Shown piece after piece: positions 1-64,000 of a stretch of DNA of 64,000 nt. This stretch comes from Xanthostigma xanthostigma (Eukaryota; Arthropoda; Insecta; Raphidioptera; Raphidiidae). A program made the position numbers and the translations under genes. The DNA lies in the NCBI GenBank assembly GCA_963575645.1, contig OY754472.1, forward strand, positions 2,728,001 through 2,792,000, written 5' to 3'. A model generated the notes under the pieces. That model saw only the letters and a list, made by a program, of their open reading frames with translations, did no database searches and was not told the origin of the DNA. Each line of letters starts with the position of its first letter. Within the stretch, counting starts at the first letter, position 1.

Positions 1-628
1 GTAAAATATGAGCAAACAATGATAAAATGATTTTATTGGTTCGATTGTTTTTTTTTTCGTACTGCAAGACGTTTGATTTCGTGCTCGCTTGTTTGCTTGA
101 AATCACTGACGGATTTATTTATTATTATTTTCCGACACGTGTTTTGGAACATTCTGTATAATACGGCCTTAAAATTCGTACTACAAATGCTTTCTTTTTA
201 TAAAGCGTTAATTTTTTATCGAACATATACATATATTTTTTTATTTCGCAGCTTTTTAAAGCAACTATGTTTTTTTATTTTCATACCGATAATAGGTACT
301 GTTAAAAGCTGATCATTATAATGCATAAGTTATTTGTTATGTTTATGTATAATAATTATTATGTATTAACATTATAATAAATGAACATATCTGTACATAA
401 AATGTTAAAATCGAATTGTCTAATTAAATTATAATTCAACAATCACCCTTTTAAATCCCAGGTATGTAGTACCTAATTGACTATTGAAAACAAATCTATA
501 CTAATACTAGCGGCCCTACGCTACGTATAAAGTGAAATAATAAAACAATTTAATTGGAACATCTATCTATCTATTTTATTAATTGCTAGCTATTTTAAAA
601 TATACATGGGCGTATATGTGTGTATGTC
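1..628. other. AT-rich DNA, nothing recognised
   Basis: No gene, no repeat copy shared with the rest of the window, apart from CTAGCGGCCCTACGC near 508, which resembles the terminal block of the dispersed repeats. Confidence 0.5.
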
Positions 629-789
629 GAGCACTCCGGCTGCGCCGTCGTGCTCGAAAAAAAATAGCGTAAAGTATTCGTGGATAACTGGTCTTTAAAA
701 CACTTGCTCTATTTCGAGCACTCCGGCTGCGCCGTCGTGCCGAGCAGTTTTAAACGATATTCAGTTTTTTTACATCCTCGATCTAGATA

Positions 790-940
790 TATGGTTGTTA
801 AGTTCGTTGCGCCATCTATTGAATATTCACTCAATCCAGTCAACAGGTATCGCCATCTTATATGGTTGTTAAGTTCGTTGCGCCATCTATTGAATATTCA
901 CTCAATCCAGTCAACAGGTATCGCCATCTTATATGGTTGT
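790..940 (+). repeat. 71-bp tandem duplication
   Basis: TATGGTTGTTAAGTTCGTTG starts at 790 and 861, with a third partial start at 932. The two units look identical. Separately, GCACTCCGGCTGCGCCGTCG occurs at ~632 and ~717. Confidence 0.9.
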
Positions 941-1126
941 ATTATGACTGTCAAGGAATAGACAAATAATTTGCAATAAAATAATATTGCGACTATAAAT
1001 TGAAATGTAAGCTATCCTATTTTTCAAGTTGGGTCGAATTGCACACGGTGTGCAAATCAAATTTAAAATCGGTTCAGTAGTTTAGGAGTTCATCGCGGAC
1101 AAACATGTGACACGTAATTTTTATAT

Positions 1127-1365
1127 ACCTATAAAGATATAAAGCTGAAGAGTTTGTTTGTTTGGTTGGTAGAACGCGCTAATCTCAGGAACTACTGGAT
1201 CGAATTAAAAAAAAAAATTGTTGGATAGCCCATTTATCGAGGAAGGCACGATATGATTAATAGGAGCGGAGCATTAATGAAAAATGTTGCAAAAACTTTT
1301 GAACGGTAACTCCGATGGACACAACATTCATCTCGGTGAAACCGGACGGGACCACTAGTAGTATA
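1127..1365 (+). repeat. Lepidopteran-type dispersed repeat (GAAGAGTTTG family)
   Basis: AAGCTGAAGAGTTTGTTTG, GAACGCGCTAATCTCAGGAA, GGATAGCCCATTTATCGAGG and a final ACCGGACGGGACC. Copies at 4053-4385 (reverse), 16490-17148 and 34425-34990. Class not assigned. Confidence 0.65.
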
Positions 1366-1619
1366 TATTAACGCCGCTGCACACGATGCTGGTTTTCCTG
1401 TTACAAACGCTGCCGTGCGGATTACGAAGTTGGAAATGGCGGATAATAAATTTATTCTATTCTTTTTAGGAGTTATAATAGGGATATTTGTCAAAGATTG
1501 AATAAAAAAACGTATTAATCAACATTTATGTATATTTAAAACACGCTTATATAATGTTAATATAACAACAAACAAATAACAACACTAATTTTAATAAAAT
1601 TGTGTCAAGGAACATTATT

Positions 1620-2040
1620 TCAATGAAAACAGATTTGAGATACATATTAAAAGAAAGACTAGATAATAACAGACAGAGAGAAGTAAAAGCGCAAGAAAAA
1701 ATAGAAAGACAAGAAAGTATAGGTAGTAGGTACTTGAAAGATTATAAGAGAATAGACTGAAAAAACGAGTATTAAAAAATAGAAGAATAGTTGAAAACTA
1801 AGTGTAAAAAAGCAAGTTTAAAAGCCAGAAAAATAGATGAAGAATGAGTAAGGACGAGTCAGAAAAACATGAAGAATGAGAGAGTAAAAAACAAAAGCTG
1901 AGGAAAGTCGAGTGACAGATATTTCGTCATAAAAATAGTAAAGAAAAGTATAGAAGCAGAAAAATAGTATAGCACAAGAAATAAACATGAAAAATTATAT
2001 GTACACACATCTGTTTTCGAAGCAAGAAAAAAACTAGAAT
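1620..2040 (+). other. Polypurine-biased tract, non-coding
   Basis: For about 380 bp the plus strand is mostly A and G (runs such as GACAGAGAGAAGTAAAAGCG and GAAAAAATAGAAAGACAAGA), with many stops in all frames. No periodic unit is evident. Confidence 0.6.
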
Positions 2041-2615
2041 TAACTAATTTTTATTAAGTTTTTAAAGCCAACAATATTGTTGAACTTCCATATAAAACAT
2101 TGTCGCAATTTATTCAAACAATGGTGATTGAAAATCATTTTTTAACCAAGATTATGATTATTAAACACTTAGTCGAACTTTAAATCCAAGGTAGGTACTA
2201 ATAGTACTTCGTTTTAATGAGTACTTCACAAGTTACTATAAAATATTATAATCTTTAGTCACCTTTGTTTGAATATACTATCTCACTCATTCTCAACAAG
2301 TACGAATTTTCATATCTTCCAATTGTCTTTTTAAACATTATTATTTTTAAAAATAAGAAATTGTTATTTTTCCAAATTCAACTCAACTTACAAATCTGGT
2401 GTTTCAATTATTTTGCAAACCATGTATATAATTACCCCGTAAACTAAAAAAATAGAAAAGCAAGGGTTTGGAAGCGCTGATTTGGTTACAAAAAATAAAA
2501 ACCAACACAAGAACACAAAAAGTAACTGTTAAATCAGAAGTTGAATTGAAATCAAAAAAAATGTAGGATTCGTCAGTAACGTGTCTCGTGGCCTTGGGCG
2601 TCATTCGGGTAATTT

Positions 2616-3825
2616 TTAATGATGTGTGATGACTGGGAAATCGGCGTACCAACCGAAAGCGCCGTGGTGGCCTGTGTGCGCACCATAGTCGACAACGTCA
2701 TGGTGGTCTCCGCCGCCCCCGGCCTGTCTTTGTTCGCGGACGACTGGAATTGGAGCTGCTCTGACGACGCGATAAACCGGCGGCAAAGCTACAGCCTCGT
2801 ACACCGGATATTCGTACGGATACGCGCTGCAGACGGCCAACATGGCGATCAACAAAATGGCGGCAACTGAAAACTACGAACACAATTGGTAAGTATGTCT
2901 TTATGTACTTATTTAATAAAACTAGTATAGCTTGTGCGCTTTAAGATATTCCGATTTGGCTCAATCTTCACCCATCGCGGATTTTAATGAAAGTTTTGAT
3001 AATATAATGTATTAATAAAAAAAAAATTGATTTGGTTGCCATTCAATTTCTTCGCACAGCTATTTTTGAAGTGAAAACTTCTTTAGCGGCGCTGTACACT
3101 TTTTTTGTAATGGGTAAAAAATGTTAAACTCGCGTCAGGAAAAGTAAGAACTGGGTGAGACTCTCTAAGTGATAGTAATTGCCAGATACTTTTTATACAA
3201 CGTTAGACATCTAGCGTTGAAATATCGTACATATAAAAATGCAATCTATGATACAAACCATTTTATTTACAAAACTTCTTTAGCGGCGTTGTACACTTTT
3301 TTTGTAATGGGTAAAAAATGTTAAACTCGCGTCAGGTTAGTAAGAACTGGGTGAGACTCTCTAAGTGATAGTAATTGCCAGATACTTTTTATACAACGTT
3401 AGACATCTAGCGTTGAAATATCGTACATAAAAATGCAATCTATGATACAAACAATTTTATTTACAAGTGTTGTCAATAAATAAACAATGCTTCTAAATGC
3501 AAAAAATTAAGACGTTAATATTCAAGTTTTCACTTCCGCAGGCTTTTTTTTTATCTAAATGTTTTACGCTGAAAATGAGTTTCTAATTTGGTTGCTAAAT
3601 TAGAATAGTTATACATATTTATTTTCAACAAAACTAAGAATGGACGAAATTTACCAAAATCGTTGTTTTTGACAAAAATGTAACAAAAATTGTCTTTACT
3701 CGCAATACCTATAAGTTGTAAAAATTGATGAGGAAAATCAAGCATGACCTCGCTTTGATTGTCAATCACAAAAAGCACTATTAAAATAAAAGTTAAAATA
3801 AAGATTAAACACTTACGGATTTCAT
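2616..3825 (-). CDS. Short secreted cuticle-like peptide, 2 exons, 88 aa
   Basis: Exon 1 is 3817-3825 (ATG AAA TCC followed by GTAAGT). Exon 2 is 2873-2616, entered after a TTCGTAG acceptor and closed by TAA. The other AG nearby, 7 nt on, breaks the frame, which decides the splice. The joined N-terminus (M-K-S-F-S-V-A-A, then I-L-L-I-A-M-L-A-V-C-S-A) is a textbook signal peptide, with likely cleavage after Ser-Ala. The mature part is rich in Tyr, Pro and Val at first (YPYEYPVYEAVALPPVY), then Gly and His, ending ITHH. A three-codon first exon holding only the start of the signal peptide is typical of insect cuticle and chorion genes, so an extracellular structural role is likely. I see no chitin-binding RR consensus, so no family is assigned. 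The intron carries a MITE (3065-3540). Confidence 0.72.
3065..3540 (+). mobile_element. MITE (GAAGTGAAAAC family) in the secreted-peptide intron
   Basis: Ends GAAGTGAAAACTTC and AAGTTTTCACTTC. It contains two direct copies of a ~200-bp block (GTTGTACACTTTTTTTGTAA, then TAAACTCGCGTCAGG). Other copies are at 34515-34762, 40584-40816 and 51625-52097. Confidence 0.75.
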
Positions 3826-3904
3826 GATGAATATTTGTTCTGGTTTAATGTTACTCGATCGATATATCGAGTGAGAATGGTTTCCTGTTGCGAAAACATG
3901 AGAT

Positions 3905-3911
3905 TTATATA
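3905..3911 (-). promoter_or_regulatory. TATA box of the secreted-peptide gene
   Basis: TATATAA reads on the minus strand about 80 nt upstream of the start codon at 3825. That leaves room for transcription start about 25-30 nt further on and a 5' leader of roughly 50 nt. Position and orientation fit the two-exon gene; there is no other candidate gene here. Confidence 0.55.
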
Positions 3912-4052
3912 GTCGATTTGTCGTAGCTATTGATCAGTCACCATCTCAACTTTCGCTGGACATAAACGTGCAGGACCGGCTCAAGGAATTGAAATTACTT
4001 GGTGATTCTATAAAAACACCAGTCATGTATCGTTAAAGGAATATACTATTAA

Positions 4053-4385
4053 ACTAGCGGTCCCGCCCGGTTTCACCCGGGGACAAAAAAATGGGGGGAG
4101 GGACATTAGTACGCACATTCATCTTATAGTTTACCGAGATGAATGTTGTGTCCAAATTTCATGCTGATCGGAGTTAGCGTTCAAAAGTTTTTGTCGGAAG
4201 GACAAATTTTGAGTTACATTTTTTATTGATGCTCCGCTCCTATTGGTCGAAGCGTGATATTATATAGCCTATAGCCTTCCTCGATAAATGGGCTATCCAA
4301 CAATAAATTTTTTTTTTATTCGAACCAGTAGTTTCTGAGATTAGCGCGTTCAAACAAACAAACTCTTCATCTTTATATATTCGTA
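4053..4385 (-). repeat. Dispersed repeat (GAAGAGTTTG family), reverse copy
   Basis: Begins ACTAGCGGTCCCGCCCGG and ends AACAAACTCTTCATCTTTAT; the most complete copy in the window. Confidence 0.65.
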
Positions 4386-4429
4386 TAGATTGTTTCTAAA
4401 CCGAGATAAATACACTAAATATTTTTTAA

Positions 4430-4760
4430 AGTGAAACTTTTATTCTATCGCCCCGAATTTTTCTGGCCGTCCGTTGCATGTCGCATTACAGGCGGCCGCG
4501 GAGTAGGGGCAAAGCTAAAGGCGTTCGGAGTAGGCGCTCAGTAGAGCAGCCAAGGCCAATATGGCGGCGCCCATGGTTACCATCAGCTGACCGTGTAGTA
4601 TGTATAACACATAGTCAGCCTGTCATGCGGGCAAGTGCTGTACAGTGTTTACATGTTTTTATTCGTGTATTCATGTGAATATTGTTGTTTATAATTAATC
4701 GTGATGGATAAGTGTCTACAATCCAACGCCTATACAATCCAATAAAAGTTTCACTTGCGT
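4430..4760. mobile_element. Probable MITE with AGTGAAACTTTTATT ends
   Basis: AGTGAAACTTTTATTCTAT at the left is mirrored by AATAAAAGTTTCACT at the right, ~330 bp apart. The interior is GC-rich (GGCGGCCGCGGAGTAGG). No second copy here. Confidence 0.5.
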
Positions 4761-5446
4761 CGTGGTTTCTTAAAACCACACAATTTTTCGGATGTTGGGC
4801 TTATTTGGGGGTGTAATTAAGGTATATTCAGTGAAAAACTAAATTTAACATTTACAGAATTTTGGAAAATCTTAATGTCCATTCAGGTCAAAAAACTTAT
4901 TTTTTGCGATTATCACTAGTATAGGATGTTTAGTTACTTTTTAAGTATAATTAGTAAAAATTAAAATAAATATCCGCACAATGCATCATGAGAATGCGTA
5001 ACAACATTAAAAAATAGCTGTGCCAAGAAATTGAATGGCAACCAAATCAATTTTTCTTTATTAATATATTATAATATGACCAAAATTCAAATTTCATTAG
5101 AAAAATCGATGGGTAAAGATCGAGCCAAATCGGAATCTTGTACTCTATGAAGCAGTTCACTTTTTGGACACTTTGATTTAATACACCCCTGGTGATTGAA
5201 GTAAAGAAATTATATCTAACAGAGTTCATTTGTTACAAAACAAAACATTAGCTATCATATTATTCAGGTTGAATGTAACGCTTTATTTACGCGGTTTTTG
5301 TCTCATTGACGGTGCGCGACGAGATTGGTCATAACTCATAGACAGCGTCTTAACTCTTTTTCTTGAAGACTCGAAGTCTCAAATTGCCACTGTCCACCAG
5401 ACGCAATGTTTGGGGTTGAAAATGAAATAAATAGAATAAGCCGTTA

Positions 5447-5835
5447 CTAGAGTGACCTGTGCGAATTATTCGCACTAAATAAGTATAATAATTATCACTT
5501 TACAAAATTATTTTTTAAATATGATTGCAGGTATTCAATTCGTTTCTAATTTTGCATTCTTCTTTTTGTTGTATTACAATATGAAGGTCAGATGACAGAT
5601 CGAAGTGTTGACGTTGTTTCAAAATTAAAGCCGTCTGACGGCAGACGTTGTTCAGCGTTGCTGTATTTTAATTCATTTACAAAAACAAAAGCAATAATAA
5701 ATTTTTTAGTTGTCGATGTCAGTAGAGCAAGCAATTATCTGTAAAATGATATATAATTTATGTGGAGAAATTGTGAGGTTTTTTTTAAAAAGGGAGGCAA
5801 ACATCTTAAACCTTAGCGTATTAATATATATGATG
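5447..5835 (+). mobile_element. MITE (GACCTGTGCGAATTATTCGC family), internally deleted
   Basis: Starts CTAGAGTGACCTGTGCGAAT and ends CCTTAGCGTATTAATATA. Lacks ~200 bp present in the copies at 31487 and 45569. Confidence 0.7.
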
Positions 5836-6678
5836 AAAAGTATACCATTATATACAAAAAACACCGTTATAGCATATATCTCTTCTGCGCATGCGCCGAT
5901 TTTCCACAAAAACGATAGGGCTCTTCATATTTGCATACCAAACATCCTCCCAAAATTTTGTTTCAATGATCCGTTTGACCTGTATCGTGCTCACAGACAG
6001 ACGCACAAAGTTTTTCCAAAAATATGTTTTTTTGAATTCAGAGGACCTCAAAACGAAAAGATATTGTAAAATTTTTTATTTAAACTAGTACCATTCCCCA
6101 CTTGTGGGTTGAAATGGGAAAAGTAATTCATATACTCAATTCTTCTTACCGGCGCCACTGGCTGGTACAGCCGGTACCATGGTACTAACCAACCACGCGT
6201 TCAGCTCTTTTGTCGTAGTACATTAATCTGTATGTCGACATAATTATTATCTGTTAAATATACCCAATTCTTCATATTTTTACTCGGACATTTTTAGAAT
6301 CAACAATATCGCACTGATTACGCCATTTTCTTTCGTGATAAACAAAGCAAACGTCATAATCTTTCTTTATTTTTAAAAGTATCTAAAAGGAGAAGAGTGA
6401 AGTTGCCGTTTCTCTCCTTGTAGGCAGCCATTTTCGTTCGACGTTCCGAGCTCCTGATTGGTTCCCTTTTCTATCGTGAAGTTGCTTGCGATAACTCGAG
6501 CAATTATGTCTTACAAGGATATATCGAGCGATTCAATCAACATTCTGGCAGTAGTACAAGGATATCTCAAGACGAACAAGCTTTACTAGTAAAATTGAAA
6601 ATCAAAACTGACACCTGATTAATTTTTTAAATCGAAACACTACATAAATCCGAAACTCTGTTTTGATTCGGTTTAAAT

Positions 6679-7194
6679 TAGTGATGTGTATCCGTATCCG
6701 CGGTTATCCGAGGGAGAAGAAAGATCAGTATCCGTTAGTTTTTGGCGGATCATTTACCTTATTAATTTTCAATTCATAGATAAAATTTTATATTTATAGG
6801 TGATTAGGTAATAATGAAAAACTGTTAAATTCCATTCAGACTATTTTTTATTTTTTAAAATCGTATTTGGCACCTTTATATTGCAAACATTTATCGTAGT
6901 GAGTACCATACCAATAGTACACAACTCAAAGGTACTAAAAACTATCTTTATAATGAGATATTGCACATCGATCTTTGGAAAGAGACAATCTGTTATGAGA
7001 GTTAACTCTTAAAGAGGTCAGTAACTTTTTCCCGTAACAGATAGTCTCTTTCCAAAAGTCGATGTGCAATATTTACCGCCGCGTACTCTAAGAAAGTTAA
7101 GATCTGTATCCGTATCCGCGGATCTTGAAACCAAATATCCGTATTCAGATCCGTATCCGCGGATATATATTTTTAACGATCCGGCACATCACTA
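6679..7194 (+). mobile_element. hAT-type MITE, 516 bp
   Basis: Termini are TAGTGATGTG and CACATCACTA, with 8-bp flanks GTTTAAAT and ATTTAAAT (7 of 8 identical). The interior has repeated CCGCGGAT and an inverted block around TCTGTTATG. It is an inverted relative of the copy inside papi (14940-15445). Confidence 0.8.
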
Positions 7195-7518
7195 ATTTAA
7201 ATCCACTGAAAAAGGGGGGGGGGGGTTAGGTAAGGTCATAATTTAGAAAAAGATATTAAAACAAAAATACATAATATATTTTAGAAGTTAGACATATACA
7301 TGATTTAAAAAATTGTACCACAAGTAATATTAGTCAATTAAATTTTAAATATTTGCAAATTGATTTTCATTTCGTAATTTACGTAAAGAATTTTTCATGA
7401 TCGGTTTGAATGAAAATGCAGATATCTTTATGTAAAAAAATCGATGTTGGACAAAAGAAAAAGTTACTCGTGCATGCGTGACGCTGTCTTTTCATAAGCC
7501 TAAGACACACTCATGTCA

Positions 7519-7826
7519 AGCCACGGATCTAGAAGGTTCGGAAGTTAGTCACAAACAGCGTCGCAAAGGCACATTTTTGAGCCGTTGATGATCCCACCAC
7601 CTCCCAGCTACCTGCACGGAACGTGCGCTCGTCGGCGATTGGCCGTGATCGCTCGTTGCCTTTGGCACTTGTCGCTTTCCTGCTTTAAAGTACAGTCGAG
7701 TACGCTATTGTCAAGTTGTTATTGCTATGTTAGTTTTGTTGAGTTGCGAGTTTGTAGTTTTTCAACAGACTGTACAAGCGCAAGCCCGCATTCGCATCTA
7801 ACTTCCGAACCTTTTCGTGGCGCGTA
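7519..7826 (+). mobile_element. MITE (CTAAAAGGTTCGGAAG family)
   Basis: Inverted ends GGATCTAGAAGGTTCGGAAG and CTTCCGAACCTTTTCGTGGC. Copies also at 33716-34032 and 47737-48000. Confidence 0.7.
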
Positions 7827-8156
7827 TTAAACTTAGGTTAAGAATATCACGCAGCAACACCTACAAACTTTACAGGTACTGAAAAAACATTAATTGATGA
7901 TGTCGCCCATATGTCGCCTGAATTTTAAAAAGTTCATGAATAAATGTCGAATTGAAAACGACTAGATCATAAAATTACAAATTAATGATATTAAATTAAC
8001 GAATCACCACTACTAAAAATCGTATCAATTTGCTTTATCCAGATAATTATTCATTCTTTATAAATAACAAAGATGGTAACAAAATAGTTATTGGCGTAAC
8101 TAGTAGTCTAAGTCATTCATGGCGTGTCATGACTTAGCCTACAAGTTGCGCCCATA

Positions 8157-8559
8157 ATTTTATTCAACAATTGCGCGTTATTCATGTTTTAATTATAATG
8201 AGATGTTGTAAATATCTATTTATTTCTTTATAAAAAAAACTGTCAATACTAACAGCACCAAACAGCACGATTCAATGTTTTGGTTTGAGGTTAGCCGGTT
8301 ATGAATAAACTCCATGTCGAAAACATTCGGCCTCTCAATTTTAGTCTCAATGGGTAACAACGGAGTTGTTGTTACCTACTATTTCGTTACGACTCAGAAA
8401 ATAGTTACGTTTATTTTCATTACTCCACAATGGCCGAGCTAGTAGGAATCTTCATTGAGTTATGACAAGTAATTGTCACCAGTCGGTAAATGGCTATTTA
8501 GGGTTCGGTTTTTAGGCATGATAAAACATGAATAACGCGCATGAGTTGAATAAAAAAAT
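8157..8559. repeat. Foldback MITE, ~400 bp
   Basis: Arms TTGCGCGTTATTCATGTTTT and AAAACATGAATAACGCGCAT, with flanking TTTTATTCAAC / GTTGAATAAAA. Interior non-coding. Confidence 0.65.
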
Positions 8560-9073
8560 ATTTCTGATGATAACTTTCATATAATATCCATAATCACAAC
8601 AAATAAATGAGTTATAATTAGTTCAAAACTAAAAAGATAATTATGCCTCTAAAACACTATTTTCTATTTATAAAACAGTGTTTTTCCGTTCGATTTGATC
8701 GCATCTAATAAAATGCCAAGCACTTATATGAATTCCAAGTGAGATTCGATTTTCAATTTGATTGATAAATCGCAATTTTTCAAAATGGTCTCTTATATTG
8801 GAAGATAATAATTAGTTACAATTTTTTTGTGCAGTCAAATGTGACCACAATTTTTTTAATCTTAAAGATACTTTTTGTTTAATACGGGAAGCCTCCAAAT
8901 ACATTTTTACAAATGAATTAATATGGAAAAATAGATATACTCTACAAATTCTAAAAAGGACCCCGCACAAACCTTATGGGATTTGGTTAAATTGATCGAA
9001 AATGGTTTTATTTTATACTTGAAAGTTCGCTAAGAAAAAGTGTCCATGGGCGCATAGCCTAAAAACCAAAAGA

Positions 9074-9648
9074 TTTTTGACGTGATAACGTCTTATAAAT
9101 TGATGAATCACCAATCTTATAAATTGATAAAACACCGGCTGCATGCACGAAAAAGTGTAACGTTCCTAGCGTTCCGCCTGACCCTGTGCGTGCTTTTCTC
9201 GAAAACGGCTCTAACGATTTGGATGAAATTTACTGAAAAGGGATTTTGGGGGGCAAAAAATCGTTTTAGCTAGGTCTCATCTCTCTAAAAAATCGTTTTC
9301 ATACAAATTTTATCATTATAAAAATCAATTTTTTGACGTATGAAAATACTTAAATATTGTAAGTAGGTTTTGGAATTTTATATAAACAGTGAAACAATTG
9401 TTTTCAAAATATTATGACAATATTATTAATCTTTGAGACTTAAAATAAATACGAAAGAAAGAAAGTTAAAAAAAACAATTATATTATAGGTGGTAAGTAA
9501 TTTTAATAAATAAAATTAACCTAAATTTGAAGCAAAAGATGCAATATCATAGATTCGAATTATTATATAAATTTAGGTTATGTATTACGGAATACGTTAT
9601 CACGTAAAACTATCGTCCGTAAACCGACTTTACAGACAACCAATTTTT
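9074..9648 (+). mobile_element. MITE (GACGTGATAACG family), full-length copy
   Basis: Starts TTTTTGACGTGATAACGTC and ends ACCGACTTTACAGACAACCA. Both ends carry ACGTGATAACG in opposite orientation. Class not assigned. Confidence 0.7.
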
Positions 9649-9708
9649 TGCGACAGATATGTTTTATATTAGATATAGGAATGTCCATTGATTTCAAAAA
9701 CTCAAAAA

Positions 9709-9897
9709 AAAATTGGTTGTCTGTAAAGTCGGTTTACGGACGATAGTTTTACGTGATAACGTACTCCGCTCGAATATCATATTTAATAATCACGCACAGG
9801 GTCATGCGGAACGTTACACTTTTTCGTGCATGCAGCCGGTGTTTCATCTTTTTATATTGACGCGATTCATCAATTTATAAGACGTTATCACGTCAAA
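9709..9897 (-). mobile_element. MITE (GACGTGATAACG family), short inverted copy
   Basis: Reverse copy with ~190 bp left, about 60 bp after the full-length copy, so the pair can fold back. Confidence 0.7.
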
Positions 9898-11155
9898 AAT
9901 CCTAAGCTCTAGAAATGTTTTCGATTGCGCCGAATAAACCATTATTATTTTATACAGGGTGACACCTTCCAGCATTACCCAGTTTTCGACTATTGTTCTA
10001 TTTCTAAAAAAAATGCACAACAGTTGAACATGGAACGATATCCCTATATCTAAAATTTCACTAAACGTATCTGTAGCTAAAAATCTACTGGTTTTTAGGC
10101 TGTGCGCCCATGGACACTTTTTCTTAGTAGCCTTTAAACTAAAATATAAAACCATTTTTGATCAATTTAACCGAGAACCAAATTCCATAAGATTTGCAAT
10201 TGTTTCTCAGTACATCACTAATTCTCCAAAACCTGTCTTCTCTATGAATTCTCCTCAAGACGGGACTCACATGTGAAAGTCAGAAGTCGAACGTGTCTTA
10301 AATAAACACTTTTCCTTGCATAAATAGCTTTATACATTTTTGAAAAATATTCCTCTAATATAATCAAATGCACCGGCCTTAGTTATTTAACACAGTAGGC
10401 TGTGGCTAGACACAACATGCCGCAGAAAAACAAAAGAGAGCAGACTGTTGGTTTTTAAGACGCGTCGCAGTAAAATACAAAATTAAGCAGGAAAAATTTT
10501 TGAAATAATATTAACGACTATGAAAATCAGTTTTTAGAAGTGGTCTAGATTATTTTGATATAAATATTATACGTCAAATCATATTTTTTTCCGCGCTTTA
10601 GTGTAAATTAGTTGTGTTAAAATTCTGACAGTTTGATTGGTAAGTTATCTTGTTTTATTTTTCCGTTCAAATGAAAAATGCATAATTATAACAAATAAAT
10701 CGGTACCTATACTTTATGTTATGTCTTTTTCCTATGGTTTCTATCGAAAATATATTAATTTTTTTTAAGAAGTTAGGTTATGTTGCGCACGACCCTAGCG
10801 CCTCCTGTCCCTTTCCACTCGCTGTTACACGGCCTATGTGCATCGGTAGCATAACATAGGTGGCCTTGACAACACATAAAAGTATGTATTATGCCAAAAA
10901 ATAAATTATAATTCACTTTGCGATAAAATAAAGAAATATACATACAAGGAAATTTGAATATTAATATTGATAAGAATTCTACAGGATATAACTTCAGACT
11001 TAGTGAGTTTTGACTGAATAAACTGACATTACCCCCAACTCAAATAATAAATGTTAGTATCTACTACGGTACTACCTATACTAATAGTAACTGATTTAAA
11101 AAATAAGTCAAGACGACTGGTACTTTTTCTAAAACCTACTACTAAAATGCATTAA

Positions 11156-11931
11156 GGGAGTTCCACTGGTAGAGCGGGGCAAGGGGAAACCCCGTAGTAA
11201 AGCATAGTACCAACGTATTGTTGCCAAAGTTAAGAACAAAAATTTGAGCTGTGAAAAGGGGCAAGGGGAAACCCCGTAGTAAAGATAGTACCAACATGTC
11301 GTTGCCAAAGTTAAGAACAAGCATTTGAGCTGTAAAAAAGGATTTGTATGACGCAGTCGTTTCCAGAGGAAAGCGAGTGGTAACGTCTCCGCTTGAAATT
11401 TCATGATTATACAGTTGGTACTACTGTGTAAGTGTATTCCAGTGTATCAGTTGTTCCGTTCGGATCTATATTCTCATTGTTAAGATCGTAATTATGTTTC
11501 GTAAAATAATTGATTGAAAAAAATTAGTTGTGTAATAAATATTTCTGTTTTTATGTACATTTTAGTAACTATGTAACATCGATAACATAAAACATTCAAT
11601 ATATGCCACATTTCGCCCAAATTAGTGGCTTGTTCGTAACTTTGAGATATCGAACTTATCGCATTACATCTTTTTACCGAAGTTCCGAATTGGGTTCGCA
11701 TTTTGCACGAGCACGAGCTTTTAATGTTTACAAAGTTTTACCAAAATCTCATCTATACGACTCGTACAATCCACGGAACAATAAGAAATTTCGGCGTTTC
11801 CCATAAAACCCCATATAAATACAAATTCTAATTTCTCCGTAACTAAGCTTGGAATATTCACAATATTTAAATGACCTGTTTTTTATAATATCACTGTACT
11901 CCGATTATTTTGATGTGTGGAGGGAACTCCC
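11156..11931 (+). mobile_element. piggyBac-like MITE, 776 bp
   Basis: Short ends GGGAGTTCC / GGAACTCCC are bounded on both sides by TTAA (11152-11155, 11932-11935), the piggyBac target. It includes an internal 83-bp tandem duplication (11172-11340). No transposase remains. Confidence 0.6.
11172..11340 (+). repeat. 83-bp tandem duplication
   Basis: GGGCAAGGGGAAACCCCGTA occurs at about 11177 and again about 83 bp later, each followed by the same GTTGCCAAAGTTAAGAACAA block. Two copies, a few differences. Confidence 0.7.
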
Positions 11932-12261
11932 TTAAAAAAGGTTCATTTCTATCTAAAATCTAAGATATGCTACTTCGACAAAATTAAAACACAATTTTCA
12001 TTTCCCTAAAAACTCCTGTTCAATTTCTTTTTTTTTAAATCTTGAAATTTGACAAGTAAGGCACATTAATCATCAATCGTAACAAGGGGCGATAAACATT
12101 TTTTATGACCCTTTAAATAAAAAAGCAACTTAACAAAACACAACTGTAGATACCAAAACAAAACAGAAAATTCCCGCATCATCACGTAAATTCTGCTAAC
12201 TATTCATTCTATTTTTTTCAAAAACAAAAATGTATCAAACTGTAGCAAAATTTACAATAGG

Positions 12262-12595
12262 TATGTTCCGAAATATAACCCAATATACTGGCCAGTGCTA
12301 ATGACGTCATGAATCAGACGCCATAATTGTACTGGTATGCCGCCATATTGTACTGGTGAGACAGATGTGACGTATAGCATAAATATTTAACCAGACGTAT
12401 GTTCATCAGACTTTGTAGAATTTTATTATTTGCAATAATGTCTGATCAACAAAGTAAACAATTACTTTTGGTGGACGAGGGAAATAATAATACGTCAACG
12501 CGCTGGCCAGTATATTTCGGAACAAGTATGGCGTCGATTCATGACGTCATTAGCACTGACCAATATACTAGGTTATATTTCGGTACATACCCAAT
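12262..12595. repeat. Foldback MITE, ~330 bp
   Basis: Arms TATGTTCCGAAATATAACCC and TATATTTCGGTACATA; GCTAATGACGTCATGAATC mirrors GATTCATGACGTCATTAGC. An open frame at 12399-12599 is incidental. Confidence 0.7.
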
Positions 12596-12779
12596 ATGAA
12601 GCGCAGGACACTCTGATTTGTAAAGAAAACAATTTCAAAAGAACAATGGCACAAACATTTGGGGCTCATAAAGCCACTTACAACAGGCAATCCTCGATCT
12701 TTGGCGTGTCGTTTTAGCCAAAAGTCTCATCAGAATTTTGCGGTACTCAATGTTTATATTAGTGTTGGGCGATTATGAA

Positions 12780-13278
12780 TGATATAATCGAAATATTTCG
12801 ATTATGGCAACCGAGATATCATTCGCTTGAATAGATTATGAAATATGAAATGAAATAAATAAAACAATAAGTTAAAAAAGATTTTCACTTTAATTATAAA
12901 CATATGTCATATTTTTATAATTAAAGTGAAAATCTTTTTTAACTTATTGTTTTTTTTATTTTATTTTATAATGGATTTTCATCAAGTAAAGGCAGAAACT
13001 ATTAGATTTAAATATGAAATGAATATTAAATCCCGACACAGTACTATTGCTATGTCCACTGTCGATATTAATGTTATATATCGATATACCTATCATTCGG
13101 TTTCTGCATCTACATGCACTGGGATGGGAAGTCTTTGCTAGCACTGGAGAGTGGGGGTGTTTCGATTGTACATACTTTGCAGTTTGTTGTACTTAGTGTT
13201 AACTTAATCGATCATTCGATTAAGGCAACCGAGATATCATTCGCTTGAATCGATTATGAAATATGAAATGAATATTAA
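12780..13278. repeat. Repeat with perfect hairpin and direct flanking copies
   Basis: The core 12862-12952 is a hairpin (CAATAAGTTAAAAAAGATTT and complement, loop CATATGTCATA). GGCAACCGAGATATCATTCG occurs at ~12807 and again at ~13224 in direct orientation. Confidence 0.65.
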
Positions 13279-13742
13279 CCCTAATCTGCCATAAAATCGA
13301 GGAATGCCTGTTAACACAAAATCCATACTAAAAACACCTGTTTCCAAACGTATATTTTGTTTTATAAATTTCACAATATATTAAAAATTAAGTTTATGAT
13401 ATAAATATAGACGAGTCCTGTCACTTCCCCTGGGAACACAGGTCTGAAATTACATTACGCCATTAAATTAAAACAATTTTGGACTTATTTAAAATTAAGT
13501 CACAGAACATTATGCATTTCAAATTAAAATCGGCACTTCTTTTGGCTAAAACTAAACGAATACTGTTGGATTTCTTATATTTCTTTCGACATTCTTTAAG
13601 CCCAACTAAAACATAAGTATTACTGCCGGATCACAAATAGCAAACAAAACTATGTAACTAAATCACACTATTAAAAAAAAAAAAAAACTACGAAAATGCA
13701 TGGAGCGATACGTTTAATAAATTAATGAAGCATTTTCTGTTT

Positions 13743-16700
13743 TTACATATTAAATCCATCAGCAGCTGACTTTTCCGCGCCCAAAAATTTATCGACTTCC
13801 TTGTGTGTTTTCTTGACCGCACCCGTCGATGCCGTTTTCTCAGTCTCCAAAAGATTACCGGCCCCGCTAGGCTTCGTTTTTCTTATAGCACCAGTATTAA
13901 AATCACCATTAGATACATTCCCATTCTCACTTTTGTCAATGTCTCTCACATTTTCCGGAGCGGTTTCATTACCGTTTGGAGTAAGCGCGTTGTTCTGAGT
14001 CGTTGACGCATTGTACGATAAATTCACATTATCCACGCTACTTGCCCCATGACTCGGAGAATTATTGAAACTACGATAGAAAGATGTTTCTTGGCTTGTG
14101 TTTGAATCGGCCGTTCCGTCGGACATGCTGCTACGATCAAACGAGGTATTGGGACTGTTCGAAACAGAATCGTCGTGAGATTTGGTCGATGTCGAAAGCC
14201 TGGCGTTGACGGTCTGTGTTTTTTTCGGTGTCGACGACGACGCAGAATTGTCGACACTCGCACCTTCACTCGCGGCTCTTTCAGAGCGAGGCTTGACTGC
14301 GGCGTCGGGGCTCGTTCTGTAAACGGCATGGCCGCTCTTAACCAATTCGTCGGCAACATTTATGTCTCGATTCTCCGAGTTGTCGTATAAATCGACACCG
14401 GGAACGGGAGATCCCGCCCTTCGACTCCTGCCTCTCCGCTCTTCTTCGCTCCGATTCCGGAAACAAACTACTTTCGTCCACAGTTTTTTCCACTGGGCGA
14501 CTCGGGTCAGCGTTTCGAATTGATCGGTCGCTTTATCGGTCCAAGTACCGTTTACCGGTTCGACTTTAGCGAGAAAGCATTCTATGGCTTGGAAACGCAG
14601 ATGTAAGAAATCGGTACTCAGTTCGTAGACTTCGTCCTTCTTAACGAACTCGCTGTCTCCGTAATCGAGGAAATATAATTCTACGACTTGATCTTGCGGG
14701 TCTTCAGCTTTTATGTCGACTATTTCGGCGCGATACCACTTATTATCGTAATTAAACACCGCGGCCACAATTTCACCGACGGAAATTTTAGTTAAGCGAT
14801 GAAGTGACGCGTTTTCTTCTTTGCTGTAATATTCAGTCATTTTTTCGACTAGCTGGTCCAGTTGAGTCGCCTATAAATAATAAATAGCAATTATTAAAAC
14901 CATAAAAGGTGCGAGTTTTATTTATTTACTAGTTAAAACTAGTGATGTGCCGGATCGTTAAAAATGCATATCCGCGGATACGAATCTGAATACGGATAAT
15001 TGGTTTCAAGATCCGCGGATACGGATCTTAACTTTCTTAGAGTACGCGGCGGTAAATATTGCACCTTTGAAAAGAGACTATCTGTTATGGGAAAAAGTTA
15101 TTGACCTCTTTAAGAGTTAACTCTCATAACAGATTGTCTCTTTCCAAAGATCGATGTGCAATATCTCATTATAAAGATAGTTTTTTAGTACCTTTGAGTT
15201 ATGTACTATTGGTATGGTACTCACTATGATAAATGTTTGCAATATAAAGGTGCCAAATACGATTTTAAAAAAATAAAAAATAATCTGAATGGAATTTAAC
15301 AGTTTTTCATTATTACCTAATCACCTACATATATAAAATTTCATCTATGAATTGAAAATTAATAAGGTAAAAGATCCGCCAAAAAACTAACGAATCTGTC
15401 TTCTCCCTCGGATATCCGCGGATACGGATATCCGGCACATCACTAGTTAAAACACAAGATCTCTGAAACTAACCTTAGGTCCAACAATCTGAACCCAAAA
15501 CTTGCTAGGATCTTCTATAGCAGACACGTACACTTCTATCTGATCATCAATCTGCCCGTCGGAATTCAATTTCTCTTTGTGTAAAGGCATTTCTGTGCTA
15601 CCGGCAGCATCTCCGGCAGCCCCGACGTCCATAAGATTCGATTTCGGTTTACCGCGGGGTGCTCGCTGAGACAGATTTTTACGTAATTCTTCATCTTCAT
15701 GAACTTTAGCTTCTATCAATGATCTGGCAACAGCTATTTGTTCCGGAGTACCTGATTTTATTAAAAATAAACTCAATTACACTAATGTCTAGAATCTATA
15801 AATAGTGTAAACTATATATAGCGACACTCAAGGGACTGTGCACTTTGTGGCGTTATTGAGAGTTGTTGTTAAACAGAGAGAAGAAATAATCCATTAATAT
15901 TTTTTTACTATATGTATTTACTCATCAACTATCACAAATTATAACGCTTATCTTCTTTTACTCGCCATGTTCACAGCTTGCAAGTTTGTGGGCAACTAAG
16001 AATATGATAACTTATCGATAAGCAGCTGAGCTAAACATATGAAAAATAATCTCAACGAACAAAAGAACGAATTTCTTAGAATATTGGGTACGCATGATGC
16101 CGACAACAAAGCAACAAAATAACAAACAAGTACTTTTTATTGCTTAATGATGACGTATTGTTGTCGTTATTTAGAGTGTATCATTGTATGAGCAACAAGG
16201 TAAATCGACTAGAGTTAAGTAATTTCGACGTTTTAAGGAGTTTGTATACATAAAAATCAATTGCCACACTTGAAAACGGCTCTACCGATTTGGCTGATTT
16301 TTTTTGCTGTGTTCGTAATTATTAAGACAAGGTTTGTATTAAAGAACATTTTTGGAAAATCCACTGGAAAAGTCGGAAATTTAGATGGTATTTTTATATA
16401 AAAATTTCAAAGAAAAAAATGTGACGATCAGTTTGATAGTTCTGCTGTGTAGATTGGAAGGTCAATATAATATTTCCAGAGAGAGAGACTATCTATACTA
16501 ATATTATTAATATATAAAGCTGAAGAGTTTGTTTGTTTGTTTGAACGCGCTAATCTCAGAAACTACTATTTCAAATTGAAAAATTTTTTTTTTGTTGGAT
16601 AGCCCATTTATCGAAGAAAGCTATAGGCTATATAATATTACGCTACGACCATTAGGAGCGGAGCTTTAATGAAAAATGTTGCAAAATGTATCTCAAAAAT

Positions 16701-17700
16701 AAGCTTTTATTCATGTGAAATGCACTAACTTGATATACTCATATTAGCGTTGTGAAAACACAACCTCAGGTAGCTCAATTGGTAGAGCATATGACTATCA
16801 ATATCAGGGTCGTGGGTTCGAGACCCATTTTGGGCGAATATGTTTTTATTTTCTACATTGCTTTCTTCTAAGGATTACATTTAAATTTATTTAATTAATT
16901 AAAAAAAAATTATTAGTTAAGGAAAGTGTTTAAATACTGATTTTTATCAACAAAAACTTTTGAACGGTAACTCCGATCATCATGAAATTTGGACACAACA
17001 TTCATCTCGGTAAACTAAGATGAATGTGTGTACTCATGTTCCTCCCTTCCCCATCTGTTCTTTTACACCCGGGTGAAATCGGACAGGACCGCTAGTGTAT
17101 TAATAAATCTTAGTTTTGCACCCGGGTGAAACCGGGACGGACGTCTAGTTCATAATAAAAAATTAATACAAAACAATGAGTACCTTTAATGGTAATTCTT
17201 CTTTGTTGAGCAGATTCTTTTCCCTGTTTAGAATCTTCCACTTTAATGTTTGCATTCGAATTCCGCGAAATGATCGTAATATTTTCCCCGCAGCGACCGA
17301 TAATTCTTCCCACAGCGCTTGCCGGAACCCACATTTCTCCCGTTTCCATCGGCGGTACGCTTGCAATTAGATTTTCTATTTCTATTTCGGCGCTTCGGAC
17401 CGAATCCGGATTGCCTTTGACGATACAAGTTCTGATCTTTTCGTCTGTGACGTCGTCATCGAAATTAATTGTCGCTCCGGTTTTATCCTGCAATTCTTTT
17501 AACTTCAGGCCTCCTCTACCAATCACCGTTGGAACTAATACTTTAGGTATATGAATTTCTTTTTCCTGGTAATTTGCTGAGCTGACATTCGAGAAGTCGT
17601 CTTCGTGTTTGAAGAGCAAATACACCAAATAGCCACCTAAGCCCGCAAGTGAAAGGCTTAAGGCGATTGGAATCAAAAGAGGTCGAACGTTCGATGGCAT
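13743..17700 (-). CDS. papi: Papi / TDRKH: tudor and KH domain-containing protein, 3 coding exons, 640 aa
   Basis: Coding exons are 17700-17184, 15751-15474 and 14870-13743, all with GT-AG junctions and matching phase (K-G-T-P-E-Q across the first, G-P-K-A-T-Q across the second). A hydrophobic anchor spans about residues 8-30. KH1 (about 47-114) has the GRGG loop at 61-64, and KH2 (about 119-190) has GRCG at 135-138. A Tudor domain (about 290-350; KWYRAEIVDI, YFLDYGDSEFV) is followed by the extended-Tudor part. The last ~180 residues are Ser/Asn/Thr-rich and low in complexity. The order anchor-KH-KH-Tudor is diagnostic of Papi/TDRKH, a mitochondrial outer-membrane scaffold. It binds methylarginine of PIWI proteins and assists piRNA 3'-end trimming. 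At 640 aa it is somewhat longer than what I recall for fly and human (about 560-580), through the tail. Intron 2 holds a hAT MITE. Confidence 0.93.
14940..15445 (+). mobile_element. hAT-type MITE in papi intron 2, 506 bp
   Basis: Terminal inverted repeats TAGTGATGTGCCGGAT / CCGGCACATCACTA are flanked by the perfect 8-bp duplication GTTAAAAC (14932-14939 and 15446-15453). No transposase. It fills nearly all of the ~600-bp intron and ends 28 bp from the donor of the upstream exon. Confidence 0.9.
16490..17148 (+). repeat. Dispersed repeat (GAAGAGTTTG family) with tRNA-like insert
   Basis: The left part runs to ~16697, an insertion bears the tRNA-like sequence, and the right part resumes at ~16953. 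A second copy of the terminal CACCCGGGTGAAACCGGGAC block follows. Intron 1 of papi. Confidence 0.6.
16770..16843 (+). pseudogene. tRNA-Lys-like pseudogene or tRNA-derived SINE head
   Basis: A good A box (TAGCTCAATTGGTAGAGC) and a perfect B box (GGTTCGAGACC) sit at tRNA spacing. The variable loop, T stem and 3' end (GGGTCGTGGG, TTGGGCG) resemble tRNA-Lys. The anticodon stem is broken (TATGA against TATCA) and the loop would read ATC, so it is not a working tRNA-Lys. It lies in a ~250-bp insertion inside a dispersed repeat copy (16490-17148). Confidence 0.5.
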
Positions 17701-18427
17701 TTTGATTTGCTACTTAAGCACAGATCCTGAAATGTTATAATTAAAATATAATATCTTTTGGCATGCCTATCTTTTCACGCCATTATCGTTAGTCGAACAA
17801 TGTCTAAAATCTAATCCTAATATTCTGTATCGGGAGACCATTTACTAGAAAATGCACGGTATATCCTCCTTCAATTAACAAAATATTCTTTGGTTTGTGA
17901 GTACAAACATTTCCTGATTATTATAAGAAACTAAACAAACATGAGGTATTGTTAACAATTAATAAAGTAAGTACTATTTTATAGTTACGACCTGCAAATG
18001 TTCAAAATTTGCGTAAAAAATTATCTCAAAAATTTACTGATCTTTATGAAACAATTAACAAAATTTAAAATCTTAACTTTCACCAATGTAGTAAAAGTTC
18101 CTTTTTTATTATTACACTGTGGAAAATGTGTTACACGCAAAAGATTGAAGATAAAAACAAATTTAAAATGAACTACACAAGTTTCACCGTCTAACTTATG
18201 AAAAATTCGAGCCTATAAGTATGTTTAAAATATGATTTAAAAGTTATTTCCAGATATGACATAAGAATTTTTCGGTACAATACGCCCATAAGTCTTGCGT
18301 AACCTACAGGAGAGAAAAGAAGAAAAGTGTCAAGTTTCTTAAAAATACATTTCATCTGCTAGGTTAGTGTAGAATGTTTATGAATTATTATAATTACTGT
18401 AATTAAGTATTAAGTAATAAACTTACC
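17701..18427 (-). other. papi: papi 5' untranslated exon and leader intron
   Basis: On the minus strand a TTTCAG acceptor lies just before 17726, giving 26 nt of leader ahead of the ATG. A strong CGG/GTAAGT donor lies at 18427/18426. The 700-bp interval between them has no coding signal. This predicts a non-coding first exon ending at 18427, with transcription starting not far above it. No transcript data were available. Confidence 0.5.
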
Positions 18428-18655
18428 GCATTTTAATAAGCACGTGAAAATTGTACACAATTTGCCGATATGGAATGGTTGTCAGTTCACGTAAATCTAA
18501 TACATATTCCTATTCTATCTTAACGTGTGCAACTATTTATACACTTTCTCTTTTTATTATAAAATATCTAGCGCTTACTTAATCGTAACTGGCTATCTAT
18601 TGAGTGAATTAAGAACTATTAATAGAATAAAATTTGAAAAGTGAATTTATTTTCG
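18428..18655. promoter_or_regulatory. Putative shared promoter region between papi and a divergent small gene
   Basis: The first exon of papi (minus, donor at 18426) and a predicted non-coding exon on the plus strand (ends 18655 at TTTTCG/GTAAGT) lie head to head with about 230 bp between their donors. Both transcription starts must fall in or close to this interval. No TATA box is placed with confidence. The region is free of the MITE families that fill the flanks. Confidence 0.35.
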
Positions 18656-19121
18656 GTAAGTAAACTTTTAACAAATGAATAACGCCTGATTTTTCTATAG
18701 TGTGAAAAAAGCTTTAATTCAAAACGTCAAAATGTAAAATTGTGAAAAATGTACTAAAAGTGTCATAACTTTGTTTTCTAAATATCTTCTGCAAGACAGC
18801 TATCTGGAGTTAATGAGGAAATCGACCATTAGTAAGTTATAAATAACTTTTAATCTTGTAAAATTATATACGTTCAAGAAGGTTATGGATGACAAGCATT
18901 TGAAATATGAAATAATTAAAATTTCTTTTTTATTTCCGTGGTGATTTATAACTTTTTATTTAATAAATAAATCACTTGCAAGCAAAATGTTTGCGCTTTG
19001 GTATTATATTATTTAAGCCAGTTTGAAAATAGCACATTTCCCAATAACAATGTAAGTGACTATAGTATAATTGTCAAAAATTTCAATCATTGAAAAGCGC
19101 TGATTTTTTCACAGAATCAAA

Positions 19122-19358
19122 ATGTCGATGGTCGCGACAAAAATGAAAACAAATTGTGCAGTTGAAAGAATGCCTGAGGAAGACTGGAACAGGGCCCGAC
19201 TGCGTACTTTTCCTTACGTTCACAATGTTAGCGTTATCCTGGCAAATACACCCCCAGTTACCCTGCGACGTGACACCTTACTTGATTATTGGATCGAACC
19301 CGAAAAACGGCACTTTTGCGGCTTAATCACTAAATCATTGCTTGATGAATATTTCTAA
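19122..19358 (+). CDS. Possible small gene, 78 aa, unknown function
   Basis: The reading frame opens 8 nt after a TTTTTTCACAG acceptor (exon starts 19115). It runs 78 codons to TAA, with AATAAA 44 nt later (19402-19407). A matching donor at 18656 would join it to a non-coding exon beside the papi promoter. The protein is mixed charged and hydrophobic (for example MPEEDWNRARLRTFPYV, then TLLDYWIEPEKRHFCGL), with no signal peptide and no membrane segment. I do not recognise the family. In its favour are the complete acceptor, ORF, stop and polyA order, balanced amino-acid composition, and no repeat of it elsewhere in the window. Against it is the length, close to chance for AT-rich DNA. Confidence 0.45.
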   Translation: MSMVATKMKTNCAVERMPEEDWNRARLRTFPYVHNVSVILANTPPVTLRRDTLLDYWIEPEKRHFCGLITKSLLDEYF

Positions 19359-19401
19359 CTAAATTATACAAACTTAATAACGAATCCTTTTTTTTTAACA
19401 A

Positions 19402-19407
19402 AATAAA
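19402..19407 (+). terminator. PolyA signal AATAAA after the 78-aa ORF
   Basis: This is a canonical AATAAA, 44 nt past the TAA of the small ORF, in AT-rich sequence. Alone it is weak evidence, since such hexamers are common here. Confidence 0.35.
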
Positions 19408-19451
19408 ATCAGTTTCTTACTTTTCTTCACATTTTAATAAATAATTTACTA

Positions 19452-19800
19452 TATGGATCATTGTCTATCTACTCAATGTGCGGTGAGCGAAAGCAACAAA
19501 GCGTATCGAAAGTATATCTGCGTCTCTTTCTTCGATGTAATTCCCTGATTTCTCCGATGATACGATTGGTTGATGTACTTGCATTCAATCTGAATAAAGC
19601 ATCTCTGTTTCAAAAACTTTTTTTTCTATGACGTTAACATGGGCGTACCCAGCTTTTGGTCCAGAAGGGAGCAAATTATAAATTTCTTAAGCTTGTTTTG
19701 CCCTCCTGGATACGCCAGTGCTTACGGAGTAAAAAAAGACAGAAGTATATGTTTGCACCCAGATGGTTCGATTGCGATTTTATTCCTATGCTCAGTATAG
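19452..19800 (+). repeat. Dispersed repeat (CTATCTACTCAATGTGCGG family)
   Basis: ~350 bp: GTCTATCTACTCAATGTGCG through GCGTACCCAGCTTTTGGTCC to the GTATAGAATAAAAGTATAT end. Copies at 20814-21195 and 48836-49770. Confidence 0.7.
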
Positions 19801-20659
19801 AATAAAAGTATTATATGCTTTTCTTTCAAATAAGTTGCTTTTTGCAGTTTGTTTTTATTGAATATTAGGGAGCTAGTGACGATTTTACTTATGTATTTCC
19901 TCAAACCTGAGGAACGTAAAAACCGCAGTCTGGCAGCTGAGACCGCGGACAATGCGTGGGTGGATCCGGTCAAAGATGTCAAACTGGAGGTCAGGTGTCA
20001 CTTAAAATATTTTATCATGTTTGAAATTTCATGAGCGATAAGTTCAGGTGCCCTTGAGCACAAAAACTCGTCTGACATTTCGTACCCGGGACGACCCCTG
20101 TCTGGCAAAAGGTTGAAACTCGTAGCTCCCTCAAAATATTTCATCAAGGCTGATTTTTTCAAATCTGGCAATAGCAACAGTTCGGTATTTCTATAGTTTC
20201 ATGCCTGTACTAGATTTGGAAAAATCAACCTTGAGGAAATATTTGGAGGAAGCTACAAATCCACAGTTCGTGTAAAATAAATGGTACTTCCGTTGTTGAC
20301 TTGTATTTTCTGTGGTGATAAACAACATTATTGGTGAACGAATCAGCGGAAACCATTATTTTATTTTGTTCAACGGAACGAGTTCGAATAAATATTAATG
20401 TTATTGTTGGAAAACTTTCTCGTCATGCAAATGTGAAATGTGTTTTGTGTTTACTAACACTTAACTTGGTAGATGACGACATTGAACGAAGGTCGAGAAA
20501 ATAAAGTGTTGTTAATATAATGTCTGAATCCTAAACGAACCGGGAAGTCCTACACTTCGTTTGGCACCATTCGTTATTATCTTTATTATAAACAAACGAA
20601 TTTATTTTCAAATCAAATACCGGTTCGTTGTTAACATTGGTTAAAAAGGAAAACAATAT

Positions 20660-20790
20660 ACAGTCGAACCTGGATGAGCAAGAGTTCAAGAGATCGCGAT
20701 CTCTTTTTCTCTTATGGAGTTTTTTCACTAACCCGAGTTTCTAGCTTATAGAGGTACAGGAGTGGCCTTTCTCACTTATAGAGGTCTATA
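20660..20790 (+). repeat. pogo-like terminal fragment
   Basis: TACAGTCGAACCTGGATGAG resembles pogo/Tigger termini, followed by CTTATAGAGG-type repeats. Solo fragment; no coding seen. Confidence 0.3.
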
Positions 20791-20813
20791 AAAATCATAT
20801 ATCTATTAATTAA

Positions 20814-21195
20814 CTATATAAATCATTGTCTATCTACTCAATGTGCGGTGAGTGAACGCAACAAAGCGTATCGAAAATATATCTGCGTCTCTTTCTTCGA
20901 TGTAATTCCCTGATTTCTCCGATGATAGGATTGGTTGATGTACTTGCATTCAATCTGAATTAAGTATCTCTGTTTCAAAAACTCTGTCTTTTTCTATGAC
21001 GTTAACATGGGCGTACCCAGCTTTTGGTCCCGGAGGGGGCAAATAAAAAAATTCTTAAGCCGGTTCCCCCGTGCTTGTTTTGCTCTCCTGGATACGCCAG
21101 TCCTTACGGCGTAAAAAAAGACAGAAGTATATGTTTGCACCCTAATAGTTCGATTGCGATTTTATTCCTATGCTCAGTATAGAATAAAAGTATAT
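20814..21195 (+). repeat. Dispersed repeat (CTATCTACTCAATGTGCGG family)
   Basis: Closely matches 19452-19800, in the same direction about 1.36 kb later. Confidence 0.7.
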
Positions 21196-21825
21196 GATTA
21201 CGTTGCACAATGCAATAGGTCATATGCATGAGACTCCAAATTGGTTTAAATTTTTATTTCGAAGTATATTTTAGTTCCTGATCATATCGTAATGGTTATT
21301 TTATTAATTTAATCATTGAAAAAAATGCAAATAATAAAAACGAAATGTAGAAATTACGCGCTATTTTCGAATTTTCAAAACGCAGCGTGACATCAGAGTA
21401 TATATCAACAACAGTTTCCATGACGACTGTGTCGTCTCACAGTAAAATTATGTCAGTATTTAGAGAAAACAACAAATAAACTTCATTTAAAACATTGACA
21501 ATTTGACATTAAGGTTGGCATGAAACATATATCATGATTCATGACGTCACATAAGTCCGCCAACATGGCCGATTGTTTAAACTGTCTATTTTTGAATGTG
21601 AAATTTAATATTTTTTTTTCTTATGATAAAACTACATTTTTAAATGATTATCAATTTTTCCCATATTATGGTTGACTAAATAATTTATTAAAAATATAAA
21701 AAAATACATGCATATTATGACCTATTAGCAAAAGCGACATATAAACAGTTTTGTCTTGTGACCACAGACCGCAATTTATGTAATCTTGGCGCCGTGTCCT
21801 CTGCAACGCCACGATGTCTAGATGA

Positions 21826-21975
21826 CCCGTCTACGGCACGTGCCCTACCGAGTGGGGGAACTACAAGAGGGATGAGGACACCAGCCACATCGCGCAGCTG
21901 TGCGTTCTTGCGCAGTACGAAACAACTCTTCAATCTTCACCCGTTTCGTTCGAAATGACCAGCTCAAAACGATAA
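21826..21975 (+). pseudogene. Orphan GC3-rich coding fragment
   Basis: This is a GC-rich island in AT-rich DNA. In one plus frame it reads 49 codons (PVYGTCPTEWGNYKRDED, then TSHIAQLCVLAQYETT) to TAA. I counted G or C at about 27 of the first 30 third positions, against roughly half at positions one and two, the signature of coding sequence. TGA stands directly upstream in frame, so it has no start. A GTAAGA donor-like site follows the stop. The family is not recognised. Likely a displaced exon, processed fragment or decayed gene; two other frames are also open, but with weaker codon bias. Confidence 0.4.
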
Positions 21976-22115
21976 GGTAAGATTTTATAATATACGTAGC
22001 TGGAAATATTATTTTTTACACTGTTTTTTTAATAAGTACTTATATAAATACGTATTAAAATGTTATTTTTTATCATTGCAATAATACCTAGAAATACGTA
22101 CAATTTTAAGTTTTT

Positions 22116-22306
22116 TTTGACGTGATAACGTCTTATAAATTGATGAAACACCAGCTGCACGCACGAAAAAGTGTAACGTTCCGCCTGACCCTGTGTGTGC
22201 AAGCGAGAGCGCAGTAATGTATTATTAAATATGATATTCGAGCGGAATACGTTATCACGTAAAACTATCGTCCGTAAACCGACTTTACAGACAACCAATT
22301 TTTTGT
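22116..22306 (+). mobile_element. MITE (GACGTGATAACG family), short copy
   Basis: Both termini are present; the interior is reduced to ~190 bp. Confidence 0.75.
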
Positions 22307-22703
22307 TTGGTCTTATTTACTGATGAAATCAGCTGTTTTTGATGTGAAACATCTAATGGCGCGTTTGGTTGGGAGTAAAACCGTGTAATTGACGCGACAC
22401 TTTTATTGGACGACGTTACGTTTGTATGTGCTTTGGATTAAACATGGCTTTAGTTGAAGGCGACATCTAAGTAGCAGGGCGACATTTAGTTATAGCTTTT
22501 GTTAAAGGCGACAACTAAATGACAGGGCAAAATTTTGTTACGGGATGATATTTAGTTACTAGAATTTCGGGCCGGGCCCACCTGCCCCCCCCTTCTTACT
22601 ACGCTAATTTATTTACCTCTTTTCACTCTCTTAAGAGGTTGTTTTTAAAAAAGCGCGAAAAACGTGTTTATTTATTTTTTAACAGCATTTTCGAATTTTT
22701 TTT

Positions 22704-23357
22704 TTTTGACGTGATAACGTCTTATAAATTGATGAATCACCAATCTTATAAATTGATAAAACACCGGCTGCATGCACGAAAAAGTGTAACGTTCCTAACG
22801 TTCGTAACGCGTAACGTTCCGCCTGACCCTGTGCGTGCTTTTTGCTAATTTCTCGCTCAATTTAAATCAGATCGGTTTGAAACCAGTCTTAAACGAAAGA
22901 GAAGAACATTTTACATAGATTTCGTATAACAGAATTTGCCTAAACAGTTTTTTTATACAAATTTATATAGAAAAATAGCTGTATAAATGCAATGTTGTCT
23001 AATGCATGGCGCGACGCGGTCGGTCGTCTTTGTTTGCCGTACATGGAAATTAGAAGATAACGTATGTCTTGTCTTAACATGAAAACGGCTGCATTTCTAA
23101 TGTTTAATTCAATTTTTTGACATTAGTATTTTGTGAAATGCAACGCCTTCTAAGTTAAGTATTGGAATAACTAATTATTATTAGAACATAATACTTTGAC
23201 AGTTGCAAACGTCACTTTTGACATTTCTTATCATTCCGACACCAAGGATAAGCGGATTGAAACCAAATTTTGGGAGGTTTAGGTTATGTATTACGGAATA
23301 CGTTATCACGTAAAACTATCGTCCGTAAACCGACTTTACAGACAACCAATTTTTTTT
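22704..23357 (+). mobile_element. MITE (GACGTGATAACG family), 650-bp copy
   Basis: Near-identical to the inverted copy at 25648-26207, but retains ~85-100 bp (around GCATGGCGCGACGCGGTCGG) missing from that one. Confidence 0.8.
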
Positions 23358-24577
23358 TTTTATTTAAATTACGTGCTCAGCAACTTTGGCTATATGCACG
23401 AAAAGTTGTTGAAATACAACCACTCATATACATAGGTAAGTACCTACTAAAATATAAATATGGAAATAAAAAGGTAAGTAATAATAATAGTTTGCATAAT
23501 ATTGATAAATAGGGTATTAAGTAATCATTTTCGAATTGATACATCTATATTTTTAATGATTTCTCAATGTAAACTTTGAACCCCCGTTACACCCTTTAAG
23601 GGGTTGAATTTTGAAATATTCGTTCCTAGCGGATGTCTATACGTCATAATAACTATCTGCGTGCCAAATTTCAGCCCAATCCGTCCAGTGGTTTGAGCTG
23701 TGCGTTGATAGATCAGTCAGTCATATCGGCAACACTCGGCATTTACCGTAAACAATTCACCGTAACGTAAAATAAAGCAAAACGGAATGCTAAAAATTTT
23801 AAATAAAAATATTATTTTGAAACGGAGGCGTTTGCAATTTCGTCAGTACTATTCCACGACAAAAAATATCTTTGCAAAATAAATAAATTCGTTCGTTTTC
23901 ACAAATCAATTCGAATCACTGCCGTTCGTGGCACGCATTGACTCAATAATCCAAGTTGATAAAAGAGCATCAGCTGGGTCTCAACAAAACAGTTGAATAT
24001 CGTTGTTTGGTGTATGTAGACTATGCACGCAATTGTTTTGTGAACTCGGTTTTAAACATTTTTCTACTGCATTGTAAATGACAGAATCATTGAGTTTGAA
24101 AATTTTGTGTTGTGATTTATTTTTGTTGAAAAATATTTGTGTGAACAATTTCAACAGTTGTTATTTTGATCAGTTTCAATAATTTTTGAAATTATACAAA
24201 CTGTACCAAGACTTTGTAAATTAAGGTGAGAAATATATCTATTTTAATAATAATTGATTAACACACTTCAACCTTCTTAATTTAATAATTATATGCTTAG
24301 ATTATAACCTTCTGAATAAACAGCTAAAGGTCTTGAAGCGTGACATTTGAAAAATTGAAATTGCAAATGCAAATTGTAGTATTTAACGTTTGCACCCGAC
24401 AGCTGACTTTATCAACACGTGTAAATAACAATAACAATTCGACTTTAGATTAGCTCTTGGTAACTGTAAATTTTCTGTGAGAGTTTTCTTTTCAAATCTT
24501 TGATTAACGTCTGAATAGAACTCTTCAAATAAATAAAATTGTCGACCAATTTTTCTCAGACTATATTATATTGACAA

Positions 24578-24820
24578 TAAAATATTTTTAACAAAAAAAT
24601 TGAACCGACTTCAAAATATGCACTAAAAAGTAAAAAATAATAATTATTGTTATTTTTGGAGTCGGTGTCACATCGGAATTCGAAAGTAGCAATTTAAATC
24701 TTACATGTCTCTAGTTCTCGGAATAGATTTCACCGACTTCAAAAATAACAATAATTATTATTTTTTACTTTTTAGTGCATATTTTGAAGTCGGTTCAATT
24801 TTTTTGTTAAAAATATTTTA
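24578..24820. repeat. Long near-perfect foldback around GAACCGACTTCAAAA
   Basis: Two arms of about 90 bp (AATTGAACCGACTTCAAAAT near 24598; the complement ending near 24800) flank a ~60-bp centre. The downstream 24840-24960 sequence and the hammerhead-like motif at 24991 may belong to the same unit. Confidence 0.75.
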
Positions 24821-24990
24821 TTTTTCTCTTTTTAGTGTTAGATAAAGTATTGCAATATGGGTAGGCCAAGTATGCGTGCCTTTGAAAATTGAGAGTTTCC
24901 CTCGATTTTTCCGGATTCCACCATCAGATCCTGAGTTGGTTCCGATGGTTAAATTAATAAAAAATAATATAAATCAATATAACAAAAGAT

Positions 24991-25022
24991 GACGTTTCGA
25001 TCCGGATTTGGATCTTCTTCAG
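24991..25022 (-). ncRNA. Hammerhead-ribozyme-like motif
   Basis: Read 5' to 3' on the minus strand: CTGAAGA, then A, a GATCC/GGATC stem with an AAATCC loop, GAAA, and CGTC. This matches the hammerhead core CUGANGA - stem II - GAAA - (short stem III) NUH. Minimal hammerheads of this shape are known from Penelope-like retroelements. Stem I pairing is poor, so activity is uncertain. A truncated relative sharing AAATCCGGATCGAAACGTC lies on the plus strand at about 45529-45547. Confidence 0.5.
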
Positions 25023-25647
25023 AAATATCTAAAAAAATATAAAAATTAATTAATATTTCAGTTGCGGAAAAAAATTTGATGATAAGTTTGCTCCAAAAAT
25101 TTCAATCAATTTATAGGCATTATAAATATTTGTCTGGAAACTTTTGAAAGTCTGAATTTTTTGAAAACAAATTCCAGTAAAAAAGTGGACATTACTTATG
25201 TTGTTAATTTTCTCAGTTAAGCAAAATATATTTAAAAATTTATCGCACAATCTCAGTTTCATATCTATCTATCTTCTATCTATAATTTAGGGCGTTTTTT
25301 TAATTTATTATTTTTCGGTCCCATTGGCTAATGTTGTTTAATTAGGTAACTAGATTTTAAATGCCGACTTTTAAAATTAAGTTTGTTATTCTGACATGTT
25401 AATTTAATAATTTCAAACGAATATTACTTAACAGGGGTGGCAGTAAAAAAAATGTCCTACAAAACTAGCTTATTTTTTAAAGATCTTTTCAACAATACCA
25501 CTTTCGACCTATCGTGCCATTTAACATTCCGGAGCAAACTAACAGGAAAGCCGACCTTTCAGGGGGGAAAAAAGATCGCCATTCGATTCTTCATTAGGGC
25601 TTTTATAATACAGATTTTTGACACAACTCTCTATGACTAACCGTTTT

Positions 25648-26207
25648 CGAAAAAAATTGGTTGTCTGTAAAGTCGGTTTACGGACGATAGTTTTACGTGA
25701 TAACGTATTCCGTAATACATAACCTAAACCTCCCAAAATTTGGTTTCAATCCGCTTATCCTTGGTGTCGGAATGATAAGAAATGTCAAAAGTGACGTTTG
25801 CAACTGTCAAAGTATTATGTTCTAATAATAATTAGTTATTCCAATACTTAACTTAGAAGGCGTTGCATTTCACAAAATACTAATGTCAAAAAATTGAATC
25901 AAACATTAGAAATGCAGCCGTTTTCATGTTGCATTTATACAGCTATTTTTCTATATAAATTTGTATAAAAAAACTGTTTAGGCAAATTCTGTTATACGAA
26001 ATCTATGTAAAATGTTCTCCTCTTTCGTTTAAGACTGGTTTCAAACCGATCTGATTTAAATTGAGCGAGAAATTAGCAAAAAGCACGCACAGGGTCAGGC
26101 GGAACGTTACGCGTTACGAACGTTACACTTTTTCGTGCATGCAGCCGGTGTTTTATCAATTTATAAGATTGGTGATTCATCAATTTATAAGACGTTATCA
26201 CGTCAAA
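25648..26207 (-). mobile_element. MITE (GACGTGATAACG family), inverted 560-bp copy
   Basis: Inverted partner of 22704-23357, with an internal deletion next to AACATGAAAACGG. Confidence 0.8.
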
Positions 26208-27184
26208 AAACGACCGATACGGGTGGTCTGACTCATTCTGTATATGGATGATTTTTCCCTCCTCCATTAGTTAGCGAACGATTGAAATTTAAAATTTCAA
26301 ACCTGTTTTGTGCACTTTTTTGACCTATTGATAACTTCGTTTGTAATTCGATAGTGCTGATAAAAATCTATTATAAATAATTTTATATGAATAAATAAAT
26401 TATTTCGTACTGTGGAAGTTGGACTGTGAGCATCATCATGATTTGTTAATGTTCAATTTCACATTCGACAATGAAATTTTTACCCATGTAGGTATCACAT
26501 TTATCAAACGGATACCTATTTATGTGTTCTGAAACCGTAAATAAACTATCTGTTATTTCGATAATAGATATATCACTTTCGATATAAGTTATTTAAAGCT
26601 GTGCTATCCCAAGGACAACAATCAGTTGAAAATCAAAGCCGTTTGAAGAAATAAAACGAATTTTTAAATTTTGAAGTTAATTTGACCCTTGTTAAGCGCG
26701 TCGTATGTGGTAATAATCCGTAGTTAATAATTTTATATGGAAATTTTGTATCCAAGGTTCAATTTTTATACTGGACTACCTATAACAATGAAGAGATAAA
26801 AACATTCCTAATATACCTAGACAATTTTGCCGTTGAATCTCAAAGCTGATATTTTATCTTACTTTGGACAGAAAGAGAGAGAGAGAAAGAAAGAAGGTTG
26901 CACTATTCAAAAAGGTGCTTGGCAGACTACAATATTATCGAATGGAACTTTATTATTCCGACAAAACTTTTCCATATTTGCATAAAACAGTTCATTGGCT
27001 TTAACCATCAAAAACAAATAATATACAAATTATTTTTTATATTGTCTACTATAAGCTTTCTGGAACCTATATATTTTAAGTCTAACATCCACATAAATAA
27101 TAATGTTCATTTGTTCAAAATTTTCCGAAAATTCGTCACCAATTTTGTGAATGAAAATCGCTCCTGGGTCTATTGGTATTTTTA

Positions 27185-27830
27185 ATCCGAGTGTGTAGGC
27201 TTTCACGGCCGGTGTTGATTCAAATCTTCTTGGTTTCCGGGCTTGTATGCCGTGGTCCATTGGTATTTCTACCTGACGTTTCGTCTACAACTGCGGTCAG
27301 CGTTGACAGACGTCCCGATTTTTAAATCAAAATTAAATGTTCCGCGCGGGACAGACTCAGTCCCGCTTTTCGGCTTTTTGTTATCTATATTGTCACGTAA
27401 ACGTAATTTTAATTCAAATAAAAAGATAAATATTTGAAAACTTCTGATTATATACGTTTTTTTATTATGTCCCGCTTTCGACGAAAGAATCCCGCTGTTT
27501 TCACTCAAAGAGTTCCAAAATCCCGATTTGGCAAAAAAAAAACTGGCAACACTGACTGCGGTAGACATTATCAAAGGCGACGTGGTAGCGGGCGAAGTGT
27601 CCTTCTAGGCTGCTCACAGGTAAATGTGTCGACTTCCGTCTTTTATGGTCAACGTGCTCGTGTTCTCTACTCGGTCGTAGTATGCTCTTCTGTGATTGGT
27701 CGTTCGATTCAGTGGGTTGGTATTGCACAGTGCTGGTTTTACTTAGATTCAAACCTTCATCTTTGCGGTTAAAAAGGATTTTTAATTACGGCATACAAAC
27801 CCGGAAACCAAGAAGATTTGGTATTTTTAA
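27185..27830 (+). repeat. Foldback repeat (CTTGGTTTCC family), interrupted copy
   Basis: Outer arms contain TCTTCTTGGTTTCCGGG and CCCGGAAACCAAGAAGA; inner blocks carry ACATTATCAAAG and GTGTCGAC. A second copy lies at 62985-63365. This copy is split by the 257-bp hAT MITE. Confidence 0.65.
27298..27554 (+). mobile_element. hAT-type MITE, 257 bp, inserted in a foldback repeat
   Basis: Ends CAGCGTTGACAG and CTGGCAACACTG, with perfect 8-bp duplication ACTGCGGT at 27290-27297 and 27555-27562. A related repeat at 63030-63070 keeps the uninterrupted site (CAACTGCGGTAGACATT). Confidence 0.9.
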
Positions 27831-28235
27831 TGTTTTCGTCGCTCTTTAACAGTTTTCGATCACCTGTAGATATCAATAGTTTTAATATTACATATTATAT
27901 TAGTTTTTGTCAAGCTTCTCTCTTAAATATTAGGCGTGACCGCGTAGTAGATAAATTATTATCAAAACTTGTTCAAAATAAGGTCAAAATTCATTGTTTG
28001 ACGCAAACACTATATTTGGAAATCCAATTATACATTCCGAAAACAAATTTATCTACGACAAAATAATATGTCATTTGCGGAAAGTCACCATACTTCTGAA
28101 AACAAAAAAAAAAATAGTAACTGGCATCTTTCCAAAATATAAACGATCAATGAACATTGGCCATGACCTCCAAGACGGGCGTTAAAGCTCTCAAAGTATT
28201 AATTCAACGGTTTTTTTTTAATTTATGTGTTACTA

Positions 28236-28389
28236 GTGGCCCGTCTCTGTTTTACCCGAGTGCGATAGATATAATGTGTTTCGTTTGCGGCCCGGCGTCT
28301 GAGCAAATGCTATACCAGATTTGCTTCTGAACTAATAGCTTTGAGCGAATTCTATCAGATGTCGCTACTTGGTACTAAACAGTTCTTCA
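28236..28389 (-). repeat. Single unit of the 160-bp repeat
   Basis: Reverse copy: CGTTTGCGGCCCGGCGTCTG and CAGATGTCGCTACTTGGTAC. Monomer state, about 18 kb from the array. Confidence 0.8.
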
Positions 28390-28565
28390 GCCAGGTCTTC
28401 GATTTTGTGTTCAGACATTACAAAAGAAGTGTTACACAAATTTTCACGCTACCTCAAATATCTACCCAAAAATATTTGATAGATCTCCTACTATAAAAAA
28501 TAATAATTTAATAAAAATCAGAGGAATAGGATCAGGAAATCAGTCAAAACTTTATGCTTACTCGC

Positions 28566-28596
28566 GACGTTTCGGCTTTAATTAAGCCTTCCTCAG
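28566..28596 (-). ncRNA. Hammerhead-like motif, left arm of foldback
   Basis: On the minus strand: CTGAGGA, A, stem GGCTT/AAGCC around AATTA, GAAA, CGTC. It forms one arm of the palindrome at 28503-28735; the other arm carries a second copy in the opposite orientation. Confidence 0.45.
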
Positions 28597-28628
28597 CCGT
28601 TCTGAAAACACATGTATTTTCAGAACGC

Positions 28629-28661
28629 CTGAGGAATTGGCTTAATAAAAGCCGAAACGTC
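28629..28661 (+). ncRNA. Hammerhead-like motif, right arm of foldback
   Basis: On the plus strand: CTGAGGA, ATT, stem GGCTT/AAGCC, GAAA, CGTC. Three outer pairs (CGC before the core, GCG after the cleavage triplet) could start stem I. The extra two bases before stem II would weaken it compared with the left-arm copy. Confidence 0.4.
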
Positions 28662-28777
28662 GCGAGTAAGCATGAAATTTTGACTGAATTCCTGATCCTA
28701 TTTCTGATTTTTATTAAATTATTTACATCATCAAGGATCTTAAATAGTATCACAAATAAAAAATAATTTCAAAAACT

Positions 28778-29010
28778 AAAACCCGACTACTGGAAAGTAT
28801 GACACAAGAAAATATTCTCATCTGAGGATAGCCGTGGTCATATGCCACCTACCCTAAAAAACATTACGGGAGCATAAGCTCTACAGGGCAAAGTGCATCA
28901 CGCTATACACCTATAAAGGGACCTCATATTATATATGAGATGGCATACGACCACGGCTATCCTCATATGAGAATATTTTCTTGTTTCATACTTTTCAGTA
29001 GTCGGGTTTT
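28778..29010. repeat. Foldback element, 233 bp
   Basis: Inverted arms begin AAAACCCGACTACTGGAAAG and end CTTTTCAGTAGTCGGGTTTT. The paired inner blocks are GAGGATAGCCGTGGTCATAT and its complement. The central ~70 bp are unpaired. No coding. Confidence 0.75.
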
Positions 29011-29011
29011 A

Positions 29012-29630
29012 TTTATTTATTTTATTTATTGATATAACACTCAACAGGACAAGTCCCAATTATAGAGTGCAAAAATTGTACACACAAAAGATAGATAAGT
29101 TATACAATAATAATAGTTTCAATTTGCTCCCATCTGGAACCAAAATTCGAAAATAAATGTAGCCTATGTTATCCGGGCCATAATAACGAATCGATTGACA
29201 CCTTATTTATCAAAATCGGATAGTTTAGGCACTACGGTGGAACTAAATACAAACATACATAGACTGCTAAACTTATAACCCTTCCTTTTCGGCTGCGCCG
29301 CAATCGGGTAATAAAAAAATATTGTTACAAGATATTGTTGTAAGTATATGCAAATTTGTCAGGCGATATTGCTAACACTTCAAGAAACAGATAACATATT
29401 TATTTATAGAAAATATAAAATGTACTTAAAACGTAAATATTATGAAGAGTGTGGATAGATTAACTTCAGTCTAATTTCGTCTTAAAACTTTTCCTATAGT
29501 CTTGTTCTTATCAAGATATCTGAATTGAGTGATAAAAGTGGACAACGGTACGTTAGTTAGGAACTTATTTCAACAAGCAATTTTTTTACCCATAGAAATG
29601 TTTAAAAACCTCTTCATCTTCCATTCGTCC
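29012..29630. other. AT-rich intergenic DNA, nothing recognised
   Basis: Low-complexity TTTATT runs, then a sequence without coding bias; one GGCTGCGCCGCAATCGGG block is the only GC-rich part. Confidence 0.4.
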
Positions 29631-29637
29631 TGTAGTT

Positions 29638-30237
29638 TAGTGATGATAGTCCACATGACTTTTTATTGGGATCTGGCTTCGTACGCTCCGCTCACTAAAA
29701 AGAGTCGCTCAGAGCAAGTCGTTCAAAGGAGCGACACTAGACAGTACGCACTACACAAGAGTGCAGAGGTGTGAACTGTCATCATGCATGCTCAGGAGTC
29801 ACGAAGCGTTGCACAGCACAATACACACACTCAGCTCTGAGCTCATTTATGATTCTGATCTTATATTATTTGCATTTCGGATAAACTATAAAGTATAATA
29901 AAAGCTTAACAATAATAATGTTTATTATGTTACAATATTATACCTGTCAATGTGAATGGTTTAAGTCACTGTAAGCTTAGTACTATTGCACTTACAGTGT
30001 CTCATTCAACATTAAATGACTCAGCAAAGATAACTCCGTACGTGCAAAATTCACTAGTGCCTCTGTGGCCTGCGCTGTGCGCGCTCTGTAAATGTGCGAA
30101 TGCAACAGGACAGAACAGCTCAGCACAGAGCAATGGCGCTCGGAGTGGGTCATTCACAAAATAAAAGAGCGACTCGCTCCGCTCCGAGAATGGAGTCGTT
30201 CATTATGAACGACTCGCTCAGGAGCGACACATCACTA
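29638..30237 (-). mobile_element. hAT-like MITE, 600 bp (GAGCGAGTCG family)
   Basis: Ends TAGTGATGATAG and CACATCACTA; an inverted full-length copy is at 44702-45300. The interior is rich in GAGCGACTC blocks. Its own flanks no longer show a clear 8-bp duplication. Confidence 0.7.
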
Positions 30238-30239
30238 CT

Positions 30240-31480
30240 TTATAGTTATTTGCGATTGAAATCCGAAGAAACTTCGATCGGCTATCACTGTACGTAACGA
30301 GCGAATAGACGTGTTCACGTCAAAACTCAATGTATTGTTAAAATCTAATCAAATATTTATTTAAAATACAGCCCTGCATTCCGTTTTTCTATCACCAAAA
30401 TACATCTGTTTAGATTTATAACCGGGAAATAATAGCAGACTGGGATTAAGATAAATATTTGATAATATTTATTTTTTATTGTTATCGTACACGAGATTCG
30501 GCGTGAAAATGATAACAGATTTCATAAAAAAGATAACATGAAAATATACTTTAAAATTTAAATTCAAATTAAATTGTGCACAAAATATAAACATAAAATC
30601 AAAAACGTGGAGAATTTATGAACGAGAGTTGAAGGAACGATATATAGAAGCGGAAACGTTTTAAGTAGGTAAATTAAAGAGAAAAAACACGTTTAAAGGT
30701 AACGATAAATTTTTCCTGACTAGTGACGTAGGTGTACACGTGAATGAAGCATTGGAAATGCTTTTTATGTGAACAGTAAATAAGCAATTATTTCTGTTCG
30801 TTAATTAACAAAGAAGAATTATTAAAAACAAACAATAAATTATTATTGATCCACATGTTCCGTACATACATGCATACATACATACGTACAAGTCGTCATG
30901 CAACACACTAATGACGATTGCAATTGACATAAATAACTAGATTTGACCGGATAAACACTTTACAATATTATGATTCGATTTGTGTTATTGTTCTTCCAAT
31001 TAAAATTCTTCTCTGTGTGTTGTCAAATAATTTCCTTTGAGTACACACAATTACGTAGCTGGACACCAAATTTCAACTTTCTAGGTCATCTGGAAGTGGA
31101 TTAGGTTTTTGATCAGTGAGTCAATCAGTCAAGATGCCGATTTTTAGACGTCAATATCTCAATAACCGTTTGAGCTGTGTTTATGAAATTAGGGTTCTAG
31201 TTAATCTATAAGGTGTTTCAATAAATAAACCAAATTTCATGCGTTTATGTGACTCCAAATGGTTCGTGTAATTATAACACAGGACTGCTTCTTTCCTTTT
31301 TCCTTGATTGGACTTGACTTGTCAAATCAGATATTTTGACAACCCTTTCTGCAACCCTGGTTGCCAGATGTCCGGTTCATGACCGAACAATCCGGTTTTC
31401 TTTCAAAAAAATCTGGATAAACCGAACAAATAATAACAATGCCACCTGACCGCTTAAGTTAAACAGTTAAATAATAAATA
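30240..31480. other. Intergenic DNA, no gene seen
   Basis: Includes a short CATACATACATACGTAC microsatellite near 30870 and scattered AT-rich sequence. No frame with coding bias. Confidence 0.4.
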
Positions 31481-31486
31481 ATTAAT

Positions 31487-32083
31487 TACTAGTGTGACCT
31501 GTGCGAATTATTCGCACTAAATAAGTATAATAATTATCACTTTACAAAATTATTTTTTAAATATGATTGCAGGTATTCAATTCGTTTCTAATTTTTCCAC
31601 ACTGCTTATAACGTTCTTCTTTTTGTTGTATTACAATATGAAGCTCAGATGACAGAACGAAGAAATATTTTACTAAAATTGTCATGTAGAGGCGCAAGTA
31701 GTAAAAGCGTTGAGCTAAGCCGTCAGATGGCATCATGCAGCATTGCTGTGACGTTGTTCAGCGTTGCTCGCTGTTTCAAAATTAAAGCAGTCAGACGGCA
31801 GTATGCAGTATTGTGTCTGTTGTATTACAATATGAAGGTCAGATGACAGATCGAAGTGTTGACGTTGTTTCAAAATTAAAGCCGTCAGATGGCAGACGTT
31901 GTTCAGCGTTGCTGTATTTTAATTAATTTACAAAAACAAAAGCAATAATAAATTTTTTAGTTGTCGATGTCAGTAGAGCAAGCAATTATCTGTAAAATGA
32001 TATATAATTTATGTGGAGAAATTGTGAGGTTTTTTCTAAAAAGGGAGGCAAACATCTTTAACCTTAGCGTATTAATATATATG
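31487..32083 (+). mobile_element. MITE (GACCTGTGCGAATTATTCGC family)
   Basis: ~600-bp copy. A 92-codon frame open in sister copies is broken near its start here. Confidence 0.75.
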
Positions 32084-32777
32084 ATTTAGGCATAATTGAT
32101 TGCAAAGTTCTGTAAATACAAAAACATCCACTAGCAAAGCAACTCCAGCTAAGATAGTAGGAGTTTGCTACTATAATATGGTATAGGAATCACAATTTTC
32201 GTGGTGTTTGGGTTATTAACTTTGCCCATTTTTTTTCCCCAACACCTTTGGCAACCCTATCTGCAATTAAACTTCAAAGCAAATATTATCTCGTGGAGTT
32301 TTCTTGTATTTTCATGGTCTATTTGTTAGCTCGTTTCTGATTATCGATAGACAAAATGAGACACACTTCGTACTGTGATCAAGATCTAAGGTCACTTGCC
32401 GTAGCGAAAGTTGTTTTCTCCCACCGTAATTTATTGCAGGTTGCATTATACGCAGAGGTACGCGGTATCGTTTAAACCAGATATAGCCGGCTCACGTTAA
32501 ACCGTTACTGCTTTTTTTATTGTACGGAATTTTGACTATACTAACATTTAGTGATGGGAATAAATCGAGATATGATAATCACTATTAACATATCTCGATT
32601 ATAATATCCAATAGGGTTATTGACAAAATTTCAAAAATTATTTAAAATTAAAGAATAAAGGTTTATGTACCCGTAAAAAATATTTTTTCTCATAAATATA
32701 ACAGATTTGACTCATTATTAGTTGTTTTTCATTTTGACTTTAAATTCTGCGCCAAAACGTCAACTGACCTTGACAGC

Positions 32778-32823
32778 CATGTTTACTGATTGCCTACGTC
32801 ACAGTAGGCAATCAGTAAACACT
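32778..32823. repeat. Perfect short hairpin
   Basis: GTTTACTGATTGCCTAC and GTAGGCAATCAGTAAAC pair perfectly around a GTCACA loop. A related GTTGACTGATT follows at ~32864. Possible foldback terminus. Confidence 0.6.
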
Positions 32824-33074
32824 AAGCAAGCGGATACAACGTGACATAAACAGCTACCGGCCATGTTGACTGATTAATGACGTCACGCGCTGTGATTGGT
32901 GTTTGAAATCACGTGACACATAGGTTAAAAATCGTGATTTTATTTATTTATTTTAATATATTTAACGCACTTATTTAATAAAAATAATAATTCTAAACGA
33001 TATTTTAGACCATAAACTTTCATTATAACACAGTTTTATATTTAATTTTAATCACTGTCAATAACACTATTAGC

Positions 33075-33528
33075 AGTGGCGATTTAACAGGTGGGTAAAG
33101 GAGCATTGGCCCACTGGGCCCCCGACCGTAGGCATTAAGGGCCCCTCTTGCCAAAAATTACTTTCGATTTTTGTCATTTTTTTGTAAAAATATCCCTTGT
33201 AGACAGAACAAGTCAGATGTGCTCTCAGGGGCCCCTGTTATCTAAACACTTGAAATGAGTGGAAATAATAAATGAAATAGAAAATTAAATGATTTATGTA
33301 TGTAATCAGTCAGTCATAAATTATAAACGTCTATGATTTGTCGAATATTTCTGACTTGAAAACGTTCTAGGGGGCCCTCGAAAGGGCTACCTGCAGGGCA
33401 TAAAAATTCAGTGGGCAATGACTTATATATGCGTTCAAAAAATATTGGGGGAGGGACTAGAAACTTTTGTAAAAGGGCCCCTAGGGAGATTTTGCCCACT
33501 TGGCCTTTTTTCTTAAATCCGCCTCTGA
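33075..33528 (+). mobile_element. Degenerate hAT-like MITE, ~450 bp
   Basis: Imperfect ends CAGTGGCGATTTAA / TTAAATCCGCCTCTG; repeated GGGCCCC blocks inside. Flanks ACTATTAG and ACAATTAT agree at 6 of 8 positions. It looks old. Confidence 0.55.
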
Positions 33529-33715
33529 CAATTATAGTAATTAATTCGATTATGAATAATTTTACTAAAAACTTAACTACCGAATCGAATTACTACTAAA
33601 ATTAATCGAATTAATGCATGTATCGGAACGGAACACTACGAAACACTACTAATAAAATATACTACTGTAATAACCGAAAACAGAGTAGCCGATCAACAGC
33701 TAGCAGCTATAACAC

Positions 33716-34032
33716 GCGCCGCGGATCTAAAAGGTTCGGAAGCTAGTCACAAACAGCGTCGCAAAGGCACATTTTAGAGCCGTTGAGACTCCCACCACCT
33801 CTCAGCCACCTGCACGGAACGTGCGCTCGTCGGTGATTGACCGTGATCGCTCGTTGCCTTTGTCGCACTTGTCGCTTTCCTGCTTTAAAGTACAGTCGAG
33901 TACGCTATTGTCAAGTTGTTATTGCTCTTTTAGTTTTGTTGAGTTGCGAGTTTGTAGTTTTTCAACAGACTGTACAAGCGCAAGCCTGCATTCGCATCTA
34001 ACTTCCGAGCCTTTTAGATTCGTGGCGCGTAT
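33716..34032 (+). mobile_element. MITE (CTAAAAGGTTCGGAAG family)
   Basis: Ends GCGGATCTAAAAGGTTCGG and GAGCCTTTTAGATTCGTGGC; ~317 bp, best preserved of the three. Confidence 0.75.
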
Positions 34033-34424
34033 TATACCTATTTTAAAAGAGATTTTAGCGTTTCAGCGAGTATATAGGCCATAGGGCATTCCCAGTCATA
34101 TCTCTTTCTTTGTCGTTAAAAGTATATTTAGTCGTTAAAGTCTTCGACCTTTGAGACGAAAATAGGAAGCACTTAAAAAAGAAATGTGAACATCGCTAAA
34201 CACAACACCATCTGTGACCATATTGAACGATCAAATAAATTCTAACTAAACGATGCCTTTACATACAGTTTTTCAGGACTAGACATTTTGTAATCTGATA
34301 TACAGTCAAAACTGAGTGCTTGAAAACAAGAAGTTTTTAATTATATGTATTTTCCATTTTTGTTGCAAAAAATCTCCGCAAAATTGAGTACCTATATAGA
34401 CAGTTTTTAAAATTACTATCTATA

Positions 34425-34990
34425 TCTATACTAATATATAAAGTTGAAGAGTTTGTTTGTTTGTTTGGTTGAACGCGTTAACCACAGGAACTACTGGTTC
34501 GAATTGAAAATTTTTTGAAGTGAAAACTTCTTTAGCAGCGTTGTACACTTTTTTTGTAATGGGTAAAAAATGTTAAACTCGCGTCAGATCGAAAATTCGT
34601 AAAACCCGATCGAAAATTCGTAAGACGAAAACTTTTGTACACTTTTTTTGTAATGGGTAAAAAATGTTAAACTCGCGTCAGGACACGTGACCTGATCGAA
34701 AATTCGTAAGACGTTAATATTCAAGTTTTCACTTCTGCCGGCACTCCCGGAGTGCAACCCGTCTTTTTTTTATTGGATAGCCCATTTATCGAGGAAGGTT
34801 ATAGGCTATATAATATCACGCTACGACCAATAGGAGCGGAGTATCAATGAAAAATGTCGCAAAATGTAACTCAAAATGTGTCCATCCGACAAAATTTTTT
34901 GAACGGTAACTCAGATTATCATGTTTGGACACAACATTAATCTCGGTAAACTAAGATGAATGTGCGTACTCATGTCCCTCCTCCCATCCG
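34425..34990 (+). repeat. Dispersed repeat (GAAGAGTTTG family) split by a MITE
   Basis: Interrupted at 34515-34762; the right part resumes at TTGGATAGCCCATTTATCG. Confidence 0.65.
34515..34762 (+). mobile_element. MITE (GAAGTGAAAAC family), nested in a dispersed repeat
   Basis: It has the same ends plus the CCGGCACTCCCGGAGTGCAA terminal block. It splits the GAAGAGTTTG dispersed repeat 34425-34990. Confidence 0.75.
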
Positions 34991-35035
34991 TTCTTTTTTT
35001 TCTAAAAATTACTTATTTGAAATATCATGAAAAGT

Positions 35036-35251
35036 TTTTTTGACGTGATAACGTCTTATAAATTGATGAAACGCCAGCTGCACGCACGAAAAAGTGTAAC
35101 GTTCCGCCTGACCCTGTGCGTGCAAGCGAGAGCGCAGTAGGCTTCGGCCCAAGTTTGACAGCTACTAAAATTTAGGTTATGTATTACGGAATACGTTATC
35201 ACGTAAAACTATCGTCCGTAAACCGACTTTACAGACAACCAATTTTTTTTT
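35036..35251 (+). mobile_element. MITE (GACGTGATAACG family), short copy
   Basis: ~215 bp with both termini, followed by a poly-T run. Confidence 0.75.
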
Positions 35252-35611
35252 TTATTTTAAAATCAAAATGATATTTTTGCGCGTTCAGTATATTGCCTTC
35301 TTTATTTGATTTATTAGATACAGTATTTAAATATAAGTATATATTTCCTTTGAAAACATTTCTACAGGTAGCGAACAGCTGATCAAAAACTTCAACGATT
35401 CATATTAATTCTTTGAAAGCAGGAAATAAGGTTTGTGGACATAATTAACTTTTCTGTTGAAATTGCCTCATTTACAAATCTTTTAAAAGAGTTTGTAAAG
35501 TTCTGAAAATAAACCTTTTTATCATATTTCTTTCAAGTAATAAATTTGAAACTTTACGTTTCGAAGAAGGCAATAATTGTTCTTTCTCAATTAGAATTCT
35601 TAATATATTTT

Positions 35612-36049
35612 AAGTCCGCTGCACATGAGGCTGGATTTGCCGCTAAGTTCCGTGCTAGATTTCACTACTAGTTTTCTAGCGCTGGTTTTCTTCATTGCCG
35701 TTATGTGCTCGCTTCACACGAGACGTCTTTTCAAGCTAGTTTTGTGATTAAATCTGGTGCGCTCGTAGTGACAGTTCAAATATAAACATGTCTGTTGCCT
35801 GACTGAACAGAACGACGCCATGTTGGTTTGTGGGCGTTTGTTCATGACGCCCACGTGAAATGATACTGTTTTCTGATTGGTTCTTGCTCATACCTAGCAG
35901 CAGACCTAGCAAGAAAAATAGTCTCTGTTCTAATTTTGAAAACCTCTCTTGTGAGCCGGCAGTGACGTCATTTCCAGCTTCGTACCCAGCCTACCGGCCA
36001 GCAGAAGTCCAAGCAGTGTTTCTAACCTCGTGTGCAGCAGCCTTTAGAT
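35612..36049 (-). mobile_element. MITE (CCGCTGCACACGAGGCT family)
   Basis: ~440 bp with ends CCGCTGCACATGAGGCTGG and CCTCGTGTGCAGCAGCC. Contains TTCTTGCTCATACCTAGCAG. Confidence 0.75.
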
Positions 36050-36307
36050 ACGGATTGCATTTTCAGATAAATCTCTGTCAGCTTTCTTATAAACACGTTT
36101 CAAAATATATATTATCAAATAGAATACCTACAAATTCACGTTAAAAAGTCACTAAGCTTTGTACCTGCACGCGTGACACATAATCACGTTCACGTGAACG
36201 GTGTAATATTTTATATTTTTATTACCAGTGGTGTACCTACTTACGTTTATTTTTACATGCGGCAAACTAATTAATTAAAACAATCTAATATTTTAATTTT
36301 AATCTAC

Positions 36308-37215
36308 AGTGTAATCTGTTTATAACGAATCTCAAGGGACCGAGCTTTTTTTTTTTCGTTATAAAGAGTTTTCGGTATATGAAGGGAAGAAAGAAAAATA
36401 ACTAAATCAATACGCTAAGGTTAAAGATGTTTGCCTCCCTTTTTAGAAAAAACCTCACAATTTCTGCACATATATTATATATCATTTTACAGATAATTGC
36501 TTGCTCTACTGACATCGACAACTAAAAAATTTATTATTGCTTTTGTTTTTGTAAATTAATTAAAATACAGCAACGCTGAACCACGTCTGCCATCTGACGG
36601 CTTTAATTTTGAAACAACGTCAACACTTCGATCTGTCATCTGACCTTCATATTGTAATACAGCAGACACAATACTGCATACTGCCATCTGACGACTTTAA
36701 TTTTGAAACAGCGAGCGACGCTGAACAACGTCACAACAATGCTGCATGATGCCATCTGACGGCTTAGCTCAACGCTTTTGCTACTTGCGCCTCTGTATGA
36801 CAATTTTAGTAAAATATTTCTTCGATCTGTCATCTGAGCTTCATATTGTAATACAACAAAAAGAAGAACGTTATAAGCAGTGTGCAAAATTAGAAACGAA
36901 TTAAATACCTGCAATCATATTTAAAAAATAATTTTGTAAAGTGATAATTGTTATACTTATTTAGTGCGAATAATTCGCACAGGTCACTCTAGTTTGTTTA
37001 GTATTTTATTAAGTATCTTATGCATGACTTGGGATGAGGTGGAATCCATCTTCATTAAACAATAGGAATTTTTCGATAAGTTTGTGCGGCATCAAGTGCT
37101 TGTTGAATAGTTGGTGATGGTTCAGAATCGTCCTCTTTGATATTGAAATTGATTTGTTTTCACCGAGTTCGTTTAGAATGTGATTAGTTGCATGCTGCAA
37201 AAAATGTACGCAAAG
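36308..37215 (-). pseudogene. pogo/Tigger-like remnant: transposase C-terminal fragment and terminal repeat
   Basis: At 36308 a pogo-type terminus (TA then CAGTGTAATCTG, TTTATAACGAA) starts the unit. On the minus strand around 37065-37165 one frame reads NIKEDDSEPSPTIQQALDA then AQTYRKIPIV and stops, like the acidic C-terminal tail and final helix of Tigger transposases. Gene direction points to that terminus, as expected. A MITE (36405-36993) separates the two. The ORF of 60 codons in the neighbouring frame (37018-37200) is not the ancestral one. Confidence 0.42.
36405..36993 (-). mobile_element. MITE (GACCTGTGCGAATTATTCGC family) inside pogo remnant
   Basis: Reverse copy. It faces a truncated direct copy at 37274, with 280 bp of pogo remnant between. 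Confidence 0.75.
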
Positions 37216-37273
37216 TATATTTTTTTCTATTATTTATTTGAGACTTGAACAATCAATATTATAACATTCCTAA

Positions 37274-37460
37274 ACTAGTGTGACCTGTGCAAATTATTCG
37301 CACTAAATAAGTATAATAATTATCACTTTACAAAATTATTTTTTAAATATGATTGCAGGTATTCAATTCGTTTCTAATTTCGCACACTGCTTATAACGTT
37401 CTTCTTTTTGTTGTATTACATTATGAAGCTCAGATGACAGATCGAAGAAATCTTTTACTA
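37274..37460 (+). mobile_element. MITE (GACCTGTGCGAATTATTCGC family), truncated
   Basis: Left ~185 bp only, then unrelated AT-rich DNA. Confidence 0.7.
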
Positions 37461-37702
37461 AAATCTAATAAAAAAATAGTATGTACGCTCATGTCTTTAA
37501 AAATAGTTAATGAGCATAACAGTGTAGTAATGAGAGTATTTAAATAATACAAAGATAGCGTTATACCTATTCTAATATTGTTTACATTATAAAACACAAT
37601 ATATGCGTTGAAATACAAATACTGCGATAATAACAATTTGCGAATCAGGAGATTTTTTCATTAAAAAATACGATACGATGTTTATTATCACACTGTTACC
37701 AT

Positions 37703-37892
37703 TTTTTTAGGGTTCCGTACCTTAAAAGGAAAAAAAGAACCCGTATATAAGACCACTTAATGTCCGTCTGTCAATAGTCTTGGGAATCAAAACTTATAGG
37801 ATACTTCCCGTTGACCTATTTACATACTTACCTACAAGTTTGTACGGAAGCCTCGGTGCGCGAGCCCGACACATGGCCGTTTTTTTTTAATT
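37703..37892 (+). repeat. Lepidopteran-type dispersed repeat (GGGTTCCGTACC family)
   Basis: AGGGTTCCGTACCTTAAAAG, ATACTTCCCGTTGACCTA, and GGAAGCCTCGGTGCGCGAG before a CATGGCCG end. A diverged part copy is at 42688-42800. I recall this pattern as very common in moth genomes. Confidence 0.6.
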
Positions 37893-38127
37893 TTAAAAGG
37901 TACCTATATGCGCTGCATATTGAATGTTAGGATATAGTGGCATGTTGCATTTTATGTGAAACGATTTTTTGTAATGCATTAATGATTTCTATAGCTACAT
38001 TACCAACATTGTAATCGAAATGTTTTACACAGTTCCCGGAAATCAATGTTCCTTCTTTGGACTTACATGTTGTAGCAAAACTGTTATAGTCCGTGATGGA
38101 AATAACAGAAATAAAATAACGACAGTT

Positions 38128-38551
38128 CCAAATAATAAAATAAAAGACTAAGTAACAGAGAATATAGTCACTAAATTATATACACAAAATATTTACAACA
38201 CAGAAGCTATTTATGTAGAACTAGATTTATATAATTGCACTCAATGGTTTATTTATCTTCGCAGTATAACTGAATGATTTATGTCGCAACGCCAGAGCAC
38301 ATGAACAACTCACGAACAACTAACCAACTGACCTCCTTGCCAAATAATAAAATAAAAGATTAAGTAACAGAGAATATAGTCACTAAATTATATACACAAA
38401 ATATTTACAACACAGAAGCTATTTATGTAGAACTAGATTTATATAATTGCACTCAATGGTTTATTTATCTTCGCAGTATAACTGAATGATTTATGTCGCG
38501 ACGCCAGAGCACATGAACAACTCACGAACAACTAACCAACTGACCTCCTTG
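38128..38551 (+). repeat. 212-bp direct tandem duplication upstream of the MATH-BTB gene
   Basis: Copies 38128-38339 and 38340-38551 start CCAAATAATAAAATAAAAGA and differ at only about two positions, so the duplication is recent. It ends ~240 bp before the first coding exon, next to the heat-shock-like sites. Confidence 0.93.
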
Positions 38552-38594
38552 CCAACCACTCCGCTCGCATTTTGTAGCTTCGTCCCCCGCCTTT

Positions 38595-38609
38595 GGAATG
38601 TTCTGGAAG
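38595..38609 (+). promoter_or_regulatory. Heat-shock element, three perfect alternating pentamers
   Basis: GGAAT-GTTCT-GGAAG is three contiguous nGAAn/nTTCn units, the binding site of an HSF trimer. It lies about 195 bp upstream of the first coding exon of the MATH-BTB gene, just after the 212-bp tandem duplication. A second, two-unit site is at 38704-38713. Whether it acts as a promoter depends on where the untranslated first exon lies. Confidence 0.45.
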
Positions 38610-38703
38610 CATCTCGACCTTTTTTTAACATGCATTGCATCTCCAGGCAATTTTAAGAAGGTCGGGTTTTTACCTGCTTTTTTTATTGTTGTCGTCGTGG
38701 TCT

Positions 38704-38713
38704 GGAACATTCT
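38704..38713 (+). promoter_or_regulatory. Second heat-shock-like site, two pentamers
   Basis: GGAAC-ATTCT gives a GAA/TTC inverted pair 95 bp after the three-unit element and 86 bp before the start codon. Two units alone bind HSF weakly; the pairing with the stronger neighbour is what makes it notable. Confidence 0.3.
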
Positions 38714-38789
38714 ATGGAGCCCATAGTCGTCCCAACAGGGGCGCGCAACAATATGCTTGACGAATAATGATTGTCTGTTTATTTGCAGA

Positions 38790-41700
38790 ATGAAAAAATC
38801 GAGCAAAAACAAGGAAGAAATTGCCGACAGCGGCGAAGGCAACATGTCCTGTGAACTGCAGGTACCGACAGTGTCCGACGTCGTGTGGCGGTACACTTGG
38901 CGCATCCGACGCTACGCCAGGACGGTTGCAAAGCGCGACACGATTGACGGACCGGTGTTCGAGTGCTCCGTCAACGGAATCACCACCAAATGGGTTATGG
39001 GCATACGCTTCTGGAGAGGTCAGTGCATAATTACGATTGCAGGTCTCCGTATGTAAAGATTTCATTTCATTGTCGCACAATAACAATAGCCCAAGATCCC
39101 AGAGCCGCCAGACACAACCTATTTTTAAATAAATGAAACCTTACGTTTTGAGTAGTGTTTTATGTACTTAGAACGCTTGGCGTACCTCCATCATTGAGTC
39201 TGTGACAAATGTACAGGTACCAGGTGAGAAAGGTGAGTAAAAATAAGAGTCACTTAATTTAAATTTAAATGGCTGATATTTATATATGTTTTGTAAAATA
39301 TCACTATAAATTTGTATCCAGTATCGCCAGTCACTTTCCGCTGACCACAACTTCTGACAGACGCTTTAAAGCTCAGAGAAAAATTAATGAACTTCACTTA
39401 TTTTTAAATGCTTGATTTTTATATTATGTTATTCAGACAACTATTATATTTCAACAGCCAGACAAATTGTAATGACCAAACATCCCCCCAGACGTAAAAA
39501 ATAGTCATAAGGCTCTCGCGCTCATACTAACAGCTGACTATTATTAAAATTTTTACAGTCTATCAAATTACCAATTACTCTATTTGGCTTCCTCCACGCG
39601 ATTGTTTTTCAAACAAAACAAAACAAAAGCGGATTTTATCAAAGTAGGCCGATCATTCTGAAAATTTGCATAACGCCATAATTTTTCATTGTGAACAACT
39701 TTTCTTAGTGACACTTTTGCGTACTATGAACGGAAAAGGTACTTTATCTGAAACGAAAAGAGGTTTTGCTCAACTGTAAAGGCCTACTTGATTTAAAAAA
39801 ATCGACAGTAAACTAAAAAAAAGTTTCAGACCAAGCAGGGCGGAATCCCAAAATATGAAATTCCAATTCGAAAATTTTTGGTCAATCTAACCTATTGTGA
39901 ACTCAATCCGGGGACCAGTGGCGGATCCAGGATTACGGCAAGGGGGGGGGGGGTCTTGAAAAGTTTTTACTCCTTTTGCGGAGATTTCACGAAAAACATG
40001 AAAAGCTTTTTTTTATCGCGCACTAAGATTTTAATTTGGGATTTTTGATTCTCTGGAAGGGGGGGGTTTGGACCCGACCCCCCCCCCCCCCCGTGGATCC
40101 GCCACTGCCGGGGACACATTGTATAGTGAAAGGGGTCACAAAAAATATTATGCAAGTTGCATTATTGCTTCACGGGAAAGCACCTTATGATAACAGACTG
40201 ATATCGCTGGCATTAGCTAACATGGTAGCCCATCAAACATCCGGAGCTGTGATGTGATAATTTTTTATCTGGAATTGATATTTCGTAATCACGATAATTG
40301 CTATTTGTTTCACAACAGTTTCTGAAAATATTTGCCAACTCTACTTTCGATATTAATACACAAAATTATAGCTAGGTCCGTTTATCATTTTATGGTGTTA
40401 CTAGGCGCTGCCCGCGGGTCCTTTAAAGCAATCATTTTTTTTTTTTAAGTTTTTTAATAGGCACGAAGGAAGGTGTCCAGCAAAATACTAATTCCCAAAC
40501 CAATTTTACAAATTTTTTTTCAAGAAGTATTTCTAAATTTCATTTTTTAGCCGAGTATTCGTATTATTTTCAGAATTATTTTTGAAGTGAAAACTTCTTT
40601 AGCGGCGTTGTACACTTTTTTGTAATGGGTAAAAAATGTTAAACTCGCGTCAGGACACGTGACCTGATCGAAAATTCGTAAGACGAAAACTTTTGTACAC
40701 TTTTTTTGTAATGGGTAAAAAATGTTAAACTCGCGTCAGGATACGTGACCTGATCGAAAATTCGTAAGACGTTAATATTCAAGTTTTCACTTCTGCCGGC
40801 ACTCCCGGAGTGCAATTTTTATTTTTTTTATTATTATGATTTTGGAGCACTAATTAACCCCTTTACCCCCACTTCTACGCCCCTGGTATTTATTGCTGAT
40901 ATGTTTACACATTTAGTTACATTTATTGTTGATGATAAACAAAATCCCCCGAGTTGCCTGCACAATAATCTTGTTTGCGAAAGCAAAATAACTTGTTTTG
41001 ACGAAGTTTTGTTTTCTAAGAAAATATTTGATAAATAGTAACATAAATACTACATGAAAGATTAATTCAAAAAGGTTGAACATTGTCTGCGCACATATTT
41101 GCGCATTGTGACCTTTATAAAAAAAACATTTCCATATTTCAGACTTTAAAACCCATTCAAATCTCACGTTTAAAAGACCGCGCGCACTTGTCTAGCATAA
41201 CCCTGCACGACCTGTACAGCACGGAACAAAAAAAACCTCTTCGTGAAGGTAGCCATGCTATTTTACTTGGCTGGAAACACTGCTTGGACTTCTGCTGGCC
41301 GGCAGGCTGGGTACGAGGTCGGAAATGACGTCACTGCGGGCTCGCTTGCTATAGCTCACAAGACCGATTTTAAAATTCTGCTTGCTCCGAGCAAGAACCA
41401 ATCAGGAAGAGGAAACGTGGGCGACACGAACAAACGCCCACAAACCAACGTGACGTCAGAAAACAGACACGTTTTGTTCTGTGTTTGTATTTGAACTGTC
41501 GCAGCGCGCGCACCAGATCTAGCCACAGGCTTGAAAAGACGTCTCGTGTGAAGCGAGCACATAACAGCAGTCAAGAAAACCAGCGCTAAAAAACTAGGCA
41601 AATCTAAGCCTCGTGTGCAGCGGCCATTATAATGCGGTTTATTAAATGCACCTTGAATGACCTATTTCGAGAGAAAACAAAAAAGTTGATTTGATTTGAA

Positions 41701-44700
41701 ATCGCACATTTTTATCAACGTTCAAAATTGCAGTTACTATAAATGGTTGTGTTTATTTAATATTTTTGCGAATATGAGACTTTTTATGACTTCCAGTTAC
41801 TACATTTCGTTGTAACAGAAGAACAGCAAAACATTAATTTATTTATGGGGATTCCCGTGCAGGTTTCACGCGTAGATCGAAAATATGCAAATCGTATTTG
41901 TTTCCAAGGAGTGCCAGATAAATAATGATGTCTAAAATTATTCGAAAGCTTCGTCCAATCTGGAAAGATGCATCGCAAGAATTTGGCAAACGTTTAATAT
42001 TTTAAGAAATATCTATGAATTTGCACGTATTTGCCTCGTGATAAAATAAAATTAAACGCAACCATTCTAAAATCTAAATTACTTAATACTTCAACGCCTA
42101 AAATAACAAAATTACGAAAGATTTATTTAAATGTAACAGTTTAAATTTTTTTGTAAAACACAATGTGTTTCCTGTTCATTTTTAAGGCTTCGTACTTTAT
42201 TTAATTGTAGCGGGTCTTTGACCTTAGGCCGAGTTTTACAAGGAGGCAGGTTGATATTTGATCATAATAGAGAAAAATTGACAAAATGAGCTTACCAGAA
42301 ATTTTTAATCACTTGACATCACAAACAAAACAAATAAAGCATTAACTTCCTGACAAATAACACTAACTTCTTAACAAATAATATTCGACAGTTTTTTGAC
42401 TGCCCGACTGACTTCCACTATCTTCCAAATATTAACTGAACTTCTGGCCAGCTGACTGTCCTCTGAACTGTCTTCCAACTATCTGCCCGACTGTCAACTG
42501 CTTCGCGATCGATCGATCTTCTTTTATCAGGCGTGGCTGAAGTCTGGGAACCGCAGAAAGTCCCATGTCAGATTTGGACTTCCGCCGGCTCGGACTTCAG
42601 ATTCACACGCTTTGTCGTCTTCACAGCCGCCGTTACAGGATTGCAAAATTGACATTTTTATTGCACAGAGACGTACCACTACACTTAGAAAAAAGGGAAC
42701 CTTTACAGGATCGCTTCGTTGTCTGTGTCTTGGGAATCAAAACCTATAGGATACTTCCCGTTGACCTAGAATCATGAAATTTGGCAAGAAGCTTTCCCTT
42801 ATAGCACAAGTAAAGGGAAAAACCGCAAATTTGTAGTTACATTACAAAAAATATAATTTCTAAATCGCGACAACGTAGGTATCTACGCTCGTAGTAATGC
42901 ACAAGACTTCACGAGCGACATCTGCCACGCGAGCGCCGCCCTGTGTTCGATTCCCGTTTTATAATATGCAGTGATGTTGCTTCAAGTAGACAACCACATT
43001 ATCACATACGAATATGATATATAATAGATATATATCTGCTAACGCCTGCACAGACATAGTGGGCAACGGGCTTTATACGTGAGGAAGATTTTACTGGTTC
43101 TAGGGAATACCAGAGTGATACAGCATTCTTCACAGAAAAACGTGCTGTTATTTTGATTTTTTACACAGAAATATCGTATTTCGTTCGTGTTTAATTGTCG
43201 TTATCGCCAAAAAAATGTTTAGCGTGCGAAAAAAATAATTGGGCCATTGTATATTTTAAAACCAAGGTCAATGAAACTTATTTCAGTTCAGAATTAAGTT
43301 TTAGACTTTGAACAATAAACAGTGATCAAGACTTTGAACGTTTTGCATTTATTTCAAGTTAAACGAAGACAGAAGACAAAGTAATATTCCACTCGATTCA
43401 CAAAGTAATGCGTGAATTTGAATCGTTGCCAAATACGTCGCTAGTTGTGTCATCTCGAAGTGTCGCCGAATTCCAATAACCTAACAAAATAAATTCCAAC
43501 GGGAGAAACTCGACACTCGGCAACACTACTTACTATAAAAAAGTTCCCCCGCCGAATGTGTCTGTCTGAACCATAGATATATATATTTAATAGATTGCGA
43601 ATACACTAGCGCCTCCTGTCCCTTTTAGAAGCCATTTTGGATGTGGAATACGTCGTAAGAAGCGCGCGAGATTCAAAAATATTAATTATTTTATAATATG
43701 ATTTTATTGAGAAAAACGACAAAACTCACAGTAAACAGTGATATTTCGCTCCAAAACCTATTTTTACACTGAAACGTTTCAAAAATTACAAAATTGAGCA
43801 CAAATATAATGTAAAAGCTTAGAACATTTTACATTGTCAATTTGACATCAAGGTTGACAAGCATTGATGCCAATCTGACAATGTAGAATATTCTAAGCTT
43901 TTATATTATATTTATGCTCAGTTTTGTAATTTTTGAAACGTTTCAATATAAAAATAGGTTTTGGTGCGAAATATCACTGTTTACTGCGAGTTTTATTGTT
44001 TTTCCATTAACAACATATTATAGAATATTTAATCTTTTTGAATCCCGCGCGCTTTTTACGGCGTTTTCCACGTACAAAATGGCTTCTAATTGGAACCATT
44101 CCGCACAATGCTCAAGGACAGGCATCCGCTATCTATTAACATATTATATAGTACCTATGTGTGGAATACGCCGTAAAAAGCGCGCGAGATTCAAAAATAT
44201 TAATTATTCTATAATATGATTTTATTGAGAAAAACAACTAAACTCACAGTAAACAGTGATATTTCGCTCCAAAACCTATTTTTATACTGAAACATTTCAA
44301 TTTTTGTACAAATGAATTAAATAAAATGTTTCATTAATTAAAGATCTAAATGTTAACGATTTGAATCAATTAATTTCATTGTTGACAGGTCCCCGCGGCA
44401 AGCGTGTGACGAATCCCGTAGCCGTGTGCCTAAGTCTGGTGTCTTGTTCGGTCCTTGGCGACGGCGTATCGGCGTCGTCTGGTGAACAGGCCCGAGTACG
44501 CTACCAGCTGGGTGTCCTCGACGCGTCGATATCGCACTGGGAGCTCTGTCCGTTTGGCAGAGTCGCTGTCCATCTTGCCAACAGCTCGAGCATGCTCAGC
44601 GTCGGCTATCAAGATATCAGCATTGAAGATAGGCATTTAGATAAAGGTAAGTCACTATATTTTACCCACGAAGTCTGTAACTAGGAGACCTAGCTTCCTA

Positions 44701-47700
44701 TTAGTGATGTGTCGCTTTTGAGCGAGTCGTTCATAATGAACGAGTCCTTTCTCGGAGCGGAGCGAGCCGCTCTTGTTTTGTTGTGAATGACTCACTCCGA
44801 GCGCCATTGCTCTGTGCTGAGCTGTTCTGTACTGTTGCATTCGCACATTTACAGAGCGCACACAGCGCAGGCCACAGAGGCACTAGTAAATTTTGCACGT
44901 GCAGAGTTACCTTTGCTGAGTCATTTAATGTTGAATGACACACTGCAAGTGTAATAGTACTAAGCATTACAGTGACTTAAACCATTCACATTGACGTCGT
45001 TGACAAAGATATAATATTGTAACAATAAACATTATTATTGTTAAGCTTTTGTTATACTTTATAGTTTATCCGAAATGCGAATAATATATTAAGATCAGAA
45101 TCATTGAAATGAGCTCAGAACTGAGTGTGTATTGTGTTGTGCAATGCTTCGTGACAGTTCACATCTCTGCAGTCTGCACTCTTGTGTAGTGCGTACTGTC
45201 TAGTGTCGCTCCTTTGAACGACTCGCTCTGTGCAACTCTTTTTAGTGAGCGAAGCACACGGGGCCAGCTCCCATTAAAGAGTCATGTGGACATATCACTA
45301 CTTCCTATGCTTGCCGTGTTTCGAGATGGATCGTTTTCTGGCGCACGCGAGATGGCGCTGTTATCACTAGCTGGGAAAACTTCGGTTCTTTCCGCCTGTT
45401 TTCGCTATAGTTACCAAAGTTGTTTGACTTCACGGATACTACACACATTCGATTGTCGTTTCACGAACTTCTTTGTCGAGTTTGTAGCAAATATTATATT
45501 CCAAATCTTTGATTAACGTCGGAATTACAAATCCGGATCGAAACGTCATCTAGTGAAATATTGATTTACTAGAGAGACCTGTGCGAATTATTCGCACTAA
45601 ATAAGTATAATAATTATCACTTTACAAAATTATTTTTTAAATATGATTGCAGGTATTCAATTCGTTTATAATTTTGCACACTGCTTATAACGTTCTTCTT
45701 TTTGTTGTATTACAATATGAAGCTCAGATGACAGATCGAAGAAATATTTTACTAAAATTGTCATATAGAGGCGCAAGTAGCAAAAGCGTTGAGCTAAGCC
45801 GTCAGATGGCATCATGCAGCATTGCTGTGACGTTGTTCAGCGTTGCTCGCTGTTTCAAAATTAAAGCCATCAGATGGCAGTATGCAGTATTGTGTCTGTT
45901 GTATTACAATATGAAGGTCAGATGACAGATCGAAGTGTTGACGTTGTTTCAAAATTAAAGCCGTCAGATGGCCGACGTTGTTCAGCGTTGCTGTATTTTA
46001 ATTAATTTACAAAAACAAAAGCAATAATAAATTTTTAAGTTGTCGATATCAGTAGAGCAAGCAATTATCTGTAAAATGATATATAATTTATGTGGAGAAA
46101 TTGTGAGGTTTTTTCTAAAAAGGGAGGCAAACATCTTTAACCTTAGCGTATTAATATATATGATGATAATTTTATTATTTTTTTGTCAATATATAGTCTG
46201 AAAAAAATTGGTTCATAATTTTATTTATTTGAAATATTATATTCCATTATTTATACCCTGAATTTAGCACGAGTCGATTTTTTAACGGAAAATAAATGGT
46301 CGAAAATATCGCGTTATATTCAGGCTAATACGGTCAATACAAATAATAAATACTATAATTAAATAGTATTTGAAATACAAATACTAGAAAAGTATTTATA
46401 TTTTGAAATAATTTTACTCAAATGCTTTATTTTTTCTCATTGCAGACGGTAATGTAACACTAATGGTTAAGCTTCAATTAATTCCGACCGAGGTGGAGCG
46501 TCATACGCTCTCCCAGGACATGGCAAGATTATTGGCATGCGACGAAGACGCCGACACCGTCGTACAGAGCGCGTCGGAAGTTACGTTCAAAGCCCACAGC
46601 AATATCATCAAGAATAGGTCGCCTGTACTTGCGGCTATGCTCAAGGAAACTGGACAGGTACCTACGTTATATATCTTACATTTTATTAACAACTAGCAGA
46701 CCCGGCTGAAATCGACTGTTTTAGTACCAAGTAGCGACATCTGACACAATTCGCTCAAAGCTATTAGTTCAGAAGCAAATCAGGTAGAATTAGCTCAAAG
46801 CAATTAGTTTGGACGCCGGACCGCAAACGAAATATATTTTGCAGAATTGTATTTATCGCACCCGAGTGAAATCGACTGTTTTAGTACCAAATAGCGACAT
46901 CTGAAACAATTCGCTCAAAGCCATTAGTTCAGAAGCAAATCTGGTAGAATTTGTTCAAAGCAATTAGTTTGGACGCCAGACCGCAAACGAAATACATTTT
47001 GCAGAATTATATCTATCGCAGCGGGGTGAAATCGACTGTTTTAGTACCAAGTAGCGACATCTGAAACAATTCATTCAAAGCTATTAGTTCAGAAGCAAAT
47101 CTGGTAGAATTTACTCAAAGCTATTAGTTCATACGCCGCACCGCAAACGAAATACATTTTGCAGAATTGTATCTATCGCACCCGGGTGAAATCGACTGTT
47201 TTAGTACCAAATAGCGACATCTCAAACAATTCGCTCAAAGCTATTAGTTCAGAAACAAATCTGGTAGTATTAACTCAAAGCAATTAGTTCGGACGCCGGG
47301 CCGCAAACGAAATATATTTTGCAGAATTGTATCTATCGCACCCGAGTGAAATCGACTGTTTTAGTACCAAATAGCGGCATCTGACACAATTCGTTCAAAG
47401 CTATTAGTTCAGAAGTAAATCTGGTAGAATTTGGTCAAAGTTATTAGTTCAGACGCCGGGCCGCAAACGAAATATATTTTGCAGAATTGTATCTATCGCA
47501 CCCGAGTGAAATCGACTGTTTTAGTACCAAGTAGCGACATCTCAAACAATTCGCTCAAAGCTATTAGTTCAGAAACAAATCTATTAGTATTAACTCAAAG
47601 CAATTAGTTCGGACGCCGGGCCGCAAACGAAATACATTTTGCAGAATTGTATCTATCGCACCCGAGTGAAACCGACTGTTTTAGTACCAAGTAGCGACAT

Positions 47701-49964
47701 CTGATAGAATTCGCTCAAAGCTATTAGTTCAGAAGCGCTTGTACAGTCTGTTAAAAGACTACAAACTCGCAACTCAACAAGACTAAAATAACAATAACAA
47801 CTTGACAATAGCGTACTTGACTGTACTTTAAAGCAGGAAAGCGACAAGTGACAAAGGCAACGAGCGATCGCGGCCAATCACGGACGAGCGCACGTTCCGT
47901 GCAGGTAGCTGTGAGGTGGTGGGAGTCTCAACGGCTCTAAAATGTGCCTTTGCGACGCTGTTTGTGACTAGCTTCCGAACCTTTTAGATCTTTGGCGCGT
48001 GTTGTATTGGGTTGTCCGATAAGTTCTTGCCGTTTTTTTAAATTAATACACGCAACATTGTCTTCCGTGTGCTTCGCTCGCGGGGTCGCTTGTTTTTCTT
48101 TCAGCTATGGCACCCTCTCCGTATACGGCACAAATCTCTCTAGCAGCTTCCGTGGCTTTGGCACCTCGGTTAGACGCAAAAAGAAGGTGGTGTCGAAAAT
48201 GCTCGTTTTCGTCGACTTGACACTCCATTTAAATGCTCTAGAAATTAACAAAAATGAATCCAAACAAAAAAACTAAATAGACTTTCTTGTAGAGCGAAAA
48301 ATTCTCTTTCGAATAACACAAAACATTAAACCAAAAAATTTCATTTCGATCGCTAATTTTTTAATTTAAAAAAACGGCAAGAACTTATCGGACAACCCAT
48401 TATATAGATTTCTTCGGTGTGTTTTGCAGAGCGACCTCAAATACAAACTGGACCTGTCCGAATTGGGAACGGAAGTTGTCAACGAATTGTTCCGCTACAT
48501 CTACACCGACAAAGTCGACAATTTAGACACGTTTGCACCGCGTTTATTATCACCGGCGCATCGTTTTTATTTGGACGGTCTGACCGAACTGTGCGAACGG
48601 TCACTTGTCGAGACGCTGACGCCGAGCAGCGTCGGCAACGTCCTCCTGCTGGCCGATCAGTGCAACTGCGAGCCTTTGAAAAGGGCAGCGCTCGCCTACT
48701 GCGAGGAAAATGTCGCTACAGCGCCCAACAGTCCGATAGGTTGGTGAATTTTCCATTTGTTATTATCACGAAGTCTTCAACCAGGAGACGTATGCTTGCT
48801 GTGTTTCGAGATCACATATTTAATAATAATTTACTACTTGAATCATTGTCTATCGACTCAGTGTGCGGTGAGTGAACGCAACAAAGCGTATCGACAATAT
48901 ATCTGCGTCTCTTTTTTCGATGTAATTCCCATAGATGTATATATTAATAGATAGCCGATGCTTATCCTTGAGCATTGTGCGGAATGGTTCCAATTAGAAG
49001 ACATTTTGTATGTGGAAAACGCCGTAAAAAGCGCGCGGGATTCAAAAAGATTAAATATTCTATAATATGATGTTGATGGAAAAACAATAAAACTCGCAGT
49101 AAACAGTGATATTTCGCTCCAAAACCTATTTTTATATTGAAACTTTTCAAAAATTACAAAACTGAGCATAAATATAATATAAAGGCTTAGAACATTTTAC
49201 ATTGTCAGATTGGCATCAATGCTTATCAACCTTGATGTCAAATTGACAATGTAAAATGTTCTAAGCTTTTACAGTATATTTATGCTCAATTTTGTAATTT
49301 TTGAAACGTTTCAGTATAAAAATAAGTTTTGGAGCGAAATATCACTGTTTGTGAGTTTTGTCGTTTTTCTCAATAAAATCATATTATAAAATAATTAATA
49401 TTTTTGAATCTCGCGCGCTTTTTACGGCGTTTTCCACGTACAAAATGGATTCTAAAAGGTACAAGAGGCGCTAATGTATCCGCAATCTATTAATTATATA
49501 TATCTATGGTAATTCCCTGATTTCTCCGATGACAGGATTGGTTGATGTACTTTGCATTCAATCTGAATAAAGTATCTCTGTTTCAAAAACTTTGTCTTTT
49601 TCTATGACGTTAACATGGGCGTACACAGCTTTTGGCCCAGGAGGGGGCAAATTAGAAATTTCTTAAGCCGGGTCCCACGTGCTTGTTTTGCCCTCCTGAG
49701 TACGCCAGTGCTTACGGCTTAAAAAAAGACAGAATTATATGTTTGTACCCTAATGGTTCGATCGCTTGAAATCTAGCAAGGAATCTAGCTGCAAAAATAG
49801 CTTCGTGCGAAATCTGATGTTTAATTTTCTTTTCAGGTAAATCTCTTGCGTGGCGCGTCATGGAACTAGTGAATCCGGAACTGTTTCTGGAAGCTACAGA
49901 ACTAGGCAGCTCGCACTCAAGCACTCTGAGTAGTCAAGGATCACGGAGCGACGATCAGTTATAA
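38790..49964 (+). CDS. MATH-BTB protein, SPOP-like (CUL3 adaptor family), 5 coding exons, 378 aa
   Basis: Coding exons are 38790-39018, 44389-44646, 46446-46657, 48430-48739 and 49837-49964; every junction is GT-AG and phases agree. The first coding exon starts just after a TTTGCAG acceptor, so a 5' untranslated exon lies upstream. Residues about 30-180 form a divergent MATH domain (VVWRYTWRIR, ITTKWVMGIRFWRG, HWELCPFGRVAVHL). Residues about 190-295 form a BTB/POZ domain (EVTFKAHSNIIKNRSPVLAAML, then VVNELFRYIYTDKVDNLD). A BACK/3-box-like helix region follows (VGNVLLLADQCNCEPLKRAAL), and the end is Ser-rich. Family members use MATH to hold substrates and BTB/3-box to bind CUL3 for ubiquitylation; the length matches SPOP (~374 aa). 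The MATH part is far from SPOP itself, so an insect-expanded SPOP-like or TDPOZ-like member is more likely than the Spop orthologue. Exons are GC3-rich; introns are packed with transposons. Confidence 0.88.
39916..40107 (+). mobile_element. hAT-type MITE with G and C homopolymer runs, 192 bp
   Basis: Ends CAGTGGCGGATCCAGG and GTGGATCCGCCACTG, with perfect 8-bp duplication CCGGGGAC (39908-39915, 40108-40115). Runs of 12 G and 17 C lie near the two ends. It sits in intron 1 of the MATH-BTB gene. Confidence 0.92.
40584..40816 (+). mobile_element. MITE (GAAGTGAAAAC family) in MATH-BTB intron 1
   Basis: Full short copy with two internal GTACACTTTTTTTGTAATGG blocks and the CACTCCCGGAGTGC end. Confidence 0.75.
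41248..41632 (+). mobile_element. MITE (CCGCTGCACACGAGGCT family) in MATH-BTB intron 1
   Basis: Reverse-oriented relative of 35612-36049, ending AAGCCTCGTGTGCAGCGG. Translated frames across it are not genes. Confidence 0.75.
42000..42680. other. MATH-BTB intron 1, unassigned part
   Basis: Holds a CT/GA-rich stretch with repeated CTGACT/CTTCCA words (42380-42500) and a GATCGATCGATC run. A GC-rich block at 42540-42640 has no clear coding frame. Confidence 0.4.
42688..42800 (+). repeat. Dispersed repeat (GGGTTCCGTACC family), partial
   Basis: Shares GGGAATCAAAACCTATAGG and ACTTCCCGTTGACCTAGAAT with the copy at 37703. In MATH-BTB intron 1. Confidence 0.55.
42801..43569. other. MATH-BTB intron 1, unassigned part
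   Basis: AT-rich, no gene or repeat shared within the window found. Confidence 0.35.
43570..44151. repeat. Long foldback element (CCATAGATATATATA family)
   Basis: Arms of ~250 bp meet near 43865. Paired blocks are AAAATTACAAAATTGAGCAC / GCTCAGTTTTGTAATTTTTG and GTAAACAGTGATATTTCGC. A partial third arm (44152-44300) follows directly. Confidence 0.8.
44152..44300 (+). repeat. Partial arm of the CCATAGATATATATA foldback
   Basis: Repeats GGAATACGCCGTAAAAAGCG through CCAAAACCTATTTTTATACT, ending 88 bp before exon 2 of the MATH-BTB gene. Confidence 0.65.
44662..45440 (+). repeat. Foldback element (GTGTTTCGAGATGGATCG family) split by a hAT MITE
   Basis: The segments 44662-44701 and 45309-45440 together match one arm of the element at 56377-56892. 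Shared blocks are GGAGACCTAGCTTCCTATGC and TCTGGCGCACGCGAGATG. Confidence 0.75.
44702..45300 (+). mobile_element. hAT-type MITE, 599 bp, nested in a foldback element
   Basis: TAGTGATGTGTCGC...GACATATCACTA, with perfect 8-bp duplication CTTCCTAT at 44694-44701 and 45301-45308. Removing it and one duplication rejoins a foldback element whose intact relative is at 56377-56892. It lies 56 bp after exon 2 of the MATH-BTB gene. Confidence 0.93.
45569..46161 (+). mobile_element. MITE (GACCTGTGCGAATTATTCGC family) in MATH-BTB intron 2
   Basis: Full copy, ~593 bp, with the 92-codon frame intact at 45647-45925, as in the copy at 36636-36914. No recognisable protein. Confidence 0.75.
46700..47736 (+). 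repeat. Tandem array, exactly 160-bp period, about 6.5 copies
   Basis: The ATCGACTGTT block recurs at 46711, 46871, 47031, 47191, 47351, 47511 and (one change) 47671. Each unit has GTACCAAGTAGCGACATCTG and GGACGCCGGACCGCAAACGA. No length variation between units. It starts after ACTAGCAGACCCGGCTG. A single reversed, diverged unit is at 28236-28389. Intron 3 of the MATH-BTB gene. Confidence 0.95.
47737..48000 (-). mobile_element. MITE (CTAAAAGGTTCGGAAG family), left-truncated by the 160-bp array
   Basis: Reverse copy joined directly to the tandem array at 47736/47737 (TTCAGAAG then CGCTTGTACAG), and to a mariner element at its right. Confidence 0.7.
48007..48400 (-). mobile_element. Decayed mariner element with transposase N-terminal remnant
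   Basis: Terminal inverted repeats of ~35 bp (TTGGGTTGTCCGATAAGTTC / GAACTTATCGGACAACCCA) are flanked by TA. On the minus strand 48228-48043 reads FRHHLLFASNRG, then KATEAAREICAVYGEGAI, the helix-turn-helix start of a mariner transposase. It breaks off after ~60 codons; the catalytic part is absent. The element ends 29 bp before exon 4 of the MATH-BTB gene. Confidence 0.85.
48836..49770 (+). repeat. Dispersed repeat (CTATCTACTCAATGTGCGG family), interrupted
   Basis: Split by the foldback element 48937-49510; the right part runs to 49770, 66 bp before the last exon of the MATH-BTB gene. Confidence 0.7.
48937..49510. mobile_element. Foldback element (CCATAGATATATATA family) with empty-site proof
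   Basis: It is inserted in a dispersed repeat whose other copies (19541, 20899) read GATGTAATTCCCTGATTTC unbroken. Here TAATTC(CC) is duplicated on both sides. Ends CCATAGAT and ATCTATGG. Confidence 0.85.
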
Positions 49965-49968
49965 TAAA
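49963..49968 (+). terminator. PolyA signal overlapping the stop codon of the MATH-BTB gene
   Basis: The stop TAA (49962-49964) runs straight into AATAAA. Another AATAAA lies near 50149. If the first is used, the 3' UTR would be only some 15-30 nt. Confidence 0.3.
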
Positions 49969-50540
49969 CAAAGATTAGCGTAATTGTTTTTTGATTGTTG
50001 TAACGGTGCAAGTGATTTTATTTTATAAAATTCAATGACACCCTAAAGTTGCGACTCTTCTGTACAAAGTTTATCAATGTATTGATAACGAACTGATTAA
50101 CTGGTTGTGCAATCAATAGATTTATTAGTTTAGTTCAACAAAATAAGAAAATAAATTCCTATTGGCTGTCAAGCAACCAATGAGGACAGCTCAAAATACA
50201 ATTTTGTTGTCGGAGCAGTTTTTATTGTAAAGCAAAGTTTTTATCATATAAATGCCGCTGTACACGAGACTAGAAACACTGCTGGAACTTGGACTGATTG
50301 CCGTGCGGGTTAAGAAGATGGAAGTGACGTCATTGCGGGCTCGCCTGCGAGGTGACAAGATGGATTTCAAAATTAGAACCGGGGCTATTTTCTTGCTTGT
50401 TCGTCTGACTGTTCTGAGCAAGAACCAATCACGAAACAGTATCTTGTCACGTGGACGATATGGATAAACGCCCACAAACAAACACTGCGCCGTTGTTCAA
50501 GAGACAATAAACGTTCCTTTTGTAAACATTCGGACTGTCA

Positions 50541-51098
50541 CTGCCAGTGTTTCCACCTTAGGGTATTTTTCTCTAAATTTAGGGGAATCTTTTATGTTCA
50601 GGGAAATTTTTAGGTTAGGTATATATTTTTAGGGTAAATATTTTTACATGGCCCTAATTAAAAAGTACCAATTCAAAAATACTGCACAAACGCTCAGCTG
50701 ATCTAAATCCGACAGTAAAAGTTTAAGAATTTTATTAATACACATTTTAAAAAAATTGGTTGTCTGTAAAGTCGGTTTACGGACGATAGTTTTACGTGAT
50801 AACGTCATAAAGAAACATTTAAATGCGTACAAGCCGACGCTTGGGCCGATCGTGCCTCTCTATCGCTTATACCGCGCTCTCGCTTGCACGCTCAGGCTCA
50901 GGCGGAACGTGACACTTTTTCGTGCGTGCAGCCGGTGTTTCATCAAATTATAAGACGTTGTCACGTCAATAATTTATTATTATTTATTACAAACATTCAA
51001 TTTTAAAAATTTAGGGGAAAATATTTTGAAAACTATGTTTTTTAGGGGATTTTCATTTTATGATTAGGGGAAAATCAATTCTCAAAGTGGCAACACTG
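50541..51098 (+). mobile_element. hAT-like element hosting another MITE
   Basis: Ends CAGTGTTTCCACC / GTGGCAACACTG. Flanks GTCACTGC and GTCAATCC match at 6 of 8. Interior repeats TTTAGGGGAA-like blocks. Confidence 0.6.
50750..50969 (-). mobile_element. MITE (GACGTGATAACG family), innermost of a triple nest
   Basis: Short reverse copy lying within the CAGTGTTTCC...GCAACACTG element at 50541-51098. Confidence 0.75.
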
Positions 51099-51624
51099 GT
51101 CAATCCATCTACAAAGCAAGCTTCAATACACGCATCGTGTAAAGCGAACACATAAAAGCCATCACGAAAACCAACGCTTGAAAACTAGCAGTTAAATCTA
51201 GCCAGGAATCTAGCGGCAAAACCAGTCTCCTGTGCAGCGGCAAATAAACAACTGAATAATGCTTAAATGTTAATAACATTATATCTATAAACAAAAAGAA
51301 GTTGTCTTTTTCTCAACAACTGTAACAATCAAATTGACACATTGTTAGGGATTGTTGAAAAAAAGCCAACAATATATTGACTTGTTTGAATTTCTTTGTC
51401 CAACTAACTTTAAACAAAGAAATATTTAAGTTACAAGTAATTATAAGAGAACAGTCTTTATTAGGGATAAACCTGTGATACCATAATTGCCATTTCCAAT
51501 TTTTATGTCTTAACAAAACATTTGTTATTGTCATTATTAATTTTAATCTAGTGTAAATCAATCAATTTCTACCATCAACGTCAGTTTTGACAAGTTTCTA
51601 TAATAACTTATGGAAAAAAAGACG

Positions 51625-52097
51625 GGTTGCACTCCGGGAGTGCCTGCGGAAGTGAAAACCTAGATGTACTTAAACTAAATTTTGCTAGTAGCAATATAAG
51701 TTACATGCAGTGCAAAAAATTATAAGCTATAAGCTTTGACAAGACATTAAGAGATGTCGCTATGCATCCAGGTTTCGTAAAACTACACATTTATAAAATT
51801 ACATGCAGCTGGATGTAATTTTTTAAATTTGTAGTTTTACGAAACCTGAGTGCATGGCGACATCTCTTAAGGTTTTGTTAAAGCTTATAGCTTATAATTT
51901 TTTGCACTGCATGTAACTTATATTGCTACTGACATCTAGCGAATTTACTGCCGAAGCAAGTACGGTAGACCGTCTCAACAACTCGTCAGGGTCACGTGAC
52001 CCTGACGCCTGACGCGTCAGATCTGATGCGAGTTTAACAGTTTTTACCCATTACAAAAAAAGTGTACAACGCCGCTAAAGAAGTTTTCACTTCAAAA
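51625..52097 (-). mobile_element. MITE (GAAGTGAAAAC family) split by a foldback
   Basis: Reverse-oriented copy: CACTCCGGGAGTGC at the left, AAGAAGTTTTCACTTC at the right. A palindromic element (51684-51941) is inserted. Confidence 0.7.
51684..51941. repeat. Foldback element nested in a MITE
   Basis: Arms carry AGTAGCAATATAAGTTACAT and its complement, then ATAAGCTATAAGCTTT / AAAGCTTATAGCTTAT and GAGATGTCGC / GCGACATCTC. It closes near 51810. Confidence 0.75.
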
Positions 52098-52559
52098 AAC
52101 TGGCGTAATCATGACGTGATTTTACAGTTAATTTAATAGCACAAGAATAATAAATATTATTCTTGTGTTAATAGTTTATATTACAGCACAAGAGCCGAAA
52201 GTGAATATGAAATAAAATACATCGATAGTTAAACCTAATATTCAAATCGCTGCCGTTGAGAAATTGATATTTAGATTAAAAAGTATCATGCAATAAACAA
52301 TTAATTTTGTATATTATATTTATTAAAGCTTAAATCTTTAGTATTTATAAATAAACAATTTTATATTACAATGTCGTACAATTATTTACAAGAAGCCAAA
52401 TACCTACTTAGTTCATACAGTGACGTCAATAGACGGAATTTTCTGAACTTTTTTGCGCTGTAGTCGTTTTTTATAGAATTATTATAATAGGGCAACACGA
52501 AGTGCTTTTTTGGAAAGTTTGGAATACACGCTGGATACATTTCAAATTCGGACAATTTT

Positions 52560-53620
52560 TTACAATCTCTTGGATCCGATTCAAATTCGGTAGGCTTATG
52601 TAAAATGACACGCTGAAGTCACCGTGCCCCTCCGTTGCTTCGTATCACTTACCGTTTCGAAGATAGGCGCGTTCGAAGTGGATTCCTGAAAAGTCTGGAA
52701 TACGCATCGGATGCATTTAAAATTCGGTGTACTGATAGAAAACGACACGCTGAATTCAATGAGCGCATCCAGAGGTCTGTATCTTTAACCGTTTCGGAGA
52801 TAGAAGCGTTCGAACGTCGCTTCGGTGTTTAAAAACACTTTAAATGCCCACCGAACCAAAAGTTGAGCTTATTTTTTGATTCGGAGTGTCATTTAGTGTT
52901 AGTATAAGCCGTCTGGAGCAGAAAAGCGAGTTATTGGAAAATGTCGAAAATCGACTAAAAACGCGATTTTTCACATAGTATAGCCTTAGTTTTTTTGTGA
53001 TTTTTTTAAGACAGTTTTGGACAATGTCTCCGATCAGATTCAAATTCGGTAGGCTTATGGAAAATGAGACGCTGAAGTCACCAAGCCTATCGGTTGCTTC
53101 GTATCACTTACCGTTTCGAAGATAGACACGTTTGAAGTGGATTCCTGGAAAGTCTGGAATACGCATCGGATGCATATAAAATTCGGTGTACTGATAGAAA
53201 ACGATACGCTGAATACAATGAGCGCATCCGGAGGTCTGTATCTTTAACCGTTTCGGAGATAGAAGCGTTCGAACGTCGCTTCGGTGTTTAAAAACACTCT
53301 AAATGGCCAACAAACCAAAAGTTGAGCTTATTTTTTGATTCGGAGTGTCATTTAGTGTTAGTATAAGCCGTCTGAACCAGAAAAGCGAGTTATTGGAAAA
53401 TGTCGAAAATCGACTAAAAACGCGATTTTTCCCATAGTATAGCCTTAGTTTTTTTGTGATTTTTTTAAGACAGTTTTGGACAATGTCTCTGATCAGATTC
53501 AAATTTGATAGGCTTATGTAAAATGACACGCTGAAGACACCGAGCCCCGTTGCTTCGTATCACTTACCGTTTCGAAGATAGGCGCGTTTGAAGTGGTTTT
53601 CTGGAAAGTCTGGAATACGC
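52560..53620 (+). repeat. ~457-bp tandem repeat, about 2.3 copies
   Basis: TACGCATCGGATGCAT begins at 52701 and 53160, and a broken third at 53616. Units carry TTCGGAGTGTCATTTAGTGT and CGAAAATCGACTAAAAACGC. The family continues in inverted, decayed form at 53690-53900. Confidence 0.85.
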
Positions 53621-53921
53621 AACTAAAAACGCGGTATTAGATACAGACCTCCGGGTGCGCTCACTGAATTCATTGAGTTGTTTTCTATCAGTACTTATAC
53701 CGAATTTGAAATGTATAGGATGCGTATTCCAGACTTTCTAGAAATTCACTTCGAACGGACTTATCTCCGAAACGGTAATACTTACAGACGGGTGCGCTTA
53801 TTGAAGTCAGCGGGTCGTTTTTTATCATAACACCGAATTTGAAATGTATGTGAGACGTATTCCAGACGCTCCAGAAAAGCATTTCGAATGGGTCTAGATT
53901 TCATGTGCATTCCATTGCATA

Positions 53922-54248
53922 GACAAGTCCTATAAAAATATATACTTTGCACAAAACAATGGATTTCATTTAGGACATGTCTATGAAAAACGACTAGAAC
54001 GCAGAAATGTTTAAACTAATAGCTTTCTAGAAATTCCGTCTGATGTCGCTAAAATACAATAAATTGATCCATGAAGCGAATGGTTTTTAACTACACTAAA
54101 TAATGTATGCCAGTGACATCAAACGGAATTTCTTAAAAGCTATTAGTTTGAACATTTCTGCGCTTTATTCGTTTAACATGCCCTAAATGAGATCCATTGT
54201 ACTGTTGTGCAAGGTATGTACATATTTTTTATAGAACTTGCCTATGCA
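53922..54248. repeat. Foldback element abutting the KTI12 start
   Basis: Arms ~140 bp: GACAAGTCCTATAAAAATAT at the left; ATATTTTTTATAGAACTTGCC at the right (split for length). GAAATGTTTAAACTAATAGC pairs with its complement. It ends 76 bp before the KTI12 ATG. Confidence 0.8.
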
Positions 54249-54324
54249 ATCAGACTATGCAATCGAATGCTGTCACAGCCGCGATCACATACCATTCGAT
54301 TCTCGGATAAAAACTAATTTAAAA

Positions 54325-56000
54325 ATGCCGTTAGTTATTTTAACAGGAATTCCTAGTAGTGGAAAGACAACGCGTGCTGAACAATTGAAACTGTATTTCG
54401 AAGAAAATGAAAAAAAAGTTATTGTAATTAGTGAATATGAAGCAATTATTAAAGCAGGTTATAAAAAAGACACATTTTATTTGGGTTAGTACTTATCATA
54501 CAATAAAGAACATACAATATAAATCTAATGTATTGCGTAAAACTGGTAAAAATAGACTAATATATTTTTATTCTAATTAGATTCACAAAAAGAAAAACAG
54601 ATCAGAGGATTTTTAAAGTCTGAAGTCATTAGATACATTGGAACAGACGCGGTTGTTATTCTTGATGGAAGCAATTATATTAAAGGTAGATGCAGCGCAA
54701 ATGCCCCATGACATTTTTATAGGAGTTTAAAAGTGTTTACAAATTCGTATGAATAAATGACAAACAGTAAAAACTTTAAACTCCTATAAAGATGTCATGG
54801 AGCATTTGCGCCGAAAATCCCTGGGAGGTTTTCATATCCCACTAAAGTAAACAAATGCCCAAAGTTTCATTCCGATTGAAGCTGACCGGTATTCGAAACT
54901 ACACTCCATAATGCTTGTAAAATGCGTATAAATATTTATTATAATGTATGCTAATTTTGACAGGTTATCGTTATGAATTGTATTGTGCTACGAAAGCTAA
55001 CAAGAGCACGCAGTGCACAATTCATTGTGAAATAAATGTTAATAAAGCTTTTGAGTTCAATGAGAATCGATCGGACAAATGTGAAACGTATTCGAAACAG
55101 ACTTTTGACGCCTTAGTTATGCGATATGAAAGTCCAGACAGTCGAAATAGATGGGATCAACCATTGTTTGTTATTTTGCCTGATGATACGTTGGATTTAA
55201 AATCGATAAGTGATTGCCTGTTCGATAAGAAACCTCCACCTCCCAATATGTCTACACAAAATGTAAGTTTATTGGTACTTGGAGGATCTGACTTGAATGC
55301 ATAACTTAAATAAAGCAGAATATGCATCGCCAGAGCTATTTTAGCTTCTCTATGGACTCTAGACAGCTACATTAGCTCTGTTCCAACCTCTCTTCGAACG
55401 GTAATATTATCGTCACATAGAACGGTTCATTTAAGCCACAAAACAGTGCAAAGTCGAAGCATGTGCACAAAACCGATACAAAACAGCTTCGTTTTAGCTA
55501 CTGCGCATGACTGTGATGATAACATTGCCGTTTGCAGAGGGCGGGCAAATCTTTTGATCGGCGGGCCACATAGCTGATGAAAATTTCCGCGGGCCTAAAA
55601 TTTGCAGGAAAAAAGATCCTCACATTCTATTTCCGCATGTGGAAAAAAAAAATCTAAAATTTTCTAAAATGCTTCCCGGGCCGGATAAAATTGCGCTGCG
55701 GGCCGCCATTTGCCCAGGCCTGGTATAGACTCTATTTTGCTTTCCACTCTTTGCATTCAATGTTAATTATAAGACAGAAAGAGAGAGAGATTGTTGATTA
55801 TCAACCGACAGAAAGATAGACTGTGTCTAGTTGATAAACCAGTATTACGCAAAAATGGCTCAAGAGTGAAGAGTTTAGAAATAAATTGGATAAAATATAT
55901 TATCTTATCTGGTAGTTATGGTTTTCTGTTTTAGCCTCCATTGAGCTCAACAAATTTTTTATACGAACTTGACAAAATAACTCAAAATATAACCAAATCT
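54325..56000 (+). CDS. KTI12: KTI12 homologue, C-terminus lost in assembly gap (210 codons seen)
   Basis: Exons are 54325-54484, 54581-54685, 54964-55262 and 55935-56000 (runs into N). The start is the Met of MPLVILTGIPSSGKTT, which carries a Walker A P-loop (GIPSSGKT) at residues about 8-15. An upstream in-frame Met (54238) is unlikely because it falls in a foldback repeat. Family hallmarks follow: VVILDGSNYIKGYRYELYC, RWDQPLFVILPDD, and in the last exon PPLSSTNFLYELD. KTI12 is an ATPase that works with Elongator in wobble-uridine modification of tRNA. The family is about 270-350 aa, so roughly 60 or more residues lie in the gap. Introns are short (96-672 bp), and the second one contains a hairpin repeat. 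Codon usage is AT3-rich, like its two downstream neighbours. Confidence 0.92.
54695..54811. repeat. 117-bp hairpin in KTI12 intron 2
   Basis: GCGCAAATGCCCCATGACAT pairs with ATGTCATGGAGCATTTGCGC, and TATAGGAGTTTAAA with its complement. Loop ~45 bp. Confidence 0.8.
55374..55537. repeat. Small foldback repeat (TCTCTGCGAACGGTAAT family)
   Basis: TTCGAACGGTAATATTATCG mirrors a decayed right end (GATAACATTGCCGTTTGCAG). A copy lies in RAD1 intron 3 (60085-60282). A hAT-like element with ends GGGCGGGCAAAT / ATTTGCCCAGGCC (55538-55727) abuts it. Confidence 0.6.
55538..55727 (+). mobile_element. hAT-like MITE in KTI12 intron 3
   Basis: CAGAGGGCGGGCAAAT and ATTTGCCCAGGCCTG imperfect ends, with GC-rich GGGCCGG blocks inside. 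The target duplication is not clear. Confidence 0.5.
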
Positions 56001-56200
56001 NNNNNNNNNNNNNNNNNNNNNNNNNNNNNNNNNNNNNNNNNNNNNNNNNNNNNNNNNNNNNNNNNNNNNNNNNNNNNNNNNNNNNNNNNNNNNNNNNNNN
56101 NNNNNNNNNNNNNNNNNNNNNNNNNNNNNNNNNNNNNNNNNNNNNNNNNNNNNNNNNNNNNNNNNNNNNNNNNNNNNNNNNNNNNNNNNNNNNNNNNNNN
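56001..56200. other. Assembly gap (200 N)
   Basis: A run of exactly 200 N. It must contain the last ~60 codons of KTI12, the KTI12-NOC4 intergenic region and the NOC4 N-terminal exons, which cannot fit in 200 bp. The size is therefore a placeholder. ORFs read through it are meaningless. Confidence 0.98.
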
Positions 56201-58842
56201 CGAATGAAATATATATTAAAAATGTTCTCGATATTATTGACAAAATACCAATTCCGAAAGTTAACACTGCCAATCCATCGGTTATTTTCTGTCATTTGGA
56301 TGGTATGCATTTTTAATTTATTATTTTAGATGTCATTTATTTTGTATTGTTTATATTTTGTTTTTATAAAACATCTGTAGTGCTAGCCGTGTTTCGAGAT
56401 GAACCGTTTTCTGGCGCACGCGAGATGACGCTGTTATCACTACCTGTGAAAACTTCGGTTCTTTCCGCCCGTTTTCGTCATAGTTACCAAAGTTGTTTAA
56501 CTTCACAGACACTACACAATGCCACGAACGTGTGTGCGTTACCCAGTAGCTGACGCCATATTGGTTCATGCGACAGATATCGGTCCACCGCTATGCTCGA
56601 GCTGGTTCTCTTGGTTATGACTTTTCCTGGTCGCAAGAGGGCATTAATCAGGATATCCAGCTTGAGCGTAGCGGTGGACCGATATCTGTCGCATGAACCA
56701 ATATGGAGTCAGCTACTGGGTAACGCACACACGTTCATGGCTTACATGTGTGTAGTGTCTGTGAAGTTAAATAACTTTGGTAACTATGGCGGAAAGAACC
56801 GAAATTTTCCCAGGTAGTGATAACAGCGTCATCTCGTGTGCGCCAGAAAACGATCCGTCTCGAAACACAGCAAGCATAGGAAGCTAGGTCTCCCGATTAA
56901 AGACTTCATGCTTGCCACTAACAAACTAAAAACAAAACACACAACAATAATGTCATCTGATCCTAATCAAAATGACATCTAAAAAATGTATGTTTTATAT
57001 TGTCTTTATGTGTTGTTTAGTTTATATTATATTGCCAGTTGAATTAAGCATTGTTACATTTTTTTTTAGAAAAACCTGCGTTCATTTTCAATGAGAATTC
57101 TGTCAAGAAGTGGATAAATAAAGTATGGAACAACATAATGAAATGGGAGTACACATCCGTGACTCACAAACAATTGTTGATTGTTTTAATTGAAAGAATA
57201 TTACCACATTTGGACAAGCCAACATTGATGACCGATTTTCTGATGGATTCTTTAGATATGGGTAAAAAAACTTAAACCAATTGCGTGTTTTATAGCATAA
57301 TGAAATTTCAACGGACTTGTCTATTAGTAACGATTTATAAAACTTATTTTTTTAGGGGGACCTGTTAGTTTATTAGCTCTTCAAGGAATATACACCATGA
57401 TCGCTGTACATAATTTGGATTATCCGAATATATATGGCAAACTATATTCCATGTTCGAACCTGAAATATTCCACTCAAAATTTAAACCTCGATTGTTTTA
57501 TCTTTCTGATTTATTTCTAAGTTCCATGTAAGTACTGATTTATCAATGCTTTTTTGCAATTATTATATTGTTTGTAAAAATCTAACATTGTTTTGTTTTT
57601 TTTATAACAGATATTTGCCAGAGAGTTTAGTTGCAGCTTTTGCCAAAAGGTTAGCCCGCTTATCTTTAGTTGCGCCGCCAGAAGATATCTTAATTATATG
57701 CTTATTCATTGGTAATCTCATACTGAGACATCCTGGATTGAAAAAAATGATCAATCATCCGACTGGGGGACAAGGTTAGTAGAATATTTTTTTTAATTAC
57801 TTTAACTCACGAAACAAATGCATAACGGTTACATGTGAAGGATTGATTGCTTGAATGTGTCACTGTTGAGTAAATGTTAACTCAGACGCCGCGATAGTGG
57901 AAGATTCCGGTTAGAATTCTGCCGATGACATTTGAAAACAAAAGTTTTTCTCGTATAGAATTGTGACACTACGTGTATCTTAACAATACATAGCAAACTT
58001 TAGCTAGACACATTGCTAGATTTGCCTACTATTTTTCTAGCGCTGGTTTTCTTGATTGCTGTTATGTGCTCGTTTCACACGAGACGTGTTTTCAAGCTAG
58101 TTTTGTGGATCGATTTGGTGCGCGTGCAGTGACAGTTCAAATATAAACACGGAGGAAAACGTGTCTGTTGTCTGACTGAGCAGAATGACGTCATGTTGTT
58201 CTGTGGACGTTTGTTCAAGTCGCCAACGTGATAAGATACTGCTTCCTGATTGGTTCTTGCCCATACCTAGCAGCGGACCTAGCAAGGAAAATGGGTCCTG
58301 TTCTAATTTTGAAACCTATCTTGTGAGCCAGCAGGCGAGCCCGCAGTGACGTCATTTCCAGCTTCGTACCCAGCCTACCGGCCAGCAGGACTCCAAGCAG
58401 TGTTTCTAGCCTCCTGTGCAGCGGCCTTAATTAATTAATTGTTTATTTACAGTATCGTCTGATCCTTACATCATGGAAGAACGAGATCCATATAAATCTA
58501 ATGCTCTCGAGAGTTCACTTTGGGAAATTCAAACAATGCAGTCGCATGCGTTACCAAGTGTTGCAATTGCAGCGAGATTCATTAATCAACCTTTACCGTC
58601 AGTAGAGTGGGATATGGGTAGAATATTAGAAAATACATCCGATGACGTACGTATTAGATTTTTTTAAGGCCAGTCTTTTTCCATTTACCTGAACGAAGCT
58701 AATATTCTTTTGTTTTTTTTAGATCTTTGAGAAGGAAATGAAGAAGATACCTAAAGAAATGATTTTATCATTTAATAAACCACAATCCATAGCGTTACCA
58801 AGAGGTGAAAAAGTAATGCAATATTGGCAATTGACATCTTAA
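56201..58842 (+). CDS. NOC4: Nucleolar complex protein 4 (NOC4/NOC4L), N-terminus lost in gap, 313 aa seen
   Basis: Exons seen are 56201-56302, 57070-57261, 57356-57527, 57611-57774, 58453-58646 and 58723-58842. All are GT-AG with consistent phase; the visible frame begins at 56203 (NEIYIKNVLDII). Core NOC4 blocks are obvious: LMTDFLMDSLDMGGPVSLLA, YSMFEPEIFHSKFKPRLFYL, PESLVAAFAKRLARLSLVAP, FIGNLILRHPGLK, then a C-terminus with DPYKSNALESSLWEIQ and SVAIAARFINQPLPSVEWDM. NOC4 pairs with NOP14 in the SSU processome and is needed for 18S rRNA maturation and export of the 40S precursor. The family is about 500 aa, so around 200 N-terminal residues are missing into the gap. The introns after the first and fourth visible exons hold transposons (56377-56892, 57985-58428). 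Confidence 0.93.
56377..56892. repeat. Foldback element in the NOC4 intron, ~515 bp
   Basis: Two arms of about 200 bp mirror each other (CGAGATGAACCGTTTTCTGG at the left; CCAGAAAACGATCCGTCTCG at the right) around a centre near 56600-56660. A fragment of the family also lies at 48768-48815. Confidence 0.8.
57985..58428 (-). mobile_element. MITE (CCGCTGCACACGAGGCT family) in NOC4 intron
   Basis: Ends with CCTCCTGTGCAGCGGCC about 25 bp before the acceptor of the next NOC4 exon. Left end decayed. Confidence 0.7.
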
Positions 58843-59034
58843 TATCTATTGTATATTTTTTATACATATTGTTTTTATATAATTTATTAAATTGTTTGAT
58901 TAAACAAGAACAATGTCGTCTATTTATTTTCCAGTTATCAAAAATTATATCTTAAATCGTATTGTGTTAATTTTTAGTACCTATTCACTTCAATTCAAAA
59001 TTTGGTACTATAACAAATAGTTTAAATAAATAAA

Positions 59035-59040
59035 AATTCT
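59035..59040 (+). terminator. PolyA signal after NOC4
   Basis: AATAAA lies 193 nt past the NOC4 stop and about 280 nt before the RAD1 start, within the 479-bp spacer between the two genes. Confidence 0.35.
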
Positions 59041-59321
59041 CGACTAATTTTTCAGACTTCGTTTTATTAATATTTCATTTAAAATCTGACGCCAATGAGG
59101 AATTAAATAAAATTATTACTAAACATTGGTGAATAAAATGTTTATATCTAGTGTACACTATATTTTCTCACATACTATCCACGTTGCGTCCTACACTGAA
59201 CGGGACTGTTATTGTACGTTATACTGACAATGCGAACAAACCTTAAGATCAATCCTTGTGGCGGTACCAATTTTAAAATTATTATTTTAATAAATTAGTT
59301 AAATCAAAATATATAAAAACA

Positions 59322-60661
59322 ATGGATGTGCTTTTTGTAGCTGAATTAAGAGATATTAAAATTGTTTATAACGTTTTAAAAGCGTTAAGCTTTAAAGAAG
59401 TAAGTTGTCTAACATAACCTACAATATTTTATTTTGTTTATGTACATGACGCGGCTATATTCAAACTTACAAGAAATGTATTAAAACACCAAAACTCAAT
59501 TACATTGCATTTGTTTATTTCAGACGGCAATTATACGAGCTATGAATGAAGGTTTAAAAGTAACAGTTGAAGAAATGAGATCCGTTCAGACGTCTGCGTA
59601 CATACCTAGTGATGTTTTCACATCCTATAATTTATTTGGAGAAGATGTATTATTCAAAATACGACTGAAATGTTTAACGGAATGTCTTAATATTTTCGGT
59701 GACGATGGGAATCCCGGTCTAAAAATAGTCTACAAAGAAATCGGCGCTCCATTGATGCTTATGTATAGCTTTTCATTTTCTATTTTAATCAAACAATATA
59801 ATGCAGTTCAGCACGTTTTTAATACTGAATTACTTATTTGTTAAAGACTAGATCACGATGAAGAAAATATCACTGTCGATTGCAAAATTTCAACCATGGA
59901 AGCGGACGATATGTTAGACTTAAATTTAGCCGACGAATGCAATGTGAATAATGTTGTTGTTAAAGCGAATTCATTTGTCACGCTACTCCATGAGCTCGAT
60001 GTTACATCCGATGAACTCGAGCTAGTGCTAAGTCCAAAGGATCCATTTTTCCAAATGAGCACGTCCGGACTAATGGTTATTATAAACTGTCTACCTCTCT
60101 GCGAACGGTAATTTTATCATCACTAAAAAAAACTGTTTTGTATCGGTGTTGTGCGCATGCGTCGACTTTACACTGTTTTGTGGCTTAAGACAGTTCTAAT
60201 CTCGGTTGGAACGTTATAGCTAATGCGCATGACTGTAACGATAATATCACCGTTCGCAGAGAGGTTGGAACAGAGCTTATGTACATTTTAACGTGTTTAA
60301 TAAGTTTTGATTTGATTTACTAGACGCTCGTAATATAAGTCCAGAACTTACCAACAAATATACATAATATGTGTTATGTTAATAAAAAATCAGTAATACA
60401 AATTATGTGCAGGGTGAAGCCTTAGTGGAAGTTGCACCGACATCCGAAATGGTTGAAGTTTGGAGATGTAAATCAACTTCACGACACCGATACAATTTAA
60501 CACACGTTAAGCAGTTGGAGAAGGTCATGGCGCATGCCAACAAAGTATCAATTAGTACAGGCCAGACGGGTCTGCTGGGTATGCAACTTGCCATCGACGC
60601 ATCTGACGGACACAAAATGTTCGTGGAATATTATTGCACGCCGCTTATCGACTCAGAATGA
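59322..60661 (+). CDS. RAD1: Cell-cycle checkpoint protein RAD1 (9-1-1 clamp subunit), 4 exons, 264 aa
   Basis: Exons are 59322-59399, 59524-59762, 59847-60075 and 60413-60661. Phase decides two junctions: exon 2 must end at AT before GTATAG so that exon 3 reads ILDHDEENITVDCKIST. Exon 3 must end at CTAATG before GTTATT, giving STSGLM-GEALVEV, the same spacing as in human RAD1 as I recall it. Family features are GLKVTVEEMRSVQTSAYIP, LKCLTECLNIFG, SELD-like HELDVTSDELELVLSP and a C-terminal KMFVEYYCTPL. RAD1 forms a PCNA-like ring with RAD9 and HUS1, loaded at DNA damage to activate ATR signalling. It is slightly shorter than human (282 aa). Intron 3 contains a foldback MITE almost abutting the donor. 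Confidence 0.93.
60085..60282. repeat. Small foldback repeat in RAD1 intron 3
   Basis: TCTCTGCGAACGGTAATTTT and its mirror GTTCGCAGAGAGGTTGG. It starts within 10 bp of the RAD1 exon 3 donor. Confidence 0.7.
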
Positions 60662-60753
60662 AATATTCGCAATCCATGAAAGCGGCGGACACATTGCGGC
60701 CATATTGAAAATACTCCATTGTTTTACACTGAATGTCAAGATTAGTATATTTC

Positions 60754-60929
60754 AGAGGTTGCCTCGTTCCGTTGGACAGTAGTGAGGGGGGATGACGTCA
60801 TCGGGCGGACCTGTCAATTTATTGCGTGGCAACGACTGCTGTTTTTAAGGTAAGAGATTAACATAGTCTTAGTTAAAAGCCGAAATCCATCCCGCTGATT
60901 GTTCAGATGGAACGAGGCAACCTCTGTAA
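60754..60929. mobile_element. MITE downstream of RAD1, 176 bp
   Basis: Perfect 18-bp inverted ends CAGAGGTTGCCTCGTTCC / GGAACGAGGCAACCTCTG. It probably lies in the RAD1 3' UTR or just past it, 93 bp after the stop. No clear 8-bp duplication. Confidence 0.75.
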
Positions 60930-61506
60930 TCTACCAACCTTGGCTGAATGTGTAATTTTTCGGCCATTTTATAAATTCTGAGAGACTTTGGCCAGACTCT
61001 TCTCAAGAAATAAATGTCGAACATTTAGCGACACTATATTTTTACAAATTATTTGTTTTCAATTTTTATCTTGTCTTCAGTCTTTCCATGGTTACATAGC
61101 GTGCGTAAACAATCGCATTAGCAGCCGCTATAAAAAAAGCCTCCTTTCGACATGAGAGTTCTTTTGTTTCAGTTTTTATGCACGACTGTCAGTTTTTTAC
61201 ACATAATAACTGTTTGTGTGTTTTCGTTATAAAAAGATATTGTGCGTGATAAGAGGGAGAAGGTGCCTTCTTTTTTAAAAACTTACCTCTTACACTTGTT
61301 ACGCAATATACTGTTATTTTTTCTGGCAATGTTGAAAATCTATAAATGAGTTTTGATGGGATGCGAATATTTAAAGGATCGAAAGAGTGGGTGTTGAGAA
61401 AGTTTGTGAACTTCTGCGCTAGCTTTTGTATGCATTGCAAACGTTGCTAGATCACCAATACCACCTGCATTTGATGTTGTCTGAACTCTAATTATTACCA
61501 AAGTAT

Positions 61507-61638
61507 AATAGTATATTACACCGCAAGGGCCGAAAGTCTGATATCTTGCCCTGCGCGCCATGATGCCTGAGGCGAAGCCAATGTCATCTAGCGCGAAGAG
61601 CATAGTGTGTCACACTTTCGGCCAGGGTGGTGTATACT
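61507..61638. mobile_element. Small MITE
   Basis: AGTATATTACACC...GGCCGAAAGT mirrored by ACTTTCGGCC...GGTGTATACT. It directly abuts a larger inverted repeat pair, TTTTTCTTCATACCTCGGTC at ~61637 and its complement at ~61965. Confidence 0.6.
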
Positions 61639-61985
61639 ATTTTTCTTCATACCTCGGTCGTAAACACGCTTATTAAATACATTAATTAATTAATTACTTA
61701 TTAATTACATAAAAACACGGATAAATTCCAAGCAAGAAGCTTTGAGGTTATATGTAAAAACACGAATGACAGCTGTTCGCGACTATTAGCTAAACTGTAA
61801 TAGGGTTGCTATGGAAACGACATCTAAACAACAGTTGATTGGTTGTTTTCGCTTTACTACCGCCTGAACGTACGAATTTCCCGCATCGGTGCGTGTATTC
61901 CAACCAAGGAGTAAATGTTAGACTTTTTGCCTTACAATTGATGCTGAAAGTATGCACTTTCGATCGAGGTATGAAGAAAAATATA
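61637..61985. repeat. Inverted-repeat element, ~350 bp
   Basis: Ends TTTTTCTTCATACCTCGGTC and ATCGAGGTATGAAGAAAAA. The interior is AT-rich with no coding frame. Confidence 0.6.
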
Positions 61986-62984
61986 TTTTCACTACTAAAG
62001 AAAATATAATAAAAAAAAATATTCTGTAATTTTTATAATTCCATGCAAATGTATTTATATACAAATAAACAATGTTTTATATTAAAAAAATACATTATTC
62101 ATTTTCTTTTAACTAAATTTTTAAGTTAATGTAATTGCACAAGCAGATAAATATTAAATAATACTGTTTATGTTTCAGCATTTTTGGCATTATAACTTTG
62201 AATAAATTGCATTTTACATTTATTTATTTATTTTTTGAGTAGGTACACTGATAACATTGATCAATTGGTTTATTTTCTCCGAAATATTGGAATCACGGGC
62301 ACAGCTAAATTAGGAATCTTTCCATACTTTTTGTCCTAAAAATTAATGGCGAAAGAATTTTTGTAATATCTTTAAAATTACAATCGGCAACTGACAAAAT
62401 AAAAAAATAATAAGTAATTTGTCAATTCCGATCGAATAATCTGCTTTGTTTAAGAACTCGAAGATTTTGTCGAATAATAGTCTGTCGAATGACTATTTTT
62501 TACTTTTTTTATTGCTTCAGCTCAAGGTGTAAAAAAACCGAAGTACGACTTCAGGTGAGAAAATAACCTTCAAAAGTATTGTCAGCAAAAAAATCTTTTT
62601 TCAGTCGAGTTAAAAAAACATCACGTATAAATTATAGGTACTGCTCGTAGAAAAAATAAACCAATATTACACAAAATACAGAGAAAAGGATTTAGAAGTA
62701 CTTTAGTATAGAAGACGAGATTAATAATTCTATATGTTAGTCTTTCCTGTTATAGAAGAATTTATATTTCTATTTATGTATAAGATAGCTGACAGTAAAT
62801 CGGATTTTAATCTTTTCATTTTTTTTAATACACTAACATTAAAAAAAATAACCACATAATTTTCCAACAGTAACCGGTTCTATAAACAAATTAATTGCAA
62901 TTTTTTTATCACACCATTGCCCAAGCATGCGCGGTGGTGCTCCTTTACTGTTCTGTTCTTACGAGGAACGTGGGTAGTATTTGT
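61986..62984. other. AT-rich intergenic DNA, nothing firm
   Basis: One 34-bp block at 62516-62549, bounded by a TTGCTTCAG acceptor and a GTGAGA donor, looks exon-like, but it cannot be joined in frame to the possible exon at 63829. Confidence 0.35.
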
Positions 62985-63365
62985 AAACTTCTCGGTTTCC
63001 TGCCTTGTAGGCCGTGGTCCATCGGTATTTCTACCTGATGTTTCGTCTTCAACTGCGGTAGACATTATCAAAGACGATGTGGCTAGGCGATTCAGACGTA
63101 AGTGTGTCAACGACTGGTGTTCTCTCTCTCAGCGTGTTAGTGTTCTCTGCTCGGCTGTAGTTTGCATTACGACCGAATAGAGAACACTTCGACACACTAG
63201 AGCACGCTGAGCAGGGAGAAGGGAGAACACCAGTCGTCGACACACTTACCTGTGAGTCATCTAGAAGGTCACTTCGCCCGCATCACTGTCTTTGATAATG
63301 TCTACCGCTGACCGTCACGCAGAAATGTCGATGGACCACGGGCCTACGACGTCGGAAACCAAGAA
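62985..63365 (+). repeat. Foldback repeat (CTTGGTTTCC family), uninterrupted copy
   Basis: Arms include GGCCGTGGTCCATCGGTATT at the left and its counterpart GATGGACCACGGGCC at the right. Paired GACATTATCAAAGACGATGT and TGTCTTTGATAATGTC lie inside. It serves as the empty-site reference for the insertion at 27298. Confidence 0.7.
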
Positions 63366-63828
63366 TATTTGCAACATCGGGCTACAAACTTGGGTAGACA
63401 TTATTTTTTACGACTATTTTTGCAAACTAAAATAAATTGGACGTTTGATATCATTTTTAACTGTATTTGTTCTAAGTAGTAAAATTAACAAATTAAAAAT
63501 CCAATCTATGCCTCAACAAACAAAAACGCGTGGTTTGTTTGACATTTAGATACAGCGTTCATCATATGTTTTTTTTATTTTTGATAAAGACATTAACAGC
63601 TCTATACTTACCTATGTCAAAGTGTATTATGTTATAAAATTATAATAAATTATTTGCTATAAGTAATATATATTTTTATTGTAAACATTTTTAATGGCAG
63701 TTTTTGACTGACAAACGCTGTTTCATTTTTAATAAATAAATAAAACTAATAATTTTATTGTGACAGAACACCATTAATACAATATAATACTTCAAGACTT
63801 CATTATAACCTCAATTTTTAACTTTTAG

Positions 63829-63929
63829 GCTGGGCACAAGCGTACAATAATGCAAAACTGAACATCAGTGACGATAGATCATCAGTTGTCGAGTTAATAA
63901 ATACAGTGAAACTTCTATATACAGGCTGA
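63829..63929 (+). CDS. Possible terminal exon of an unrecognised gene
   Basis: After an AACTTTTAG acceptor the frame with two leading bases reads 32 codons, WAQAYNNAKLNISDDRSSV then VELINTVKLLYTG, and stops at TGA. Composition is protein-like, with no repeat copy elsewhere in the window. No upstream exon of matching phase was found in 60.9-63.8 kb, so it may be a broken fragment or chance. Product unknown. Confidence 0.3.
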
Positions 63930-64000
63930 CCTGCGACTCGAGTGACATAGTTTAAGGATATATTCCTTAGACACTTTCAAGTTAAAAAAAAAAAAAACTC

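Follow-up and report, generated by a model that had tools for sequence, protein, structure and literature searches.

How do three hammerhead-like cores, two of them facing each other within a single palindrome, come to lie in one stretch of 64,000 nucleotides of Xanthostigma xanthostigma DNA (contig OY754472.1, positions 2,728,001 to 2,792,000; hereafter the window)? The three cores had been listed in a first-pass annotation, and each matches the window sequence exactly, in position and in strand. The first, which defines our family A (CTGAAGAAGATCCAAATCCGGATCGAAACGTC), occupies 24991-25022 on the minus strand and consists of CUGAAGA plus A, a stem II of GAUCC/GGAUC and GAAACGUC, with cleavage predicted 3' of the C at 24991. 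The other two belong to family B and lie in the left arm (28566-28596, minus strand, CTGAGGAAGGCTTAATTAAAGCCGAAACGTC) and the right arm (28629-28661, plus strand, CTGAGGAATTGGCTTAATAAAAGCCGAAACGTC) of the palindrome, the latter with AUU, three extra nucleotides, before stem II. Might these simply be chance resemblances or a low-complexity artefact? Beyond the AT-rich background, nothing speaks for this, and the counts already refute it, so that we regard its probability as next to nil: the window contains three core matches, compared to none in 100 dinucleotide shuffles, and genome-wide the pattern CTGARGAAN{12,24}GAAACGTC matches 5,139 times (2,528 + 2,611, each arm of a pair being scored separately), compared to three times (2 + 1) for the same pattern read backwards. 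Among the matches listed for literature containing both CTGAAGA and GAAACGTC, the titles point to other subjects.

What, then, carries the cores? With a probability of about 0.9, they belong to Penelope-like elements (PLEs) of three or more families, where they sit in the pseudo-LTRs (pLTRs), and the palindrome at 28505-28755 is one head-to-head insertion event. The description of two cores head-on in one foldback holds up well, its arms (28522-28588 and 28639-28705) being 93% complementary. The insertion as a whole, with boundaries set from the duplication and the sequence, comprises arm matches at 28502-28600 (minus strand) and 28625-28754 (plus strand), together with a 35-bp tail on the right side only (28721-28755, plus strand), and is flanked by the target-site duplication ATAAAAAATAAT (28493-28504 and 28756-28767). 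Penelope anatomy, as laid out in parts of PMC3846280, consists of pLTRs inverted head-to-head, a 31-bp tail on one of them, duplications of 8-10 bp and junction palindromes. With the Adineta vaga Penelope treated in those parts the present elements share the inverted pLTRs, the single tail (~31 bp there), the duplications (8-10 bp there), the junction palindromes and the existence of 5'-truncated copies; they differ in copy number, which is very low in A. vaga whereas there are thousands of cores here, and in duplication length, mostly 12-14 bp here. A hammerhead is never mentioned in that paper. A head-on pair is a common insertion form of PLEs, and the pLTR location of small hammerheads is already known: minimal hammerheads in PLE pLTRs have been published, those in the pLTRs of Penelope/Poseidon being minimal type I motifs (Cervera and de la Pena 2014 and Lunse 2017, as cited in parts of PMC7761336 and PMC11167929).

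Across 20 fetched regions and the window we counted 18 head-to-head pairs, a frequency that is biased because nine of the 20 regions were picked for a pair visible in the genome-wide list of core matches; in two pairs (L040 and L050) the left arm consists of the tail alone. Each of the 18 readable pairs has a tail on exactly one end, 34 bp long in families A and C and 35 bp in family B. Target-site duplications of 8-14 bp flank 15 of the 18, as against 28 of 1,041 displaced placements used as a null; the other three pairs lack a duplication of at least 8 bp.

A coding remnant accompanies two of the fetched copies, both from family A. At L042 (4460-4801), an open C-terminal ORF of 114 amino acids containing VVYKISCEDCNMNYIGQTKRALKARVKEHQ presents motifs in the order VVYKI..YIGQT..R..EH, which we take to be the GIY-YIG signature. 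Its match to the Pfam GIY-YIG domain (PF01541; E 4.3e-4, 21.0 bits) falls just under the 22.6 cut-off, and searches of PDB and NCBIfam with the fragment (E up to 1) gave no match. Some 190 nt separate the stop of this ORF from a downstream core of the same orientation; the copy itself, truncated at the endonuclease start, is flanked by the 13-bp repeat TAAAGAAAATAAA. L035 has the same ORF, 96% identical and with one in-frame stop, within a head-to-head pair that shows a duplication of 13 bp. The ORF end is thus present in two of 20 fetched regions; the window has none. We saw no reverse transcriptase in this material, and in neither the fetched regions nor the window does coding sequence accompany family B or C.

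Might the foldbacks instead be non-autonomous DNA transposons of MITE or foldback type, in whose terminal inverted repeats the hammerhead-like sequence would be incidental? In favour are their short inverted-repeat form, their target-site duplications and the thousands of core matches. We rejected this reading, which we now hold to be very improbable, because of the one-sided tails and the 5' truncation: since all 18 pairs carry the tail at a single end, the ends are not symmetrical, and single-arm copies truncated at the 5' side exist at L042 and in the window (24493-25055). In addition, duplication length varies from 8 to 14 bp, and a GIY-YIG signature marks the linked ORF. Another candidate is the metazoan retrozyme, a small retroelement with circular RNA and type I hammerheads; like the elements seen here, retrozymes are repetitive and carry type I hammerhead cores, and many copies, small size and a type I-like core order speak for them. 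Yet the published retrozymes described in parts of PMC7229834 have canonical type I hammerheads and form tandem repeats, 150-450 bp long, whereas the cores here are not canonical and the fetched copies are inverted pairs or solo, with the 3' end of a protein-coding ORF at two loci. Since the copies seen are not tandem, we set the retrozyme reading aside as scarcely credible.

The PLE reading accounts for further features of the window. The family A core at 24991 belongs to a minus-strand copy at 24493-25055, a 5'-truncated pLTR with a 3' tail (34 bp, 24493-24526, minus strand) and an insert of ~365 bp (about 24585-24949), recognised from two segments that match the A arm in collinear order (query 1-110 and 94-182). 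The pLTR end and tail match exactly over 24493-24543 (51/51), and no target-site duplication of at least 8 bp was found at the bounds of the copy. A half motif had been noted at about 45529-45547, and rightly so: here the pLTR starts in the middle of stem II, beside an inverted tail. This family A insertion (45502-46231) has the inverted tail on the left, a plus-sense pLTR and an insert at about 45568-46166, with arm and tail matches at 45502-45525 (minus), 45528-45567 (plus) and 46167-46244 (plus). Its duplication AAATATTATATTC (45489-45501 and 46232-46244) was read by eye; automatic tests with other boundaries missed it.

Two foldbacks belong to family C. One, at 27187-27817, combines a 34-bp tail (27187-27220), a minus-sense left pLTR with an insert of ~250 bp (bounds by eye) interrupting its core, and a short right arm (27788-27817), flanked by the duplication TTGGTATTTTTAAT (27173-27186 and 27818-27831). 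The other, at 62985-63380, is more diverged, with a minus-sense U3/A8 core at about 63031-63078 and no target-site duplication of at least 8 bp found. Of the degenerate motifs that the first-pass annotation saw in the foldbacks at 27277 and 63035, the former lies in a foldback with an insert-split core; the 63035 copy reads GATGTTTCG and not GACGTTTCG. PLE copies also account for the 27277 foldback and for the half motif at 45529, and the window holds broken PLE copies that are, as far as seen, non-coding.

Having placed the cores in PLEs, we can ask how closely they resemble working hammerheads. They are hammerhead-like, of the minimal type, and may act as ribozymes. Both the CUGANGA and the GAAA box are present in families A and B, whose regions were selected via the core itself, so that core conservation among those regions proves nothing. 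In family C the box is UUGAUAA, a covarying U3/A8 form with a paired change of C3 to U3 and G8 to A8. A plain loss of the core in family C was considered first and then abandoned, U3/A8 being a natural covarying hammerhead form published as active (in parts of PMC3088659). Between CUGANGA and stem II all three window cores have extra nucleotides (A, A and AUU), one of which the hammerhead covariance model places as an insertion in the 24991 core. Hammerheads, according to parts of PMC10085705, tolerate no more than one or two inserted nucleotides between CUGANGA and a paired stem II, a range that the 28629 copy exceeds, its stem II beginning three nucleotides late. In one copy per family, stem II starts one nucleotide late and pairs completely (A 5/5, B 5/5, C 6/6, D 5/5); the remaining two family C copies pair at 5/6 (by eye). 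The proposed compensation of stem II is seen between families, with full pairing by different letters in four (one copy each), and is incomplete within family A, where pair 2 is broken in 21 of 68 copied cores and is an uncompensated A-C in 14 of the 68 (9 of 33 distinct cores).

The pairing of stem I next to the core varies: it is 4/4 with one G-U in the 27187 copy of family C and 3/4 in the L046 copy (by eye), 3/4 in the family B copies at L050 and 28629 and 2/4 in the 28566 copy (by eye), and weak in family A, with 2/4 adjacent pairs, or 4/4 only given a 4-nt bulge. A stem III within one molecule is absent, because GAAACGUC leaves no space; published PLE hammerheads also lack it and may act as dimers (parts of PMC7761336). 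Compared with the canonical type I hammerhead (RF00163), the core boxes and stem order are the same; the differences lie in the extra nucleotide after A9, the lack of a stable stem III, the poor stem I of family A and the score. In a covariance check of the kind first suggested for this locus, no core reaches the threshold of an Rfam hammerhead family, the best score, 12.0 bits for family A with Hammerhead_1, lying below the cut-off of 34. Run on single stretches, Rfam gave Hammerhead_1 only for 24991 and no hammerhead match for C 63025-63095 or B 28612-28685. At curated thresholds the whole window yields only a tRNA, and at E up to 10 the segment 24900-28800 yields 12 matches, no hammerhead among them and each under its own cut-off. 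The best of these sub-threshold matches are to microRNA models, which suit the long hairpin. The original guess of Penelope-like minimal hammerheads fares well as regards the carrier, which shows inverted terminal repeats, target-site duplications, a tail on one side and an endonuclease signature, and only partly as regards catalysis: of the outcomes that the first-pass annotation had named as refuting it, the lack of an Rfam match above threshold is seen in full, and uncompensated stem II changes are seen in some genome copies.

One scenario compatible with PLEs, to which we give a little less than even odds, is that the cores are relics: the hammerhead-like hairpin of the pLTR would be kept for, e.g., recognition of the RNA by a protein, with no self-cleavage in this genome. 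This would fit the fact that every core has extra nucleotides, that stem I of family A is weak, that stem III is missing and that Rfam scores stay under threshold. It would also fit part of the work on an anole PLE with purified protein (in sections of PMC11167929), where hammerhead mutants left insertion unchanged and the RNA stayed uncleaved without protein. Conversely, the same sections report that the anole hammerhead cleaved once protein was added, and mention self-cleavage of a PLE hammerhead seen earlier in 3-25 mM Mg2+. In our material CUGANGA, GAAA and the GUC site are retained across families with different stems; this, along with the joint change of C3 and G8 in family C, points to the core fold itself.

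Palindromic copies raise a further issue. Transcripts of either strand were expected to contain a core, and by sequence they do; the whole 28505-28755 foldback is predicted, however, to form a single hairpin (-149 kcal/mol) with both cores buried inside it, as is probably the case in palindromic copies in general. It is conceivable, albeit unlikely, that the non-canonical core common to several PLE families (an extra nucleotide between A9 and stem II, and in one family C3-G8 replaced by U3-A8) constitutes a distinct active hammerhead subtype, which would need either tandem pLTR transcripts or the protein of the element in order to work and would be switched off when head-to-head insertion buries both copies in one hairpin.

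How might such insertions arise as PLE copies? The model involves a reverse transcriptase, an RNA intermediate and complete copies elsewhere, all of which we infer. The element's reverse transcriptase/GIY-YIG protein, supplied by complete copies elsewhere, would copy the element RNA at a cut AT-rich site; two alternative start positions could account for the optional tail of ~34 bp, self-priming or template switching could add the second arm, inverted head-to-head, and repair would leave the 8-14 bp target-site duplications. The motif, if active at all, would most likely cleave tandem pLTR transcripts, as a dimer or helped by the element's protein.

One known kind of mobile element explains four oddities of this locus, namely the three cores, the palindrome, the "degenerate" foldback and the half motif. 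Published PLE hammerheads share the order CUGANGA, stem II, GAAA, the lack of a monomeric stem III and the location in the pLTR of a GIY-YIG element; U3/A8 in family C sets the present ones apart, as may the one to three nucleotides inserted ahead of stem II. The role of PLE hammerheads is, according to one review, still a mystery (PMC7761336). With their differing stems and a single swap of C3-G8 for U3-A8, the PLE families of this one genome, three or more in number, provide a natural comparison set, which could be used to test for selection for cleavage in PLE hammerheads.

The three cores lie exactly where the first-pass annotation had placed them (24991-25022 and 28566-28596 on the minus strand, 28629-28661 on the plus strand), and the core pattern, present three times in the window, appeared in 0 of 100 shuffles. 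Across the 623-Mb genome (28 contigs), CTGARGAAN{12,24}GAAACGTC has 5,139 exact matches versus 3 for the reversed pattern. The matches listed include a GATCC family (A, with the 24991 core) and a GGCTT family (B, with the other two), plus others; the foldbacks at 27187 and 62985 form a separate family, C. A core with a compensated GGAAA/TTTCC stem II, found at one place among the matches listed (G000:C1:14055741-14055771, minus strand), suggests a further family, D.

Is stem II compensated, as had been proposed? Between families it is: in one copy from each, every position pairs although the letters are unrelated (A 5/5, B 5/5, C 6/6, D 5/5), and the remaining two C copies pair at 5/6 positions by eye. 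Within family A, however, 68 cores taken from about 100 places listed show mixed decay, with pairs 1 to 5 intact in 62, 47, 66, 64 and 61 cores, respectively, and pair 2 reading A-C in 14 of the 68. Compensation therefore holds from one family to another but fails within family A, most of whose copies are probably dead.

Matching the arms of families A, B and C against 20 regions fetched from the same genome plus the window gave 29 clusters. Both ends could be read in 18 head-to-head pairs, drawn from 17 of these clusters, and in all 18 a 34-35 bp tail is present at exactly one end; the left arm consists of the tail only in regions L040 and L050. The other 12 clusters were left out of the pair count: L031 (complex), L033 (one arm cut), solo or partial copies in L041, L042 (two), L043, L046 (family C) and L048, and, from the window, 24493, 45502, 59021 and 62985; a second, partial pair in L032 was also omitted. 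Note that the share of pairs is not informative on the genome, because 9 of the 20 regions were picked for a visible pair. Duplications of at least 8 bp flank 15 of the 18 pairs, compared to 28 of 1,041 displaced placements; none of that length was found at L036A, L047 or L049.

In the window, family A is represented by a 5'-truncated copy (24493-25055), split by an insert (about 24585-24949) that carries a 92-nt inverted repeat of its own (24576-24667/24731-24822, 99%). A larger inverted repeat (22796-26125) encloses this copy, with arms at 23076-23356/25650-25930 (281 nt, 100%) and 22796-22992/25929-26125 (197 nt, 99%); with its ends inspected only briefly, it resembles an element or inversion of recent date, about 3.3 kb long and with arms just under 0.5 kb. 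What had been noted as a half motif is a second family A insertion, at 45502, which starts partway through stem II, next to an inverted tail, and is flanked by a 13-bp duplication (AAATATTATATTC; 45489-45501 and 46232-46244, by eye; outside the 15 of 18). The family B insertion is the palindrome itself (28505-28755, between copies of ATAAAAAATAAT). Another inverted repeat (28758-28850/28938-29030; 93 nt, 88%) starts within its right duplication. The degenerate motif reported at 27277 does lie in a foldback, a family C insertion (27187-27817, between copies of TTGGTATTTTTAAT), and its core is interrupted in loop II by an insert of about 250 bp (about 27303-27557, by eye), either side of which about 7 bp (ACTGCGG) are repeated, again by eye. 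No duplication was found at the more diverged family C foldback at 62985.

Coding sequence is linked to family A. Region L042 (C1:765600-775500) holds an open C-terminal ORF of 114 aa with a GIY-YIG signature (Pfam GIY-YIG: E 4.3e-4, 21.0 bits, below the 22.6 cut-off). About 190 nt past its stop codon lies a family A core of the same orientation; the copy is 5'-truncated, with TAAAGAAAATAAA on both flanks of the whole. The ORF recurs in L035 at 96% identity, interrupted by one in-frame stop and enclosed by a head-to-head pair that has 941 bases between its cores and a 13-bp duplication on its flanks. Among the 20 fetched regions it was matched in these two only (L004 overlaps L042), and a search of the window gave no match.

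Whether the cores are ribozymes is a separate question. All three combine both core boxes, a GUC site and a compensated stem II, features that favour such a reading. Stem I forms 3/4 pairs in family B (the 28629 copy and L050) and 4/4, counting one G-U, in family C (the 27187 copy); in family A adjacent pairing is poor (2/4). UUGAUAA occurs in all three family C copies seen (27541-27610, 63021-63100 and L046), so that C3 and G8 have been replaced jointly by U3 and A8, a covariation that occurs in natural hammerheads; ribozymes carrying it were active in vitro (PMC3088659). Since the three copies share ancestry, this represents one event, not three; the core reading in family C is our own, by sequence, and an Rfam search of that core stretch returned no hammerhead match. 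Each core has one extra nucleotide before stem II (the covariance model also puts one in the 24991 core), except that the 28629 copy has three. Given that known hammerhead alignments are reported to contain no more than one or two insertions there (PMC10085705), one is tolerated and three fall outside. Stem III is absent from the cores. The Rfam hammerhead search proposed as a check gave a best score of 12.0 against a cut-off of 34, and the cores do not qualify as members of the canonical Rfam family; the window's only Rfam match at threshold is a tRNA (16764-16836, 32.8 bits). As RNA, the family B palindrome is predicted to fold into a single hairpin (-149 kcal/mol) with both cores hidden. 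The term hammerhead-like is justified, the ribozyme being putative. Upstream of CUGANGA in families A and B, a 3' splice-site-like sequence (TTTTTTTAG or TGTATTTTCAG) ends at a distance of 5-6 nt, for example at window 25029-25037 (minus strand) and L050:4954-4964 (plus strand); introns can occur in Penelope elements (PMC3846280).

The guess that these are Penelope-like elements (PLEs) proved a good one. Rotifer Penelope, as described in PMC3846280, has terminal repeats (pLTRs) with a head-to-head inverted copy, an optional 31-bp tail on one inverted pLTR, 8-10 bp duplications and junction palindromes ascribed to self-priming, an anatomy that the copies here match in their inverted pLTRs, one-sided tail and short duplications. 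Working with purified anole PLE protein, the authors of PMC11167929 explain the tail as the stretch separating two sites at which reverse transcription starts. In their hands the anole hammerhead needed protein in order to cleave, and mutating it did not prevent insertion in vitro; they also mention earlier PLE hammerhead self-cleavage in 3-25 mM Mg2+. According to a review (PMC7761336), thousands of minimal type I hammerheads without helix III of unknown role exist in many animal genomes, some of them in PLE pLTRs. The elements are thus PLE copies carrying minimal hammerhead-like motifs, a kind already known, and the two head-on cores in one foldback, although present as claimed, are no new device: their arrangement is a common insertion mode of PLEs.
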